DNA of 64,000 bases from Streptomyces sp. NBC_01775. GTDB taxonomy: Bacteria > Actinomycetota > Actinomycetes > Streptomycetales > Streptomycetaceae. Of the stretch, positions 1-64,000 are shown in pieces. The position numbers and the translations under genes were made by a program. The stretch covers positions 186,001-250,000 of the forward strand of contig NZ_CP109105.1 in assembly GCF_035917675.1 (NCBI RefSeq). The letters run 5' to 3'. How positions within the stretch are numbered: the stretch's first letter is position 1; the number at the start of each line of letters is the position of its first letter. The notes under the pieces are model-generated. The model was not told where the DNA came from. It saw only the letters and a list, made by a program, of their open reading frames with translations, and made no database searches.

Positions 1-535
1 CGCGGTCCAGGTAGGCGTGTGCGCGGGCTCGCGTCGGGCGGAGCAGTATCGGCAGCGAGCGCAGCAGGAAACCCGGGCGGAAGTTGGCGAAGCACTGGGT
101 CGGGTCGAGCAGTACCAGCCGATCGACCCGCCGCGCGGCGTGCAGGGCATAGGTCAGGGCGATCCAGCCGCCGTAGGAGTGGCCCAGCAGGTGCGTGCGG
201 GACACGGTGAGGCCGTCGAGCAGCGCGTCCAACCAGGCCATCAGGTCGCTGGTTGTGCGCAGCGGGCGCCCGCCGGGGACGCTGTGTCCCGCATCGCCCA
301 GGATGTCGACGGCCAGCACCCGGTGGTGCGTGCCAAGAGCTGAGGCATTGGCGAACCAGACCGCGCCGGTGGAACCGCCGCCGTGTAGAAGGAGGACTGG
401 AGTGGCGTCAGCGGGGCCGTAGGCGTGGACACGGGTGGTCCCGTACGGGGTGGGAATGTCGATCTCGGCGGTACCGGTGGGCCAGCGGGCGAGCAGTGCG
501 TCGTAAGCCGCGAAGAACTCTTGCGATGAGGACAC
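1..535 (-). CDS. alpha/beta hydrolase, C-terminus off the left edge
   Basis: Partial alpha/beta-hydrolase-fold enzyme; about 178 residues are visible, reading leftwards off the window. The GTG start at 535 is followed by an oxyanion-hole type HGGG near residue 51, a strand ending in DILG near residue 77, and the nucleophile elbow GHSYGG near residues 118-123, so Ser120 should be the catalytic nucleophile. The His and Asp of the triad would lie in the missing part. The gene is divergent from a MarR-type regulator, with a palindrome between the two starts, so it is probably that regulator's target. The substrate cannot be told from sequence. No signal peptide is seen, so it is probably cytoplasmic. 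Confidence 0.85.
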   Translation of the reverse strand, partial: MSSSQEFFAAYDALLARWPTGTAEIDIPTPYGTTRVHAYGPADATPVLLLHGGGSTGAVWFANASALGTHHRVLAVDILGDAGHSVPGGRPLRTTSDLMAWLDALLDGLTVSRTHLLGHSYGGWIALTYALHAARRVDRLVLLDPTQCFANFRPGFLLRSLPILLRPTRARAHAYLDR

Positions 536-569
536 GGTGAACCCCCGGGGAATCGTCTCGTTGACCAAG

Positions 570-588
570 TATCTCGCTTGGCGAGATA
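570..588. promoter_or_regulatory. palindromic operator between hydrolase and MarR gene
   Basis: Inverted repeat TATCTCGC-TTG-GCGAGATA: perfect 8-bp arms with a 3-bp spacer, in the 61 bp between the divergent starts at 535 and 597. Size, symmetry and position fit a MarR-dimer operator that controls both promoters. The binding is inferred. Confidence 0.7.
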
Positions 589-596
589 GTAGCCCG

Positions 597-1121
597 GTGA
601 GTGATGACATCAACCCCGCGATGCGGCTGGTCCATCTACTGCGCGCAGTGACCGTGGAACTCGATCTGCGCGGCGCCGAGTTCGCCGCGCGAAACGGTCT
701 GCACCCGACCGATCTGCGGGCCCTCATCCATCTGCTTGACGCCGATCGGGCGGGTACCGACGTCACCCCGGGACGACTCGGTGCGGCGCTGCGGCTCAAC
801 TCGGCCGGCACCACTGCCCTGCTGGACCGGCTGGAGCGCCTGGGGCTCGTCCGCCGCAGGTGCGATGAAAACGACCGACGACGCGTCGTGCTGACGGTGG
901 AGCAGAAAGCCGTGGAGCTGGGTCGGTCCTTCTTCGGCCCGCTCATCGCCAACCTGGTCGAGGCGGCCGAGGGCTTCACCCCGGGCGAACTGGACATCGT
1001 TCACCGCTACCTGACCGCCGCCCTCCGAGCAGCCGCTCCCGGCTACGACGCGTCGACGCCCGCGGCCACCGCCGGGATGCCACCACCACAGCCGTTCCCG
1101 CAGCGGTTCGGTCAGCCATGA
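597..1121 (+). CDS. MarR-family winged-helix regulator
   Basis: 174-residue regulator of the MarR type. The DNA-binding wing is visible as DLRALIHLLDADR followed by LGAALRLNSAGTTALLDRLERLGLVRRR and the basic DENDRRR wing, then a C-terminal dimerisation helix. An upstream ATG at 537 is in frame, but it would place the palindromic operator inside the gene; the GTG at 597 leaves the operator intergenic and is preferred. It is divergent from the alpha/beta hydrolase gene and is likely an autorepressor and regulator of that gene. The ligand is unknown. Confidence 0.85.
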   Translation: MSDDINPAMRLVHLLRAVTVELDLRGAEFAARNGLHPTDLRALIHLLDADRAGTDVTPGRLGAALRLNSAGTTALLDRLERLGLVRRRCDENDRRRVVLTVEQKAVELGRSFFGPLIANLVEAAEGFTPGELDIVHRYLTAALRAAAPGYDASTPAATAGMPPPQPFPQRFGQP

Positions 1122-1385
1122 TGGCAGCGCAGGCAGGGGATCTCCGGTGATCACAGCGCGTCACAATTCCATGATCACGGAACCGTGCCTGTCCCCGTCT
1201 GCCGACCGCCTATCTGCGCGACCTCTTACAACCGCTCCGGTCAGCACCCCGCTTGGTCGGGTGGATGCTAACAGTCGGTAGCTGGCCGTGAACCCTCCCG
1301 TTTGGCGGAGCTGGCCTTCTGCCCCTGCCTGACCGACGGCGCCACCCCTGAACGGGCGGCGCCGTTTCCGTGGCCGGCCGGTGGT

Positions 1386-1703
1386 TCAGGCGGTCGGTCG
1401 GCTGTGCAGTGGTACGACGACTTCCCGGCCGGTGGCCTTCTCTCCGAGGCGGAAGAACGGCACCTGGCCCTCGCTGTAGACGTGCTCCAGCCAGCCGTCA
1501 GCCTCCAACTCCCGACGGGCGCGCGAGAAATGCGGCCTCGGAACGCCTATGCGTACGGCCAGATCAGCCGCCGTTCGCTCGACGGCGTGTTCTAGGCCGC
1601 CCAGAATCGCGTACGTCATCAGCAGATTCTGCTTGAGGTGGGACAGCTCGCTCGTCCGCTCCTGCAGAGCGTCGAGCTCCGGGTACGGGCTTTGGCGTGG
1701 CAT
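1386..1703 (-). CDS. small winged-helix protein, second gene of a pair
   Basis: 105 residues. The central part (AADLAVRIGVPRPHFSRARRELEADGWLE) is a helix-turn-helix with recognition helix and wing, preceded by a helical segment. The start at 1703 lies inside the 3' end of the upstream winged-helix gene, an overlap of about 140 bp in another frame, so the two are probably co-transcribed. The family is not recognised with certainty. Pairs of small winged-helix genes next to repeat-rich DNA are common near plasmid replication or partition regions in Streptomyces, but function here is inference. Confidence 0.6.
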   Translation of the reverse strand: MPRQSPYPELDALQERTSELSHLKQNLLMTYAILGGLEHAVERTAADLAVRIGVPRPHFSRARRELEADGWLEHVYSEGQVPFFRLGEKATGREVVVPLHSRPTA

Positions 1704-2187
1704 TCTGTCGCCCCTTCGATGCTGCGCCGGAACGGCCCGGCATAGTCGGCAGGTGATAGGCGGCGGCTAGTGAGGACTGCTCCGCGCCGCTGAGGCTGGA
1801 CACGATGTGTGGACTGGCCTTGTACTTCTTGGTGCGGCCGATCACTTCCTCTACGAGGAAGATCCGGTTCTCGCACAGCTTCTTTGCCATTCTCCTTGCA
1901 GCCTGTGGAGTCAGTCCCAGGTACTTCGCGGCCTCCGACGCGGTGGCACCGCCCTTGTCGTAGGTCATGATCGCGCAGTACCAGAAGATCCGGAAGTCGT
2001 CCCCGGTGATCCCGGAGTCCTTCGCCAGCATGTCCAGGATGCGCGCGAAGGAGAACTGTCCGTGCCGACCGCCGAGTTGGTAGGAACGGCGCTTCTCTTC
2101 CTCGTCCGGCTCCCATAGCTCGTGGACTTCACCGGTCGCGCGATTGACCAGCTCGCGGCTGCGTCCTGTGCGCCTGTGCTCTGGCAC
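1564..2187 (-). CDS. winged-helix protein, possibly plasmid replication or regulation
   Basis: 207 residues. Residues about 45-125 form a MarR/Rep-like winged helix: FSFARILDMLAKDSG, then ATASEAAKYLGLTPQAARRMAKKL and a beta wing ending in GRTKKYKASPHI. The C-terminal 70 residues are low-complexity and charged. The start lies 55 bp from a perfect 32-bp palindrome, which would be a natural operator or replication site. The gene starts a two-gene unit reading left. It could be a replication initiator of a linear plasmid or a plain regulator; sequence alone does not decide. Confidence 0.6.
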   Translation of the reverse strand: MPEHRRTGRSRELVNRATGEVHELWEPDEEEKRRSYQLGGRHGQFSFARILDMLAKDSGITGDDFRIFWYCAIMTYDKGGATASEAAKYLGLTPQAARRMAKKLCENRIFLVEEVIGRTKKYKASPHIVSSLSGAEQSSLAAAYHLPTMPGRSGAASKGRQNATPKPVPGARRSAGADERAVPPQAESADDVRDSGRPRTRRRANGG

Positions 2188-2241
2188 TTACGACCCCTGA
2201 CCTGGGCGTTCGTTCCCTAGCTTCTCCCTAACGGTCTCGAC

Positions 2242-2273
2242 GTTACCACAGGCGACATGTCGCCTGTGGTAAC
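2242..2273. repeat. perfect 32-bp palindrome
   Basis: The half-site GTTACCACAGGCGACA is followed directly by its exact reverse complement, with no spacer. It lies just upstream of the winged-helix gene starting at 2187. The core CGACATGTCG occurs again at 2309-2318, and CGACATG occurs at 2413-2419. This looks like an operator or origin element. Confidence 0.85.
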
Positions 2274-2407
2274 CGAAGGAACTCGGCGATTCCTCCGTGT
2301 ACCGCTGCCGACATGTCGTCACGCATCACCGAGCGAATCCCAGAGTTCGTCCGGTGTCTCCCCGTGGCAGGGGTCATCAGAGGAACCCCGAGGTTCCTTC
2401 GGTTACC
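2268..2407. repeat. imperfect inverted repeat with internal direct repeats
   Basis: Arms GGTAACCGAAGGAACTCGG (2268-2286) and CCGAGGTTCCTTCGGTTACC (2388-2407) are inverted copies with a one-base difference. Within and beside them a motif (G)TTACCGCTG(A/C)CGACATG recurs at 2299-2316 and 2402-2419, about 103 bp apart. The left arm overlaps the end of the 32-bp palindrome. The arrangement resembles the iteron and palindrome clusters of replication origins; that is inference. Confidence 0.6.
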
Positions 2408-2438
2408 GCTGACGACATGACCATAGACGGCATGCAAC

Positions 2439-2476
2439 GGCATCGCAGGATGCCAATAACAGCATCCTGCGATGCC
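2439..2476. repeat. 14-bp inverted repeat (hairpin) in a GATGC/CATC-rich tract
   Basis: GGCATCGCAGGATG (2439-2452) and CATCCTGCGATGCC (2463-2476) are perfect inverted copies with a 10-bp loop. The tract to about 2522 carries further GCATC, GATGC and CGATAT words. It is part of the same repeat-rich intergenic region. Confidence 0.7.
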
Positions 2477-2522
2477 GATATGAGCATCTGAGAATGCCGA
2501 TATCGACATCCCCCGATGCTGA

Positions 2523-3021
2523 TCACCCACACGTTTCCGCAGGTCAGAAACCTGCGGGGGTTGCGCCCTCTTAGTACACGCATAGGGACCGGACATGTGC
2601 GCCGCCGTACCGGAGGCCCTCCGGTCCTCGCGCAAGCGCTCCGGTCCTCGGGGCGCCGCCTGATCCTGTCTGTCCATCTCTGCGTTGTCCGTGCTGAAGG
2701 CAGTGGCAACAAGGATTAGCGTGGCTGGTCCGGGTGGGGGGTTGCTGGGACATACGCGCGCCAGCCCGTCCGGCTTCCTGCATCATCGTGGCGTGCTTTC
2801 TTGGGCTGAGGCTCAGTCGCTCACAGGACCCGCCGCTGGTCCCTGTCAGTGATGGGCGGGAGGCCAGCCGCGGCCCTGGCATCAGCCGGATGAATCGTGC
2901 TTTGCCGAACCTCCGGGGTGCAGCCGTCGCTTCGCCCGAGCCTGTTGCGTCAGACGGGGCGGTAGCGGCGGCACCGGGAGACGGTACGTGCTACAAGTCA
3001 CTGCTCCTCCGGCTGCCTGAA
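2523..3021. other. no supportable gene
   Basis: Open frames here have no recognisable protein character and overlap on both strands. A short direct repeat GCTCCGGTCCTCG-like occurs around 2620-2660. Nothing else stands out. Confidence 0.5.
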
Positions 3022-3180
3022 TTAGTAGTGGACACTGGAGCGGCTGGTCAGGCCGACGGCGTCGGCGATCTCATGGAGGTAGGGCGGGTCGCCGGTTTCG
3101 ATGATCCGCTGGCTCAGGACCCGCAGGACCGCGGACTGGCGCTCGCTCAGGTGCCGTTCCCTGCTGTTCGTCGCGGGCAT
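3022..3180 (-). pseudogene. LexA-type DNA-binding domain, cut short by a stop codon
   Basis: A 52-residue reading frame from ATG 3180 matches the N-terminal winged helix of LexA-like proteins: LSERQSAVLRVLSQRI, then GDPPYLHEIADAVGLTSRSSVHY. In the family SVHY is normally followed by Q-L-R-x-L-E. Here TAA replaces that Gln codon, and the codons after it still read F-R-Q-P-E-E-Q in the same frame. The stop therefore looks like a point-mutation truncation of a small LexA-like regulator. No LexA peptidase domain follows. Confidence 0.6.
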
Positions 3181-3501
3181 GGCGGCGCAGCGCGGCTATC
3201 CCGGGTCCGCTGCCTGGCGAGCCGGGAATGTCCCAGGTCGGATGCCACCAGATGCAGGTGGAGAGTCGCCCGCGATGCTGTTCGACGAACGCTTCCAGGC
3301 GCTGCGCGTACCCGTCCCGCTCGTGGTCGGGCACGGTGCTGAGGACCACCGTCAGGATCTCCTCCGACGCCTCGGGAACGAGGAAGCCGCCTTGGCCAGG
3401 GCCCACGTGCACCGCTGAGCCGCCGCTAGGACCTCTTTCGCATTCAGTACCAGGGCCAGCTCTTCCTCCGGGGTCTTCGGTTTGCAAAATGCCTCATACA
3501 T
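3181..3501 (-). pseudogene. frameshifted small hypothetical gene
   Basis: From ATG 3501 the frame reads MYEAFCKPKTPEEELALVL then NAKEVLAA. At about 3410-3420 the protein-like character moves to the next frame: AVHVGPGQGGFLVPEASEEI, then LTVVLSTVPDHERDGYAQRL, then EAFVEQHRGRL. Together they read as one small acidic protein of unknown function broken by one indel. The LexA-like fragment follows on the same strand. Confidence 0.5.
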
Positions 3502-3555
3502 GAACCTACAAAGTAGATACTGCGATATCATGGGAGACCGAGCGAGGAGGCTTTG

Positions 3556-3612
3556 ATGGACGTGACGCTCTCCCAGGCCCGCGAGCGATGGAGCGAAGTG
3601 GTCGAACGCGCC
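3556..3612 (+). pseudogene. N-terminal stub of a Phd/YefM-type antitoxin
   Basis: ATG 3556 follows a strong GAGGAGG ribosome site. The product begins MDVTLSQARERWSEVVERA, the classic start of Phd/YefM antitoxins (SxARxxxxxVxxxA). After this the resemblance stops and the frame runs into the next fragment. The rest of the antitoxin and any toxin are absent, so this is a deletion remnant of a toxin-antitoxin module. Confidence 0.55.
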
Positions 3613-3683
3613 GGCAGACCGGTGGTGCACCCACCCTGGCCGCACCGGGCGGGGGTTCAAGCAGGCAGCGACAGGGCCGGGTG

Positions 3684-4977
3684 CCCCACCCGCCGCGTGA
3701 CCTTGAAACGGTGTTTGAGGTGGTCGCGCCCCTGTGGGCGCGGCTGGAGCGGTCCGGGGCCCGACATCGAATCCTGACGGCCGCCCGCCGGGAACTGGCC
3801 ACGCTGACGGCATGGATGCCTCACCCGAAGGCGGCCGAGTGGCTGGCGGATCGCCTGATGCGGCATCTGACCACCCAGGGCGGCCCCGAAACGGTGTGCG
3901 ATCCGGTCGGCTGGCTACTCAAGCGGGGACTACCGGCACGAACAGGGTGCAGCGACGTGCGGTGCATCGAGGGCATCCGGATGGACACCGGCCAGGACTG
4001 CCCCTCCTGTGCCTACCTGGTCGCGGACCGGCGTGCGCTGCGCAAGAGCGTGGCCGAGCAGGTCGGCGCCGAGATGCCGCAGGCCAGCGCCGCCGACCGC
4101 AAGGCCGTCTACGAGCAGCGGCTGTGCGAGGTGACAGCCCGCCAGCAGGCCGAGATCCGTTCCCGCCATCAGGCCGCCGCCAAGCTCCAGGAACGGCAGC
4201 ATGCGGCAGCCCGTGAAAGGGCCCGGGAGGCGGCCACGGTCCAGGAGCGGCAAGCGCAGCCGTGTGCCGGGTGCGGGGTACCCGGCACAGCCGGGGAGTG
4301 CCATACGTGCGCGGAGCACCATGCTGCGGAGCAGCTGCTGGAGATGGCTGGTACGACTGCGGCGGGAGCTTGGGCCGATGTCACCGACCCGCAGGACATC
4401 GAAGCGGTCCGTGTCCGCGTCCGGGAGACCTTCGACAGCGAGTTCGCCGGGCAGCTCGCCGTCCTCAAGGACCGGGGCGCCACCGACACCATGGTCGCCA
4501 GCTTCACCCGGCTGCTGGCCGAAAGCGCCGTTGGCGACTACCGCCGCTCCGCGCTCGCAATCCTGGCCCGCACCCCGCACCCCGCAGGCCGACGCCGAGG
4601 CCAGGCAGGCATCAGCCGCCTGTCTGCGCGCTGCCCACCAGTACGACACACAGGCGGAAGCGCGGCAGGCCGCAGCCGAGGCTCGCTCCCGCACTGCCGA
4701 GCACCTGCTGCGCCAGCGGACCGCGACCTTGCACCAAACCTTGCAGGAAGGGCAGAAACCTGTCCCCGAAACAGATCGCCCCCAGGGAGGCGCCGACCGT
4801 GTACGGGAAGTCAGCGATGTCTGGTTCGCGGACCGCTCGGCTGACGAACGGCAGGTCAAGACTCGCGAGAACGCCTGCGCCAGCTACCAGCGAGCCCTCG
4901 CCGCACACCATGCCGCCAAGTACCAACGCACAGGGTGTCGCAGCCCCGAGCCGAGCAGGCAAGAGTCGGCTGTGTGA
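3684..4977 (+). pseudogene. large coiled-coil/zinc-cluster protein fragment, frameshifted by a 7-bp duplication
   Basis: A protein-like frame reads LETVFEVVAPLWARLERSGA, WMPHPKAAEWLADRLMRHL and GWLLKRGLPARTGCSD, then a CPSC and a CAGCG...CHTC cysteine cluster within a long Ala/Glu/Arg/Gln-rich helical region. It stops making sense after LARTP at about 4575. CACCCCG is present twice in tandem (4571-4584); taking out one copy rejoins it to QADAEARQAS...HQYDTQAEARQAAAEA in the next frame, ending at 4977. The N-terminus is missing: the frame joins the antitoxin stub. Helical Streptomyces plasmid/HTH proteins look like this, but the family is not identified. Confidence 0.55.
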
Positions 4978-5022
4978 ACCGAAATACTCAGCGAGTAGCC
5001 CAGCTTCCACCCGTGCGGAGGG

Positions 5023-5108
5023 GTACTCCCCGCGCCTGCGGGGTTCCGGTGGCGGCGCGACGAGCTGCCCCGGGCGCCGGACATCGGCCTACCGGTGTGC
5101 CGATAGAC
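5023..5108. repeat. relic end of an earlier CRISPR array, duplicated at 6232
   Basis: One degenerate I-E repeat (GTACTCCCCGCGCCTGCGGGG, 5023-5043, ending TTCC) is followed by about 60 bp (GGCGGCGCGACGAGCTG ... GTGTGCCGATAGA). That tract is homologous to the last repeat and flank of array 1 at 6232-6315. Homology ends where leader 1 begins. It appears to be the distal end of a lost or collapsed array. Confidence 0.7.
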
Positions 5109-5194
5109 TCAACCGGGCTTTGCGTAGAATGTCGCGTTCGGAGAAAGTGGGTCCACAGGCCGTCCAGGCCGGAAAGACTTGCTGGTCAACGAGA
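5109..5194 (+). promoter_or_regulatory. CRISPR leader of array 1
   Basis: This block directly precedes the first repeat. It is nearly identical to the block before array 2 (8490-8577): TTTGCGTAGAATGTCGCG, TTCGGAGAAAGTGGGTCC and GCTGGTCAACGAGA. The last two words are also found before array 3. It should hold the array promoter and the sites that direct new spacers to the first repeat. Confidence 0.8.
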
Positions 5195-6260
5195 GTGCTC
5201 CCCGCACCCGCGGGGATGGTCCCCGGGACCGGGTGCTGAGCGCCGTACGCGAGGGGTGCTCCCCGCACCCGCGGGGATGGTCCCGCGATCGGCCGTGCGC
5301 TGGGCACGACCCGGCAGTGCTCCCCGCACCCGCGGGGATGGTCCCTCGCCCGGGTCCTGGGCTGCCAGGACATCGCGTGCTCCCCGCACCCGCGGGGATG
5401 GTCCCCCCCAGGGGGGCGTCTCCAAGTCGTCAACGGGGTGCTCCCCGCACCCGCGGGGATGGTCCCTGCTCACCGTCATCGCCCGCCTGGTCGCCGCGGT
5501 GCTCCCCGCACCCGCGGGGATGGTCCCTGCGCCGCCGGATCGCGATCCTGCGGTACGCGGTGCTCCCCGCACCCGCGGGGATGGTCCCCAAGGCGCGCTG
5601 CTCGGCTCGCTCTGCCCGACGTGCTCCCCGCACCCGCGGGGATGGTCCCACGGAGCGCTGTGCGGCGCCCTGAGCGACGATGTGCTCCCCGCACCCGCGG
5701 GGATGGTCCCGTCCAGCCCGCAGCGGCGTCCGGCGCGGCACTGTGCTCCCCGCACCCGCGGGGATGGTCCCCACATCGACCAGACCGGCACGATCTTGCG
5801 CGAGTGCTCCCCGCACCCGCGGGGATGGTCCCGTCCACACCGGCGGCGGAGTGATCGCCGCCGAGTGCTCCCCGCACCCGCGGGGATGGTCCCCGCCGCG
5901 CCTCGAACGCCCGCTGACGGTGGCTGTGCTCCCCGCACCCGCGGGGATGGTCCCTTCACCCAGTCCAAAGCGGGCTCCCGGACTACGTGCTCCCCGCACC
6001 CGCGGGGATGGTCCCTGGCTCGATGCGGGAGGGATCGAAGGCGCCTCGTGCTCCCCGCACCCGCGGGGATGGTCCCCTGACCGGTGCTCTGTTCCTGGAG
6101 AAACCCGCGTGCTCCCCGCAGGCGCGGGGATGGTCCCGGCGTCTCCACTTCCCCGGGGCCGGCCGCTGGGTGCTCCCCGCACCCGCGGGGATGGTCCCGA
6201 GCGGATTGCGCAGCATCCGCACCCGGGGCGCGTGCTCCCCGCGCCCGCGGGGATCCCGGG
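5195..6260 (+). CRISPR. type I-E CRISPR array 1, 18 repeats, 17 spacers
   Basis: 29-bp repeats (GTGCTCCCCGCACCCGCGGG then GATGGTCCC) recur at 5195, 5256, 5317, 5377 and on to 6232. Spacers are mostly 32 nt, with one of 31 and one of 33. The repeat has the GC-rich hairpin CCCCGC-x-GCGGGG typical of actinobacterial type I-E. The leader is on the left; the repeat at 6109 carries AGGCGC and the last at 6232 is degenerate, as expected at the old end. Long open frames across the array encode only the repeat and are not genes. The repeat differs by one base from that of array 3. Confidence 0.97.
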
Positions 6261-6405
6261 GCGGCGCGACGAGCTGTCCTGGGCTGAACGTTGGCCTGTC
6301 AGTGTGCCGATAGACGCCTCACGGCCCCAAGCCGTCAAGTGGGTAGCTGGAATACCCGGTGTAGCTTTGCTGACTGTTCGATTAGCAGCTCAAGGGGGCG
6401 TCTCG

Positions 6406-6633
6406 GTGGATGTGGTGCGGGTCATGGAGGCGCTGGCCGAGCAGGGGGTCACGGTGCTGTTCAAGGCGGATGCCGAGCGGATGCGTGAGGGCAGGAAGCC
6501 ATGGACCTTCGTCGCGAGCGGCAACCCGTTCCATGAGGATCTGCTGGTCCGGACGGATGCTGTGTCGGTGGAGTCGTGCCTGAAGCAGTGCCTGCCGCAG
6601 CTGCGCGAACGCGGGCTGATCATCCCGGAGTAG
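6406..6633 (+). CDS. 75-aa hypothetical protein
   Basis: GTG start at 6406 behind an AAGGGGG ribosome site, 145 bp past the end of array 1. The product reads VDVVRVMEALAEQGVTVLFK, then a central ERMREGRKPWTFVASGNP and a C-terminus CLPQLRERGLIIPE. It looks like a compact alpha/beta protein of a type often seen as an uncharacterised small protein in Streptomyces. No catalytic motif is visible. It is convergent with the IS110 transposase gene that follows. Confidence 0.6.
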   Translation: MDVVRVMEALAEQGVTVLFKADAERMREGRKPWTFVASGNPFHEDLLVRTDAVSVESCLKQCLPQLRERGLIIPE

Positions 6634-6667
6634 ACCGGCCTGCTCGGCCTGTTTCGGCGTGCGTGGC

Positions 6668-7909
6668 TTATGCGGCCGTAGCCGTCGGGACTTCGACCGG
6701 GGCCGGGAAGGCCAGGGCTTCGTCGAACGGTTCGTGGGCCTGGATGCAGTGGTAGAGCTGGCCGACCAGGCGGTTGAAGAGGTTGCGCAGGGCGGAGGCG
6801 TGCCAGTCGCCGCATTCGTCGCGCCGTCGGCGGTAGTGGGCTTTGGCTCCGGGCGAGGCGGTCAGGGCGGCGAAGGCCCAGAGGTAGCCGGCATGGTTGA
6901 GCCGGTCGTTCTTCACCCGGCGGCGGGTGATGCTGGACTGCTTGCCGGAGGCCCTCGTGATGGGCGAGGAGCCCGCATAAGCCTTGAGACCGCGGGCATC
7001 GGCGAACCGGGTGTGGTCGTCGCCGATCTCAGCCAGCACCCGGGCGCCGAGCTGGACGCCCAGACCCGGGAAACTCAAGATCACGTCAGCGTCCGGGTGC
7101 TGAGGGAAAGCCTCTTCCACCGCCTGGGCCAGGTCGTCCGCGGCGGTACAGGCGGCATCGAGCTGCAGAAGGAGGGCAAGCATCTGCTTGCCAAGCGCGT
7201 CCTCGACCAGCGGCAGCTGCCGGGCCCAGTCTCCCCGCAGAGCCTCGCGGAGCCGTTCGGCGTCGGCCTCGATACCGCGCTTACGCCCGGACCGCTTGAG
7301 CGCGGCAATGATCTGGCTGCGGGTCAGCCTCGCGGCTTGGGCCGGGGTGGGTGCGGTCTTGAGGGGCTCGCGGGCTTCGGGCCGGCACAGCCCGTTGGTC
7401 CACTTCGCAAAGGCGTCCAGTGCTGCCGGGTAGTACTCGCGCAGAAGTAATCGGAGCTGGTTGGCGAGCTGCTGCCGGTTCCACAACGAGTTTTGCTGGG
7501 CGCGGGCCAGGACCGCGATGGCGCGGGCCAGGTCGGTGTCGTCGGGCAGGCGCCGGTGGGCGTGCATGTCGGTGCGGAGGACGTTCGCCAGGACGAGGGC
7601 GTCGCCGGGGTCGGACTTCTTGCGGGAAACGCTGTGGCGGTCGCGGTAGCGGGCGGCGGCCATCGGGTTGATCGCGAAGACCTGCCGTTTGCCGACCCGC
7701 AGCACCGCGACGAGAAGGCCGCGGGAGGTCTCGATGGCCACCGGGATCGGGTTCTCCTCGGTGTCGCCGTACTCGACGAGCAGGTCCAGCAGGATCTTGT
7801 AGCCGGTTGAGTCGTCGGTTATGTTCCGTTTGGCCAGTAACTGGCCGCTGTCGTCGACCAAAGCGACGGCGTGGGTCTTCTCCGCCCAGTCGATTCCGCA
7901 GTAGATCAC
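6668..7909 (-). CDS. IS110-family transposase (DEDD recombinase)
   Basis: 413 residues, the usual length for IS110/IS1111. The N-terminal DEDD RuvC-like domain shows the first Asp in YCGIDWAEKTHAVAL, a Glu in VAIETSRG, and the last acidic pair in KSDPGDALVLANVLR. The C-terminal half holds the conserved transposase_20 domain: DVILSFPGLGVQLGARVLAE, then FADARGLKAYAGSSPITRAS with the catalytic Ser region, and HYRRRRDECGD. The frame is intact. It sits between arrays 1 and 2. IS110 elements have no classical terminal repeats, so the element ends are not called. The upstream noncoding DNA would encode a bridge RNA by analogy with IS621. Confidence 0.93.
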   Translation of the reverse strand: MIYCGIDWAEKTHAVALVDDSGQLLAKRNITDDSTGYKILLDLLVEYGDTEENPIPVAIETSRGLLVAVLRVGKRQVFAINPMAAARYRDRHSVSRKKSDPGDALVLANVLRTDMHAHRRLPDDTDLARAIAVLARAQQNSLWNRQQLANQLRLLLREYYPAALDAFAKWTNGLCRPEAREPLKTAPTPAQAARLTRSQIIAALKRSGRKRGIEADAERLREALRGDWARQLPLVEDALGKQMLALLLQLDAACTAADDLAQAVEEAFPQHPDADVILSFPGLGVQLGARVLAEIGDDHTRFADARGLKAYAGSSPITRASGKQSSITRRRVKNDRLNHAGYLWAFAALTASPGAKAHYRRRRDECGDWHASALRNLFNRLVGQLYHCIQAHEPFDEALAFPAPVEVPTATAA

Positions 7910-8090
7910 TATGCTCTCTTTTCCGTGTGCTGGTGTTTGCGCTGGTCACGAGCGCATGCGGGCCACGCAGCTCCCTAATTCAAGGTCTCTCGGACCAACG
8001 CCTCACTAGCTGTTGTCCGTGGCACCAGCGCACCGCGCGGGCCTCGGTCTATGCGAGAGCTCAAAGGGCTCCGGTGTAACGAGAGGTCAC
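7910..8090 (-). ncRNA. candidate IS110 bridge-RNA region
   Basis: Noncoding DNA upstream of the transposase start. In the IS110 family this end is known to be transcribed into a structured bridge RNA that pairs with target and donor DNA. The stretch contains several short complementary words (for example GCGCTGGTCACGAGCGC, and CTCTCGG/CGAGAG-type words near 7985-8080). No fold was computed, so limits and strand are inferred from family knowledge. Confidence 0.3.
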
Positions 8091-8489
8091 CGTGCGGTGG
8101 GTTCGTCTCACCAACACCAACGAGGGATCAAGGCGGCAGGTGTTGACGCTCGACGGCCAGCGTCGCCGCTCTACCGGAAGGCGTCGAAGCCGGGCTCAAT
8201 TCAGACGTCCGCCCGGAACCGACGACCGACAACACCGCACCTTGGTGATGACGCCCGCGAAGACGCCGGGCGCCACCTCTCTAGTCGGAGGCATCGAGAC
8301 CCGGTTCGCTGTAGGCATCCGCCCGACGCCCACGCGCCCGCCACCACACCGAGCGCGAGGCCCGCCCGCACGCTCTAACCAGAGGCTTCACAAGCCCAGC
8401 TCGAATCAGACGTAACGGACCTCACCACTCGAACACTCCGGTGATCCCACCCGGCACCCCGGAGTACTTAAGAAGAAATTAGGAATTAG
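8091..8489. other. noncoding DNA with degenerate repeats
   Basis: No convincing gene. AGGCGTCGAAGCCGGGCTCA (8179-8198, continuing ATTCAGACGT) resembles AGGCTTCACAAGCCCAGCTC (8383-8402, continuing GAATCAGACGT), with a weaker partial copy at 8289-8310. A short inverted repeat ACTCCGG/CCGGAGT (8435-8441 and 8459-8465) precedes the A+T-richer leader 2. The origin is unknown. Confidence 0.4.
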
Positions 8490-8577
8490 ACTCAATCGAG
8501 CTTTGCGTAGAATGTCGCGTTCGGAGAAAGTGGGTCCAAAGGCCGTCCAGGCCGGAAAGACTTGCTGGTCAACAAGA
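8490..8577 (+). promoter_or_regulatory. CRISPR leader of array 2
   Basis: Close copy of leader 1, beginning TAGACTCAAT and ending CTTGCTGGTCAACAAGA directly before the first repeat. The near identity means arrays 1 and 2 arose by duplication, or one array was split. Confidence 0.8.
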
Positions 8578-9340
8578 GTGCTCCCCGCACCCGCGGGGAT
8601 GGTCCCACGCACATCACGCGGCCTCCTTGGCGGATTCGGTGCTCCCCGCACCCGCGGGGATGGTCCCAGCAGGTCAGAGGTAGGTTCCGGCGGCCGGTTG
8701 TGCTCCCCGCACCCGCGGGGATGGTCCCCAGCCTGGCCACCATCGCGCTGTGCGGCGCACGTGCTCCCCGCACCCGCGGGGATGGTCCCTACTACCGCAC
8801 CACGAAATCGCGGAGGTCCTGGTGCTCCCCGCACCCGCGGGGATGGTCCCCGCCGGTCGCCAGCCGGACCGGCTGCCCGTCCGTGCTCCCCGCACCCGCG
8901 GGGATGGTCCCCGTATGACCCCCCGCCCCGACGCGGTCACCCGGTGCTCCCCGCACCCGCGGGGATGGTCCCACGTCCGCACCCCCTCTACTTCTCATGA
9001 GAAGTGTGCTCCCCGCACCCGCGGGGATGGTCCCCACCTCCCGGGGCCAGTGCTCCACTCCGGCCAGTGCTCCCCGCACCCGCGGGGATGGTCCCTCGAC
9101 CTGGCGCCCGACGACGCGTTCGTCCCGGTGCTCCCCGCACCCGCGGGGATGGTCCCCCGCCATCGCCGAACGACTTCACACAGACAAAGTGCTCCCCGCA
9201 CCCGCGGGGATGGTCCCTAGCCTGGCTTCACAGCGGCTCGGATGAACTGGTACTCCCCGCAGGCGCGGGGATGGGTCCCTCCCTGCCTGGGCCCGGGGTC
9301 AGAGCCGCAGGGTGCTCCCCGCAGGCGCGGAGATGGTCCC
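8578..9340 (+). CRISPR. type I-E CRISPR array 2, 13 repeats, 12 spacers
   Basis: Same 29-bp repeat as array 1, at 8578, 8639, 8700 and on to 9312. Spacers are 32-33 nt. The last two repeats carry AGGCGC, and the one at 9250 also begins GTACTCC and has an extra G, so it is 30 bp. This decay marks the right as the old end. The array ends about 150 bp before cas3. Confidence 0.97.
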
Positions 9341-9493
9341 GAGAGGGTGTGGCGTGGCCGTTTCTGCTGTTTGCTCGCGAGGTGGCCTTGCGGCCGTCTG
9401 CTTTCAATCGTTCGTTGCATGGTGCTCTATAGCGCATTCCAACAATTGATGGAGTGTTTTCAGGATAGTCCTCCTTCATGATGAAGTATTCGG
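9341..9493 (+). promoter_or_regulatory. upstream region of the cas operon
   Basis: About 150 bp between array 2 and cas3. The second half is clearly less GC-rich than its surroundings (CATTCCAACAATTGATGGAG ... CATGATGAAGTATTCGG), as expected of a promoter region. No single promoter can be fixed by eye. Confidence 0.45.
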
Positions 9494-12472
9494 TTGAATG
9501 GTTTTGTGATGTCTGGGGAGAGGGCGAATCTGTCGCGTTGGCTTGGCTTGTCGTCTGCTGCGCGGTCGGTGTGGGCCAAATATGATCGATTGAGTGATGG
9601 GTGGGTGCCGCTGTGGCGGCACATGGCGGACACCGGGTCTGTCGCTGGCCTGTTGTGGGATCACTGGGTCCCCGCGCAGGTACGACGGCTGGTTTCCGAG
9701 GGGTTACCTGAGGGTGAGGATGACGCCCGGCGGTTGGCGGTGTGGCTGGCGGGTGTTCATGACATCGGGAAGGCGACCCCGGCGTTCGCCTGCCAGGTGG
9801 AACTGCTTGCTGCCAGGATGCGCGATCAGGGTCTGTCGGTGCCTTTGGAGAAGCAGCTGTTGGACCGTCGGCTGGCGCGGCATGCTCTTGCCGGGCAGGT
9901 GCTCCTGAAGGAGTGGCTCGTCGAGCAGCACGGTTGGGCAGGGCCTGTGACCGCGCAGCTCACAGCTGTTGTCGGGGGGCATCATGGTGTTCCGCCGGAG
10001 CACTGGGACATCAAGGTGGTTGGTGATCATCCGGAGTTGCTGCGGGATCCGCCCAGCGAGGAGGCGTGGCGGAGTGTGCAGTGGGAGTTGCTGGATGCCT
10101 GCTCCGGTATCCACGGTGTGCAGGGGTGTTTGGGCAGGTGGCGGGGGCTGAAGCTGTCGCAGCCGGTGCAGGTGTTGCTGAGTGCGCTGGTCATCGTGGG
10201 GGACTGGATCGCGAGTAACGCGGATCTCTTTCCGTATTTTCCCGAGGAGTGTCCTCGTGGGGAGCGGGCGCGGGTTGAGGGTGCCTGGGAGGCGCTTGGT
10301 CTGCCTCCGCCGTGGCGGGCGGTGGAGTGGGGCCAGGGGGCGGGTGAGCTGTTCGTGGGGCGGTTTTCTCTGCCGCGGGGTGCGCGGGTGCGTCCGGTGC
10401 AGGAGTCGGCGGTGGGGGTGGCGCGGGAGATGGCTGTGCCTGGTCTGATGGTGATCGAGGCGCCGATGGGGGAGGGGAAGACGGAGGCGGCGCTGGCGGT
10501 GGCGGAGGTGTTCGCGGCGCGTTCGGGGGCGGGGGGATGTTTTGTTGCGTTGCCGACGATGGCTACGGGCAACGCGATGTTCTCCCGTTTGCTGGCGTGG
10601 CTGGGGCGTGTGCCGGACGAGCGGGAGGAGCCGGGCGCTCACTCGGTGTTCCTCGCTCATTCCAAGTCGGCTTTGAATGCGGATTATCAGGGCCTGAGGT
10701 GGTCGGCCGCGCGGGGTCCTGCGGCTGTGGAGCTGGATGGCGCGGGGGAGGAGCGGGGTGCCGGTGGGGATTTTCGGGCTGCTTGTGCGGAGTTGGTGGC
10801 GCATCAGTGGCTGCGGGGTCGGAAGAAGGGGATGCTTTCGTCTTTCGTGGTGGGCACGGTCGATCAGCTGCTTTTTGCGGGGCTGAAGAGCCGGCATTTG
10901 GCCCTGCGGCATCTGGCTTTGGCGGGCAAGGTCGTGGTGGTCGATGAGGCGCACGCGTATGACGCGTACATGAACTCCTACCTGGATGTGGTGTTGTCCT
11001 GGCTTGGTGCCTACCGGGTGCCGGTGGTGGTGCTGTCGGCGACGCTGCCGGCACGACGTCGGCGTGAGTTGGCGGAGGCGTACGCGGGCACAGGGCCGGG
11101 CCGGGAGGGGGTGGAGGGGTTCGCTGTGCTGGAGGAGGCGCGGGGATATCCGTTGCTCGCTTGCGTTGCGCCCGGTTCGGCGCCGCGCGTGGTGACCCCG
11201 CAGCCGTCGGGTCGGGGTACCGAGGTGGTGATGGAGCGGTGTCCGGACGACGTTGAGGTGCTGGCTGACCGTCTTGAGGCCGAGCTGGCTGATGGGGGGT
11301 GTGCCCTGGTGGTGCGGAACACCGTCGAGAGGGTTCTGGAGGCAGCTTCGCGGCTGCGTCGGCGCTTCGGTGAGGGGTGTGTCACGGTTGCGCATGCGCG
11401 CTTTGTCGATCTCGACCGTGCGGCGAAGGAAGCGGACTTGTTGGCGCGGTTCGGGCCTCCGCGGACGAGTGCGGGGTGCCGGCCGGAGGGGCCGCACATT
11501 GTGGTGGCGACGCAGGTTGTGGAGCAGTCGCTGGACATCGATTTTGATCTGCTGGTGACGGACTTGTGTCCGGTCGACCTGCTGTTGCAGCGGCTCGGTC
11601 GTGTGCACCGCCACCCCCGGGGAGGTGAGGAGCAGCGGGGCCGGCCGCCGGGATTACGCACGGCCCGGTGTCTGGTGACCGGGGTCGAGTGGAGTGCGTC
11701 TCCGCCTGTGCCGGTCAAGGGATCGTGCAACGTCTACGGTGAGCATGCTCTTTTGCGTTCCCTCGCGGTTCTGGAGCCCTTCCTCGCTGGTAGCGGCGAG
11801 ATGACGGAGTCGGCTGGCCCGTCGGGGAGTGGCAAGCGGGGCAAGGCTGTGCGGTTGCCGGAGGACATCAGTGCTTTGGTGCAGTCGGCGTATGGGCCCG
11901 AGGAGGTCGGTCCCGGGGCGTGGCAGGAGGCGATGGACCGTGCTGCCGATGCCCACAGGCTGGCCCAGGCGCAGCAGATGGAGAGGGCGGAGGTCTTTCA
12001 GCTGGGGGAGGTGGCCAAGCCGGGGCGTTCGCTGGTGGGCTGGGTGGAGGCGGGGGTGGGTGATGCGGATGACACCAGGAAGGGCCGGGCGCAGGTGCGC
12101 GACAGCCGGGAGAGTCTGGAGGTTCTGGTTCTCCAGCAGCGGGCCGACGGCAGTGTGGTGACGGTTCCCTGGCTTGGTGAGGGGCGCGGAGGTCTGGAGC
12201 TGCCGACGGATGCGGTGCCGTCTGCGGGGGTGGCGCGTGTTGCGGCGGCGTGCGGTCTGCGGCTGCCCTTCGTCTTCTCCCTGCCGGCGGTGCTTGGGCG
12301 TGCCATTGAGGAGTTGGAGGGGAACTGCTTCCGTGCGTGGCAGGCGAAAGAGTGCCCTTGGCTGGCCGGGGAGCTGATCTTGTTGCTGGATGAGGAGTGT
12401 CACACCCGGCTGGCAGGCTACGACCTTCGCTATACGCCTGCTGATGGGCTGGAGGTGACCCGTGCCGGATGA
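9494..12472 (+). CDS. cas3: Cas3 helicase-nuclease (type I-E)
   Basis: 992 residues. Cas3 is recruited by Cascade to an R-loop and degrades target DNA processively, using an HD nuclease and a 3'-5' SF2 helicase. The HD domain shows VHDIGKATPAF near residue 89 and GGHHG near residue 158. Helicase motifs follow: Walker A PMGEGKTEAAL near 325, motif II VVVDEAHAYDAY near 480, motif III VVLSATLP, and motif VI region QVVEQSLDIDFD...QRLGRVHRHPR. ATG 9509 is an alternative start five codons in. The frame is intact and overlaps cse1 by 11 bp, so this is the first gene of the cas operon. Confidence 0.96.
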   Translation: MNGFVMSGERANLSRWLGLSSAARSVWAKYDRLSDGWVPLWRHMADTGSVAGLLWDHWVPAQVRRLVSEGLPEGEDDARRLAVWLAGVHDIGKATPAFACQVELLAARMRDQGLSVPLEKQLLDRRLARHALAGQVLLKEWLVEQHGWAGPVTAQLTAVVGGHHGVPPEHWDIKVVGDHPELLRDPPSEEAWRSVQWELLDACSGIHGVQGCLGRWRGLKLSQPVQVLLSALVIVGDWIASNADLFPYFPEECPRGERARVEGAWEALGLPPPWRAVEWGQGAGELFVGRFSLPRGARVRPVQESAVGVAREMAVPGLMVIEAPMGEGKTEAALAVAEVFAARSGAGGCFVALPTMATGNAMFSRLLAWLGRVPDEREEPGAHSVFLAHSKSALNADYQGLRWSAARGPAAVELDGAGEERGAGGDFRAACAELVAHQWLRGRKKGMLSSFVVGTVDQLLFAGLKSRHLALRHLALAGKVVVVDEAHAYDAYMNSYLDVVLSWLGAYRVPVVVLSATLPARRRRELAEAYAGTGPGREGVEGFAVLEEARGYPLLACVAPGSAPRVVTPQPSGRGTEVVMERCPDDVEVLADRLEAELADGGCALVVRNTVERVLEAASRLRRRFGEGCVTVAHARFVDLDRAAKEADLLARFGPPRTSAGCRPEGPHIVVATQVVEQSLDIDFDLLVTDLCPVDLLLQRLGRVHRHPRGGEEQRGRPPGLRTARCLVTGVEWSASPPVPVKGSCNVYGEHALLRSLAVLEPFLAGSGEMTESAGPSGSGKRGKAVRLPEDISALVQSAYGPEEVGPGAWQEAMDRAADAHRLAQAQQMERAEVFQLGEVAKPGRSLVGWVEAGVGDADDTRKGRAQVRDSRESLEVLVLQQRADGSVVTVPWLGEGRGGLELPTDAVPSAGVARVAAACGLRLPFVFSLPAVLGRAIEELEGNCFRAWQAKECPWLAGELILLLDEECHTRLAGYDLRYTPADGLEVTRAG

Positions 12473-14165
12473 AGGACCCGAAGTCGTTTGCGCTGCTTTT
12501 GACCTGACGTCGAATGCCTGGGTGCGGGTGCTTGGGGAGGACGGCTTAGAGGAGGAGCTGTCGCTCCGGGAAGTCTTCGCGCAGGCGGAGGGGCTGCGCT
12601 GTGTGGTGGGTGATCTTCCGACGCAGGACTTTGCGCTGGTACGGCTGCTGCTGGCCATCCTCCACGACGCCCTCGATGGCCCGGCGGACGCGGAGGATTG
12701 GCGCCAACTGTGGGAAGACAAGGATTCCTTCGGCCCTGTGGCCAGTTATCTGGACAAGCACCGTGGCAGCTTCGATCTGCTGCACCCTTCCGCCCCGTTC
12801 TTCCAGGCCGCCGGGCTGCGGGCCGTGTCCGGGGAGGTGTCCTCGCTCGATCGCGTCGTTGCGGACGTGCCCAACGGCGACCGCTTCTTCACGATGCGGG
12901 CCGCCGGCGCCTCGCGGCTGGGATTCGCGGAGGCGGCGCGCTGGCTGGTGCATGTCCACGCCTTCGACTCCTCCGGTATCAAGACTGGCGCGGAGGGAGA
13001 CCCCAGAGTGAAAGGAGGCCGCGGGTACCCGCAGGGCGTCGCCTGGGCGGGGAACCTCGGCGGAGTGCTGGTCGAGGGCAGCACGCTCAGGGAGACCCTC
13101 CTGCTCAACCTGGTCGCAGCCGACACCGGCAACCTTCGCATCGCCAGTCAGGACAGGCCTGCCTGGCGCGGCGCCCGGCTGGGGCCCGCAGAGACCGGTG
13201 AACTGGAGCTGGCCCGCCGGCCGTTCGGGCCCCGCGATCTGTATACGTGGCAATCCCGGCGTGTGCGTCTGCACCACGATGCTGAGGGCGTGTACGGGGT
13301 GGTGCTCTCTTACGGAGACCGGCTGCACGCACGCAACAAGCACCGGCATGAGCCCATGACCGCGTGGCGGCGAAGCCCGGTCCAGGAGAAGAAGCTGGGC
13401 CTGCCGGAGGTCTACCTCCCGAGGGAGCATGACCCGGCACGCAGTGCCTGGCGGGGTCTCGGCGCGCTCGTCGCCGGTAGAACGCCGGGGGCAGAGCAGC
13501 GGCAGGAGGCGGCGCAGTACGTGCGCCCCCGCATCCTCGACTGGATCGCCCGCCTGGTCGAAGAGGAGTGCCTGCCGCCCGCTTTCCTCATTCGCGCCCG
13601 GCTGACGGGCGCGATCTACGGCACGCAGCAGTCGGTCATCGACGAGGTGGTGGACGACAGCGTCACGATGCCCGTCGTGCTGCTGCACGCGGCCGATCCC
13701 CGCCTTGGACAGACGGCCGTCGACGCCGTCGAGGACGCGGACAAGGCGGTCAAGGCGCTGGGAGAGCTGGCCGAAACCCTCGCCCAGGCTGCGGGGAAGG
13801 ACCCTGAGCCCCACCGGGCGGGCGCCCGTGACCGCGGCTACGCCGAACTGGATGCGCCATTCCGCCGCTGGCTGAGGGACTTCACCCCGGACAGCGATCC
13901 GGTGGAGCGTCGGCGCACATGGCAGCGCAGCGCCCACCGTGCGATCAGCCGCCTTGGCACGCAGATGGTGGCCGACGCAGGTGAGGGGGCCTGGCAAGGA
14001 CGCGTGATCGACACCAAGCGTGGCGAGATGTGGCTCAGCAGCGCCAGTGCCGAGCTGTGGTTTCGCAGAAATCTGCGTGAGGTGCTTCCCCTGTCCGCCG
14101 ATGAGCCGGCTGCGGTCCAAAGCCCCCGCCTGGCGCCGTCCGAAACCGTTGCGGAGAGCGTATGA
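12462..14165 (+). CDS. cse1: Cse1/Cas8e, Cascade large subunit
   Basis: 567 residues; the I-E large subunit that reads the PAM and recruits Cas3. The N-terminal FDLTSNAWVRV and LREVFAQAEGLR are typical of CasA/Cse1. The central GVAWAGNLGGVLVEGSTLRE and the C-terminal helical bundle (RRTWQRSAHRAISRL) also fit. GTG 12462 lies within the end of cas3, and the stop overlaps the start of cse2 by four bases (ATGA), so translation is coupled. Length is normal and no break is seen. Confidence 0.94.
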   Translation: MPDEGPEVVCAAFDLTSNAWVRVLGEDGLEEELSLREVFAQAEGLRCVVGDLPTQDFALVRLLLAILHDALDGPADAEDWRQLWEDKDSFGPVASYLDKHRGSFDLLHPSAPFFQAAGLRAVSGEVSSLDRVVADVPNGDRFFTMRAAGASRLGFAEAARWLVHVHAFDSSGIKTGAEGDPRVKGGRGYPQGVAWAGNLGGVLVEGSTLRETLLLNLVAADTGNLRIASQDRPAWRGARLGPAETGELELARRPFGPRDLYTWQSRRVRLHHDAEGVYGVVLSYGDRLHARNKHRHEPMTAWRRSPVQEKKLGLPEVYLPREHDPARSAWRGLGALVAGRTPGAEQRQEAAQYVRPRILDWIARLVEEECLPPAFLIRARLTGAIYGTQQSVIDEVVDDSVTMPVVLLHAADPRLGQTAVDAVEDADKAVKALGELAETLAQAAGKDPEPHRAGARDRGYAELDAPFRRWLRDFTPDSDPVERRRTWQRSAHRAISRLGTQMVADAGEGAWQGRVIDTKRGEMWLSSASAELWFRRNLREVLPLSADEPAAVQSPRLAPSETVAESV

Positions 14166-14863
14166 GCACCGTTGCAAGGGGCCAGAAGCCGAGCAAGCCC
14201 CGGAAACCTCAACGGCAGGTCCCACTCCAGCGGGCCGGCACCGTCGTCGACACATACGTCACCGACCTTCAGAGAGGTTTCCTCGCCGACAGGGCGAGCG
14301 CCGTGGCGCTGCTCGCGCAGTTACGCCGCGGCGCGGGCAAGACCCCTGACCAGGTGCCCGAGCTGTGGGGCCTGACGGGCACAGAGGCCCTGTACGCACA
14401 AGGGCCGATGGAGGAGGGGCAAGCCGCCCAGGCCGAGACAGCGGTGCACCTCGCGGTCACGCTCTACGCGCTGCACCAGCAATCGCAACGCTCCCGCCGA
14501 ATGCACGTCCCCGGCATCGAAATCGGTGCCGCCGTACGCCAGCTGATGCCGCCCACCGGGATCGATGAAGCGGTGCGCAAACGCTTCGTGAGGGTCGGCA
14601 CAGCAGCCACCCCGGGGCTGCTCGCCGTCCGTCTGCGAGAGGTCGTCACCTTGCTGCGGCGCGAGGAGATCCCCTTGGACTATGCCTTGCTCGCCGACCG
14701 GCTCTACCAGGCCCAGCAACCGGGGGGAATGCGCCAGGTACGACAGATCTGGGGCCGCAGCTTCCACGCCTACCGCTTCCGCCAACCGGATGACGTCGGC
14801 AAGAACACCCCTCCAGACACGCAACCGGTCCAGGACCCGGCATCTGACCAATCTTCCGCATGA
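14162..14863 (+). CDS. cse2: Cse2/Cas11, Cascade small subunit
   Basis: 233 residues, mostly helical and basic. It has the Cse2 pattern: FLADRASAVALLAQLRRGAG, an LHQQSQ segment, and near the C-terminus YALLADRLYQAQQPGGMRQV then RQIWGRSFHAYRF. The start overlaps the stop of cse1. In Cascade two copies bridge the backbone and stabilise the R-loop. A 70-bp gap follows before cas7. Confidence 0.93.
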   Translation: MSTVARGQKPSKPRKPQRQVPLQRAGTVVDTYVTDLQRGFLADRASAVALLAQLRRGAGKTPDQVPELWGLTGTEALYAQGPMEEGQAAQAETAVHLAVTLYALHQQSQRSRRMHVPGIEIGAAVRQLMPPTGIDEAVRKRFVRVGTAATPGLLAVRLREVVTLLRREEIPLDYALLADRLYQAQQPGGMRQVRQIWGRSFHAYRFRQPDDVGKNTPPDTQPVQDPASDQSSA

Positions 14864-14933
14864 CGCACCGTCCGCCCCGACGTGCGCCCCATCGCCCCTG
14901 TTACCGAGCACCTCTTGACCCGAAGGACATCTG

Positions 14934-16175
14934 GTGAGCCGTACGATCCTCGAACTCCACCTGTTGCAGACCGTGCCGCCCAGCAATCTCAACCGTGACG
15001 ACACCGGGGCCCCCAAGAGCGCCATCTACGGAGGAGTGCCGCGAGCCCGGGTCTCCAGCCAATCGTGGAAACGCGCCACCCGACTGGCCTTCGACCAGCT
15101 GCTCGACCCCTCCGAACTGGGCACCCGCACCAAGCGGGTCGCGGAGTTCGTCGGCTACCGGATCCGTCAGCTGGATTCGTCCATCGAAGAGGCGGAGTCC
15201 CTGCGGCTGGCCGCCGAGACGGTTCGTGCGGCCACCGGGGTCAAGGTCGAGCCCCCCAAGCGCAAGGCGACCAGCGCGCAGGAGGGCAGGGAGAAGGACC
15301 CGGCGCCGGAGTCGTCGTACCTGCTCTTCCTCAGCGCGGGGCAGCGCGACGGGCTCGCCCGGCTGGCCGTCGAAGCCCGCGCCGACAGCACAGCGTTCTT
15401 CAAGGCCAAAGAGAACAAGGCCCGCGCCAAGGAGATCGCCAATACCCGCCACTCCGTGGACATAGCTCTCTTCGGCCGGATGGTCGCCGACAGCGCCGAC
15501 ATCAACGTGGACGCCGCAGCGCAGGTCGCACACGCCATCAGCGTGCACCGTGTGGAGAACGAGTCCGACTACTACACGGCGGTCGATGACCGTAAGAGCC
15601 GCAGGGAAGGAGACCTGGAGGAGAGTGGGGAGGAGGACCGGGGTGCGGGAATGATCGGCACTGTGGAGTTCAACTCCGCCACGCTCTACCGGTTCGCCGC
15701 ACTGGACGCCGACGCGCTGGCCCGCAACCTCGGCACCGGCCTGCGTGAAGACGAGCCCCCCACGGGCCCGGTGCGCCGCGCGGTGGAAGCGTTCGTAGAG
15801 GGCTTCATCACCTCCTTGCCCACCGGCAAGCTCAACACCTTCGGCAACCACACCCTCCCCGACGCCGTCCTGGTCAAGCTGCGCAGCTCGCGCCCCATCA
15901 GCTTCGTCAGCGCTTTCGAGGAGCCCACCCAGGAGGAGACCGGTACGGGCAACATGCGGCAGGCGTGCGAGAAGCTCGCCGCCTACGTCCCTGAGATCGA
16001 ACGAGCCTACGGAGTGGAGGACGACGCGCAGACGTGGGTGCTGCGCGTGGGAAAGAACACCGAGGCGCTGGAGGGCCTGGGCACCTCAGTCTCCCTCCCG
16101 GAACTGGTCTCCGCCGCCGGAGAGGCGGTAGCCGCCCGCCAGCAGCCCGAAGCGGGCCAGGAGCCAGAAGCATGA
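14934..16175 (+). CDS. cas7e: Cas7e (Cse4/CasC), Cascade backbone subunit
   Basis: 413 residues from GTG 14934. It carries the family hallmarks: LELHLLQTVPPSNLNRDDTG, then YGGVPRARVSSQSWKRATRL, a central FGRMVADSADINVDAAAQVA, and SFVSAFEEPTQ near the C-terminus. Six copies coat the crRNA in I-E complexes. It is somewhat longer than the E. coli protein, with charged inserts around residues 100-125 and 215-240. Its stop overlaps the cas5e start. Confidence 0.95.
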   Translation: MSRTILELHLLQTVPPSNLNRDDTGAPKSAIYGGVPRARVSSQSWKRATRLAFDQLLDPSELGTRTKRVAEFVGYRIRQLDSSIEEAESLRLAAETVRAATGVKVEPPKRKATSAQEGREKDPAPESSYLLFLSAGQRDGLARLAVEARADSTAFFKAKENKARAKEIANTRHSVDIALFGRMVADSADINVDAAAQVAHAISVHRVENESDYYTAVDDRKSRREGDLEESGEEDRGAGMIGTVEFNSATLYRFAALDADALARNLGTGLREDEPPTGPVRRAVEAFVEGFITSLPTGKLNTFGNHTLPDAVLVKLRSSRPISFVSAFEEPTQEETGTGNMRQACEKLAAYVPEIERAYGVEDDAQTWVLRVGKNTEALEGLGTSVSLPELVSAAGEAVAARQQPEAGQEPEA

Positions 16176-16891
16176 GCGTGCTGGTCCTGCAACTGGCCGG
16201 CCCTCTGCAGTCCTGGGGAGCCGCCGCACGCTTCGCCCGCCGCACGACCGAGGCCGCGCCCACCAAGAGCGGTGTGATCGGACTGCTGGCCGCGGCGCAG
16301 GGGCGTGAGCGCACCCAGGATCTGACTGATCTGGCCCGGCTGCGATTCGCGGTACGCGTCGACCAGCCCGGCACGCGTATCCGGGACTACCAAACGGCTC
16401 ATCACTTCGATACCGGCAAGTCCATGCCGGTATCGGAGCGCTTCTACCTGGCGGACGCGGTCTTCGTTGCCGCCGTCGAAGGCGAGGACACCACCATCGA
16501 GGGGCTTCACCAGGCACTGCGGACACCTGTCTTCCTGCCTTACCTGGGCCGCCGTTCCTGCCCGCCCTCGCGCCCCGTGGAACTCGGCGTCCGTACCGGT
16601 CGCGGCCTGGAGGACGTGCTGAGCACCGAACCGTGGCAAGCCTCCCCCTGGCGGCAGCGGCGGCACCGTGAGCAGACGGTGGAGCTGGAAGCCTTCATCG
16701 AGACCCAAGGCGGGCTCGGCGACCGCCTCCGGGACCAGCCGCTCAGTTTCGACCCGGCCCACCGCCAGTACGCGCACCGCGGTGTCAAAAGCTATTCCGT
16801 GCCGCTTGCGACCCCGTGCCGCCGGCGCCGCGGCCCTCAAGTGCCCGACCACGACCCGACCACAGTGCTAGGGGGAGACGCATGTACCTGA
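16172..16891 (+). CDS. cas5e: Cas5e, binds the crRNA 5' handle
   Basis: 239 residues from ATG 16172, which overlaps the cas7 stop. The N-terminus VLVLQLAGPLQSWGAAARFA with RRTTEAAPTKSGVIGLLAAA is the CasD signature. Further on, RVDQPGTRIRDYQTAHHFDT and LGRRSCPPSRPVELGV also match. Cas5e caps the 5' handle and contacts Cse1. The end overlaps cas6e by 10 bp. Confidence 0.94.
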   Translation: MSVLVLQLAGPLQSWGAAARFARRTTEAAPTKSGVIGLLAAAQGRERTQDLTDLARLRFAVRVDQPGTRIRDYQTAHHFDTGKSMPVSERFYLADAVFVAAVEGEDTTIEGLHQALRTPVFLPYLGRRSCPPSRPVELGVRTGRGLEDVLSTEPWQASPWRQRRHREQTVELEAFIETQGGLGDRLRDQPLSFDPAHRQYAHRGVKSYSVPLATPCRRRRGPQVPDHDPTTVLGGDACT

Positions 16892-17610
16892 CCCGCTTCC
16901 GCCTCAACACCGCACGCGCCGGGGCCCGTCGACTGCTCTCCTCGCCCCAGATGCTGCACGCCGGGGTGATGTCTTCCTTCGCACAGCTCCTCCCGCCACC
17001 CGGGGAAGCGGCCAAGAGCGGCCCACGCGTGCTGTGGCGGGTGGACCGCAGCGCCAAAGCCGCAGTGCACCTGCACATCGTCAGCCACACCAAGCCCGAC
17101 CTCACACACCTCGTCGAGCAGGCCGGCTGGCCCACAACCCCCGACGGCTGGCAAAGCTACGAGTACGCACCCTTCCTCTCCCGCCTGAAGGCCGGGGACA
17201 CGTGGGCCTTCCGCCTCACCGCCAACCCGGTCCACCACATCCGCCGCAAAAACGGCGAGCCGATCAAGCGCACCGCGCACATCACTCCCCGCCACCAGAT
17301 CGGCTGGCTGCTCAAACGCCAGCAAGCCGCCGGCTTCGAAGTGCTGGAGAAACCAGCGGCGCAACGGCTGCTGCCCGAGAGCGACGAGTGGCAGATCATG
17401 GTCCACGACCGCCGCAATCTCAACTTCGGCAAGACCGGCGAACAACCTCGAGGCTCCCAGTCGCGCAACCGCGTCTCACTGGTCACCGCCACCTTCGACG
17501 GCCGGCTGCGGATCACCGACCCGGAGGCGCTGCGTCACGCCCTGACCGCAGGCATCGGCAAGGCCAAGGCGTACGGATGCGGACTGATGACACTCTCCCC
17601 GGCGGAGTAA
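16882..17610 (+). CDS. cas6e: Cas6e, crRNA-processing endoribonuclease
   Basis: 242 residues from ATG 16882, preceded by GGGGGAGA. It begins MYLTRFRLNTARAGARRLLS and has His26 in MLHAGVMSSF, the position of the known catalytic histidine of Cas6e. The C-terminal glycine-rich segment GIGKAKAYGCGLMTLSPAE is typical. It cuts pre-crRNA in the repeat hairpin, leaving an 8-nt 5' handle. The longer in-frame stretch upstream lies inside cas5e and is not used. Confidence 0.94.
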   Translation: MYLTRFRLNTARAGARRLLSSPQMLHAGVMSSFAQLLPPPGEAAKSGPRVLWRVDRSAKAAVHLHIVSHTKPDLTHLVEQAGWPTTPDGWQSYEYAPFLSRLKAGDTWAFRLTANPVHHIRRKNGEPIKRTAHITPRHQIGWLLKRQQAAGFEVLEKPAAQRLLPESDEWQIMVHDRRNLNFGKTGEQPRGSQSRNRVSLVTATFDGRLRITDPEALRHALTAGIGKAKAYGCGLMTLSPAE

Positions 17611-17613
17611 GCC

Positions 17614-18567
17614 ATGCCCACCGTCGGCAAGCGCCGCGCCTCCACCCCTCGTGAGCTGACACGGGCCGCGGACCGCATGTCTTTCCTCTATCTGGAGCGG
17701 TGCACCGTCCACCGCGACGCCAACGCCATCACCGCCGAGGACGCAGAGGGCATCACCCACATTCCCTCGGCGACCATTGGCACCCTGCTGCTTGGCCCCG
17801 GTACACGCGTCACCCACCAGGCGATGAGCGTGCTGGGGGAAAGCGGCGCCGGCGTGGTGTGGGTGGGGGAGAGCGGCGTCCGTTTCTACGCGGGAGGCCG
17901 CTCCCTCACCCGCTCCTCGGCGCTTGTCGAGGCGCAGGCCACGAAGTGGGCCAGCCGCCGCTCCCGGCTGGAGGTGGCACGCGCCATGTACGCCATGCGC
18001 TTCCCCAGCGAAGACCCTTCCGGATGCAACCGCCGCGAACTTCTCGGCCGGGAAGGCACACGGGTCAAGGACTTCTACCGCAGGGAAGCAACCCGCGTCG
18101 GTATTCCATGGAATGGCCGTCACTACACTCCCGGCGCGTTCGAATCCGGTGACGCTGCCAATCAGGCCGTCACCGCCGCAGCGCAGTGCACCTACGGCAT
18201 CGCCCAGGCCGTCGTCGCCGCCTTGGGCTGCGCACCCGGCCTGGGCTTCGTCCACTCCGGCCACGAACTCGCATTCGTCCTCGACATCGCCGACCTCTAC
18301 AAGACCGAGATCGGCATCCCCGTCGCCTTCGAAGTGGCCGCCGAAAGCGAGGAAGAGGTCGGACCCCGCACACGCCGCGCGTTGAGAGACCGCGTCCACG
18401 AGGCCGGCCTCCTCGAACGCTGTGTCTCCGACATCAAACACCTGCTCATGGACCCCACCGCGAATTCAGCGGAAGCCGCTGACCCATACGAAGACCGGGT
18501 CACCCTCCAGACCGATAGCGGCGAGGTTGAATCCGGCCGCAACTACTCCGACGGAATCATCTGGTGA
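17614..18567 (+). CDS. cas1e: Cas1e integrase
   Basis: 317 residues from ATG 17614. The N-terminal beta domain reads MSFLYLERCTVHRDANAITA. The catalytic helical domain contains a Glu in REGTRVKDFYR near residue 147, His in HSGHELAFVLDIADLYK near residue 213, and the following Asp. With Cas2 it forms the complex that inserts new spacers next to the leader. It is separated from cas6e by 3 bp and overlaps cas2. Confidence 0.95.
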   Translation: MPTVGKRRASTPRELTRAADRMSFLYLERCTVHRDANAITAEDAEGITHIPSATIGTLLLGPGTRVTHQAMSVLGESGAGVVWVGESGVRFYAGGRSLTRSSALVEAQATKWASRRSRLEVARAMYAMRFPSEDPSGCNRRELLGREGTRVKDFYRREATRVGIPWNGRHYTPGAFESGDAANQAVTAAAQCTYGIAQAVVAALGCAPGLGFVHSGHELAFVLDIADLYKTEIGIPVAFEVAAESEEEVGPRTRRALRDRVHEAGLLERCVSDIKHLLMDPTANSAEAADPYEDRVTLQTDSGEVESGRNYSDGIIW

Positions 18568-18923
18568 CCGTCATTGTCCTCACCACCTGCCCGGTCGGTC
18601 TGCGAGGCTTCCTGACCCGCTGGCTTCTGGAGATCGCCCCCGGTGTTTTCCTCGGCAGCCCCTCCGCCCGGATCCGAGAAGCCCTGTGGACAGAGGTCCA
18701 GCACTACGCCGGCACCGGACGGGCACTGCTCGCCTACACCACCAACAACGAACAGGGATTCACCTTCCGTACCCATGACCACAAGTGGCAACCGACCGAC
18801 CACGAGGGCCTCACCCTCATCCGCCGCCCGAAGCAGCCGGGCTCCGCGGCACCAACTCCGGCGAGGCCGCCCGAACGCGGCTGGAGCAAAGCCTCGAAAC
18901 GACGGCGGTTCGGAAACCGTTAG
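18564..18923 (+). CDS. cas2e: Cas2e, adaptation subunit
   Basis: 119 residues from GTG 18564, overlapping the cas1 stop. It begins VTVIVLTTCPVGLRGFLTRW, then LLEIAPGVFLG and the E-W motif region REALWTEV, with a beta strand QGFTFRTHDHKWQP, all typical of I-E Cas2. The C-terminal tail of about 30 residues is basic. The leader of array 3 begins right after the stop. Confidence 0.95.
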   Translation: MTVIVLTTCPVGLRGFLTRWLLEIAPGVFLGSPSARIREALWTEVQHYAGTGRALLAYTTNNEQGFTFRTHDHKWQPTDHEGLTLIRRPKQPGSAAPTPARPPERGWSKASKRRRFGNR

Positions 18924-19016
18924 CACTGATAAATTCAGGAAGTGCACCAAATGTCGCGTTCGGAGAAAGTGGTAAAACACGGCTTCTCGGCGCGCTGAAC
19001 ACGCTGGTCAACGAGA
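18924..19016 (+). promoter_or_regulatory. CRISPR leader of array 3
   Basis: 93 bp between the cas2 stop and the first repeat. It shares AATGTCGCGTTCGGAGAAAG and GCTGGTCAACGAGA with leaders 1 and 2 but diverges in between (GTAAAACACGGCTTCTCGG). The conserved words are candidates for the promoter or integration-anchoring sites. Confidence 0.8.
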
Positions 19017-19202
19017 GTGCTCCCCGCGCCCGCGGGGATGGTCCCACCTCGCGATCCCGGCCGTTCCCCCCCCCCGCCCCGTGCTCCCCGCGCCCGCGGG
19101 GATGGTCCCGCGGCGTGCCGCGCGGGCGCCAGCTTCGCGCGGTGCTCCCCGCGCCCGCGGGGATGGTCCCTGCTGGAAAGCAACCGTGGCGACGTGGACG
19201 TG

Positions 19203-19446
19203 GTGCTCCCCGCGCCCGCGGGGATGGTCCCGGTCACCGTGACGGGAACGCGAACGGAACCGTGTGCTCCCCGCGCCCGCGGGGATGGTCCCCGTCGTGC
19301 GGCCAGATGCCGCACGCGGGCCTTGTGCTCCCCGCGCCCGCGGGGATGGTCCCGGTCACCGTGACGGGAACGCGAACGGAACCGTGTGCTCCCCGCGCCC
19401 GCGGGGATGGTCCCCGTCGTGCGGCCAGATGCCGCACGCGGGCCTT
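19203..19446 (+). repeat. tandem duplication of two repeat-spacer units
   Basis: Units 19203-19324 and 19325-19446 are identical. The spacer starting GGTCACCGTGACGGGAACGC recurs at 19232 and 19354, and the one starting CGTCGTGCGGCCAGATGCCG at 19293 and 19415. This is unequal recombination between repeats rather than independent capture. Confidence 0.95.
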
Positions 19447-20483
19447 GTGCTCCCCGCGCCCGCGGGGATGGTCCCGCCGTGGTGTTGGGGCGGGTGCGGC
19501 TGCTCCAGTGCTCCCCGCGCCCGCGGGGATGGTCCCTTGAGACAGGCCACCACCGCCGCCGCCTTTTTGTGCTCCCCGCGCCCGCGGGGATGGTCCCGAC
19601 GCCCCCGAGATCACCTTTGAAGTCCAGCGGTGCTCCCCGCGCCCGCGGGGATGGTCCCGGAGGTTGGCGGGGACCACGTCGCCGATCTCTGTGCTCCCCG
19701 CGCCCGCGGGGATGGTCCACATTCGTGAGAACGCTCAAGTTTCCGTATTGGGTGCTCCCCGCGCCCGCGGGGATGGTCCCTGGCCGCGCAGGTTGTTGGA
19801 CCTGGGGGCTCGGTGCTCCCCGCGCCCGCGGGGATGGTCCCTCGTCCCAGTCCCCGCCGAAGAGGCGGACTCCGTGCTCCCCGCGCCCGCGGGGATGGTC
19901 CCGCTGCGCTTCCTCCTCAGCACGGGGAACGTCCGTGCTCCCCGCGCCCGCGGGGATGGTCCCCGGCTGCTGGCGCAGCGCACGTCACCGGAGGAGTGCT
20001 CCCCGCGCCCGCGGGGATGGTCCCGGTTACCTGATTTCTGCTTCTACCTCAGTCAGGTGCTCCCCGCGCCCGCGGGGATGGTCTCGCCGCGTCCAAGAGC
20101 GGATTGCCCAGCTCGCGGTGCTCCCCGCGCCCGCGGGGATGGTCCCGCCACGATCATTGACGGCGTCGCCGAGAAGAAGTGCTCCCCGCGCCCGCGGGGA
20201 TGGTCCCGTCCTGCCCATGGCGGACTGGGACTTCGAGATGTGCTCCCCGCGCCCGCGGGGATGGTCCCAAGACGCCTCACAGCGGCTACCGGAGCAGCCG
20301 GTGCTCCCCGCGCCCGCGGGGATGGTCCCGCCCCGCTTCAGCGCGTTGAACGCCGGTTTGAGTGCTCCCCGCGCCCGCGGGGATGGTCCCTCGACCTCGA
20401 ACTCGACCTCGGGCTCGACCTCGTGCTCCCCGCGCCCGCGGGGATGGTCCCTACGACCGGGCCGTTCTCGCCAGCGCGGTGGT

Positions 20484-20727
20484 GTGCTCCCCGCGCCCGC
20501 GGGGATGGTCCCGGGCCCGCCCCCGCGCATGACACCGGGCTCCGGTGCTCCCCGCGCCCGCGGGGATGGTCCCACCTCGCGGGACGCTGAGAAGCTCCAG
20601 GTCATGTGCTCCCCGCGCCCGCGGGGATGGTCCCGGGCCCGCCCCCGCGCATGACACCGGGCTCCGGTGCTCCCCGCGCCCGCGGGGATGGTCCCACCTC
20701 GCGGGACGCTGAGAAGCTCCAGGTCAT
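20484..20727 (+). repeat. second tandem duplication of two repeat-spacer units
   Basis: Units 20484-20605 and 20606-20727 match. The spacer starting GGGCCCGCCCCCGCGCATGA recurs at 20513 and 20635, and the one starting ACCTCGCGGGACGCTGAGAA at 20574 and 20696. Confidence 0.95.
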
Positions 20728-21249
20728 GTGCTCCCCGCGCCCGCGGGGATGGTCCCAGCAGCTCGCCCCAGCCCCCTTGCGGGCCGTCGTGCTCCCCGCG
20801 CCCGCGGGGATGGTCCCGGTCGGCTGATGGCGCTTTCGGCGCGCTCGCGGTGCTCCCCGCGCCCGCGGGGATGGTCCCGACTACCGCTCCCGACGCGGCG
20901 AAGGGCCGGAGTGCTCCCCGCGCCCGCGGGGATGGTCCCGACGGAAAGCACAACAAGAAAAGGTCTGGAGTGTGCTCCCCGCGCCCGCGGGGATGGTCCC
21001 GTCGCAAAACCGCAGGTCGCTCCCGACTCCGGGTGCTCCCCGCGCCCGCGGGGATGGTCCCAGGGACTGTCCTGGCCCCGGATCGCCACCGAGGTGCTCC
21101 CCGCGCCCGCGGGGATGGTCCCAACAGCGAGCGCGCGATCGACGACGTACGCAAGTGCTCCCCGCGCCCGCGGGGATGGTCCCGAGCGCGCGCCAGCCGT
21201 CGAGCTTGGGCTCCAGTGCTCCCCGTGCCCGCGGGGATGGTCCCTGCTA

Positions 21250-21286
21250 GGGCGGGGAGGGACCAGACCCAGATCCCTCCCCGCCC
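21250..21286. terminator. 13-bp perfect hairpin at the distal end of array 3
   Basis: GGGCGGGGAGGGA (21250-21262) and TCCCTCCCCGCCC (21274-21286) with an 11-nt loop, starting 6 bp after the last repeat. No U-tract follows, which is common in actinobacteria. It probably ends pre-crRNA transcription. Confidence 0.65.
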
Positions 21287-21290
21287 TGGA

Positions 21291-21388
21291 CCGCCGGGGT
21301 GGTCGAGGATCGCAACTTGGTACTGGGGATGCTCTACCTCAAGGCCGCCATGTGGCGGTCGCCCTCCGGGGCGACCGAGGGCTCGCAA
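21291..21388 (+). CRISPR. relic of a second CRISPR type, two degenerate repeats
   Basis: GTGGCGGTCGCCCTCCGGGG then CGACCGAGGGCTCGCAAC (21351-21388) is a 38-nt repeat with hairpin GGTCGCCC..GGGGCGACC and a GCAAC end. A decayed copy CCGCCGGGGTGGTCGAGG then ATCGCAAC ends at 21316, leaving a 34-nt spacer-like gap. The same repeat occurs at 30539-30730. It is unrelated to the I-E repeat, and no matching cas genes are nearby. Confidence 0.55.
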
Positions 21389-21594
21389 CATGCGCAGCGC
21401 GTGTGCGAGGCGTTTCTCGCCGACGGGTCGTCATTACCTGGAGGGCTCGCCGCGAGGGGGCGCGCTGGAGTGCTCGACGGTGTCCCGCGTCGTCGTCAGC
21501 CGTAGTTGTATTGGCTTGGAGAGTTGTTCGCACGGCTGATCGGGCGGGGGCGAGAGGACGGGGGAAGACTCCGCGTTCGCTGTGCACTGGCGGT

Positions 21595-24525
21595 CTACCG
21601 GTGTCGCCAGTGGGCGAGGTTGGCGTCGGAGACGTGTCTGCCCTCGGCACGGAGTTGGTTGACGGCCTCCTGGACATACACCGAATTCCATAGAACACAG
21701 GCATTCAGGACGAGTCCGAGTGCCGACAGCTGATCCTCCTGCCCCTCCTTGTACTTCTGCCGTAGTTCGCCCTTCTGTCCGTAGAAGATGCGGCGGGCGA
21801 GTTCGTGGCGGGACTCCTGCCGGTTGAGCTGGGTGTTGATCTTCCGGCGGAAGAGTTCGCTGTGGTAGTAACGGGCGAGGAAGGCGGAGCGGTCCACGCG
21901 GCCGATCTGCATGACCGCGCGGCCCAGCGGGCTGGGGCGGCCTTGGCCTGCGAAGACGGGCAGGATCTGGGAGGCGCGGACGGTGCCCTCGCGCAAGGAG
22001 CCCGCCAGACGCAGCAGGTCGTCCCAGTTCTCGGTGATGGTCCGCAGCCGGATGCGACCGGTGGTCAGCGGGTTCAGCGGGCAGTAGTCGGCCGCCGGGT
22101 CGGCGCGGTGGAGCAGGGTGTGCCCGGCGTCGGCGAAGCGTGGGGAGAACTGGTAGCCGAGGAGCCGGAACACGCCGAAGATCATTTCAGAGGCGCCTGC
22201 GGTGTCCGTAGCGATCTCGGTGGGGTTCAGCGAGGTGGGCTGGTCGAGGATGCCGTCGAGCAGGTAGAGGCTGTCGCGGCGGGTGCCGGGGATGACGATG
22301 TGGTTGAAGCCGCTGTACTGGTCGGACATGTAGTTGTAGAGCGTGATGCTGCGGGCGGCGAAGTACTTCGGGTTGGGGCCGGAGTTGAGGGCCCGCAACG
22401 GGGTGGCGAAGCGCAGGCCGTCGGCGGAGGCGAGTCGCCGCCTCCCCAGTGCCCGACAATCGGCAAGGTGGCCTGGTAGTCGACCAGGACCGCGTTGGCG
22501 AGGCGGAGGGTCTCGGCGCGCAGGTAGTTCTGCTCGACCCAGAACAGTTGGTCGCGGGAGTGGCCGGGCTCGTCCTCGGAGTCCATCGCCTGGATCCCGA
22601 TATTGCATGCCTCGGCCACAAGAGTCGCCGCCGGCGAGGTGACGAGATGTTCGGCGCGGCTGCTGGCTTCGGAGGCGTGGTGGAAGCGGTTCAGGAATCC
22701 GGTCCAGGCGTGGACTTCGAAGAGGAGCTCCGGGAGGTCGACGGTGGGGATGCGGGCGGCGACCACTTCGCGCAGCTCTGTGAGGCTGGCCGGTTCGGTG
22801 AGCTTGTCCAGGCCGGTAAGGACGAGGTGGTCGCGCAGTTTGCCGTTCTCGGTGCGTTGCTCGATGCGGACGTGCGGGTTGTCGCCGAGCCCGGTGGCCA
22901 GGCGCTGGTAGTCGTCGTCGAGTTCGCGGCACCAGCGGTCCAGATCGACCCCGGGCTTTGCGGATAGGCCGAGGCTGCGGCAGACCCGGGTGCGGGCGTT
23001 TTCCCAGGCGGCGTCCTGGAGCAGGGCTTTGCGGGGGTCGTCCCACTTGTCCAGGCCGGGTACGAACACGTCGTGCGGCGAAGCGCCCCGCGCAGGGCTT
23101 CGGCGGTGCCGACGATCCAGGCGTGCTTGTCGACGCCACCGGCGTGCTCGCCCTCGGTGGGGAACACCCGGGTCTGCCAGGTGGGGCCGAGGTGCTTGAT
23201 GGGGACGGAGGGGAACAGCTCACTCTGGCGGCTCTTGGCCAGGATCCGCTCCAGCTTCGGCAGGAACGCCAACGCCTCCATCAGAGGACCGGCCTCTTCG
23301 ACGCTCTCCAGGCCGAGGTGCTTGGCCAGACGCCGCAGCGGCTGGTTGATGGTGCGGTAGCGGGCGGTCAGCTCGGCGGCGATGGTCTCGGCCTCGGACC
23401 GGGCCAGTTCGCCGACGGTGCGGGCGGCCAGGTGCATGGCGGTGATGTCGAGTAGGTCGAAGCCACCGCGGACGTCGCCCTCGGGGTCGGCGGTGCGTGG
23501 CTGAGGATGATCCACGCCTCGCGCAGCATCAGCGCGGCGGCGTCCAGGTCGCCCAGGGTGCGCATGCGCTGCTTGGCGGCCAGGTTCGCCGAGGTGCGGG
23601 CCAGGTCGGAGATCAGCATGTCGAAGACCTCGATCGCCTCGTCTGCGGCGCGGGTGCGCATCGCGGCGGCGAACGCCACCAGGGTGGCCACCCTGCGCGG
23701 TTCGGTGAGGTCGGCGACCGCGCGGGCGCGCACCGAGGAGGCGTAGCGGGACAGGGCGCCCAGGCGGCCCGCGGGGATGGCGGCCAAGTGCCAGCTGGAG
23801 GCGCCGAGCTTGTTGAGCTCGATGAACCGGTCGATGGCCTTGCCCGCACCGGGGCCGGTGATGTCACGCGGGGAGCGGCGCAGCCGGTCCAGCTTGGAGG
23901 TACGGCGGCTGTCCTCGACCGGCAGCAAAGCCGTCAGGGCGGCACGCTGCTCGGCGGTTGGCTTTGGCAGCCAGGGTGCGCCAGGTCTTGCGGTTGGTGT
24001 GCTCGCGGATGGTGGTGACCATGCGTTCGAGGACGGTGGCGCCGGGCAGCAGCACCTTGTTCTCCACGAGGTGCAGCGTGGCGAGGTCGAACAGGGCGAT
24101 GGGGCGCTCGTTGCCTGACCAGCAGCGGTCCCACAGCCAGCGGGCCAGCTTCCACCAGGCATCGCCCTTGAGGTCCCGGTATCCGTAGGCGTCCTTGATG
24201 GCGTTCTGGTGGTCCCAGCGGGTGCGCTCGGCGCCGTACCCGGCCAGCACGGAGGCCGGGTGGCCGAGCTGGTCGGCGACGTACTCCACAGCCTCGGCGG
24301 GCGCGTCCTCGGGGTTGTCCAGGAAGGTGCCCGAGAACCGCACGGTGCCGAGCTGGACGGCGTAGCCGAGCTGCGACCTCGCGCCCGGCAGGCCATCGCC
24401 CGCCGTCTCGCGACGCGGTCGAGGAGGAAGTAGCCGGCCAGCTGTCCGTCGTCCGGTACGGCGTTGAACGTGCCGTAGTTGCGGCGCTGTTCATCGGTCA
24501 GGAACGCCACCGTCCGCCCCTCCAC
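21595..24525 (-). pseudogene. Tn3-family transposase, many frameshifts
   Basis: A Tn3-type TnpA can be read across at least five frame changes. The start is MEGRTVAFLTDEQRRNYGTF (24525). SGTFLDNPEDAPAEAVEYVA follows from about 24340, KAIDRFIELNKLGASSWHLA around 23850, PLRRLAKHLGLESVEEAGPL around 23320, and FVPGLDKWDDPRKALLQDAA from 23066. The catalytic DDE region is NYMSDQYSGFNHIVIPGTRR, then EIATDTAGASEMIFGVFRLL and LNRQESRHELARRIFYGQKG, to the stop at 21595. The last residues of the family (the ...GRYSF.. region) are absent. It cannot make an active protein. Matching terminal repeats were not found. Confidence 0.9.
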
Positions 24526-24707
24526 ATCGCTTCTCCTGTGTGACGGCGCTCACCTTAAGTCACATGATCAGCAGAGGTGGAACCCGGGTCAGCACGGTGA
24601 TGACTGCGGCGCGGAGGACAGGGTCGGCGGCGATGGGGAGCAGCCCGCGGCGTGCTACGGCGGCTGATGGCGTGCTGGGGGCACGCGCGAGCGCGTACGC
24701 TCCCTGC

Positions 24708-26591
24708 GTGATCGATGGGGAGAGCGGGCAGGTCCTTGACGGGCGCTTCGAGCTGGTGGAGCGGCTAGGCAGCGGTGGGATGGGCACGGTGTGGCGGGCG
24801 CGGGACATCGCGCTGCACCGGGAGGTTGCGGTCAAGCAGGTCCGCCCGCTTGCTCCGGAACTGGTCCCCAAGGGCTCCGACGCCTCGCGGGTGCTGCGCG
24901 AACGCGTACTGAGCGAGGCCCGTGCACTGGCTCGGCTCAGCCACCCCCACGTAGTGACGATCTATCACGTCATCGACGACGGCGACGGTTCCTACCCCTT
25001 GCTCGTGATGGAGCTGGTGCCAGGCAGCAGCCTGGCGGAGCTGCTGAACGAGGGAACGCTCCTGACGCCTCAAGAAGCCGCCCGGGTCGGCCGCCAGGTG
25101 CTGGCCGCGTTACGGACCGCGCACGCTGCCGGCATCCGTCACCGCGACGTGAAGCCCGCCAACGTGATGCTGCGCCCGGACGGCGACGCGGTACTCACCG
25201 ACTTCGGAATCGCCGCACTCCAGCGAACCGGCTCAACGGACTCCGCCGTCGGGTCCGCGCCGCTGACCGCGACCGGAGAACTCATCGGCACGCCCGACTA
25301 CCTCGCCCCCGAACGCATCCGGGGCACGAACGACGACCCCGCCTCGGATCTGTGGTCGCTGGGCATGACGCTGTACGTCTGCGTCGAGGGCCACAACCCG
25401 CTGCGCCGGCAGACCTCACTGGCCACAATGGCGGCCGTCCTCGACGGCGCGGTGCCGCCGCCCGTCCGGGCCGGGGCTCTGGCGCCCGTGCTGACGGAAC
25501 TCCTCGTAACAGACTCGGCGGCGAGGCCCTCTGCCGAGCGGCTCGACGCCATGCTGGCCGCGGCGGAAAGCGGCAAGGGCACGACGGCCAAGCTCCCCGA
25601 GGCGTTTCAGACCACCCAGACCGCCCGGGTCCCGGCTCGGGAACCGGGCCCTATGCCACCGCCCGCCGCCCCGTCTCGCCGTAGGCGTTCATGGCTGATC
25701 GCCGGAGCGACGATGGTGGCCACCGTGCTGGTCGCGGTCACGGCATACACCCTGGGGAATTCCTCCGGCGACGGCAACAAGGCATCGGGCGGGGCCAGCA
25801 GCCCGGGCCAGCAGGAGAACAAACTCCAGCTCGTGAAGCCCGGAACACTCAGGGTCGCCACATACTCCACGGGTGCGCTCGATTCCAAAGACGCAAGCGG
25901 CGATGTGTCCAGTCTCGACGTTGATCTGGCCAAAGCGCTCGGCGAGCAACTCGGCCTGAAGGTGGAGATTGTCGACACAGAAGGCTACGAGGGGCTCAGC
26001 GGCCTGAGGGAAAGGAGTTACGACCTGGTCATGCCGACGGACGTCCCGACGAGCGTGGACGACCACGGCTACGACACGGAGGCACGAGAGGGCGTCGACT
26101 TGGTCCACTACTTTGACTCCGGATACACGGTCTACACCACGTGGGCGACGGCCCACGACATCCACTCGTGGGCCGATCTCTGCGGCATGCGTGTCGCCAC
26201 GCGCTACAACGACGAAGCGGCCGAGAAAGCCATCCGGGCGGCGTCCTACAAGGAGTGCGGCCCGAAACCGATCAAGCAGACGTCCGAGGACGGCCTTAAA
26301 CTCGACGACGTGGATTGGCTCCGTAAGCGCTCCATAGACGCGGTGGTCACCGACCTTGATTACGCCGTCTACAGGGCAAAGAACACCGATGGCGACTTCC
26401 ACCTGCCGGACGGCGACCTGACCGACGGCGCCCCCATCGGCATCGCTGTGAACAAGTCCAACACCGCGCTGCGCGACGCCACCCGGAAGGCCCTCAACGC
26501 GCTCATCAACAGCGGCGAATACGGCAAGATTCTTTCCGACTGGGGCCTTGAGCACGGCGCCGTCACCACCGCCCAGATCATCCGAGGCTGA
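24708..26591 (+). CDS. Ser/Thr protein kinase fused to an extracellular solute-binding domain
   Basis: 627 residues from GTG 24708; an in-frame ATG at 24540 is less likely because kinase homology starts just after 24708. Kinase domain about residues 8-275: glycine loop RLGSGGMGTVWRARD, lysine in EVAVKQV, catalytic loop HRDVKPANV near 144, DFGIA near 165, and GTPDYLAPERIRG. A Pro-rich linker and one transmembrane helix (about 326-349, IAGATMVATVLVAVTAYTLG) follow. The outer part (about 375-620) is a bacterial periplasmic solute-binding fold: PGTLRVATYSTGALDSKD, VDLAKALGEQLGLKVEIVDT, and AVNKSNTALRDATRKALNAL. It is probably a membrane sensor kinase with amino-acid-type ligand sensing. PASTA repeats, usual in such kinases, are absent. 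Confidence 0.9.
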   Translation: MIDGESGQVLDGRFELVERLGSGGMGTVWRARDIALHREVAVKQVRPLAPELVPKGSDASRVLRERVLSEARALARLSHPHVVTIYHVIDDGDGSYPLLVMELVPGSSLAELLNEGTLLTPQEAARVGRQVLAALRTAHAAGIRHRDVKPANVMLRPDGDAVLTDFGIAALQRTGSTDSAVGSAPLTATGELIGTPDYLAPERIRGTNDDPASDLWSLGMTLYVCVEGHNPLRRQTSLATMAAVLDGAVPPPVRAGALAPVLTELLVTDSAARPSAERLDAMLAAAESGKGTTAKLPEAFQTTQTARVPAREPGPMPPPAAPSRRRRSWLIAGATMVATVLVAVTAYTLGNSSGDGNKASGGASSPGQQENKLQLVKPGTLRVATYSTGALDSKDASGDVSSLDVDLAKALGEQLGLKVEIVDTEGYEGLSGLRERSYDLVMPTDVPTSVDDHGYDTEAREGVDLVHYFDSGYTVYTTWATAHDIHSWADLCGMRVATRYNDEAAEKAIRAASYKECGPKPIKQTSEDGLKLDDVDWLRKRSIDAVVTDLDYAVYRAKNTDGDFHLPDGDLTDGAPIGIAVNKSNTALRDATRKALNALINSGEYGKILSDWGLEHGAVTTAQIIRG

Positions 26592-26643
26592 CCCCGGCCC
26601 TCACCCGCGGCACCCTGCCCCGATACTCAGGCACCCGGGAGCA

Positions 26644-27033
26644 TCATCGGCCCTGCCCAGCTACCCCCGGCGGCAGCCAAGCCGAGTCCACGGCCATTGC
26701 GGATCGCCCGCCAAGAGACGTTGTACTTGCGCCCACGCGCGCCGCATCTTCATGCTCCGCAGCGATTCGGCCAGCATACGTGCGGTACGCCTTGCGCCCG
26801 GCCCGGGTGCCGCCGTCAGCGGCGAGGGCAACACACTGCTTCAGCGCGGCTTGGTGGAGCACGAGCGGAGCGGTAACGCGCACCGAGTAGCCCTGCCCGC
26901 GGCGGATCGTCCGGCCGCTGCGCAGTGACTCCCGGATATCGGAGACCTTGGTGGCCTTGAGGTGCTCGGCGAGCAGGCCGGGCATGTCGATAGCGTGCAG
27001 CGACTCGTGATGGCGATTCTTGAAAACGACCAC
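26644..27033 (-). CDS. 129-aa hypothetical protein
   Basis: Begins MVVFKNRHHESLHAIDMPGL, then LLAEHLKATKVSDIRESLRS, a basic GRTIRRGQGYSVRV, and HQAALKQCVALAADG. The first two thirds look protein-like; the end is low-complexity. It lies downstream of and overlapping the tail of the broken IS481-type transposase on the same strand. The family is not recognised. Confidence 0.45.
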   Translation of the reverse strand: MVVFKNRHHESLHAIDMPGLLAEHLKATKVSDIRESLRSGRTIRRGQGYSVRVTAPLVLHQAALKQCVALAADGGTRAGRKAYRTYAGRIAAEHEDAARVGASTTSLGGRSAMAVDSAWLPPGVAGQGR

Positions 27034-27047
27034 GTGTGCTCTTCACT

Positions 27048-28045
27048 CCTGTAGGAGGCCAGGACGTTACTTACGGCTGCCTGGAGTCGCGATGCTGGAG
27101 GTTTTCCATCGGTGGCGCTGTGGGGCCGGTGATAGTTGTAGTGGATGTTCCAGGCTCCGAGGGCCTCGGGGCGCTGGTCCTCTGAGGTCCAAGTGCGGGC
27201 GTAGAGGAAATCCTCGGAGATGATCCGGTTGTAGCGCTCTACTTTGCCGTTGTGGCGAGGCGTGTATGGGGTGATGCGCTGATGCCGAGACCCAAGCAGT
27301 GCGCGGGCGAAGGCCCCAGCGCGGTAGCACGCCCCGTTGTCCGTGATGATCCGCTCGATGTGGGCAATGCCGTGCGCGGCGAACCAGGCACGGGCTCGGT
27401 GCACGAACGCGATCGCCGTGACGGCCTTCTCGTCTGAGAGTGCTTCGGTGTAGGCAAGGCGGGAGTAGCCGTCGATCGCGGAGTGCAGGTAGACGTAGCC
27501 TCCGCGCTGGGTCTTTCGCTTCGAGCGTTCGGCGAACTTGGCTCCGTCAGATCCGCGGCCGTGTGCACGCCACCCTCCGCCGTCGGGGATGCGCCCGACC
27601 TTCTTCACGTCGATGTGGACCATGTGCCCGGGACGCAACGCGCGATGATCTTGCGCGGTTCGCGGTTGGTTTCACCGTTGGGGTCGATGAAGCGACGATG
27701 ATTGAGGCCGAGTGCCGCGAGGTGACGAGTTACAGTGCGCCGGCCGATCTGGATTCCGTCTGCTTCGAGCTCAAAGGCGATCCGCGAGGCCGACCATTTA
27801 TGGGTACGACGCATCTCTTCGATCCGGGTGACAACCGTCGGGTCCGTCGCCGCGGGTTGGTGCTGGGGCGTGGAGGTTCGGTCGACCAGCCCGAGTTCAC
27901 CGTAGCGCCGGTACCGGTTTATCCACTTTGACGCGGTCGCGCGGGAGATCCCCATCTCTGCCGCGACATGGGCGATCGGCTGGGTCTGGCAACGAGCGAT
28001 AAGCCGACGTCGGCCCTCTGGCGTCAGTGGCGCGTTCTTATGCAT
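27048..28045 (-). pseudogene. IS481-family transposase with one frameshift
   Basis: The first frame (from ATG 28045) has an N-terminal HTH: LTPEGRRRLIARCQTQPIAH, then VAAEMGISRATASKWINRYR, and the linker HKWSASRIAFELEADGIQIG. It breaks off at about 27635 after REPRKIIA. The next frame continues RPGHMVHIDVKKVGRIPDGG and carries the rve DDE core: Asp in HIDVKK, Asp in ERIITDNGACY, Glu in NGKVERYNR, then RPHSATDGKPPASRL. One missing base rejoins them. Terminal repeats were not found by eye. The start codon overlaps the stop of the next gene upstream (ATGCATAA). Confidence 0.85.
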
Positions 28046-28532
28046 CGCGCGTCCCGTCTTCCGCTGATGCGTATGTCTTGATTCGGGCTGTGTGGCCTGG
28101 GATGTGGGTGGTGGCGCGGAGTGCGATCAGGTCCTGCCAGGGCATGTGCTGTTCGGGAAGGGGGGCGCCGGCACGGTCGAAGAGACGCAGGAGCACGGGA
28201 CTGTCAGCCGCCTGGTCGGGGACGACGCCGAGTGCCTCGCGGAGCGCGTGGGCATGGTCGCGGACCATCGCAACGCGTTGCCGATGAGTGGTGGAAGCGA
28301 TGAGCTCGGCGATCACGCCCTGGTCCATTGCGTCCTGAATGTCGACGATGGCATGGCGTCCGCGGTGGATGTCGCGGGCCGCTTCGGTGAGGAGTGGGTC
28401 GCTGAGCGCGATATGGCTCAACGTCCAGTCGATGTCCTCGCGCGCTGATGCTGCGTAGCCTGCTGTGTCCGGAATTGACTCGGCGAGCCTGAGGAGGTTT
28501 CGGTAGGCGGCCTCGAGTTCAGTGGTGTCCAT
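28038..28532 (-). CDS. 164-aa hypothetical protein
   Basis: From ATG 28532: MDTTELEAAYRNLLRLAESI, then SAREDIDWTLSHIALSDPLL and HRGRHAIVDIQDAMDQGVIA, and a C-terminal LIALRATTHIPGHTARIKTY. It is acidic and mostly helical, with no enzyme motif. It lies 29 bp downstream of the MFS gene on the same strand, so it is probably co-transcribed, and its last codons overlap the transposase start. Confidence 0.6.
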   Translation of the reverse strand: MDTTELEAAYRNLLRLAESIPDTAGYAASAREDIDWTLSHIALSDPLLTEAARDIHRGRHAIVDIQDAMDQGVIAELIASTTHRQRVAMVRDHAHALREALGVVPDQAADSPVLLRLFDRAGAPLPEQHMPWQDLIALRATTHIPGHTARIKTYASAEDGTRDA

Positions 28533-28561
28533 GGGCCCTCCAAGGTGTGGGGTGATCCGGG

Positions 28562-29842
28562 CTACTTGCTGAGCACTGCGGCGGTGTCGCGGTTGGTGCG
28601 GGAGAGTGCGGCGAGCACGAGCAGGCACAAGAGGGCGACGACTCCGGCGAACCAGGTCATGGCCGTGGCGAGGTCGAAGATGGTGGCCAGGACGCCGACA
28701 CCGAGCACGGGTAGTCCTACGCCGGTGTAGACGATGACGTAGAAGCTGGAGAGCACCTCGGCGTGCCGGGTGGAAGGGGCATTGTTGTTCACGGTGGTGA
28801 GGCCGCCGAGGAACACCAGCCCGTGGCCGGCCCCGGCGAGGACGGCGGCGGCCAGCAGCAGTTCGAGCGAGGGTGTGTTCCCGACCATCACGAGCAGCCC
28901 CAGTCCCGCTGCCAGGATTGGCAGTCCAGCGAGCTGAAGATGGCGCGGACGCCGTCCGTAGGTGATGAGTTGGACAGCGACAGAGCTGGCCAGCATGAGC
29001 GCTGAGGTACCTCCGCCAAGAAGCAGGTTCGTACTGCCCGTCAGCGTCGCCACGTAGGTCGGAATGAGGGTGAGGAAGAGCCCGATGACCCCGAAGGCGA
29101 GGAAGTTGGCGCTTCCGCTGGTCATGAACACTGTTCGCATGGCGGCCGGAATCTGAGGTCGTCGAGGACGCCACTGTGTCGCCTGGCGGGTCGAGGGCAT
29201 CCGCGTGACCGCGACGGCCGCGGGAATGAGGAGCACGATCTCAACGGCGAACGGCGTCACATCGGGAGCAGTTGCGTACTCGGCGATCAGCCCTCCCAGC
29301 ACCGGTCCCAGGCCCAGGCCGCCGACTGACGCCACCGTGGTGACCAGCGCGGCCTTGCGGCGGCTGCCGGTGGGTTCGAGTTCGCTGAGCGCAGCTGTCA
29401 GAGCTCCGGATGCCGCCCCAACCGAGAGGCCCTGCAAGATACGGGCGGCGAAAAGCCACCCGGTGTTGGTGGCCAGCGCGAACGCGAGTGATCCCACGGC
29501 CGCCAACATCAGAGCTGGCAGCAGGACCCGGCGTCGCCCGATCGCATCGGAGAGTGGGCCGGCCACGAGCAGGGATGGGACGAGGGTCGCGACGTAGACG
29601 GCGAAGATCAGCGTGACGACGAACGGGGAGAACCCGAACGCCGTTTCGTAGCTGCGATACAGCGGTGTGGGCAGGTTGGTCCCGGTAAGCAGGATCAGCA
29701 GCGCGTACGCCGTCGCCCAGAACCTCCACCGGCTCGCCCCGGCGGCCATCCGTGCGCGGGCACCCGATGCTGCTGAGCCCGCAGGCTGAACCACACTCTG
29801 AGCGCCGTCGTCGGCCGCCCTGCCACCATGCCTCATGTTCAT
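28562..29842 (-). CDS. MFS transporter (drug-efflux type)
   Basis: 426 residues from ATG 29842 (ATG 29836 also possible). About twelve hydrophobic segments are visible. The cytoplasmic loop 2-3 motif is GPLSDAIGRRRVLLPALMLA and a motif-C-like stretch is GGLGLGPVLGGLIAEY. This is a 12-helix major facilitator of the efflux group, in the cytoplasmic membrane. It is divergent from an ArsR-type regulator with shared operators, so it is probably induced by the compound it exports. The substrate is unknown. Confidence 0.9.
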   Translation of the reverse strand: MNMRHGGRAADDGAQSVVQPAGSAASGARARMAAGASRWRFWATAYALLILLTGTNLPTPLYRSYETAFGFSPFVVTLIFAVYVATLVPSLLVAGPLSDAIGRRRVLLPALMLAAVGSLAFALATNTGWLFAARILQGLSVGAASGALTAALSELEPTGSRRKAALVTTVASVGGLGLGPVLGGLIAEYATAPDVTPFAVEIVLLIPAAVAVTRMPSTRQATQWRPRRPQIPAAMRTVFMTSGSANFLAFGVIGLFLTLIPTYVATLTGSTNLLLGGGTSALMLASSVAVQLITYGRRPRHLQLAGLPILAAGLGLLVMVGNTPSLELLLAAAVLAGAGHGLVFLGGLTTVNNNAPSTRHAEVLSSFYVIVYTGVGLPVLGVGVLATIFDLATAMTWFAGVVALLCLLVLAALSRTNRDTAAVLSK

Positions 29843-29849
29843 GGTTGCC

Positions 29850-29885
29850 GAACATAGCAGATGTTCGTGCACGCTGAACATGTTC
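29850..29885. promoter_or_regulatory. tandem GAACAT operators between MFS and ArsR genes
   Basis: GAACAT-AGCAG-ATGTTC (29850-29866) and the palindrome GAACATGTTC (29876-29885) lie in the 58 bp between the divergent starts. Both share the half-site GAACAT. This fits two ArsR-dimer sites overlapping both promoters. Confidence 0.75.
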
Positions 29886-29900
29886 GGTAGAGTGGGAGTC

Positions 29901-30248
29901 ATGGCCAGTAGGACTGCAACCAAGCTCGTGCACCCAGCCCCCGGCGAGGTGGAGTTCACGGTCGTCCTGGCAGCACTCAGCGACCCGGTCCGATTGGCCA
30001 TCGTTGCGCGGCTCGCCCAGGTCGAACCCGAAGGCGAACTGGCCTGTACGACATTCGCGCTGCCCGTCAGCAAGTCAACCCAAAGCGGCCACTTCAAGAC
30101 CCTCCGCGAAGCGGGAGTGATCTACCAGCGAGACGAAGGCACCAGGCGCCTGAACCGACTCCGGCGTACCGACCTCGACAATCGCTTTCCCGGGCTCCTC
30201 GACCTCGCCATCCCGCAAGGACACAACATCATCAAGAGCTGGACATAA
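29901..30248 (+). CDS. ArsR-family winged-helix regulator
   Basis: 115 residues from ATG 29901. The HTH reads VVLAALSDPVRLAIVARLAQ with SKSTQSGHFKTLREAGVIY as the recognition region and GTRRLNRLRR as the wing. There is a single Cys in ELACTTF but no metal-binding ELCVC motif, so it more likely senses a small organic molecule. It is divergent from the MFS exporter with operators between. Confidence 0.85.
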   Translation: MASRTATKLVHPAPGEVEFTVVLAALSDPVRLAIVARLAQVEPEGELACTTFALPVSKSTQSGHFKTLREAGVIYQRDEGTRRLNRLRRTDLDNRFPGLLDLAIPQGHNIIKSWT

Positions 30249-30284
30249 CCACTACGCAGGCGTCAACAACCTCATGTCCAACAA

Positions 30285-30540
30285 CATCTAGGACCCCGGC
30301 GAGCATCGTGACGAACAGTTTGGCCTGCGGGTCGTCGGCCGCGAGATCGAAGCCGGACCATGCGCCGGTGGCGATGTGCAGGTGCAGGCCGCGCCGCTGT
30401 AGGGCTTCCCGGATCTGGATGACATCCTTGGTCGAGCGGAACAGCCGCGCGGCGTCCGCGATGCGGATGGTGTCGCCGACCGCTGCTTCATCGAGCAACT
30501 GGCGGAATCCGGATCGGTTGATCGCGTAGACGATTCTCGG
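30285..30540 (-). pseudogene. serine recombinase (resolvase) catalytic-domain fragment
   Basis: Reads INRSGFRQLLDEAAVGDTIR, then IADAARLFRSTKDVIQIREA, HIATGAWSGFDLAADDPQAK and FVTMLAGVLD. This is the middle of the resolvase/invertase catalytic domain, with the R-L-x-R-S-T-x-D motif. The N-terminal catalytic Ser region is gone where the CRISPR-like relic begins, and the DNA-binding domain is missing. Confidence 0.6.
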
Positions 30541-30730
30541 TCGCCCTGGAGGGCGACCGCCACCCTCCGGGGCGACCGAGGATCGCAACCACACCGGCCC
30601 GGCGTAGATGGGCCACAGGATGTTGTGGCGGTCGTCCTCCGCGTCCTCCGGGGCGACTGGGGATCGCAACCTCGCCCTGGTCGACGACGAGGGCCACGAC
30701 GCGGGGTGGCGGTCGTCCTCCGTAGCCGAC
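30539..30730 (+). CRISPR. relic of the second CRISPR type, about three decayed repeats
   Basis: Repeat-like segments end CCTCCGGGGCGACCGAGG then ATCGCAAC at 30589, and CCTCCGGGGCGACTGGGG then ATCGCAAC at 30670. A third start GTGGCGGTCGTCCTCCG lies at about 30706. The first has an extra GGTCGCCCTGGAGGGCGACC palindrome, and the second carries an extra TCCTCCGCG. Spacer-like gaps are about 35 and 34 nt. The same repeat type is seen at 21291-21388. No cognate cas genes are in the window. Confidence 0.55.
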
Positions 30731-30734
30731 GTGG

Positions 30735-30940
30735 TGGGGTGCGGCGTCGCGGGCAGGCATGAACTTGGCGAGGCCGCGGACGTGCCCGACGGCCTGGTGC
30801 GCGTCGTCGGAGACGGTGAGCGCGACGTGTCCCAGGCGGCCCCAGGGTGTGCCGGGTCTGGCCTGGGCCACCCAGTTCCAGGGGATCGTCTTGACAGCGT
30901 AGGTAGCGATGATCCGCTCGTACCCGTCGCCGGGCTATCC
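30735..30940 (-). pseudogene. isoaspartyl-type methyltransferase fragment
   Basis: Reads GYERIIATYAVKTIPWNWVA, then QARPGTPWGRLGHVALTVSD and AVGHVRGLAKFMPARD. This matches part of a PCMT-like protein methyltransferase. The usual residues between ARPG and PWGR (ARIVA in the second copy) are missing. A related, separately broken copy lies at 45990-46470. Confidence 0.55.
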
Positions 30941-31084
30941 GGAACCAGACCCCCGGCACACGCCGCCCTAGCAGCAGCGCCTTGCCCTCCCGCCACCGCC
31001 GCTCACCGAGCCACGGACCGCCGGAAGATCAGCGGCTCGCAACGATCTGGATACTCAACCCCGTTGATGGAACGATGAGTTGGG

Positions 31085-33067
31085 ATGAAAGGTGGGGGTT
31101 TCGTGCAGGAGGACAGGCGGCGGATCCAGACAGCGGTGCTGGGCAGCGCGGACTCGGACGAGCCGCTGATGCTGCCCCTGGAAGCGATCGAGCTGGACGT
31201 CTTCCGTCAGATACATGAGCACGACACGTTCTGGTGCGGGCTGCTGCTCGGGGGCTGCGGCGGCCAGCTGACCACCAAGCTCTACACCGATCGGGTCTGT
31301 CACTTCGCCCACCATCCCGGCCCGGATGGTCTGCCGCACGAGTGTGGGCGGCGTGCTCGCGGAGTGGCCAGCGCCGACCACCTGTACGTCAAGGCCGCTG
31401 CCCGCACGTGGCTCCAGGACCAGGGGGCGCAGGTCCGCTTCGACTTCGCCCGTCCGGACGGGGCGCCGATCGGATCGGTCGTGGACATCGAGTCGCCGCG
31501 TGGCGCGCTGCGCGTGCACCTGGACCAGGCGGTGCCGCCCTCGTGGGACGAAGGCCGCGAGCCGGTGCTGGGGGTGTCGGTGCCGGTCGACCGGGACACG
31601 CTGGTCGACCGCTGGTATGTGCACCGTATCCGGCTGGAGAGCGAGGGCACCACGCGGCGCGTCCGGCTCGGCACCGAGGCGTTTGCACGGGCCACCGAGT
31701 GGTTCGGGCTGGCCGAGTGCGGCCTGTCCGAGCGGGGGCTGACAACACCGGCCGTCGAACGGATCGTCCAGGCCCGCCGAACACCCCCGCCCACAGGACG
31801 GCCCGGCAGAGTCGAGAGGGTGCCTCCCCTGCAGGCCCATGTCGAGTTGCTGCTGCGCCGCCTGGCCGGCGCACAAAGACAGCGGTCCGTGGCCATGATG
31901 GAACGGGCCTGCCGAGACATCGAAGCTGTGGGCGATGTGGATGAGTCACAACGGGCGCTCCTTGACCGCGCACTCCAGGACGCGCACCGCTGGCTGGAAG
32001 AAGAGACCCGGGCCCGCCGTGCGCTGTTCTTCGGTTTGGAGGAGGCGGTGCGCGCGCAGGACACTCCGACGGTCCGCGAGCTGCTGAAACGGGCCACAGC
32101 GATGGAGGACCGCACGGAGAGCGAGGATGCCGCCATCGAGGCGGCCCGCGGGCACTGCACGGTGGTCGCGCAGCGCGTCGTCAAGGAGGCGGCGGCCAAG
32201 CGCTTACGGAAGGGCCTGGGCGCGCTCAACCATAATGGCGGCCACAGCCTTCTCGGGCCCCAGCTGAGCAGCCAGGTGGCGAAACTTGTGCGGGCGCTGG
32301 CCGAGGCGGGCGACCTCGTCACGGCTGGGGAGAGAGAGCAGATTGCGGAGTGGAAAGCCCTCGCGGCCAAGCGGGTCGAGAGCGCCGAGCGCGCCGCCCG
32401 CAAGCCGGCGGCGGGTCACGAGAGGGCGCGCAGCCAGCCGAGGCCAAAGCGAGGGCGGGCTCAGGGAAGGCACGCTTCCTCCAATGGCGTTCAGGAACTG
32501 CTGGACGACCTGGAGCGCAAACGCAACGTCATCAGCGGGAAAGGGCTGCGGCGCAGGGTGACCCGGCTGGAGGAGTGCGCCGCCCCGGTCATGTCCTCCC
32601 TGACTCCGCAACAGCAGGAAGCCATCGCCCGGTGGAAGCGCGAAGCCGCCGACAGCGTGCCCGCCCCGGAGCCGGGCAGGCACCAGTCGAAGGCGTCGGT
32701 GCCTGCCTCGCCTCCACGGGCCCGCACCACGGCGCGAAGCGACTTCGCCCGCGCCCGGTCCGAACCGGAGTTGGCCGCCGCGGTCCGCGATGTCCTCGAA
32801 CACGCGGCCCGACTGGGCAAGACCGTTACCTGGCCGCGGCTGTGCGCCTCAGTCAAGGGCCTGGCGGGGCTGTCGGAGGATAGCCAGCGCGCCGCACTGC
32901 GTCAGGCCGGGAACGTGCCCGGCCAGCCCGGACTCGCGCTCAGCGCTCTGATCACCACCGAGACAGGCGATCCTCATCCCCTCCACCGCGGCTTCGCCCC
33001 CGTTGGGAGTGATCAGACGGCCTGGCGCAGCAGTGTCCAGCAAGTCCACCGCCACTACCGGACGTAG
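31085..33067 (+). CDS. CoiA-like nuclease-domain protein, 660 aa
   Basis: Starts MKGGGFVQEDRRRIQTAVLG. Residues about 35-120 (FWCGLLLGGCGGQLTTKLYT, CHFAHHPGPDGLPHECGRR, SADHLYVKAAARTWLQDQGA) resemble the N-terminus of competence CoiA-type proteins, which pair a Cys/His cluster with a PD-(D/E)XK-like nuclease fold. The middle (about 260-450) is a long charged helical region. A basic linker with PAAGHERARSQPRPKRGR leads to a small C-terminal domain (AAVRDVLEHAARLGKTVTWP...). The frame is intact. It lies just outside the left end of the Tn3 transposon. It is probably a nucleic-acid enzyme; a role in DNA uptake or defence is open. Confidence 0.6.
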   Translation: MKGGGFVQEDRRRIQTAVLGSADSDEPLMLPLEAIELDVFRQIHEHDTFWCGLLLGGCGGQLTTKLYTDRVCHFAHHPGPDGLPHECGRRARGVASADHLYVKAAARTWLQDQGAQVRFDFARPDGAPIGSVVDIESPRGALRVHLDQAVPPSWDEGREPVLGVSVPVDRDTLVDRWYVHRIRLESEGTTRRVRLGTEAFARATEWFGLAECGLSERGLTTPAVERIVQARRTPPPTGRPGRVERVPPLQAHVELLLRRLAGAQRQRSVAMMERACRDIEAVGDVDESQRALLDRALQDAHRWLEEETRARRALFFGLEEAVRAQDTPTVRELLKRATAMEDRTESEDAAIEAARGHCTVVAQRVVKEAAAKRLRKGLGALNHNGGHSLLGPQLSSQVAKLVRALAEAGDLVTAGEREQIAEWKALAAKRVESAERAARKPAAGHERARSQPRPKRGRAQGRHASSNGVQELLDDLERKRNVISGKGLRRRVTRLEECAAPVMSSLTPQQQEAIARWKREAADSVPAPEPGRHQSKASVPASPPRARTTARSDFARARSEPELAAAVRDVLEHAARLGKTVTWPRLCASVKGLAGLSEDSQRAALRQAGNVPGQPGLALSALITTETGDPHPLHRGFAPVGSDQTAWRSSVQQVHRHYRT

Positions 33068-33266
33068 CTGCCCCGGGGAACGCCGACTGCGCCGGGGCGA
33101 CAACGTCGGGGACGCGGCGCGCACCTACCCGCTTCGGTGCCCTTTTTGGCGTGACCGCACCGCTGGCCCTGAGCTGTTTGCGATCCCCGGCCCTGATGGC
33201 GCGGTGTCCGAGCGGGCCGGGCGGCTGGGGAAAGGTGCTGTCGGGCTTGTGGCGAACGGGTGAGGC

Positions 33267-33304
33267 GGCCCTGTTCTCCCGAAGCTGCCGCGAAGTGACA
33301 AGTA
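33267..33304 (+). repeat. left 38-bp terminal inverted repeat of the Tn3 element
   Basis: GGCCCTGTTCTCCCGAAGCT then GCCGCGAAGTGACAAGTA; exact reverse complement of 44508-44545. The target duplication GAGGC precedes it. Confidence 0.95.
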
Positions 33305-33306
33305 AC

Positions 33307-34314
33307 TCAGCGTGTCGTTAGGGCCTTGGCTTCTGTGCGAGGTTCAGGCACCTCGCTGCCGGTGAGGGCGGCGAAGTCGACGTGGGCCTGTTCGATGGCT
33401 TCGGGGTACGCCACCCGTTTCTCGTTCTCGGCGAGTGCGCGGTAGATGCTGGCGACGGACGGGCTCTGCCCCTTGCGCTTGCCGGTAGGGATGATCAGGT
33501 CGGGCTGGATCTGCTCGACGGACTCGCCGTTCGCCCGCCTGAGGAGCACGGTGTGCAGCATGTCCTCGGTGATGACTGGCGGCCGGCCGCCGTGCTTGCC
33601 CTTGCGTGCCGCGGTGTCGAGCCCTTCCAGGGTCGACTCCCGGATGTTCTCCCGCTCGGTCTCCGCCATCGCTGCGAAGAACGCGAAGAGCAGCTTCCCT
33701 GGACCGGTGGGGTCGTAGATGCCGGGCAGGGGTCCGGCCAGCATCTCCAGGACCAGGCCGTGGGCGGTGAGGTGGTCGGCGAGGGCGGTGAGTTCGGCGG
33801 CGTCGCGGCCGAGCCGCTTCATCTCGTAGACGGTGAAGATGACCCGGCAGTGCGGGGCGTGCGCCTTGACCTCTCGCGCCGTCCGCAGTGCCTCCTCGAA
33901 CTTCGGCCGGACCCGTACCCGGGTGCTGATCTTCTCGCTGAAGATTTTGTCCCTCGGGATGCCGTGCTTGCTGAGTGCGTCGAGCTGGGAGTCGAGTTCC
34001 TGCCCGAGCGTCGAGCAGCGGGCGTACCCGATGCGGATGTCCGCGCTCGGCAGGGCCGGGTCGATCGGCGCCGGGGGCGGGGTGCCCGGCCGCCACGGCC
34101 GGCCCGGTCCGCGGTCGGCGGGGGTCGGCACCCGCAACGCCTTCTTCAGCCGGGGCACCATCGTGAAGCGGCGGGTGTGGTAGGCGGAGGCCACCGCGCC
34201 ACCGCGCGAGCGGCACGGCGAGCCGGGCTGCGCGTCACACTTCGGGCAGGTGTGCTGTTCGACGTCGTCCGCGTCCGACCGGTCGGTCGGGGAAGGCTGC
34301 TGAGGGTCCGTCAT
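33307..34314 (-). CDS. tnpR: serine resolvase of the Tn3 element
   Basis: 335 residues from ATG 34314. A short N-terminal zinc-finger-like CPKCDAQPGSPCRSRGG (as in other actinobacterial DNA-interacting proteins) precedes the resolvase domain IRIGYARCSTLGQELDSQLD, whose Ser in RCST is the likely nucleophile. KRLGRDAAELTALADHLTAH and FAAMAETERENIRESTLEGL follow. A C-terminal HTH includes KGKHGGRPPVITEDML and SPSVASIYRALAE. It should resolve cointegrates at a res site. It is the first gene inside the left terminal repeat. Confidence 0.88.
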   Translation of the reverse strand: MTDPQQPSPTDRSDADDVEQHTCPKCDAQPGSPCRSRGGAVASAYHTRRFTMVPRLKKALRVPTPADRGPGRPWRPGTPPPAPIDPALPSADIRIGYARCSTLGQELDSQLDALSKHGIPRDKIFSEKISTRVRVRPKFEEALRTAREVKAHAPHCRVIFTVYEMKRLGRDAAELTALADHLTAHGLVLEMLAGPLPGIYDPTGPGKLLFAFFAAMAETERENIRESTLEGLDTAARKGKHGGRPPVITEDMLHTVLLRRANGESVEQIQPDLIIPTGKRKGQSPSVASIYRALAENEKRVAYPEAIEQAHVDFAALTGSEVPEPRTEAKALTTR

Positions 34315-34477
34315 GGCCCCGGATTTTCGCACAATGCAAGTCTCAGAAGGGGGTCCGTCCCGCTTTTGAGTGAGAACGGGTTCTGAGAACGAATCCGGGT
34401 CCGGCGAGGGTTCGGTGGCCTGCTGTTGATCTTGCTCGCGCAAAGGGTCGTTTGTGAGAGCCGGGCGTCGACTTCGG
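34315..34477. promoter_or_regulatory. candidate res site of the Tn3 element
   Basis: 163 bp upstream of the resolvase gene, where Tn3 elements keep their resolution site. It contains repeated GAACG words (GAGAACGGGTTCTGAGAACG, 34370-34389) and a degenerate pair CGCACAATGCAA/TGCTCGCGCAAA (about 34329 and 34432). Boundaries are not certain. Confidence 0.4.
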
Positions 34478-35286
34478 TCAGAGAGGCAGGTCGGCGGCGA
34501 AGGCGGTGATGGCCTCGGCGAGGGCGTGGGGGCCCGTGAGGAAGGCGTCGTGGGCTTCGCCGGGGATCTCGACGAGGCGGGCGTCGGGCAGGGCCTTGTG
34601 CAGGCGGCGGGAGACGTCGGTCAGCCAGCGGGGGCTGAGTTCGCCGATCACGAGGAGGGTCGGGATGTTGAGGGTGGCGAAGCGGGTGAGGTCGTCGCCG
34701 AAGCTGTCCATCGCGCGCATCTCGCGGGCCCATGTCGGGGTCATGGACGCACGGATGGCCCAGAACGGGGTCTGGCGGAACTCCTCGATGGCCTCGTCGG
34801 GGAACTTCAGGAAGTTCCGCAGCCCGAGGGTGAGGGCCTGATCGAGGTCGCCTGCCTGGACGGCCTCCTCAAAGGGAGCGATGGCGTCGCCGCCGACGGG
34901 GCCGCCCAGCGGGATCGGGGGCTCGTAGAGGATGAACGCTGCCGGGAGCTGGTGCAGGGCGTGAGCGAGGGTGACCAGTCCGCCGTAGGAGTGGCCGAGC
35001 AGGATCGCGTCAGGGCCGGCGAGGTCGAGGATGGCGGCAATGTCGTCGGCCTCCTGCTGGATGGTGTGCTCGCTGTGGTCGCCGCTGGCGCCCCGGCCGC
35101 GGCGGTCGATCGCGTAGGTGGTGAAGTGCGGGGCCAGCAGGTCGGCGAGGATCTGCCAGTCCTGGGCGGCGTTGAGGGCGCCGGGGGAGACGATCAAAGG
35201 GCGGCCCTGGCCGGTGACCGTGACGGCGATCTTTGTGCCGTCGGTGGAGGTGACGTGGGCCTGGCGGCGGGGGGAGCGGCAGTCAT
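34478..35286 (-). CDS. alpha/beta hydrolase, transposon cargo; start disturbed by a frameshift
   Basis: About 270 residues. The fold is clear: GQGRPLIVSPGALNAAQDWQ, YAIDRRGRGASG, nucleophile elbow LLGHSYGGLVT, an acidic residue in LLVIGELSPRWL, and a His in GEAHDAFLTGP. The natural ATG at 35286 has a good GGAAG site. It is out of frame with the enzyme by one base at a run of six G (35269-35274); seven would make it fit. An in-frame ATG at 35365 exists but gives an odd N-terminus. Either the gene is silenced or the run is miscounted. It is divergent from a PadR-type regulator. Confidence 0.75.
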
Positions 35287-35373
35287 GATCTTCTTCCTTG
35301 TGCGGCCGGGCGGGCAGCCCGCCCGGGCTGGCCTTGCAGGCGGTACGGAGGAGGCGCCTCCGCATTCACCGTA

Positions 35374-35405
35374 ACATCGAAACGATGTACACATCGTTTC
35401 GATGT
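35374..35405. promoter_or_regulatory. perfect 15-bp inverted-repeat operator
   Basis: ACATCGAAACGATGT-AC-ACATCGTTTCGATGT between the hydrolase and the PadR-type gene. Each arm is itself nearly palindromic. It is probably the regulator's binding site, and the right arm ends 15 bp before the regulator's ATG. Confidence 0.8.
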
Positions 35406-35419
35406 GTGATCCTGGAGTC

Positions 35420-35980
35420 ATGCTTGAACTCGCGATACTCGGCTTCCTCGCCGCAGGCCCCCTGCCCGGTCACGAGCTGCGCCGCCGCATCACGCACCTG
35501 ACCGGCTACAGCCGTCCGGTCAGCGACGGCACCCTCTACCCGGCGATCAACCGGCTGACGAAGGCTGGCCTCATCGAACGGCGCCCCGCCCCCGAGGCCG
35601 GCGGCGGCCGGTACGTGCTGAACCTGACCACGGCAGGACGCGAGGACATACTGCGGCGGCTGCGGGAACCTGCCGAGCACGAGATCACCGACTTCTCCCG
35701 CTGGTTCACGATCCTGGCGTTCCTCTCGCTGCTGCCCGACAGTGCCGAGCAGCACGCCGTGCTGCGCCGCCGTCTGGACTTCCTGGAGACCCCCGCCAGC
35801 TTCTTCTACGACGGCGACACCCCGCTGCGCGCCGAGCAGGTCACCGACCCCTATCGGCGCGGCATGCTGCTCACCGCCCGCGCAACCAGCCGCGCAGAAC
35901 GCGCCTGGCTCCACGAGATCCTGGACGGCGACGGCATCCGGGCAGCGGACGAACAGCTCCACCCGCAGACCCACCCGTGA
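35420..35980 (+). CDS. PadR-family regulator
   Basis: 186 residues from ATG 35420, behind GGAG. The PadR winged helix is plain: LELAILGFLAAGPLPGHELR, then GTLYPAINRLTKAGLIER, and the wing GGGRYVLNLTTAGRE. The C-terminal helical domain is of the Vir-like type (RWFTILAFLSLLPDSAEQHA). An earlier in-frame start at 35402 would lie in the operator. It likely represses itself and the divergent hydrolase, and perhaps the oxidoreductase 15 bp downstream. Confidence 0.88.
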   Translation: MLELAILGFLAAGPLPGHELRRRITHLTGYSRPVSDGTLYPAINRLTKAGLIERRPAPEAGGGRYVLNLTTAGREDILRRLREPAEHEITDFSRWFTILAFLSLLPDSAEQHAVLRRRLDFLETPASFFYDGDTPLRAEQVTDPYRRGMLLTARATSRAERAWLHEILDGDGIRAADEQLHPQTHP

Positions 35981-35995
35981 TCGGAAGGACTGAAC

Positions 35996-36970
35996 ATGCT
36001 TGCCTCCTGGTACGACCAGCAGGGCCCGGCCGCCGAAGTGCTCCAGTTCGGTGAGCTGCCCGACCCCACCCCCGGCCCCGGTGAGGTCCGTGTCCGCGTC
36101 ACCGTCTCCGGCGCCAACCCCGGCGACACCAAGAAGCGGCGCGGCTGGACCGGCTCGGCCATGCCCTATCCGCGGGTGGTCCCGCACAGCGACGCCGCCG
36201 GCATCATCGACGCCGTCGGCGACGGCGTCGACACGCGCCGCGTCGGGACGCGCGTGTGGGTGTACGGCGCCCAGTCCTACCGCCCCTTCGGCACCGCCGC
36301 CCAGTACACCGTCGTCCCCGGCGACCTCGCCGTCCCCCTGCCCGACCACCTGTCCGACGATCTCGGCGCGAGCCTGGGCATCCCCGGCATCACCGCGCAC
36401 CGCACTGTCTTCGCCGACGGTCCCGTCGACGGCAAACTGGTGCTGGTCAACGGCGTCCTCGGCGGGGTCGGCTCACTGGCCGCCCAGCTCGCCCGCTGGG
36501 GCGGCGCCACGGTCATCGGCACCGTCCGCCGCGGCACCGAACTGAATCGGATCGACCCCGCAGTCGTCTCCCACGCCGTCGCCCTCGACTCAGGCGACCC
36601 CGCCGCCGCGATCCGCGCACCCGACGGCGTGGACCGGATCATCGAGGTTGCCCTGTCCGACAACGCCGACCTGGACGACGCCGTCGCCGCGAACGGCGCG
36701 GTCATCGCCGCCTACGCCACCCGCGACGACCGCACCGAGATCCCGTTCTGGACCCTGCTGTTCAACAACGTCACCCTGCGCCTGCTCGGCAGCGACGACT
36801 TCCCCGCCGAGGCCAGGCGCCAGGCCGCCCGCGATCTCACCGCCGCGGCCGCCGTCGGCGCCCTCACCGTCGATGTCGGCGACCGCTTCCCGCTCGCCGA
36901 CATTGCCAAGGCCCACGACCGCATCGACGCCGGCGGTCGCGGGCGCGTCCTGATCGACGCCCCCCAGTAA
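35996..36970 (+). CDS. quinone oxidoreductase / zinc-independent MDR reductase
   Basis: 324 residues from ATG 35996. A GroES-like N-terminal half (GELPDPTPGPGEVRVRVTVS, GANPGDTKKRRGW) is followed by an NADPH-binding Rossmann half (LVNGVLGGVGSLAAQLARWG, ATVIGTVRRG) and FPLADIAKAHDRI near the end. The zinc-binding cysteines of alcohol dehydrogenases are absent, so it is of the NADPH:quinone reductase type (EC 1.6.5.5-like). It is in one operon with the PadR-type gene and is passenger DNA of the Tn3 element. Confidence 0.88.
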   Translation: MLASWYDQQGPAAEVLQFGELPDPTPGPGEVRVRVTVSGANPGDTKKRRGWTGSAMPYPRVVPHSDAAGIIDAVGDGVDTRRVGTRVWVYGAQSYRPFGTAAQYTVVPGDLAVPLPDHLSDDLGASLGIPGITAHRTVFADGPVDGKLVLVNGVLGGVGSLAAQLARWGGATVIGTVRRGTELNRIDPAVVSHAVALDSGDPAAAIRAPDGVDRIIEVALSDNADLDDAVAANGAVIAAYATRDDRTEIPFWTLLFNNVTLRLLGSDDFPAEARRQAARDLTAAAAVGALTVDVGDRFPLADIAKAHDRIDAGGRGRVLIDAPQ

Positions 36971-37245
36971 AGAAACTCCGGCGTGACCTCCTCATCCCCC
37001 CGCAGTCGAGCGTGAGGGCGCTGCGGGCGGGTGGAAGCCTGCGGGTCGGGCGCGGTGCGGGGACCAGGCAGCAGGGCCACTGCGGCAGCGAGATCGAGGT
37101 GGGAGTTCATGTCCAGCTCGAACCGGCCGTAGGGGTTCACATGGGTCCAGAACAGCGGTGACAGGGCCCGCCGGTCGGCATCGGTGAGCCGCTTCTGCCA
37201 CTTCTTCTCACTCAGGATGTCCTGGAGGAGCAGGGTGTTGATGTG
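36971..37245 (-). pseudogene. tnpA: 3' end of the Tn3 transposase gene, cut off by the nested element
   Basis: From the His codon at 37245: HINTLLLQDILSEKKWQKRL, then TDADRRALSPLFWTHVNPYG and RFELDMNSHLDL, the conserved C-terminus of Tn3 transposases. It continues in frame with the 5' part ending at 41603 once 37246-41602 is removed. No stop codon follows the usual end; the frame runs on into the oxidoreductase gene on the other strand, so the very 3' end of tnpA also seems altered. Confidence 0.88.
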
Positions 37246-37300
37246 TTCTCTGAACTCCGTGGCGGGCCCGCAGTACGGCGTCTGATCGGCCAGCGGCAGG

Positions 37301-37843
37301 TCAGGGCAGGAGTCGGCGGGCCTCGGCCCAGGGGAGAAGTTGATCTCGTGCTGGGCCGGGCCGCAGGCGGTTCATGAGCCTTTCAAGATGGGCTGTCAGG
37401 TTCTTGTGCCGCCGTAGCTCGCGGATCTGCTCGATGGGGAGCTCACGCCAACTGCTGGTGAGAGCACGGGCCTGTGGCAGTGTGAGAGCCAGCTCATCGA
37501 GTGTGTCGGACGCCAGCCTCTCGGGGCTCCAATCGGGATCCTTATCGTCGGGACCGAGGTGGTCGATGACCCACATTCGGAGCATGAAGTCCTGTTGGAC
37601 CTCGCGCGATGGATTACCGGGATCGTCACCGTGCATGCGCCGGTTCGCCAGCAGTGACAACTTGGCCCACTGCCGCCGGGCCTCCTGCGGCTGCTCGGAG
37701 TCGTAGTAAGCGTGTTGCTGCGCGACGATACGTACTGCTTCAAGCTGCCGGCGGTCAGCGTCCGCGGTGAACGCCTGAAGGCGCTCGATCGGCCACGTGC
37801 TGAGTCCGAGCTCCGGTTCTTCGTGATCTGCGCCGGTGCTCAA
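37301..37843 (-). CDS. third, small protein of the recombinase trio (TnpC-like role)
   Basis: 180 residues from TTG 37843, overlapping the tnpB stop by 4 bp. It reads LSTWPIERLQAFTADADRRQ, then HAYYDSEQPQEARRQWAKLS and EVQQDFMLRMWVIDHLGPDD, ending LRRHKNLTAHLERLMNRLRP. It is helical and basic at the end. Position and size match the accessory third gene of Tn554-type elements, but no sequence motif proves it. Confidence 0.6.
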   Translation of the reverse strand: MSTGADHEEPELGLSTWPIERLQAFTADADRRQLEAVRIVAQQHAYYDSEQPQEARRQWAKLSLLANRRMHGDDPGNPSREVQQDFMLRMWVIDHLGPDDKDPDWSPERLASDTLDELALTLPQARALTSSWRELPIEQIRELRRHKNLTAHLERLMNRLRPGPARDQLLPWAEARRLLP

Positions 37844-40288
37844 TGATCTTCGCTCCTGGTCCTAGGCATGCCGAGACTGACGGTTGTTCTTCGCCGGGAA
37901 CGACGGTCGATCTGGGCGAGCTTATCCGCGGCGCCGGCGAGGCTGACCTTGAGTCCGTCGACCTCGCCGAGCCAGCCCTCCTTCTCGGCTTCGGCAATCC
38001 GGTCGAGCAGGTTGTCGCGGATGGCGACGATGCGGTGGCGTTGGTCGGGGTCGGGCCGCAGGAGGCTGCATCGCAGATGCTCGTGCACGCAGCTGGTTCC
38101 GTAGGCTCGGCCGCAGTCGCCCAGGGCGACGCGGCGGCGTTCGAAGTGGCCGAGGAACTCCTCCCATTCCGCCTCGGTGGGGGTCCGGTATTCCTCGCTG
38201 GGGCGGGTGGCCCGGCGGCGGGCGATGAACGCGCGGTGGCCGTTGATGACTTCCTCGGGATAGACCGCCTTGTAGCCCGTGGTGGTATTGATGTCGCGGT
38301 GGCCGACCACGAGTTGGGCGATGTGGGGCGGCATGCCGTTCATGATCGCGTCTGTGATGAATAGCCTGCGGAAGTCGTGGGGGCTGAAGGCCAGCGGCTG
38401 GCCGCCGGTGTCGGAGAGTCCGGTGCGCGAGAGTGCTTCGTTGAGCAATTGCCGTATCCCGGACGGCGGGATCGGCCGGTTCTCGACTCCGACGTGGCGC
38501 TGGAACAGCAGCGGCATCGGAGGGTTCCAGACGCGTTCGTGGCCGTCGTAGGAGACCACGAGCGGGACGGCGCCGTTCTCGCCGCGGATGCGGCTGATGA
38601 TCGTGCTGAGCACGTCGGCGAGCTCGGGGCTGATGACGAGCAGACGCTCGGCGTCGGTCTTGGACGGGGCGATGTGCAGCAGCGGGATGAGCTCTCCGGT
38701 GCCGGGCAGCCGGTATTGGACCAGGCTGTGATGGGAGAGCTCGGTCAGCTCCTCGATGCGGATCCCGGTGTGCCTCAGGACTTCGACGATCGCCCAGGAC
38801 CAGAACGCGCGATGCTCCTCCAGGGTGAGGTCGAGGCGCTGCCCGGTGTCGGGGTCAACCGCCCAGACCCTGGCGGCGGGGTTCTTGGTGGTCGGCCGGT
38901 GCCAGCGTTTGCCAGCGGCGACGAAGTCGGTCCCCGGGCGGGCGGCCTGGGAGCTTGCCAGCTGCTCGGCTGCCAGTCGGCGCTGTGCGTCGACGGTCGC
39001 GGCCAGGACCGGCAGGACGGGCAGCCGTTCGCGGGTCCGCTGATCCATGCGCGACTTGCGGCCGGCCCTTTTCCTTCCGGCGCGACATCTCCTCTTCCCG
39101 GATGGGACAAGGTGCCGCCCAAACGCCCCAGCGTGCGGGGTCGTCCATGGCCCACTGGGCGAGGTCTAGGTAGAAGGCCCGCACGACGGCCAGGTGGTTG
39201 AGTCCGCGATCGGCGCGCGGGGTCTGCGTCTCGACGAGCTCGCCGTCGGCGGTCTTGTTACGGACCGTCTTCAGGCCGATCCGATGCTTCCATGCGGCCG
39301 TGACACCCGGGGCCAGGCGTAGAGAGTCGATGCCCGGGTGGTGATCCTCCAGGTCCTTCCAGAAGAGCTTGCCCAGGCTGAAGGCCACCGCCCGCAGCGA
39401 GACGTAGTCGAGGGAAAGCGCGCGTTCGTGGAGGTAGTTGACCAGCAGGTCCCGCACCGGTCGGCAGGCGATGCCGTAGCGGTCGATCATCTGCTCGACG
39501 CTGATCTGGCCCTGGTTCTTGGGGTCGAGGAGGCGGACGGTCGCCGGTGCCTCCCTCGGGAAGACCTCGGTCGCGTGCAGCAACTGGTAGAAGTACACGC
39601 TCGTGTCGATCGAGCGGCTGCCGATGCCGAGCAGGTGGTCCGCCAGCTCCAGGCAGTCCCCGACCGTGATGTCGCGGACCTTGCCGCCCTTGGCCGCCAT
39701 CAGGGTGGCGATCCGCCGCAGCGCGCCGTCCTTGGTGTGGGCGTTGGCCGGGTCTCTCCGGCAGACGGCTGCCAGGGCGGCGAACCCTTGTGGGTCGCGG
39801 CTGCGTGCCATCTCGGCGGTCAGGATCTGCACGGTGCCCGGGGTGAGCAACCAGGACAGGCCGGGCCGGATGACATCGCCGCTGATCAGCACCAGCATGC
39901 CGCTGCCGAGGGCGTCGAAGTCCTTCTTCGGGTCCTGGTAGGACCAGCCGGTGGACTGGAGCCAGGCGGTCGCCAGGTGCCGCCAGGCGATGTTGCCGAC
40001 CTCGTCCGCGCCGCTGGCGTGCCAGCGGTCCTGCCATGTCTGCCCGGGAAACTGCTCCAGCCAGGCCAGGGTCTTGGTCAGTCCGGTTCGGCGCCGGGAC
40101 TGCGAGGCCGGGGAGGCCAGCACGAACGGGGCCGCGAGCAGCCGCTCCGTCACCTGCTCGCGCGGCTGCCCAGTGGCAGCCCAGGCGCGTTCACGGCGGC
40201 GGGGTGGGAAGCGCTTCAGCATCGCCGTCACCTCCGGGCTGTGCTGCCGTTGCGGGGAGCGCTCCGGGGCCAGAACCTGCCTGATCAC
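37840..40288 (-). CDS. second tyrosine recombinase of the trio, one frameshift (TnpB-like)
   Basis: Starts at GTG 40288, overlapping the end of the first recombinase (GTGA). The N-terminal half (LKRFPPRRRERAWAATGQPR, NIAWRHLATAWLQSTGWSYQ, WAMDDPARWGVWAAPCPIRE) runs to about 39060. There GCCGGAAGGAAAAGGGCCGG has one base too many for the frame. The next frame continues SRMDQRTRERLPVLPVLAAT with the catalytic domain: Arg in LRHTGIRIEELTEL, SPHDFRRLFITDAI (HxxR), and GHRDINTTTGYKAVYPEE (His and Tyr). The whole protein would be about 815 residues. The break may be real or a homopolymer miscall. Confidence 0.8.
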
Positions 40289-41523
40289 GCGGTTCCCTCC
40301 CCGAACAGGATGTTCAGCGCTTCTGGCCGGTACGACAGCGGCGACGGCCCGTCCTTCGGTATCGTTGTCGCCGTCACGGTGCCAGCCGCCACGCGCGCGT
40401 GGTGGGCCAGGGCCTGCGCGATGACGTCCTCGGTGAGCGGGTTCAGGTAGAGCTGAGTCGTGCTCAGATGGGCGTGGCCGAGGACCCACTGCACGTCGGT
40501 GAGCGACATGTTGGGATCGCGGGCCATCCGGTAGGCCGCCGTGTGACGCAGGTCATGCAACGACCAGTTGGCCCCGAGTGCGGCGTTCGCCCGGCTGAAC
40601 ATCCGGTAGGCAGCGTGGTAGCTGAGCGCCGTAAAGGGGCGCCGCAGCGTCCACCACAGGGGATCATCCACTCTCGTCGGCACCAGGCCGTGCATCTGGG
40701 CCTGGTAGAGGCGAAGCCAGACGAAGGCGTCCGGCGAGGCCGGCAGCTGCTGGATCGCTCGCGTTCCCTTGCGGATCACCGTGATCAGCTGCTGGCCTGG
40801 ATCGGCGTCGCCGTAGTGCGCGCCCAGCAGTTCGGACGCGCGAGCGCCCGTGGACACCCAGAAGGCCACCAGAGCCCGGTCCCGATTGGAGCCGAGCTGG
40901 GCGAACACCTCGTTGAACTTCTCGTCCGGGATGGACCGCGGCGCCCGCTGAACAGGTCGAGGGCGGTATAGCCCTGACCGTTCATTGCGGTGGAGATCCA
41001 TCGGGTTGTGGTGGGCATGGGCCCTGCTGCCGCACCTGACCAGCGGGAACGGGTTGACCATCGGTCCTGAGCCAACGTCGCGGTGGAAGTCGTAGAAGCC
41101 GCGGAGCACGCTCTCGCTGTGACCGCGGGTGGCTGGCGCGTACTTGCGGCCCGGGCCGGCCTTGCCCGTCACCGGATTCGGGACCGCCGTGGCAGGAGCG
41201 CTGGCGCGGTTCGGCTTGTCGCTGATCTGGATCCAGCGGGAGAAGTCACGCGCCTCGTCCCGGGTGGCCTGGTCCCACGGCACCTCGACAGCCCACAGGA
41301 ACCGGAACCACCGGAGCAGGTCCATCCCGTACGAACGCTGTGTCGTCGCGGGCCGTCCGATGCCCTGCAGGTCCTTCAGGTACACCGCGACTGGCTCGAC
41401 GACCGTGCCTGCCGGATCAAGCAGCCGGTACGGCTCCCACACATCGCTGGTCTCCAGGAGCGACCCTACCCGTGGTACGTCGAGCGAGCGCAGATCCCGG
41501 CCTTCCCCATGTCTCTCGATCAC
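40285..41523 (-). CDS. first tyrosine recombinase of the trio (TnpA-like)
   Basis: 412 residues. A SAM-like N-terminal domain ([40 protein letters not shown]) is followed by the catalytic domain with Arg in [36 protein letters not shown] (HxxR), and [20 protein letters not shown] (His and nucleophile Tyr). All key residues are present and the frame is intact. It is the first gene of the trio operon; its stop overlaps the next start. Confidence 0.88.
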
Positions 41524-41602
41524 GAGCCGGGACCATAGCCACCCGCTTCGCGAGCTGTCCGCTGAACTGCGGAAACTCTCTCGGTAGTTCAGTCAACAGG
41601 TA

Positions 41603-44395
41603 CACCAGCGCCGACTGGAGCAGGTGCAGCGCCAACATCGAGACCTCCTGGGACTCCTTGTCCGAGCCGGTCAGGTCGCCGTCCTTGCCGTAGAACAGGT
41701 CGTGGTTGGCGCTGTTCCAGTTCTCCACGACCTGGAGGCCGTCGTTGATCTCGCGCCGCAGGTCGGCGTCGGCGAGGTAGTCGCAGATGAACGCCGTACG
41801 CACCGCGCGCCCCAGTTCTTCGATCGCCCGGTAGGTGGGGTGCTTGGGCCCGCCGCGGGTGAAGCGCCGCAGGACCTGCTCGGCCTCGGCGGTGCCCAGG
41901 CGCAGGGCGGTGGTGTACTTCACGATCTGGTCGTACTGCTGGCGGATCAGGTCCCAGTCGATCGTTTTGGTCGACAGCACCGGCGCCAGGTTCGGCCACG
42001 TCTCGTCCTGACCGGCCGCCGGCCGGTACAGGCGTGCCGAGCCGACGTTCTTCAGCCGGGGCAGCAGGTTGAAGCCGAGCATGTGGGCGAAGGCGAACCC
42101 GACGATCGAGGCGCCGTGCGTGTCGGTGTACTGCCGGTCGATCTCCACGTCCGTGCAGTGCCGCAGCACGCCCTCGATCATTGCGGCGACCTCGGAGGCC
42201 GAGCAGGACTTGAGCTGGCTGTAGACGCACAGCGACTTTTTCTCGACGTGCCAGTAGATCATCACCCCGGGGCCGCGGTAGCGCTGGTGCCACTCGGTCA
42301 TGAAGTTGCTGGACCAGGAGCCGAACTTCTTGGAATCGCTCGCGCAGGCGGTGCCCTCGCCCCACCATGCGGCATCGCGGGCGGCGAAGGTGGAGTTGAC
42401 CAGCCGCACCAGCGCGGAGCGCAGGTTGGCCCGGTTGACGAACAGGTGCCGCACCCGCCGCAGGACGGCCTCGCTCTCGCCGTGCTTGCCGGTGACCGCG
42501 ACCCGCTTGATGCCCATGTTCGTGCCCAGGGCGAACAGCACCAGCAGCAGCCGGCGCCGCAGCACCGCCTTCGGGACCGCCTCCCTGGTGGCGACCGAGG
42601 TGAACTCAGACGTGAAGCCGGTGGCGAACTCGGCCTCCTTGAGGACGTCGATCAGGTCGATGGTGCCCCAGCGGCGTTCGATCTCCGCCTTCAGTGCGAC
42701 GAGGTTCTCCGGCTCCTCCTGCTTGCCCAGCGGCGAGACCTTGATCCACGGCTCGCCGTGCTTCTTGACGATGTCCACCCCGCCCGTGGTGCCCACCTCC
42801 AGCGCCGTGTCGAAGCGGGTCAGGGCCTCGCGCAGCCGCTTCTGAAGGGCCCCGATGAACTTCTCCGGGTCCTGCGGCTGGCGGATCGCGTCGTAGTGCA
42901 CGTCGCGGTTGTCCTCGAAGTCCGGTGGCAGATCGTCCTCCGGGTTCTGCCACCGGTTCGCGCCCGGCACCCAAATCTCCCGCCGACGCAGCGCATCCCG
43001 CAGGCTGACCAGCACGCACAACTCGTACGGGATGCGCTCGACCCGGCCGCGCTCGTCCACGACCGCCTTGCGCCACTCCTCGCGCACCACCCCGCTCAGC
43101 GGGATCTTCTCCGCCTCGTCGAAGAACGCTCCTTCCTTCGCGATGGGCTGGTCCAGATACCGTTTGAGCAGATCAATCGCGTCCATCACCGGCCGGTAGG
43201 CGGTGTTGTTGCACTTCAGCTCCAGCGCGTTCAGCAGCGGCGAGAGCATCCGCCGCCAGTGGCCCGAGTACGACGAACGCAGCACCGTCCGCACCCGGGC
43301 CCGGTAGCGGGCCTCGTTCGCCGCCGCCTCCGCCGCCAGCGCCTTCAGCGTCGACTCCCCGGCCACCGGATAGATCACCTTGCGGACCGTGCCGCCCGGC
43401 TCGGCAACCGCCGCCTCCGCCAGCCGCAGCAGGATGCCCTCCTTGCCGCGGACCCGCTTCATCTCCTTGTTGAACTCGCCCTCTACCTTCTTCTCCGCGC
43501 GCGTGTTGATCTTCTGCACGAGCTGGATGAACAGCTCCACCAGCGAGTCGGTGATCTCCGTCTGGCGCACATGGCACAGCGTCGACAGCAGCGTGTACCG
43601 CACCGGGCCGGCCGCCGCCCGCAGGTCCGAGGGGTACTCCTTCGACGCCCGTGCCCGCCAGGCGGCCACCAGCTTCTCCGACACGTCCCCGAACAGCTCC
43701 GGCGGCAGTTCCAGCGCGCGGACCCGCTGGAGCTTGTTCACCTCCGCCAGGAGGCTGTCCAGCCCCAGCGCGCCCGGGTCGGCCTTCAGCTCGGTGAAGA
43801 ACGTGCCCCCGCCGCCCGTGCTGTCCTCACTCGCGTCGGCGTCCTCGGCGATCAGGTCATCCAGCCGGGACCGGGTCGCCGCCGACAGCCGGCCCACCGT
43901 AGTCGCGCAGAACCGTTCCTCGAAGGTGCTGACCGCCGACCCCACCAGGCGGGCGATACGCCCCGGCGTCGGCGGCTCCAGCCTGTCCTTGCGGCAGCGG
44001 ACCACCACCGCCTCCGCCAGCCGGTCCCTCGACAGCTCCACCCCGCACAGCTCCACCGCCAGCCACTCGGCGAGCTGGTCCTGGTCCTCCTCAGTGCAAT
44101 CGCGGAAGCCGAACGCGCCCCGGATCTCCACCCGGTGCCGCTTGATCGCCCGCCCCGCCCAGTCGTACGCGGCCCACTCCTCCGCCGCCACCTTCACCTG
44201 CTGAGCGACGTACGCCACCGCCGGCGCCGGGATCTCCTCGGCGTTCTCTGGGAACCGGGCCTCCACCTCGAAGAACTTCAGTAACAGCGCGAACCCCAAC
44301 CGGTTCGCCCCCGACTTGTTCCGCAGCCGCTCCTGATCCTCCTCCAGCAGCGTCCAGACCTCGATCAGGTCCTCCGGCTCCCACTCCTGGCGCAC
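41603..44395 (-). pseudogene. tnpA: Tn3-family transposase, 5' part, interrupted
   Basis: 931 residues of Tn3 TnpA from ATG 44395: [20 protein letters not shown] at the start, then [20 protein letters not shown]. The DDE region has [40 protein letters not shown] and a Glu in [20 protein letters not shown]. The true sequence stops after [11 protein letters not shown] at 41603. Beyond that the frame runs into the nested element and ends at 41417, giving a chimeric tail. With the 3' fragment at 36971-37245 the full protein would be about 985 residues, normal for the family. TnpA is therefore probably inactive unless the insert leaves. Confidence 0.92.
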
Positions 44396-44507
44396 CCCGG
44401 GCTCCTTCCGGCCGTCATGACCGGACCAACGTCGCTGAGCACGGCCCCCGATGAACCCAGAAGATCGAAAACGCTGACGAGCGCACCCCAGATCCGCTAC
44501 AGAGAGC

Positions 44508-44545
44508 TACTTGTCACTTCGCGGCAGCTTCGGGAGAACAGGGCC
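44508..44545 (-). repeat. right 38-bp terminal inverted repeat of the Tn3 element
   Basis: TACTTGTCACTTCGCGGC then AGCTTCGGGAGAACAGGGCC; exact reverse complement of 33267-33304. The target duplication GAGGC follows at 44546-44550. Confidence 0.95.
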
Positions 44546-44550
44546 GAGGC

Positions 44551-44802
44551 GAGAGCACGGCCTGACGCGGTGTCGTTCCCCGCAGCCGTACGCCTTCCAC
44601 CTGGCCAGAAGCGCGCCTTCCTGGATGGTCAAGCCCAAGCCGAAGCCGAACCAGTGCTTCCCGCTCACCGTAGCCGTCCGCTCTGGTCCAGATCAGTGAC
44701 GGCCAGCCCCGCTCGGCCGCTGTGTCGCGCAGGGCCGCCAGTCCGGAGCGGACCTGGCTGGCAGCCCGCAGGCTCCTGGGGAAGTTGCAGGTCTCAGCCG
44801 TC
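44551..44802. other. no clear gene
   Basis: The minus strand has a short protein-like stretch (LAALRDTAAERGWPSLIWTR) around 44670-44730 that may be a gene remnant. No start or family can be given. Confidence 0.35.
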
Positions 44803-45141
44803 TCAGGCCGCGGTTGTTGGGCTTGCTGTTTTGGCGGTGCGGCGGTGTTCGGCGTTGATGCGCTGGGCTTCTTCGAGCTGGTCTTCGAGGATGACGATGC
44901 GGCAGGCAGCCTCGATGGGGGTCCCGTGGTCGACGAGTTCCCGGGCGCGGGCCGCGATGCGCAGTTGGTAGCGGGAGTAGCGGCGGTGGCCGCCGGGGGA
45001 GCGGAGCGGGGTGATGAGGCGGGCTTCGCCGATGGCTCGGAGGAAGCTGTGGGTGGTGCCGAGCATCTCGGCGGCCCGGCCCATGGTGTAGGCGGGGTAG
45101 TCGTCGTCGTCGAGACGGCCGAAGGAGTCGTCTGCTGTCAT
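44803..45141 (-). CDS. MerR-family HTH regulator
   Basis: 112 residues from ATG 45141. MerR-type N-terminal HTH: YTMGRAAEMLGTTHSFLRAI, then GEARLITPLRSPGGHRRYSR and YQLRIAARARELVDHGTPIE, followed by a coiled helix EDQLEEAQRINAEH. There is no effector domain, so it is of the short BldC/HspR-like or HTH-only class. It lies just right of the Tn3 element. Confidence 0.82.
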   Translation of the reverse strand: MTADDSFGRLDDDDYPAYTMGRAAEMLGTTHSFLRAIGEARLITPLRSPGGHRRYSRYQLRIAARARELVDHGTPIEAACRIVILEDQLEEAQRINAEHRRTAKTASPTTAA

Positions 45142-45189
45142 TGCACCTCTCTGTGGAACGCGTGGAGGGGCCCTGGTGCCGTCTGGCAC

Positions 45190-45847
45190 CAGGGCCCCGA
45201 AGGAACTGCTACACCATCTGCCGGCCCTGATACCGCACCGGCCTTCTGTATCCGCAGACCCGACCGAGACGCTGTCGGGGGTGCGGGGATCGCGGTTGCT
45301 TGACCGGAGACCACCTCACTATCGATGTCCTGCGGTACCCGGGCTCAAGACTTCCGCCCGGGCGATCCTGATGGCGCCTGGCTCCTCCGTTTCTTCCCTC
45401 TGGGATCAATCACTTACCTACTGCGGGTACTGCGCTCCTGCGTACTGCTGGTGATGCGAACTGCTCTGTGGCCTGCTGTAGCGCCACTCTTCGGCAGCCA
45501 GCCCCGTCGCCCGTCCTGCGTCTGCCCCGGCTTGGAACCCCACTGCCGAACCTCCCGGTGCGTGCGTCCGCAGCCGACGCCTTCACCGAGGTGCTGCTCA
45601 CTGCACTGCTGGGTACTGCGAACTGCACATACCGAACTGCGGTACTGCTCACGGCGGCCCCTGATCACTGCGGGCCCCCCGGTCCGGTCGTCAGTCCCGT
45701 CGCCGTCCTGCAACAACCCTGGCTCCGGAACTCCACCACCGAACCGTCCTGCGAACTGCAACTGCGGCTACTGCTGGCCGGCAGTTCGTCTCTGCCAGGC
45801 CTCGTCGATCTCGGCTACGAGAGAAACCATAACCACACCACAACCTA
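45190..45847. repeat. gene-poor tract with TACTGC/CTGC-rich short repeats
   Basis: Words such as GGTACTGC, GCGAACTGC and CTGCGGTACTGC recur between about 45420 and 45770 (for example TGGGTACTGCGAACTGCACA, 45612-45631). Frames on both strands give only repetitive, unconvincing products (minus: SVCAVRST, AVRITSST). It is likely a decayed repeat-bearing gene or noncoding. Confidence 0.4.
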
Positions 45848-45943
45848 ATGTCTACTCCAGCCAACATAGATTTCCGCGTGTTCGTCGATGAGGTAATCGA
45901 CCTCGCCCAGCGATGGAGGGAGGGTGGGAGCAAGCCGGGCTAA
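45848..45943 (+). CDS. 31-aa possible small protein or gene stub
   Basis: MSTPANIDFRVFVDEVIDLA then QRWREGGSKPG, stop TAA. The composition is protein-like, but there is no good ribosome site. It may be the N-terminus of a lost gene. Confidence 0.3.
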   Translation: MSTPANIDFRVFVDEVIDLAQRWREGGSKPG

Positions 45944-45989
45944 CGGACCGCAGGCCGGGGCACAAGCCCCGCGCGGACGGGTCACCAGT

Positions 45990-46470
45990 GTCGAAGTCGA
46001 CGAGGAAATCGCCGCCGCAACCCGGCAGTGACTGAAGCAGGCCGAGGTCGCCGTCCACGTGCACAACGGGGACGGCGAGACGGGTGACGTACCCGGCGAC
46101 GGGTACGAGCGGGTCATCGCTACCTACGCTGTCGAGACGATCCCCTGAGCTGGGTGGCCAGGGCCCGGCCCGGCGCGCGGATCGTCGCACCCTGGGGCCG
46201 TCTGGGACATGTTGCGATCAGCGTCTCCGAGGACGGGCGCCAGGCCGTCGGGCATGTGCGCGGCCTCGCCCAGTTCATGCCGGCCCGCGACACCACCCCC
46301 CGCCACGTCGGCTTCCGTCAGCTGCGTGCCGATCACGAGCCCGCCCACGAACACGGCCTCGCCCGCGATCTGACACCCCTGCACCAGGACTGGCACCTGC
46401 GCTTCGCGCTCCGGGTAGCGGTTCGGCAGTCCCCGCGTATTCCGCGCGCCGGTCCGGGGCGACGTGGGCG
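45990..46470 (+). pseudogene. isoaspartyl-type methyltransferase, nonsense and frameshift
   Basis: Reads TSVEVDEEIAAATRQ then a TGA stop in place of a Cys-like codon, LKQAEVAVHVHNGDGETGDV and GYERVIATYAVETIP. A lost G at about 46148 shifts to WVARARPGARIVAPWGRLGH, VAISVSEDGRQAVGHVRGLA and FMPARDTTPRHVGF. This is the SAM-binding and C-terminal part of a PCMT-like methyltransferase. It is a relative of the shorter relic at 30735-30940. Confidence 0.65.
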
Positions 46471-46992
46471 CGCGGCCCCGCTGGCCGTGGAGTCATGGCG
46501 GTGCGGGACTGATTGGACATCCGGCACGTCGGCGTCGCCGGGCCCGCGGTGGGTGCGGGCTGGCCGGTTGGGTGATGGGGAAGCCGTCACTCTTTAGAGT
46601 TAACGAGTTCGGTGGTTCCGGGGGGATTTGATGACAACCATGTTGCTCGCCGGGAGGCGTTCGGGGCGGCGCATGCGGGCACTGACGATCTGAGCTGCGC
46701 GCGCGTATTCGATTCTCAAGGCGGAGATTTTCGCGGCTTATGCCCGAATCGCTGATCGATTTTTAGCGTCTACCGAACAGTACCGCTCAGAGCATTGAGA
46801 AGGCTGGTCGCTCAGCGCCGACGGGCGTCTATACCCATGGTGCTACTTTCCGGCACCGGGTGCGTGCGGAAGGTAGTACTGTCCCCTCTCCGGCCATTCG
46901 CCGGGCAAGCAAGGACCCCGGCTGTGCTTGGCCGGCCCACCGGGGTCCTTGTCACTTCTTGACGCCAGTCCGAACCCCGAGAGGAACCCCTC
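46471..46992. other. intergenic region, small ORF and a hairpin
   Basis: A 20-residue frame MTTMLLAGRRSGRRMRALTI starts at 46631 behind GGGGGGA and may be a leader peptide. AAGGACCCCGG (46911-46921) and CCGGGGTCCTT (46940-46950) form an 11-bp hairpin about 40 bp before the next gene, a possible terminator or attenuator. Nothing else is seen. Confidence 0.4.
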
Positions 46993-47274
46993 ATGGCTCT
47001 ACACCCACGTCCAATTCGCCTCCCTGCACGTGCTGATGCACTTACGGGGAAATCGAGTCGCGAACGTATCATCCCTAGTCGCGGTGCGGTTGAAACGCCT
47101 CAGTGGAATGTCTGCGCTGTCACCGTCCGCGGGAGCCTGCTCATCACAGCACTTTGCTTGCCTCTGCTCGTGGTGCCGGACGCTCTCCCGCCCCGCGGGG
47201 TACCGCTCGTCACGGTCCTCCTGGCGGCCTCCCACGGATCCTTCCTGGTCCACCGGCGTATTCGTCGTCGCTGA
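46993..47274 (+). CDS. 93-aa small protein with a hydrophobic segment
   Basis: ATG 46993 follows GAGGAACCCC. MALHPRPIRLPARADALTGK, a hydrophilic middle, then one likely membrane segment VRGSLLITALCLPLLVVPDA and a second weaker one VPLVTVLLAASHGSFLV, ending in basic HRRIRRR. No family is recognised. It is upstream of an XRE-type regulator gene. Confidence 0.5.
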   Translation: MALHPRPIRLPARADALTGKSSRERIIPSRGAVETPQWNVCAVTVRGSLLITALCLPLLVVPDALPPRGVPLVTVLLAASHGSFLVHRRIRRR

Positions 47275-47406
47275 TCCGCCCGGCCGGGCGGCGGCCCACG
47301 GCGATGAACCGCCCGCCTCGCCGCCCGGCAGCAGCGCTGATCACCATCACGCCCCTCGGCGGGCGGGCGTAGATACCCGCCCAGGCACCCCCGAAAGAGG
47401 TCACCC

Positions 47407-48330
47407 GTGTCCGTGCCCGCTCGTTCCCACTCCGCCGGCCCGCAGCCCCGCACCACCCCTTCTCTCGACTCCGGCCGGGCGGCCCGCTGCACCTACGGTC
47501 TGCGCGTCATCGCCGAAGAGCTCCACACGCTCTCCGAGTCCCTGATGCTCGCGGCCTACAGCGACGGCTCCCCCGCAGAGATCGCCCGGCTTCTCGCAGG
47601 GATGAACACCCTGCTGCAGAAAGAGGCCGGAGCCCTCGTCGTACGGCAGCGCTCACAGGGCAAACCCCTCACCGGGATCGCTACCGAACTCGGTCTGTCC
47701 GAGGACCGGCTACGCAAGAAATACCCGCCCGAGAAGGTCGATCAACAGCTCGCGGCCCACAAACGGCTGGTGTGCAGCAGGCCGTCCGAGGGGAGGAGCA
47801 CCGTTGCCCTCCAGCCGGAGTGGCGCCAGCCGTATCAGCGCGTGGCGGCGGCTCTGACCCGGATGGTGCACGAGAGCAACACCTCCCAGCGGCAGGTCGC
47901 CACAGCCCTCCAGGTCGACCCGTCCTACATCTCGCGGCTGCTCTCCGGCGAGCGGGAAGCTTCCTGGCTGCACGTCAAGGAGGTCTGTGACGTGTGCGGG
48001 GTCGAGCCCGAACTGCTGGAACCCCTGTGGGAGGTCGCCGCGGGTGTTCCTGCGAACTCGGACAAACCAGTCCAGTACCTGCGCACCTATCTGCGGGCCC
48101 TTCACTACGCCGCCGGCTCCCCGGGCGAAGGGCGCGTCCTCGACTCCGCACCCGGCCTCACCGACCACAGGCTGCAGCAGGCACTCGAGGGGCCCGGCGT
48201 CCCCCACTGGGACGTGATCGCCCAAGTCGTCACCGCGTTCAAGGGCTTGCCGCAGACCGCGCACCAGATGTGGCAGCAGGCCCGCTACATCCATGAGACC
48301 GGCCCCGCCCCCGCTGAGGTCTTCGGCTGA
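47407..48330 (+). CDS. XRE-type HTH regulator, 307 aa
   Basis: GTG 47407 after AAAGAGG. The N-terminal 120 residues (LRVIAEELHTLSESLMLAAY, LVVRQRSQGKPLTGIATELG, LSEDRLRKKYP) contain one HTH-like segment. The Cro/C1-type HTH lies at about 143-200: YQRVAAALTRMVHESNTSQR, QVATALQVDPSYISRLLSGE and REASWLHVKEVCDVCGV. The C-terminal 80 residues also look like a second such unit (LTDHRLQQALEGPGVPHWDV). This two-HTH layout is common in Streptomyces regulators of unknown target. Confidence 0.75.
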   Translation: MSVPARSHSAGPQPRTTPSLDSGRAARCTYGLRVIAEELHTLSESLMLAAYSDGSPAEIARLLAGMNTLLQKEAGALVVRQRSQGKPLTGIATELGLSEDRLRKKYPPEKVDQQLAAHKRLVCSRPSEGRSTVALQPEWRQPYQRVAAALTRMVHESNTSQRQVATALQVDPSYISRLLSGEREASWLHVKEVCDVCGVEPELLEPLWEVAAGVPANSDKPVQYLRTYLRALHYAAGSPGEGRVLDSAPGLTDHRLQQALEGPGVPHWDVIAQVVTAFKGLPQTAHQMWQQARYIHETGPAPAEVFG

Positions 48331-48341
48331 CCCGCACACCC

Positions 48342-48812
48342 ATGAGAAGGATCATGAAAACTTCCGTCTCGCCCGCCGTGCTCACGACCGCCTTCTACGC
48401 CTTCTACGACCTGCACCGCCCCGTCTACCACGCCTACGCCGCCTCCCATCTGACGCCGGAGGAGGCCCAGGTCGCCGTCGCTCACCTCTTCAACCTGGTC
48501 GCCAGCAACTGGAGCACCGTGGTCGCGAAACCCTGCCCCGCCGCCTGGGCATGGCGCAGGCACACCCGCGCCGTCGCCCAGCGCAGCGGCCACCCCCGCA
48601 CCGCAGCCGATGATGCCGCTCTGCTCCATGAGCACCTGCGGCTGAGCATTGAGAAGATCGCCTTTGTCACCGGCACCGAACGCGCGACGGTGACCGCGCT
48701 CTTAGCCACCTCCCGCCGACGACGGAGTTGCGAGCGCAGCAGGCCGTTGGTGGCATTACGAAACAACGCACATCCCGTGGGGGCGAACCCTGGACTGGTT
48801 CCCCTGTCTTGA
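48342..48812 (+). CDS. hypothetical, sigma-like HTH protein
   Basis: 156 residues from ATG 48342 (or 48354), 11 bp after the XRE gene. MKTSVSPAVLTTAFYAFYDL, then HLTPEEAQVAVAHLFNLVAS, TRAVAQRSGHP, and a C-terminal HTH-like LSIEKIAFVTGTERATVTAL. The last 30 residues are unlike the rest and may follow a recombination point. The head resembles regulator-associated small proteins of Streptomyces. Confidence 0.55.
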   Translation: MRRIMKTSVSPAVLTTAFYAFYDLHRPVYHAYAASHLTPEEAQVAVAHLFNLVASNWSTVVAKPCPAAWAWRRHTRAVAQRSGHPRTAADDAALLHEHLRLSIEKIAFVTGTERATVTALLATSRRRRSCERSRPLVALRNNAHPVGANPGLVPLS

Positions 48813-48919
48813 AGGGACCTGGCAGCAGATCGACGCTGAACGCACCTCGCGCATCGCACGCACCGTTGCGGCCGGGAGCCGAACGAGCCGAGCGCCCTCA
48901 CGGCCGGCTACGCCAGGCC

Positions 48920-49270
48920 TCAGTTCTCCCCGAATACGGGCAGTTCGTCGGGGGAGAGGTCGGGGCGCAGGCGCCGTACCCCCACCGGGTGGCGGTATCT
49001 CCCTGCGGCGACGGCGGCATCGCCCTCGAACTCGACGACCGCCGACGGCCGCACACGCCGGTGCTCCAAAGCCTCCCGGGTTCCCCAGGCCGGGCTGAAG
49101 GTGACATTCATCCAGGGGTGATCGGGTGAGGGAGCTGCGAGGACGGCGCCCACCTCATGCCGCAGCGGTGTGGGCAGGGGAGTGCTGCGCGCGATCATTC
49201 GTAGCCTGTCGTCGTCGTAGCGGCCGAGCAGCAGGGTGTGGGGGAGCGTCAGCGGTCCGGTCACCGCCCC
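48920..49270 (-). pseudogene. C-terminal fragment of an ATP-dependent DNA ligase
   Basis: Reads GAVTGPLTLPHTLLLGRYDD, RLRMIARSTPLPTPLRHEVG, HPWMNVTFSPAWGTREALEH and FEGDAAVAAGRYRHPVGVRR, the C-terminal OB-fold part of actinobacterial LigD-like or LigC-type ligases. The nucleotidyl-transferase half is missing. A second, slightly different copy is at 59646-60005. Confidence 0.65.
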
Positions 49271-49472
49271 GAGTCCATCCGCACTCTCTGATCCCTCAGC
49301 CCACCTCCACATTCAAGGTTTGTTGCAGGTTTCTCCCAGCCCGCCCCGGCACGGTGGGAACACACTGACCAGGCGAAGGGCCAGGTCCGTCGGGCACTGG
49401 CCTTCGCGACGGAAAGGGGTACTCGTGCGCGCCCGTACAGGCCGGCCGCGCGGGTACCAGCCAGGAGGGGGA

Positions 49473-50408
49473 ATGATGAACAGGTCAAGATGGGGCGCAG
49501 GGCTGGCGCTGCTTGTGACGGCAGGAGTGACGATACCTATGCTCGCTGCTGGGGCCGGCGGGTCGGGCGAGGGGCAGGCCGCCAAAGCTGAGACGGCAGG
49601 AGTGACATCCAGGCTCGCTGCTGGGGCCGGCGGGTCGGGCGAGGGGCAGGCCGCCAAGGCTTCGGTGGTCCGTGACCGGGTCATGTCCTGGAACTCCAAC
49701 GGGCAGGACCTCGGCACACCGCAGCTCGTTGCCGAGCAGATCATGCGTTTCAAGCCCCAGATCGCCCTGCTCCAGGAATCGTGCCACGGCGAGGTGGACG
49801 AGGCTGTCAAGATGCTGAAGCGACAGGGGCTGGAGTACGACGCCTATCCCGGGCAGTGGACCGACCTCAACACCTGCGACGGCACCAAAATGCTGGGGTC
49901 GGTGGCCCTGGCAGCCAAGGGCACCAAGGTCGACGGATACGGTGCTGACCCCTACAAGGACAGAGACTTCAACGAGAACCGGAACCTCACGTTCTTCATA
50001 ACCCGTCTCGCGGGTCGGGACGTCCGGGTGTTCAACACGCAGCTCAGCGACGCCGGGGATAGAGACCTCCGCGTCAAACAGGTGGACCAGCTGATGGATG
50101 CCGTCCCTGGCATGCCGAACACGCTGATTGCCGGTGACTTCAACGCCCAGCCCTGGTCGCCCCAGTACCCGGAAATGGGGCGGATCTGGAAGTCAGGGTT
50201 CTCGGACGTCGACCCGTTCTGCAAGCAGACCTGGGACAGCCGCTGCAACGGCACGCAGGTCGGTTCGGGCAAGAAGTTCGACTACATCCTCCACAAGGGG
50301 CTGAACTCCCGGAATTGCATGCTGCACACGGTGAACGACGACCACCGCGTGGTGGTCAGTGACCTGACCGCCGGTCAGGCATCGGGCAGGCCCTGCTCCC
50401 TGGTCTGA
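49473..50408 (+). CDS. secreted endonuclease/exonuclease/phosphatase-family protein
   Basis: 311 residues from ATG 49473 behind AGGAGGGGGA. Signal peptide: MMNRSRWGAGLALLVTAGVT then IPMLAAGAGG. A linker duplicated in tandem (AAGAGGSGEGQAAKA twice) precedes the DNase I-like fold: VMSWNSNGQDLG, Glu in ALLQESCHGEV, NLTFFITRLAGRDVRVFNTQ, the metal/catalytic GDFNAQPW, and C-terminal DYILHKGLNS and NDDHRVVVSDL. It acts outside the cell as a phosphodiesterase or nuclease; the substrate is unknown. Confidence 0.88.
   Translation: MMNRSRWGAGLALLVTAGVTIPMLAAGAGGSGEGQAAKAETAGVTSRLAAGAGGSGEGQAAKASVVRDRVMSWNSNGQDLGTPQLVAEQIMRFKPQIALLQESCHGEVDEAVKMLKRQGLEYDAYPGQWTDLNTCDGTKMLGSVALAAKGTKVDGYGADPYKDRDFNENRNLTFFITRLAGRDVRVFNTQLSDAGDRDLRVKQVDQLMDAVPGMPNTLIAGDFNAQPWSPQYPEMGRIWKSGFSDVDPFCKQTWDSRCNGTQVGSGKKFDYILHKGLNSRNCMLHTVNDDHRVVVSDLTAGQASGRPCSLV
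49518..49663 (+). repeat. 72-bp in-frame tandem duplication
   Basis: GACGGCAGGAGTGAC and GCTCGCTGCTGGGGCCGGCG recur 72 bp apart (for example 49541 and 49613), giving two 24-residue copies in the linker of the secreted protein. A few differences mean it is not brand new. Confidence 0.8.
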
Positions 50409-50825
50409 CCAGGCATCCATCTCGGGGCATCCGGGCGCCGGCCCGGCCGGCAAGCGCAACGCCGACCGCGGCCGGCGTTAAACGCGGGCGCCCGCACTTT
50501 CTGAGAGAACCACCTTGTGACCGGGATTCTTCGGGCCTCCAGCATGGTGAAGTGGCGGACCCGACAGCCAGCGGAACACACGGCACGCTGAGCGGCCATG
50601 GCGGACAGCGAGCCGCGCCACGTCGCGTACCCGCTGCTCATCTGTCCACTCGTTCCTCCGCCAGAGGCCAGGACTTGAGCACGTGCCCGTCCGCCCTTCT
50701 CGTGAGGCGGATGGTTACCCCGGTGCTGTCACCGCCGTACTGGCCGACCCAGGCACGGTATTTACGATCGGCGGTCTCCCACTCCTCCCAGTCGCCGGTG
50801 ATGACGGGGCCGCGGTGACCGGTGT
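50409..50825. other. no supportable gene
   Basis: A short frame from 50599 (MADSEPRHVAYPLLICPLVP) ends after 19 residues. Nothing else is convincing. Confidence 0.4.
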
Positions 50826-50978
50826 GTGGGGGAGGACAAGGACACGGCGCTGCGCAAGTATCGCGAGCAGCTCGGGCTCTACGGCAGCGGCTCCCACGTC
50901 CTGCAACTCGTCGAAGTGACCGACGACGGCGAGCGGCACCTACTCAGAATGTGGCCCCCGAACCAGCCACAGGAGTAA
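50826..50978 (+). pseudogene. 50-aa C-terminal stub
   Basis: VGEDKDTALRKYREQLGLYG, then SGSHVLQLVEVTDDGERHLL and RMWPPNQPQE, stop TAA. It is clearly protein-like, but the part before it is not in frame. It looks like the end of a small lost gene. Confidence 0.4.
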
Positions 50979-51233
50979 AGAAGGGGTATCGCTCAGGCAC
51001 GCCGCAGAGGAGAGGGCGGCTGCATACCGAAGCGGCGCTCTGCTGCTGCCAGGTTTCGCCCAGGACCTGCTGACAGGCGGTTGGTACGCGTCCGTGAAAA
51101 GAACCGCGGCCTTCTCTCGGCCGGGATCGTCTAGATGTCGAGACGGTCCCGCCCGAGACGAACGCGGGTACCGGAGCGCCCGGATGTGGCCACGGACCGC
51201 GCGGCGCCAACGGCGTCGGACCGCACCGCTCGG

Positions 51234-52307
51234 CTACGGTCGGCTGGTGCGCAGGCGGTCGTCGATAGTCACCACCACCGGCGCTCCCTCCGCGTGTACC
51301 GCGTCGTACAGCACCTTGGCCGTAGACCGGTAGACCTGGGAGGCCATCGCCCAATCGGCATATGCGGCCAGCTTGTCGTCGCTGTCGTCCGCCCCGTGCG
51401 GGGGCTTCGCCGCACGGTAGAGAGCCAGGAGCACCGCGACGAGGGACCGGCCGGAGAGCACGGCGGCCACCAGCCCGGCCTCACGTTCTTCAAGAGCCGG
51501 GGCACGGAAGTGCGGGTGGGAACCGGCCAGGGACGCCACGAACTCCCACGTGTCCCGGTGGCAGACCAGTGTGGCCGACGCGACCCGCCCGGCCCGCATG
51601 ATCGCCCAGATCCGCCCGGCCTCACTCAGGGCGGCCGGTTCCTTCACTTCGCTGGGCGCTGGTTCTCCGACGCCGGCTTCCTGCGCCGCCTGGAGGGCGG
51701 CCTGCTCCTGCTGCTCTTCGTGTTCCTCGGCGCGACCCGGTTCGGACAGCGCGGCCGCCGCCGGTTCCTTGCCTGCCTTCGGAGCGTCCTCCCTTGGCTC
51801 CGCAGTATCCGCCGATTCCTGATCATCCAGAGCGTCGTCCGTCTCCGGGCCGGCGCCCAAGGGGAAGGATGTCGATGCCGGCTCCTCCATCAGCTGCCGC
51901 TGTTGTGGGAGGACACCGTGCTCCTCCTCAATTCCTGCGGCCGCGTCGGGCGGCCCGCCGGAAGACACCGGCGCCGCAGTCCGGAGGAGGGCGAGCACCT
52001 CCCCGACTTCCAGACGAAGACTGTCCAGCCCGCTGCGCAACTGGTCGACATCCCGCCGTAGTTCGGCCACTGCGGTGACTGCGTCACCGGCCCGTTTGCC
52101 AGCGCTGTTCGCACTGGCGCGCGTCTCTTGCTGGGACGACTTCAGGTCGGCCAGGCCGCTGTCCCGCAAGGTGGTGATCTCGTGGGTGAACGTCGCTCGC
52201 AGGTCCCGGTCCAGATCGCCCACGCGGCTGTCCAGGTCATCGACCGATTTCTTCATCTCGTTCTTCGTGTCGATCAGCAGCGTGATGACATCGTCCCTGC
52301 GCGCCAA
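51234..52307 (-). CDS. 357-aa coiled-coil protein of unknown function
   Basis: TTG 52307 has GGAGGG at the right distance. The N-terminal 110 residues (LIDTKNEMKKSVDDLDSRVG, DLDRDLRATFTHEITTLRDS, LRRDVDQLRSGLDSLRLEVG) form a long heptad coiled coil. An acidic Ala/Glu-rich linker follows. The C-terminal 140 residues are globular: GRIWAIMRAGRVASATLVCH, RDTWEFVASLAGSHPHFRAP, and a basic-helical VYRSTAKVLYDAVHAEG. It is divergent from a membrane protein/coiled-coil pair. No known family is recognised. Confidence 0.6.
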   Translation of the reverse strand: MARRDDVITLLIDTKNEMKKSVDDLDSRVGDLDRDLRATFTHEITTLRDSGLADLKSSQQETRASANSAGKRAGDAVTAVAELRRDVDQLRSGLDSLRLEVGEVLALLRTAAPVSSGGPPDAAAGIEEEHGVLPQQRQLMEEPASTSFPLGAGPETDDALDDQESADTAEPREDAPKAGKEPAAAALSEPGRAEEHEEQQEQAALQAAQEAGVGEPAPSEVKEPAALSEAGRIWAIMRAGRVASATLVCHRDTWEFVASLAGSHPHFRAPALEEREAGLVAAVLSGRSLVAVLLALYRAAKPPHGADDSDDKLAAYADWAMASQVYRSTAKVLYDAVHAEGAPVVVTIDDRLRTSRP

Positions 52308-52625
52308 GACATCCCTCCAACAGGCTCGCGTAACAAGATAGTTGCGCTGCGTAGTTTTCCGAAGCGGAGGAGGATTCCTGCCCGAGTAGGGCCAGATTGG
52401 CCGGTTCGTCACACGAAGTGGCCGAACAAGCGACACCGAGCCGCCGTGAAACAGCCAGGCGTGCCGCCGACGGGCCCGGGGATGCACCACTCCATCCATC
52501 GGCGGTCGCTTTGGTTCCGCGAGGTTTTTGCCGCGCGGGGAATGAATCACGCCAGCGTTCCCGAAGATCGGGTGGGCTGGTGCCGTAGTCGCGATACTCG
52601 AAGCCGCGCGCCATCTGAAGGCGGG
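52308..52625. other. divergent intergenic region
   Basis: 318 bp between two divergent units. The left part near 52320-52360 is less GC-rich and may hold the promoter of the coiled-coil gene. No gene is seen. Confidence 0.4.
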
Positions 52626-53183
52626 ATGAGGAAGCTTGCGACGGGGGAGCCGGTGACCGAGACGGAACATGATCTGCACGAGCGGCACAAGGGCCTCGCC
52701 CGCGCTCTGGCTGACCAGCATGCGCGCGTCGGTGCTCTCGGGTCCGGCGACGCGGTGACCGATGAGGCGTTCGATGCCCTGGTGGGTCGGGCGGAGGAGC
52801 TGTTGGCGTTCGAGCAGCAGATGCCGGCCAAGCTCGCCGAACCGCAGCGGCTGCGCAGCGAGAAGGTCATCTTCTGGTCCTGGCGTGCACAGAGTGGCGT
52901 GGCCGCTGCGCTCATCGCTGCGGTGTTCCTCTTCGGGCACACCGCCTGGTGGCTCGCGTTGATCATTCCCCACGCGCTGGCTACTCTCACCGGCTGGTCG
53001 CTGAAAGCGAGCCCGAAGGAGCACAAGGCCCGGCGTAAAGCGGCCATCGGCCTGCACCTCGTGGGAGTGCTGCTCGTCCTGGTCACCCTGGGAGTCTTGT
53101 CCGCATGGTTCATCATCGCCGTCCTGTTCGGCTGGGCCGTGGTCGGCATCGCCTCCGCGGATGAGCAGGGGGCCGTGAAATGA
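52626..53183 (+). CDS. 185-aa membrane protein
   Basis: From ATG 52626: a soluble helical N-terminus (VTETEHDLHERHKGLARALA, FDALVGRAEELLAFEQQMPA), then about four membrane segments (SGVAAALIAAVFLFGHTAWW, LALIIPHALATLTGW, AIGLHLVGVLLVLVTLGVLS, WFIIAVLFGWAVVGIAS). The stop overlaps the next start (ATGA). With the coiled-coil protein that follows it likely forms a membrane-linked complex. Confidence 0.7.
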   Translation: MRKLATGEPVTETEHDLHERHKGLARALADQHARVGALGSGDAVTDEAFDALVGRAEELLAFEQQMPAKLAEPQRLRSEKVIFWSWRAQSGVAAALIAAVFLFGHTAWWLALIIPHALATLTGWSLKASPKEHKARRKAAIGLHLVGVLLVLVTLGVLSAWFIIAVLFGWAVVGIASADEQGAVK

Positions 53184-54142
53184 GCGAAGAACTTGAATAC
53201 CAGATGGAGGCCACCGAACGGCGCGTCCGCGACCTGGACAGGCGCCTCGACGACCTGGACAGCGAGCACGAGAGCCTGAAGACCCGGTTCGGATACACCG
53301 ACGATCTGGACTACGAGCTGCGCGATATCCGCAGCGACATCGAACAGGTCGACGGCAGAGTCGATGAGATCCGAGAAGAGCTGGGCGGCCGCGTCGACAC
53401 CGCGGAACAGGCAGTCGCGCGTCTCACCCGACACGTACGGCTGCTGGAAGGCCAGATCATGGCCGCCGGCGGAGCTCCCGCCGCGGACCTGGACACCTTC
53501 ACCAAGGACCAGCGCTCCCTGGCACGCACCATGCAGTCCGGCTGGAACGCCGCCGAGTTCCTCCTCAGCGACCATTCACGCGGCATCCACCGGGCACGCG
53601 TGGAACGCTTCCGCAACACGCGAGCCCGACACCAAACGGCCCGGGAAGAAGTCGTCGAGCTGACCGGCACGCTGGCCGGCACCCGCTACGGCACACAAGA
53701 CCACACCGAAGCCGCCACCCAACTGCGCAGCGCCATCACAACCGAGGCCACACTGCGCCAGGGCCTGGCCCGGCAGGAAGCCGAGGCACAGGAAGCCTCC
53801 GAGGCCCTGGCCGCGGACACCACGGCCCGCGCCGACAAGCAGCCGGCAATAGCGGCAGGCGTCCGGGCGGAGAAGCGGCTCACGCTGGCCCTTCGCGGGC
53901 GGCTGGACGACGCCGTCAGCAGCCGCTCCCTTCTGCCGGCCTGGTTCGCCACCGTTCTCGGCGCGGCGCCACCGGCCCGTGGCACCGAACGTTGGATGGA
54001 GTGCGCCACCCACGTCCTGCTGTACCGGCTCACCTACGGCATCGACGACCAGGTCGTCGCGCTCGGCCCCGCACCCAGTGCCGCACAGCCGCACCGGCGC
54101 CAGCGGTACGAGAAGCTCCGCGAGGACCTACGCCGGTGGTGA
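53180..54142 (+). CDS. 320-aa coiled-coil protein
   Basis: Starts MSEELEYQMEATERRVRDLD, then RRLDDLDSEHESLKTRFGYT, DDLDYELRDIRSDIEQVDGR and VDEIREELGGRVDTAEQAVA: about 90 residues of heptad coiled coil. A second helical region (RFRNTRARHQTAREEVVELT) and a globular end (SSRSLLPAWFATVLGAAPPA, THVLLYRLTYGIDDQVVALG) follow. It is translationally coupled to the membrane protein. No enzyme motif is seen. Confidence 0.7.
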   Translation: MSEELEYQMEATERRVRDLDRRLDDLDSEHESLKTRFGYTDDLDYELRDIRSDIEQVDGRVDEIREELGGRVDTAEQAVARLTRHVRLLEGQIMAAGGAPAADLDTFTKDQRSLARTMQSGWNAAEFLLSDHSRGIHRARVERFRNTRARHQTAREEVVELTGTLAGTRYGTQDHTEAATQLRSAITTEATLRQGLARQEAEAQEASEALAADTTARADKQPAIAAGVRAEKRLTLALRGRLDDAVSSRSLLPAWFATVLGAAPPARGTERWMECATHVLLYRLTYGIDDQVVALGPAPSAAQPHRRQRYEKLREDLRRW

Positions 54143-54405
54143 AGACCCCGTTACGGCGACGCCGGCCGCCTGGCGACCCGATGGACGACGCCGGGCGGCG
54201 CTACACGGCGCGCTGGTCCTCTTCGAGTACGAGGTCCTCCCCGAAGCCCGTGAGATCCGCATACCCGTCGTGGTCTGGTGCGGCTGACCGCAGAGAACAA
54301 CCGCGCGAGGCCCGCACGCCACCGGCCGGCACGGCCCGCGCCGTATCGAGACCGCCGTACACCGCACGCCGGCCCCAGCAAGGCCCGGCCCGCGAAGGAG
54401 CGCAG

Positions 54406-54924
54406 ATGCCAACCCCCTTCCAGCAGCTCTCCGCTCACCGTGAACTCAGCGCGCTCCGAACCGTACTGAAATGTTCCGGCAAGACGACCGCGCTCCGAGA
54501 GGGACCCGCTGACGAGCCCGGACAGAATGCGGCCTGGCTCGCGTTTCTGTGTCCCGCGCACTCAGAGAGCCTGCCCGAATGGCCTGGCGCAAGGACCCAT
54601 CCCGACAGCGATTCGCTCCCCTGCGGGACCGTCCTGGACTTCCGCGCCACCGAGCAGCTGCTCCAGTCGCACGCCGATCTGTGGCTGACGCCCCTGACTG
54701 GAGTACGCCCGGATGCCTCCCGCGGTGCCTGGCCCGACTTCCTGGACCAGGCCGGCCGAGTGTTGCGCGACCGCCTGGAGCAAGACGACGGTGCCGATGA
54801 GGACGGGCCTTTGCAAAGCATCGTGATGATGATGGGCATGGCTCGCCGGTCCGCGGCCAGCGACGACCTCCACCAGGCGACAATATCCCTCGGCTACTGC
54901 GAGACCCTCACCCAGAGCCTGTAG
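54406..54924 (+). CDS. 172-aa hypothetical protein
   Basis: ATG 54406 after GAAGGAG. MPTPFQQLSAHRELSALRTV, then QNAAWLAFLCPAHSESLPEW, GTVLDFRATEQLLQSHADLW and HQATISLGYCETLTQSL. It is acidic with scattered Cys. The family is not recognised. About 265 bp of DNA with only a decayed frame (end ALVLFEYEVLPEAREIRIPV) separates it from the coiled-coil gene. Confidence 0.55.
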   Translation: MPTPFQQLSAHRELSALRTVLKCSGKTTALREGPADEPGQNAAWLAFLCPAHSESLPEWPGARTHPDSDSLPCGTVLDFRATEQLLQSHADLWLTPLTGVRPDASRGAWPDFLDQAGRVLRDRLEQDDGADEDGPLQSIVMMMGMARRSAASDDLHQATISLGYCETLTQSL

Positions 54925-55068
54925 TCGTCGCTGCCAACTCGCTGTCCACCGCCGAGCTGGGCTCTGGTGTCGCCGTCCGTCAGGCGGTGCGCGCGGTCTG
55001 GCGGACGGCATCGAGAACACCGTGGCCGGGGCCTTTCCAAGTTTCCTGGCGGCAGGTCCTGGCCGTTG

Positions 55069-55671
55069 TCAGGTATGTGTGAGGGCGGGAGGTGGTGCGC
55101 TGAGGGTGGCTCCGAAGGTGGCGAAGATGTCGGTGAGTCGGCTGCCGGGGGTGGCGGCCGGCGCGGGGCCGCGCGGGGGGTGCGAAGGCCCCCCGGTTGA
55201 CGAGATCGACGCGGCCGGGGTGGCACTGTCCTGCCACAGCGGGTAGAAGGTCGCGGGGTCGCCCTGAAGGACTCGCACGAGCCGTTCGGTGGATGGCCAG
55301 GCGGGCAGCAGTGTGCCGTTGAGGGCTGCGCTGATCTGTTCGGGCGTGAGCGCGTGGTCGAGGACGATGGCGATGGCGCGGGCTGTGGGCGTCCCGCAGC
55401 GCTGGTGGAGGGCGCTGAGGGCGGAAGCGAGGTCGGCGCCGGGTGTGGCCTTCCCCAAGGAGGTGCTCGCGCGGGATTTGCGGTGCAGTTTCTCGACGGT
55501 CAGGTAGCGGTCCTCGTCCTCCCAGATCCGTCGCAGGGTGCACACGTCGGCTCCCAGCGCGCGTCCGAGGCGTTCGGTCACCTCCCAGGAGGGGAAGCGC
55601 TGGCCGGCCAGGACGCGGCTGAGGTAGGAGGCTGAGACGCCGACGCGCAGTCCGAGGTGACGTAGTGGCAT
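55069..55671 (-). CDS. XRE-type HTH protein, start uncertain
   Basis: From ATG 55671: MPLRHLGLRVGVSASYLSRV, then LAGQRFPSWEVTERLGRALG, a Cro/C1 HTH whose first helix (LAPVLSRLQRAAR) is encoded upstream of this ATG. No usual start codon precedes it before an in-frame TAG at about 55873, so the N-terminus may be decayed. The rest (LHQRCGTPTARAIAIVLDHA, FYPLWQDSA) matches Streptomyces helical regulators. The tail is Pro/Ala-rich. Confidence 0.6.
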   Translation of the reverse strand: MPLRHLGLRVGVSASYLSRVLAGQRFPSWEVTERLGRALGADVCTLRRIWEDEDRYLTVEKLHRKSRASTSLGKATPGADLASALSALHQRCGTPTARAIAIVLDHALTPEQISAALNGTLLPAWPSTERLVRVLQGDPATFYPLWQDSATPAASISSTGGPSHPPRGPAPAATPGSRLTDIFATFGATLSAPPPALTHT

Positions 55672-56039
55672 GCGCGCGGCTCGTTGGAGGCGGGAGAGGA
55701 CGGGGGCGAGCTGTTTGCGTGCGCGCAGGTGGACGGGCGCCGCGTCCTTGGGTGGGGGGTCCTCGACGAGTTGCGCAGGTGGGGGGCGTCGGTGGCGTCG
55801 GGGCGGGGGTTGCCGGGGTGGAGTCGGTTGTAGCGGCGGTGGTGGAAGTGACGCCGGGCGGTCTCGGGGCTATTGCGTAGATAGACGGCCCGGGCGAAGC
55901 ATCCCCCTCCGGCGCCCGGCACAACGAGCCGTACGCCCGCCACGGACAGAGCGGACACCGCCACGCACGCCCTCCGCCTGCCGCACTCCTATCCGTTAGC
56001 AGTACGGATCTGCGTACTCCGCCACGGAAAGACGCGCCG

Positions 56040-56570
56040 GTGAGCCAGCATGAAGACATGCCCGAACCCCACGCGACCGTGATGGAAATCGTCCGCGCCT
56101 CCATGAACCCTGCCTGCCGCACGACCACACGTCGTACCGATCACCCCGCCTGCCGCGTCATGGCCCGCGAAGCGCACGCCGACGCCGACGACGGTGGCAT
56201 GGACCGTGTACTGCTCCTGGCGACAGGCACGGCAGCCAGCGCAACGGCGGTGACTACCGTTCTCGCCCAGGAGAGCGACCAGACACCCGAGACTCTCGTG
56301 GACTCGATGGAGTCGGCAGCAGCCGCCCGAGGCAAGGAATTTTCTATCGGCCCGGTCCTGCGGGGCATGCTCACGGACCACGGCGGGCCCGGTGCAGAGG
56401 AGCTCGGGAAGGCATTCGCGCGAGACCAGGGTGAGTTCTACGACCTGGTGGTGGAGCTCGCCGACTACACCGCCAGCTGCATCCAGATGCGCGCCGTCAA
56501 ATTCCGCGTTCCGGTGCGGGAGTCCCTGAACGACCTGAACGAGATGCTCAAGGACTTCGTCAGTGCGTAG
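56040..56570 (+). CDS. 176-aa hypothetical protein
   Basis: From GTG 56040 (ATG 56058 possible). The N-terminal part (EPHATVMEIVRASMNPACRT) is basic. The C-terminal 120 residues (LLLATGTAASATAVTTVLAQ, DSMESAAAARGKEFSIGPVL, GEFYDLVVELADYTASCIQM, RESLNDLNEMLKDFVS) look like a compact helical domain. No recognised family. Confidence 0.5.
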   Translation: MSQHEDMPEPHATVMEIVRASMNPACRTTTRRTDHPACRVMAREAHADADDGGMDRVLLLATGTAASATAVTTVLAQESDQTPETLVDSMESAAAARGKEFSIGPVLRGMLTDHGGPGAEELGKAFARDQGEFYDLVVELADYTASCIQMRAVKFRVPVRESLNDLNEMLKDFVSA

Positions 56571-56707
56571 CGCGGAAACCGCCCTCCCCGCCCAGAGTCC
56601 CCGACCGCGCCAGACCCTCCACCACTCTCTCGGCTGCTCCTCGGCCGGCATCGCCGGTTGAGCCTGGGCCTGGTCGCGGCGGCGTCCGTGACCAGGCCCA
56701 GGATGCT

Positions 56708-57364
56708 TCAGCTCGCGATCTCGGTGCTCACCCTCGCCGCGGGGCACTCGGTGGCGCGCTGGGTGAGGGCGTTCTTCTCCGCCCGGTCGATGGTGAGTTG
56801 CCAGCGGGTTTTGGTGGCGACCCAGTCGGACAGGTACTGACACGACGCGTCGGCGCTCGGCACCCACCACGTGCTGGGGTCCTGGTCGCTTTTCTGGCGA
56901 TTCGATCGCGCAGTGACCGCGACGAGACTGCGTTCGCTACCAAGATCGTTGGCGTAGCGCATGCGCCGGTCCGCATCCCATTTCGACGCCCCGCTGTCCC
57001 ACGCCTCGGCCAAGGGGACCATGTGATCGATATCGAGGGCCCCAGCCTTGCTCACGGTGATGTCGTCGTAGTACGAACGCCACTGACCTCCCAAAATCTT
57101 GCAGCCCGCGCCGACCGTGGGCTTTTCGACCGCCTCGGCAATCAGCACCTCGGCGCGCGTGTTGCAGCCGTCGCGGTCCGCGTCCACCCAGTGTTTGAAG
57201 GACGTCCTCTTGTAGCCCGCCCTCGACTCCTCGTCGACGGGCAGGGCCTGGACGGCGCGCTGCACCGGCAGGTCGACGCGCTGGGGAGCGGGCTCGGCCA
57301 CAGCCGGAGCCGCGGCGGCCAGGAGCGGGGTGGCAAGGGCGGCGGCCAGCAGGCTGCGGGTCAT
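56708..57364 (-). CDS. secreted HNH endonuclease family protein
   Basis: 218 residues from ATG 57364. Signal peptide MTRSLLAAALATPLLAAAAP then AVAEP. The mature part has KHWVDADRDGCNTRAEVLIA, then the HNH-type core LDIDHMVPLAEAWDSGASKW, ADRRMRYANDL and NRQKSDQDPSTWWVP, with conserved cysteines likely in disulfides. It belongs to the DUF1524/GmrSD-C-like secreted nucleases of Streptomyces. It is likely extracellular and degrades nucleic acid. Confidence 0.9.
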   Translation of the reverse strand: MTRSLLAAALATPLLAAAAPAVAEPAPQRVDLPVQRAVQALPVDEESRAGYKRTSFKHWVDADRDGCNTRAEVLIAEAVEKPTVGAGCKILGGQWRSYYDDITVSKAGALDIDHMVPLAEAWDSGASKWDADRRMRYANDLGSERSLVAVTARSNRQKSDQDPSTWWVPSADASCQYLSDWVATKTRWQLTIDRAEKNALTQRATECPAARVSTEIAS

Positions 57365-57563
57365 AGTGATCACGTCGTAGTCGTATCGCCCGCAGCCTCT
57401 CATGTGTTCCGCATGGCAAAGCAGTTCACCCGACCGAGGGGCGCCGGGCTGGACGCGTAGCCTCCAGCTGCGACTGAGCATTCCAGTTGGCCCGTTGAGC
57501 ACCACAGCTGGCTAACTGGAACATGGCCTCGTGCCGAGGCGATACTCCTTCGACTACGGTCGG

Positions 57564-59306
57564 CTACCGCTTCACACGGCCACGAATGGCGAGGGCAGCT
57601 AGACCGAGCAGGACCGGCTCGGTGACACGGGAGGCCATCTCGGTGTACGTGCCGAAGGTGGTCAGGCCCTGACCGGAAGAACGGAATACTACCGAGTTGA
57701 TGACCACTCGCAATGACTTCTCGAACCGGTCAGGGGTCATGCGTTGTGTGAGCGGTCCGTCAGGCGTGGCTGCCTCGGGAGTGTCGGTGGTCAGCGAGAT
57801 GCGCTGGTCTGTGAGCTTGCCGGTGGTCTCGGGTTTCTGGTCATCCTTGGGCAGGCCCCACAGCGTCATCAGCAGCACGGTGGTGGTCATGGCCAGCAAC
57901 AGCCACCCGAGGGCGCGGGAAGCGCGCAGGCCGTACCCCGATACCGCCCAGTACGCGGCGAGCACGCTCCGCTCACCCAAGGGAATGTCGTCAGCGTGGC
58001 GGCGCATTTCCATCTCGCCGTAATAAAAATCCGCTGCTCCGGGCTCGTGTTTGCCGTCCTCGAATGCCTTGCGTAGCTGCCGGTATACAGGCGCCAGCGC
58101 CGCCGGGTCCAGTACATCAACCCCCTCTGGGGCGGGAGTCGTCCAGCCATCCGTGCCGGTACTGCGGGCGGTACGCCAGTGCTGCTCTTCGGCCAGGGTG
58201 CGGCGCGGCGTCCAGCGAACGGGCCATACCCCGCGCCGGCGCAGGCCGGATGGGGTGGCGGGCAGGTGATAGAGCCCTTCCAGTCGTAGTTGGTCGAGGT
58301 GCACGGTCCCAGCAAAGAGGCACTGGGTGAGGTCGATATCGGCGAGCAGAAGATGTGCGGCGTCCGCGCCTCGCAGGGACACCACCTGCACACGGGGGTT
58401 CTGCCGATCCAGTTCGGGCTCTTCCGACCCCGGGGGATCGGTAAATGGCAGCGTGAACGGCCGGGAGTGAGTGGCGACAATTACTGGGTATTCCAATACT
58501 GCGTCGCTCAAGTCGACGGTTGCATAGCGTAGGCGCAGTGCTGCCGTGGCGGCCCATCGCGTCCGTCGGCACAGCACCGTGGGCGCCGCCACTTCGATTG
58601 TCACGGCTGCCCCAAACGTCGCCTCCGAGAGATCCAGCGTCCCGCAGCAAGACATGGGCCCCAGTTTGGGCGCGCGTTGGAAGTTTGTTCGGTGGAATTT
58701 GGTGTCGCCCTTGATGCGCGCGTCTGCGAACGAGGCAAGCCCGCCAAACTCCATCATGTGGAACGAGGCGCTGCCACTGATGTCCACCTTCGTGAAGATG
58801 CCATTCCCGCCGATTCTCGCCAGGGCGAACGAGATGTCACCGTCGACCTCTACATGGAAGAAGTTGACGTGATTGCTGAATTCTGACCGGCTGAAATCGG
58901 TTTTCCCCTTGAATGTCGCCCCCACGAATTCAACGTCCCCGCGAAAGCGCGCCTCGGTGAACCTGGCCTCACCATTGAATACCGCCCTCGTGAAGCGGAC
59001 ATCCCCCTCAAACTCCGCATCCATGAATAAGGCGCTTCCCAGGTGGGCCCGGTCGTCGGCAGTGGGCGTGAGCGCGGAGAGCAGTTTTGCCAGTAGTACC
59101 CCGTCGAACCGGGTGCCTCGGTGGTCGATGTCGGCGCCGGGCTGCAAGCTCGCCAAGTAGGCCGAACGATCGGCTTCCTCGAGGTGAGCCAGGCAGTAGT
59201 CATGCGATCCGACCCTGATCCCGCGGCAGTCAGGCTCAGCTTCGTGTCCGCAGTGCGGCCAGGGAGGGGTGGGGGTGGTTGGCACGGTGCCGTTGCTAGC
59301 GGTCAT
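57564..59306 (-). CDS. pentapeptide-repeat protein with C-terminal membrane segments
   Basis: 580 residues from ATG 59306 (MTASNGTVPTTPTPPWPHCG). A Cys/His-bearing head (CGHEAEPDCRGIRVGSHDYC) is followed at about 75-260 by pentapeptide repeats with the A(D/N)(L/F)XX pattern (ALFMDAEFEGDVRFTRAVFN, GEARFTEARFRGDVEFVGAT). A soluble spacer and membrane segments (LGWLLLAMTTTVLLMTLWGL; EPVLLGLAALAIRG) close it. The repeats form a right-handed beta helix. The function of such fusions is unknown; it probably sits at the membrane. Confidence 0.82.
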   Translation of the reverse strand: MTASNGTVPTTPTPPWPHCGHEAEPDCRGIRVGSHDYCLAHLEEADRSAYLASLQPGADIDHRGTRFDGVLLAKLLSALTPTADDRAHLGSALFMDAEFEGDVRFTRAVFNGEARFTEARFRGDVEFVGATFKGKTDFSRSEFSNHVNFFHVEVDGDISFALARIGGNGIFTKVDISGSASFHMMEFGGLASFADARIKGDTKFHRTNFQRAPKLGPMSCCGTLDLSEATFGAAVTIEVAAPTVLCRRTRWAATAALRLRYATVDLSDAVLEYPVIVATHSRPFTLPFTDPPGSEEPELDRQNPRVQVVSLRGADAAHLLLADIDLTQCLFAGTVHLDQLRLEGLYHLPATPSGLRRRGVWPVRWTPRRTLAEEQHWRTARSTGTDGWTTPAPEGVDVLDPAALAPVYRQLRKAFEDGKHEPGAADFYYGEMEMRRHADDIPLGERSVLAAYWAVSGYGLRASRALGWLLLAMTTTVLLMTLWGLPKDDQKPETTGKLTDQRISLTTDTPEAATPDGPLTQRMTPDRFEKSLRVVINSVVFRSSGQGLTTFGTYTEMASRVTEPVLLGLAALAIRGRVKR

Positions 59307-59591
59307 GACCGGGGGGACGATGGCGCGCCGACCACAGGTTGCTGAGGCAGCCGAAGCGACAATCTTGGACAAGTATCTGCTGGTTCCAGTCGGTGGAGCA
59401 GGCAGGGCACCAAGCGCTCAACTGGCCAACAGAAGGGCTCAGTCACACCAGACCGCACCGGCAATGGACCGTCCCGCGCACCAAATAATCGAACACGATA
59501 TCGTTTCTAGCGTGGGTGAAGGTGATTCTACTCGGCAACGGGAAGCGGTGGAGGCACGGCCGTGGCGTGCCAAGGATGGTCCCGGGTCTCA
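59307..59591. other. no gene seen
   Basis: The strand upstream of the pentapeptide-repeat gene is less GC-rich around 59480-59520 (AATAATCGAACACGATATCG), a possible promoter area. Confidence 0.35.
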
Positions 59592-59645
59592 GCTTGTTGT
59601 TTATCTGAAGAGGTCGAAACGGGCCTCCTCAGATAAGCAACAAGC
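59592..59645. terminator. 17-bp imperfect hairpin after the ligase fragment
   Basis: GCTTGTTGTTTATCTGA (59592-59608) and TCAGATAAGCAACAAGC (59629-59645) pair with one mismatch. It lies directly beyond the stop of the minus-strand ligase fragment. It is probably a transcription terminator, possibly serving both directions. Confidence 0.6.
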
Positions 59646-60005
59646 TCAGTGTCCCTCGAAATCGGGAAGTTCATCAGGGGAGAGGTCGGGGCGTAGGCGT
59701 CTGATTCGCACCGGATGTCTCCACCGGCCGCGGTCCTGGGCCGCGTCGCCCTCAAACTCCACGACGGCCGTTGGCCGCACGCACCGGTGCTCCAGCGCCT
59801 CGCGCGTGCCCCAGCCGGCGGAGAAGGTGACTTCCCGCCAGGGGTGGTCGGGCGCGGCCGCCCCCAGGACGCCGCCGATCTGCTGGCGCAGCGAGAGGGG
59901 CAGCGGGGTGCTGCGGGCGACCAGCCGCAGGCGGCCTGCCTCGTCCCAGCGGCCGAGGAGCACGGTGTGCGGCATGGTGAGGGGGCCGGTGACCGCGCCG
60001 ATCAC
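59646..60005 (-). pseudogene. C-terminal fragment of an ATP-dependent DNA ligase
   Basis: Reads IGAVTGPLTMPHTVLLGRWD, then RLRLVARSTPLPLSLRQQIG, REVTFSAGWGTREALEHRCV and RHPVRIRRLRPDLSPDELP. It is the C-terminal OB-fold part. The N-terminal nucleotidyl-transferase start of a ligase lies on the same strand at 63294-63588, with the middle lost and other genes between. Confidence 0.7.
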
Positions 60006-60205
60006 CGCGTCGTGCGCACTGCGCGAGCACTGGCAGATATGCAGTATTTGGAAGGTGCGCTATTCACGCTCAGACGTGCCGGGACGGGGTGATCTGCCCG
60101 GGGCGGAGGGAGGACTGAAGGGGCTGGCGCAGGTCTTCGCCATGGTGCTGGGCCTCGTCACCAGCGCAGCAGTGGCCCGCGCTGTCGGCTTCTCCTTGGC
60201 GCCAT

Positions 60206-60280
60206 GGTCGCGGCGCCGGGAGTTTTCGCTGCACCGACAGCGTCTGCTGCGACGCGGCGAAGACTCCCGGCGCCGACCAC
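60206..60280. repeat. 18-bp imperfect inverted repeat in gene-free DNA
   Basis: GGCGCCGGGAGTTTTCGC (60212-60229) and GCGAAGACTCCCGGCGCC (60257-60274) pair with one mismatch, with a 27-nt loop; GGTCG/GACC outside extends the symmetry. The stretch 60006-60437 has no convincing gene. It could be a recombination site or hairpin. Confidence 0.55.
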
Positions 60281-60437
60281 GAGTCCCGCTCGTCAGACTG
60301 CGCCGCACCGGACCGCACCGCCAGGACGCGGCCGGGCCAGCTCCCGCATGCCGCCTGACCTACTCATCGATGTCCGGACGTCGTCATGGGTCCCGGGGGC
60401 CGTACAGCAAAGGCTTTACGAAGAGCTACGATCCTGT

Positions 60438-60875
60438 CTACTGGCTGTCCTCTGCCGCCAGATCCTGCACGTGTGCCACGGCCTCGCCCAAAAGTCGTGC
60501 GGGGACGAGCCAGTAGTCGTAAATGCCGCCCTGCGCGGAGTTGTAGCCGCAGAGCACGGCCACGCCCGTGCCGAGTTGGTCCTTGAGCTCGCTGGCCAGC
60601 CAGCCTACAAAGCCGCTGTTGTCGGCCGCTGCCGGGAAGTGGAAGGCGAAGACGCCGAAGACCTCCGCCTCGTCGCCCTGCGCCGGTCCGAGGACCGACC
60701 AGCTCTCCTCGTCGCGCACCAGAGCCAGCGCGTCGGCGGACGGCTGCGGTACCGGCCCTCCGGGGTGCTCGTGGTACGCCCAGTGCCCAGGCAATACCTC
60801 GAAGGCGGCTTCCGCCAGCACCCGGCGCAGCCGCGCGCGAGTTTCCTGTTGTGTTTCGTGACTGATGCTAACCAT
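60438..60875 (-). CDS. DUF6196-like hypothetical protein
   Basis: 145 residues from ATG 60875: MVSISHETQQETRARLRRVL, then EAAFEVLPGHWAYHEHPGGP, ALALVRDEESWSVLGPAQGD, AEVFGVFAFHFPAAADNSGF and DYWLVPARLLGEAVAHV. It looks intact. It resembles a small uncharacterised Streptomyces family that I associate with DUF6196. The role is unknown. Confidence 0.6.
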   Translation of the reverse strand: MVSISHETQQETRARLRRVLAEAAFEVLPGHWAYHEHPGGPVPQPSADALALVRDEESWSVLGPAQGDEAEVFGVFAFHFPAAADNSGFVGWLASELKDQLGTGVAVLCGYNSAQGGIYDYWLVPARLLGEAVAHVQDLAAEDSQ

Positions 60876-60951
60876 GGGCCGTTCAACCGCGGACATCACA
60901 CCGAGATTCCCGCCCCGGATGCCGAGGGGTCGTCACCATCAGTCACCATAA

Positions 60952-63288
60952 CTACGTACAGCTACTTTCCGCTTGGTCGCGCCGACCCGAGCGGAGGGCC
61001 CTGTGGGTGGCGGGCGGCGAGGTAGTCGGTCCACCGGCCGCCGGCGAATTGAGCCCATCGGTGGGCGGTGGCGGGGTGAGGCCGAACAGGTCGGCGACCA
61101 CGGCGGGTGGCAGGTCGGTGATGGCTTCCATCATTGCGGTGTTGCGTGCGGCCCGGACCGGCAGCTCATAGCGCCTGAGGGTGTCGGCCAGCCCCATGGA
61201 AATGCGGGGGCGGCCCAGGCTGTGGCCCGGCAGCAGGTAGCCGGTGGCATCGTGAAGCTGCCGCTGATGTGCAGGAGCACCGTGGAGACTTGAGAACTGC
61301 GTTTCGATCAGGTGGGCCAGCGCGGGCGGGAGAACCATGGGGTGGCGGTCGAGCGTGAGGTAGGTCGCTTGGGCATCCCGGTGAAAGTGGTCGGCGGTCA
61401 GCTCGACGATCCGGGACAGGGGGAGGGCGTAGAGGCGGACCTCGAGGGGGAGGGTGGCCTCGTGGAGGCGGCGGTGGAGCTGCCGGTGGAGGAGGTCCTC
61501 GGGCTGGAAGTGCTCAGGACTTCGGCTGGGCGGGTAGTGGAGGGTGACCCCGTGGGTGAGGTTGCGGGCTTTCGCCCAGCGGAGGAAGGGGATGATGCGG
61601 CTGCGCATGGTGGGGTGCTCGATCAGCCACAGGTCCAGGTCGGTTTGTGTGAGGGAAGCGAACTGGATGTTCTGGGTGTCCAGCCAGGTCAGGAAGGCGG
61701 CGGCGAAGCGGATGTCGCGGCAATCTCCCTTGTAGGCGCCCAGGCTGTAGCGCCCGCGCGTTGAGCGGCGGCGTGCGTCTCGCACCACGCCCCATTCGGC
61801 GAAGGGCCTGATGATGGTGACGTGGTGGGCTGGTAGTTGGGTGAGAGTACGTGCGAGCCAGATTTCCAGCCGGGCGAAATTCTCATCCCGCCTGGGGAGG
61901 ATGCCTGCGGTGACCAGGAGGTCGCGCACATAGCGCATGGAGTTGTTTGGCGGAGGAGCATCGAGGGTCTGGTGGCTGATCTTCGTCGGTTCCTGCGCCA
62001 GGCTGGCCAGCAGCGTGGAGACCGGGCTGCGGCGCAGCCATTCAAGGACGGGGTAGGGGTTGTCCGCTTGAGCCAGGACATCTGCGAGTGGCTCCAGGAC
62101 GGGCGGGACGGTGTTTTCATCGGTGGAGAGCAGGCTGCGTACCTTGCGTGTGAGTGAGTAGTGCGGGCACAGGCTGTCCGGCCGCAGAAGGCCAGTAGAG
62201 GAGCATCGCGCGCAAGCCGCCGCGGAGTTTTGGTGCCCGCAGCACGCGCCGCACAGATCTTCACCCTCATCAGTTCGGCCGACGAGAATCCCGCTTCGCC
62301 CGCACTGGCTGCAAGGGGCAGGTGTGCGGCGCCGCCATCGGTAACAGCGGTCGCACACCGGACCCAGGGGCCAGGTCGTCTTGACCGGCTGCTGCTGCCC
62401 GCAGATGCCGCAGGTGCGCAGGGGCCGTGGGGTGCAGGTGGAGCAGTGGAAAGCCCCCCGGCCCTTGTCGATGTGCTGGCCCTGCCGGATACGGCCGCAC
62501 ACACAGCACGGCTTCTTCGGCTCCTGGTAGCAGTCGCCGCAGATATCCGGCTGCCCTCCCTTGGCCTTCGACCGGATCGAGGCGATACGGCCGCACACCC
62601 CACACTTCCTCGGCGGACTGGTGTAACAGCTGCTGCACACTGGGCCTTGCGGTGTGTGTGCGTTGACCCGGCGCTGACGGCCGCAGCGCACGCAGCGACG
62701 GCGGTGGACCGGGCAGCAGATCTGACACAGAAGCCGGCCCTCGCTCCCGTTGCGGCGGCAGATCATCAAGCGGTGGCAGTTCTCGCACTCCTGCCGGGCG
62801 TCGGGCTCTCTGTCCCGGGAGGGCTTGCAGATGGTTCCCTCGGGTCGGCGGACGTGCAGCCTCCTGACCTTCCCGCACCGGGCGTAGGAACTATGTTGGC
62901 GCCGCGACGCGCACGTTCCGCAGACTCGGCCATCAAAGGTGGACCCGCACGGCAGGGGGCTGGTGCGGCCACAGTCCGCGCACGCCACACGCGCCACCGT
63001 AGCCCCGTGCCCAGCATTGACCAGCAGGTCCAAGACCCTGACCAGTACCGCCGGACAATGAGGGGAGGAAGATGTCAAGGCATCCGGGTGCTGCCGCAAG
63101 TGCTCCGCCAGAGCGTGCGCGTTCGGACCGCGCCATGCCCTGGCCCCCTCCAGCACCGCCTGGACCGTCTCCCGGTCCAGTCCTGGCCCGATGGCCTCAA
63201 TCAGACAAGTCCGAATCAGGGAACGGGCTTCCTCCAGTTCGGCCCGGAGCCGAATCTGGTCGGGGGTTAAGTAGCCGGGCCTCCTCAT
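60952..63288 (-). CDS. multi-zinc-ribbon protein, integrase-like C-terminus, C-terminal frameshift
   Basis: 778 residues from ATG 63288. After a helical head come about nine CxxC pairs (CADCGR, CENCHR, CVRCGR..CSSCY, CGVCGR..CGDCY, CCVCGR..CSTC, CGICGQ..CDRCY, CSQCGR..CGACC), residues about 115-370. The rest is helical: NSMRYVRDLLVTAGILPRRD, IRPFAEWGVVRDARR, FLTWLDTQNIQFASLTQTDL, YALPLSRIVELTADHFHRDA and RRYELPVRAARNTAMMEAIT, a pattern I associate with Streptomyces recombinase-like proteins. At about 61072 the frame slips: DLFGLTP should continue ATAHRWAQFAGGRWTDYLAA in the next frame. It is probably a mobile-element protein inserted in a ligase gene. Confidence 0.65.
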   Translation of the reverse strand: MRRPGYLTPDQIRLRAELEEARSLIRTCLIEAIGPGLDRETVQAVLEGARAWRGPNAHALAEHLRQHPDALTSSSPHCPAVLVRVLDLLVNAGHGATVARVACADCGRTSPLPCGSTFDGRVCGTCASRRQHSSYARCGKVRRLHVRRPEGTICKPSRDREPDARQECENCHRLMICRRNGSEGRLLCQICCPVHRRRCVRCGRQRRVNAHTPQGPVCSSCYTSPPRKCGVCGRIASIRSKAKGGQPDICGDCYQEPKKPCCVCGRIRQGQHIDKGRGAFHCSTCTPRPLRTCGICGQQQPVKTTWPLGPVCDRCYRWRRRTPAPCSQCGRSGILVGRTDEGEDLCGACCGHQNSAAACARCSSTGLLRPDSLCPHYSLTRKVRSLLSTDENTVPPVLEPLADVLAQADNPYPVLEWLRRSPVSTLLASLAQEPTKISHQTLDAPPPNNSMRYVRDLLVTAGILPRRDENFARLEIWLARTLTQLPAHHVTIIRPFAEWGVVRDARRRSTRGRYSLGAYKGDCRDIRFAAAFLTWLDTQNIQFASLTQTDLDLWLIEHPTMRSRIIPFLRWAKARNLTHGVTLHYPPSRSPEHFQPEDLLHRQLHRRLHEATLPLEVRLYALPLSRIVELTADHFHRDAQATYLTLDRHPMVLPPALAHLIETQFSSLHGAPAHQRQLHDATGYLLPGHSLGRPRISMGLADTLRRYELPVRAARNTAMMEAITDLPPAVVADLFGLTPPPPTDGLNSPAAGGPTTSPPATHRALRSGRRDQAESSCT

Positions 63289-63293
63289 GGCTG

Positions 63294-63588
63294 CCCCGGC
63301 CGACGGATCACCGTGCGCCGGCAGCTCCGCGAGTTGGTCGGCGGCCCGGACGATCTCGGGGAAGGCGCCGCCCATGTCCGTGCCCCGCCGGGCCTGGAGG
63401 TAGGTGCCGCCGGGACGCGCGAAGCGGATACAGCGGAAGCCGTCCCACTTGGCCTCGTACCAAAGCCCCCGGCGGCGGGGAAGGTCCTCGATCGGGCGGG
63501 CGAGCATGGGAGCGATCGGCGGGGACAGAGCAGGCACACGGCCACCAGGGTGCAGCGCGGGGGATAAACGGGTGTCGCGAGTGTGCAC
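63294..63588 (-). pseudogene. N-terminal fragment of an ATP-dependent DNA ligase
   Basis: Reads PPIAPMLARPIEDLPRRRGL, then WYEAKWDGFRCIRFA with the adenylated Lys in EAKWDGFR, and LQARRGTDMGGAFPEIVRAA. It stops making sense after LAELPAHGDP and is in frame with the zinc-ribbon gene that follows, giving a chimeric frame. The matching C-terminal part is at 59646-60005. Confidence 0.75.
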
Positions 63589-63779
63589 CGACCCGGAGGT
63601 GTCCCTGGGACGGGCATGCCCGTGCCGCCAGCATCGGCGTCACCAGCGGAGTGGTGCTGAGTGTGATCCAGGTTTTTCGGAGTTCGGCGGTCTGTGGATG
63701 TCGAGAACGTGCCACCGGCTCCGTCCCAGGGACATCAGCGGCCAGCACCGGCCGCACGGGGAAGAAGGAGAAACCAGCA

Positions 63780-64000
63780 TGGCGATTCAGCGGATGGACA
63801 ACGTCGGCATCGTCGTCGAGGACATGGATGCCGCCATTGCGTTCTTCGTGGAACTCGGTATGGAGCTGGAGGGCAGGGCGCAGGTCGAGGGCCTCGTCGC
63901 CGACCAGTGCACCGGACTCGACGGCGTCCGCTGTGACATCGCGATGGTCCGGACCCCGGACGGTCACAGCCGGCTCGAGCTGGCGAAGTACCGCAGCCCC
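63780..64000 (+). CDS. VOC/glyoxalase-family protein, cut by the right edge
   Basis: ATG 63780 after GAAGGAGAAA. MAIQRMDNVGIVVEDMDAAI then AFFVELGMELEGRAQVEG, and VRCDIAMVRTPDGHSRLELA. One beta-alpha-beta-beta-beta module of the vicinal-oxygen-chelate fold is seen, with the Glu of HSRLEL as a likely metal ligand. 74 residues are visible; the rest is off the window. Lyase, dioxygenase or resistance protein cannot be told apart. Confidence 0.85.

Follow-up and report, generated by a model that had tools for sequence, protein, structure and literature searches.

A two-recombinase unit seated between two codons of a Tn3 transposase gene on a Streptomyces plasmid

Introduction

How does a recombinase-bearing unit of 4,357 bp come to lie exactly between two codons of the transposase gene of another mobile element, and what becomes of the transposon that it interrupts? 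The locus that raises this question sits in the window (the whole 64,000-nucleotide stretch of Streptomyces DNA analysed here). We describe the outer transposon and its interrupted gene, the genes and ends of the inserted unit, and the targets of its relatives, and we weigh the ways in which the present arrangement could have arisen.

Results

The outer element is an 11.3-kb transposon on a Streptomyces plasmid, whose own Tn3 tnpA is split by the unit (37246-41602). Its parts are as follows.

33266..33308: terminal inverted repeat of the outer Tn3 transposon, resolvase side (43 nt, 98% complementary to 44504-44546)
33307..34443, minus strand: resolvase of the outer transposon (PF00239, 5.4e-26)
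34478..36970: cargo open reading frames, namely an alpha/beta hydrolase, a PadR regulator and an NADPH:quinone reductase (names transferred from the near-identical annotated NBC_01795 plasmid)
37033..37245, minus strand: 3' part of tnpA, equivalent to residues 932-1003 of the intact relative L114
41603..44395, minus strand: 5' part of tnpA, 931 codons (PF01526, 3.5e-110; NF033527, 3.3e-237)
44504..44546: terminal inverted repeat, tnpA side, pairing with 33266..33308

Read from 44395, tnpA runs to 41603 (ending ...LLQSALV), and the same frame picks up again at 37245 (HINTLLLQDIL); its 3' part matches L114 tnpA at 82%, the match beginning exactly at the junction (tblastn, with the near-identical L111 used). 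A prior reading of the sequence alone (hereafter the sequence-only reading) had put the restored TnpA at about 985 residues; this figure has to be replaced by 931 codons and a further 72 or more conserved ones (to residue 1003 of the 1015-aa L114 protein), with the frame in the window continuing to a stop near 36712.

The empty-site joint 41603|37245 is matched exactly by five intact relatives (L114, L122, L118, L119 and L121). In BLAST alignments of L114 and L122, the end of the left-flank match and the start of the right-flank match are adjacent bases, and in L118, L119 and L121 the two matches are separated by a single mismatched base; read letter by letter, all five relatives show no base gained or lost at the joint, and hence no target-site duplication, as for Tn554. 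The proposals that the unit sits precisely between two codons, and that clean excision would restore the tnpA frame, are both borne out by these joints. Intact genes had been expected to read SALVHINTLLL; SALV does run directly into the next codons in 29/29 motif hits, but the sequence there is HVNT. Neither an intact gene that fails to join these segments (29/29 read SALV-HVNT) nor a tnpA-inserted copy with displaced ends was encountered, all such copies ending at the same codon pair.

Interruption of tnpA at this site is rare in the genus. In a survey of 392 genomes, 42 tnpA stretches scoring above that of the window run unbroken across the site (counted by eye among the matches listed; split genes score lower, so this count is biased on its own). 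A further 13 lower-scoring partial stretches from other Streptomyces (G294, G296, G055, G237, G274, G016, G141, G137, G195, G011, G050, G170 and G258) contain no rec1 or rec2 match and no unit end motif, and, bearing on the same point, no rec1 of more than 65% identity occurs outside the genome of the window among the matches listed.

The inserted unit carries the following genes.

40285..41523, minus strand: rec1, a short tyrosine recombinase of 412 aa (PF00589, 2.1e-17)
38855..40288, minus strand: N-terminal part of rec2 (820-aa rec2 of L115 matched in two frames by tblastn; CDS limits transferred from L111)
37840..39048, minus strand: C-terminal part of rec2, 402 aa, with the tyrosine-recombinase catalytic domain (PF00589, 2.1e-14)
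37301..37843, minus strand: third gene, 180 aa (no Pfam or NCBIfam match; 185 homologues)

Only two PF00589 proteins are present, both in the window unit and in L115. The description of the unit as a recombinase trio needs correcting in two respects: the long recombinase is split across two frames, and the third gene is accessory, with a homologue in 3 of the 75 downstream regions of relatives searched and none in the other 72. This distribution and the lack of a domain match lend no support to reading the third gene as a conserved TnpC.

Relatives encode rec2 as one gene of 811-821 aa (unbroken, with PF00589, at 820 aa in L115 and 811 aa in L116), whereas in the window it occupies two frames, the break falling between about 38950 and 39150. 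The split is common to the window copy and its near-identical copies (four such copies in three strains; for the NBC_01186 copy it is expected from 100% BLAST identity), and because the long recombinase is split, the window copy is probably not self-mobile. It is almost an even matter, with the balance slightly against, whether the insertion is by now a fossil, the element being dead and the outer Tn3 transposon disabled for good. The broken rec2 fits such an end state, as do the lack of an intact tnpA of this type in the source genome, the likewise broken rec2 genes of L005 and L113 from S. atratus, and the stop in that of L007; on the other side, a sister insertion differs by 1 base in 4,357, suggesting recent movement, rec2 is unbroken at this same tnpA site in L004 of S. 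iconiensis DSM 42109 and in L006, and the source genome holds a second family element, with a rec2 aligning from residue 21 to 819, as a possible source of activity in trans. An intact relative might move the window copy in trans.

The layout of the element is (6-bp core)TTGACTGAACT ... AGTTCAGAGAA(6-bp core), with these positions in the window.

41597..41602, minus strand: element-borne core TACCTG, beside rec1
41586..41596, minus strand: left end motif TTGACTGAACT
37246..37256, minus strand: right end motif AGTTCAGAGAA
37240..37245, minus strand: target core CACATC (codons H-I), at the rec1-distal end, left in place

Of 114 full-length copies (at least 52% identity), 111 have the left motif ahead of rec1 on its upstream side (with up to 2 mismatches allowed in the search), the other 3 being without it; the right motif or close variants mark 59 of 111 copies, the others having none within the fetched stretch. 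In copies at this tnpA site the left core is TACCTG or CACCTG regardless of the target core, while the right core is CACATC, CACGTC or CATGTC (CACGTA in L006, which is reversed). Intact tnpA genes have CACGTC or CATGTC in 29/29 motif hits and TACCTG in none; at the rec2 target, the core includes a Cys codon in 65/65 motif hits and is GCCCCG in none (this search misses variants, the window's own rec2, with HEHLRC, lying outside the 65). Since the left core never appears in these intact tnpA and rec2 motif hits, it is not derived from the target. A 2-3-bp target duplication is likewise excluded, the left core keeping T or GCC against C, GCA or GCT in the targets. The rec1-side core is the element's own and travels with its lineage, and the rec1-distal core is that of the target, a placement which implies that no footprint is left.

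When the element core is compared with the target core over 55 copies, the bases at positions 1-6 are the same in 47, 47, 34, 9, 20 and 9 cases, against shuffled means of 26.9, 18.7, 27.6, 9.7, 16.1 and 8.7, such that positions 4-6 are near shuffled rates. Position 1 disagrees in 8/55 copies (T versus C being the usual pair in the tnpA lineage), and the right core of L115, TCATGA, does not fit the rule.

The window core CACATC, absent from the 29 intact motif hits, recurs in the second interrupted tnpA of NBC_01187. This touches on whether the copies in tnpA-A (window, L111) and tnpA-B (L141) were related by homologous gene conversion, which would have moved the insertion in place of transposition; we find this plausible but, on balance, doubtful. 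The two elements are 99.98% identical and of equal length, they have CACATC in common, and the bases directly flanking their ends are identical, yet the flanking sequences stay alike for just 6 bases on the left and some 17 on the right, which would demand a very short tract, and conversion leaves the other four lineages unexplained.

We regard it as likely that the unit is a site-specific transposon, one of the Tn554-related class of actinobacteria, inserted into tnpA through recombination at a 6-bp core. From the arrangement of cores and end motifs we envisage a circular form of the element whose own core serves as the spacer between inverted arms; Rec1 and Rec2 would pair this spacer with the core of a target that is weakly palindromic. 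Only the first core bases would have to match for strand exchange, and after resolution the element core would lie beside rec1 and the target core at the far end. Insertion disables tnpA; excision by the same route would restore the gene exactly, and could in principle reactivate the outer transposon.

Six lineages (that of the window and five more) have such a unit at the same tnpA codon pair, in one case reversed (L006), so the placement is no coincidence. The suggestion that Tn3 transposase genes are favoured holds for this lineage, which prefers the tnpA spot, but does not extend to L115 (rec1 75%) and other relatives, which are inserted outside tnpA. Over the family, transposase or recombinase genes account for 45 of the 67 assigned sites (35 of 102 sites being unassigned), a raw count rather than an enrichment over the transposase genes of the host genomes; the long recombinase of sibling elements is among the targets. 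On the rec1 tree, target labels change 18 times versus 45.2 when shuffled; each lineage keeps its own target, and the tnpA preference is one case of a family-wide pattern. By eye, and outside these counts, other targets were seen to include IS256 (L009, L142), IS1380 (L020), a tRNA gene (L096) and IS21 (L144).

The sequence-only reading had raised a reversible switch on the mobility of the outer transposon. That the insertion acts as a regulated switch, turning Tn3 movement on and off and selected for this role, appears very improbable. The exact in-frame geometry and retained target core would suit a switch, but the same geometry is found in unrelated targets and so follows from the element's mode of insertion, and a search for an excised form of this locus found none. 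Among plasmids, no empty-site copy of the same outer transposon was found, and each of the three records spanning most of its cargo side carries the unit; on the second plasmid of NBC_01187 (L117, L123) the 5' part of tnpA halts 89 bases before the unit, at the record end, and the reciprocal joint is absent from the first 9 kb of the record.

A single ancient insertion, inherited and spread with the transposon in place of repeated targeting, would account for the related units in the interrupted genes (rec1 75-100% identical) but is scarcely credible, given that interrupted genes are dispersed among 35 intact ones with six changes (at least four forced by well-supported branches), that a single clade of them is rejected (p-AU 3.5e-6), that intact L114 shares 95% identity with the tnpA end in the window, and that L006 is opposite in orientation.

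Discussion

We advance a broader proposal tentatively and with somewhat more doubt than confidence: that these elements may be lineage-specialised parasites of other mobile elements. Each lineage would carry a fixed 6-bp core that fits a conserved codon pair in its first 2-3 bases, mostly in transposase or recombinase genes (Tn3 tnpA, IS110, IS21 and the sibling long recombinase), and would insert in either orientation with no footprint, disarming the resident, riding along, and able to exit leaving the gene as before; core and recombinase would jointly evolve target choice. No description of targeting of this kind was found in the PMC open literature (titles and abstracts, with subscription journals mostly outside). 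To disarm transposons at conserved codons by insertion in either orientation, and with no footprint, would set these units apart in strategy among tyrosine-recombinase elements and would supply exactly reversible knock-outs, and recombinases with short, readable target rules become a possibility.

Among the closest described systems is an actinobacterial class. Van Houdt et al. (2012; PMC3414803) delineate, in their account of this Tn554-related class, a short tyrosine recombinase (about 350 aa) encoded next to a long one (611-828 aa), including pairs of the Famint36/41 type without obvious TnpC; the unit resembles the class in its short rec1 (412 aa) and very long rec2 (811-821 aa in unbroken relatives). 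An element on pRHL2 (NC_008270) matches the window unit at 69.7% over 63% of the unit and shares both end motifs with it, with one mismatch in the left motif; this element presumably corresponds to the listed Famint36/41 pair, the sole pair shown for pRHL2 in that account (PMC3414803). The window copy differs from the pairs so described in its split rec2 and accessory third gene (PMC3414803). For a class known from gene pairs, the present results supply precise ends, a core rule that can be tested and targets that can be named; the 2012 class description does not appear to analyse ends, 6-bp cores or targets (PMC3414803). Staphylococcus is absent among the ten genera named for plasmid matches to L115 rec1 (56 more matches being unnamed); the link to staphylococcal Tn554 was thus not seen directly, and the Tn554 relation rests on the 2012 paper (PMC3414803).

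Among three-recombinase systems, RIT elements resemble the unit in that their tyrosine-recombinase genes run in one direction, and differ in having three recombinases, against two catalytic-domain proteins here. Strand-biased circularizing elements (SEs), as outlined in PMC10214605, resemble the unit in combining an ordinary and a large tyrosine recombinase and in their 6-bp spacer, and leave a donor 6-bp footprint on the right. Both SEs (PMC10214605) and GInts (PMC5385486) are described with a circular form, as envisaged for the unit, and with four conserved genes; they are like the unit's family in having few targets, and unlike it in that most of its relatives have two core genes, and, for SEs, in that the right core of the unit is the target's.

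Tn554 and Tn552-II are presented in PMC12486829 as site-specific tyrosine-recombinase transposons with a 6-7-bp core and attachment within coding sequence, without target duplication for Tn554 (by the title of a paper cited there). In that account the target core occupies the left end and the incoming donor core the right, the left end being, as we infer from the gene order given, the tnpA end (PMC12486829). The unit is the opposite: for insertions into tnpA and rec2 alike, and in both orientations, the target core is rec1-distal and the element keeps the core beside rec1, a core placement that contrasts with the left-to-right carry-over published, in these accounts, for Tn554 and SEs.

The unit interrupts tnpA exactly between two codons

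In a two-contig genome (9.34 Mb), the window comes from the second contig; the named plasmids closest to it belong to Streptomyces sp. NBC_01795 (99.99% identity over the 22 kb compared), NBC_01186 and NBC_01187. Its tnpA is broken directly 3' of codon 931, within an outer transposon that also carries genes for a resolvase, a hydrolase, a PadR regulator and a quinone reductase.

Features of the region (window coordinates)
33266–33308 and 44504–44546: 43-bp inverted repeats, ends of the 11.3-kb outer Tn3-family transposon
41602 to 37246, minus strand: the 4,357-bp unit, comprising rec1 (short tyrosine recombinase, 412 aa), rec2 (long tyrosine recombinase, in two frames) and a third, accessory gene (180 aa)
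30724–30934 and 46092–46313: ~220-bp inverted repeat (83%), arms ~2 kb beyond each end of the outer transposon, recognised through the NBC_01795 copy (L111)

The sequence-only reading had placed the unit precisely between two tnpA codons, and the joints of five intact relatives (L114, L118, L119, L121 and L122) bear this out: matches to the left and right flanks are contiguous, with no base lost or duplicated. The site (residues 931/932 of the L114 tnpA) is 40 residues past the one that aligns with E881 in the solved Tn4430 transposase, which we take to be the catalytic glutamate; the DDE residues are thus kept on the 5' piece and the last 84 residues (L114 numbering) severed. For the third gene (37301–37843) there are 185 homologues, many of which are Streptomyces proteins without a name; in a distant relative (L116) one of them follows rec2.

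Repeated insertion at one codon pair

Relatives of the unit break tnpA at the same codon pair in S. iconiensis (L004), S. atratus (L005, L113 and L120, counted as one site), Sciscionella marina (L007) and, in reverse orientation, Pseudonocardia parietis (L006). In NBC_01187 (L141) the unit, with 1 difference in 4,357 bases from the window's, occupies a second, different gene (tnpA-B). Including the window's, six genes are interrupted at an identical codon pair, which supports the earlier suggestion that such genes may be favoured targets. A further NBC_01187 copy (L112) was left out as a seventh because it combines a tnpA-B left flank with the right flank of tnpA-A, the gene of the window and L111. 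In a tree built from 41 tnpA ends (35 intact plus the interrupted ones), the interrupted state takes 6 changes, at least 4 forced by well-supported branches; L006, L007 and L141 form long branches. A single clade of interrupted genes was rejected on this tree (p-AU 3.5e-6).

The closest rec1 group also includes a Rhodococcus copy (L115, 75%) located outside tnpA; among the next relatives, L043 interrupts the part of a Tn3 tnpA that codes for the N-terminal domain, L008 a serine recombinase gene and L009 a gene without assigned family.

Across 392 Streptomyces genomes, all 42 tnpA matches listed above the window's score read through the site unbroken, a tally made by eye and, alone, a biased sample since split genes score lower. 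Thirteen lower-scoring partial stretches inspected held no part of the unit, and no listed rec1 match outside the window's own genome exceeded 65% identity; judged from these matches, this lineage therefore interrupts tnpA only rarely in the sample.

Target choice across the family

A target was assigned for 67 of the 102 distinct left flanks, leaving 35 without one. Assignment used family models (some under the curated cut-off) or, at the joint, a protein match; the reading frame across the joint, judged by eye, served for L063 and L085, and a longer stretch (L184) for L002. Transposase or site-specific recombinase genes account for 45 of the 67, the remaining 22 lying outside such genes.

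Assigned targets
Transposase or recombinase genes: Cys/His motif in sibling-element rec2, 16; other parts of rec2 or a rec2-like gene, 2; IS110, 7; IS21, 6; Tn3 tnpA at the window's site, 6; Tn3 N-terminal domain, 1; other Tn3 tnpA, 2; IS1380, 2; ISKra4, 1; serine recombinase, 1; other tyrosine recombinase, 1
Other genes: NucS-like, 6; type II/IV secretion ATPase, 5; SPDY, 3; endonuclease VII, 2; Ku, 2; AAA_22, 2; GGDEF, 1; GH43_C2, 1

In a rec1 tree with 98 rows, of which 64 carry a target label (L103 as Ku, by eye), the labels change 18 times against 45.2 when shuffled (minimum possible 17), so that target choice, as traced by rec1, is largely inherited.

The lineage with core GCCCCG (GCTCCA in L034, GCACCG in L038) targets the CxHEH|AC|xRC motif of sibling elements' long recombinase in both orientations (L015, L027, L028, L030, L033, L034, L038, L039, L042, L046, L052, L053, L055, L069, L082 and L083), in effect kin disarming kin. 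By eye only, L096 apparently lies within the 3' portion of a sequence resembling a tRNA.

End motifs and the origin of the cores

Exclusion from 120 rec1 matches of three with partial starts and three below 52% identity left 114 copies. Upstream of rec1, 111 of these carry TTGACTGAACT (≤2 mismatches allowed), preceded by six variable bases; the motif is absent in L022, L040 and L104. The right end, taken as the first downstream motif match, is AGTTCAGAGAA or a near variant followed by six bases and then flank, and is within reach in 59 of the 111; removal of two duplicates, one short and one nested copy left 55. At positions 1–6 the element core equals the target core in 47, 47, 34, 9, 20 and 9 of these, against 26.9, 18.7, 27.6, 9.7, 16.1 and 8.7 in shuffled pairings, a pattern unchanged for the 47 unique core pairs (40, 39, 27, 9, 18 and 9).

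The rec1-side core is near-constant per lineage, independent of target (TACCTG or CACCTG at this tnpA site; GCCCCG, GCTCCA or GCACCG in the rec2-targeting lineage). The far core, on the sequence comparison, is the target's own bases. Intact tnpA carries CACGTC or CATGTC in 29/29 motif hits (29 of the 35 loci examined have the motif), and for rec2 all 65 motif hits have a Cys codon at the core and none has GCCCCG, in a search that misses the window's own rec2 (HEHLRC). Counting against this reading, CACATC, the far core of the window and L141, is not among the 29 intact hits. The flanks of the 47 unique pairs are weakly palindromic, the most frequent base being G at -6, core 1 and +1 and C at -1, core 6 and +6, which fits the use of both orientations.

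Split rec2 and possible mobility

Rec2 is split in the window, L111 and L112, and was taken as split in L141 (identical length, all but one base identical to the window copy) and NBC_01186 (100% identity). The frame change (38950–39150) is common to the window and NBC copies, one of which occupies a different tnpA. Either this change is tolerated or the copies were moved by other means. That a sister copy sits in tnpA-B points to a recent move, perhaps in trans, or else to gene conversion. The window's genome contains a second member of the family (C1:8831978-8836482, within a NucS-like gene; L184, G000:C1:8828000-8842000). Its rec2 aligns from residue 21 to 819, its rec1 is at 63%, and it could be an enzyme source for the split copy. 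That genome also holds a remnant of rec2 (C1:2.12 Mb; L186), which has a right end and a similar flank, and a motif resembling a left end, lacking any rec match in its vicinity (C1:914 kb; L185).

The 478-kb linear plasmid of NBC_01187 (NZ_CP108583; L112, L141, L147 and L148) looks like a near-palindrome, with compared genes at mirror positions. Because its arms diverge at the right ends of two unit copies, an arm may have been duplicated by recombination inside these copies; an assembly fault is the alternative.

Proposed mechanism and comparison with known systems

We infer a circle with the joint AGTTCAGAGAA-core-TTGACTGAACT, whose imperfect inverted arms would flank a 6-bp spacer and which would recombine with a loosely palindromic target. 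Core agreement confined to the leading bases points to a check by pairing on one of the strand exchanges, the other going unchecked. Since the target would keep its own core, precise excision would leave no scar, and the insertion geometry allows a candidate on/off switch of tnpA, but rec2 is split in the window copy and its close kin.

Van Houdt et al. 2012 (PMC3414803) defined, from gene pairs, the actinobacterial Tn554-related class to which the unit belongs; in the part of that paper available to us, targets, cores and polarity lie outside its treatment. Searches of the open PMC library brought up no account of this targeting. For Tn554 and SE, the available parts of PMC10214605 and PMC12486829 give the rule that the target core lies left and the donor core right, whereas in the unit's family the polarity appears reversed, with the target retaining its own core.
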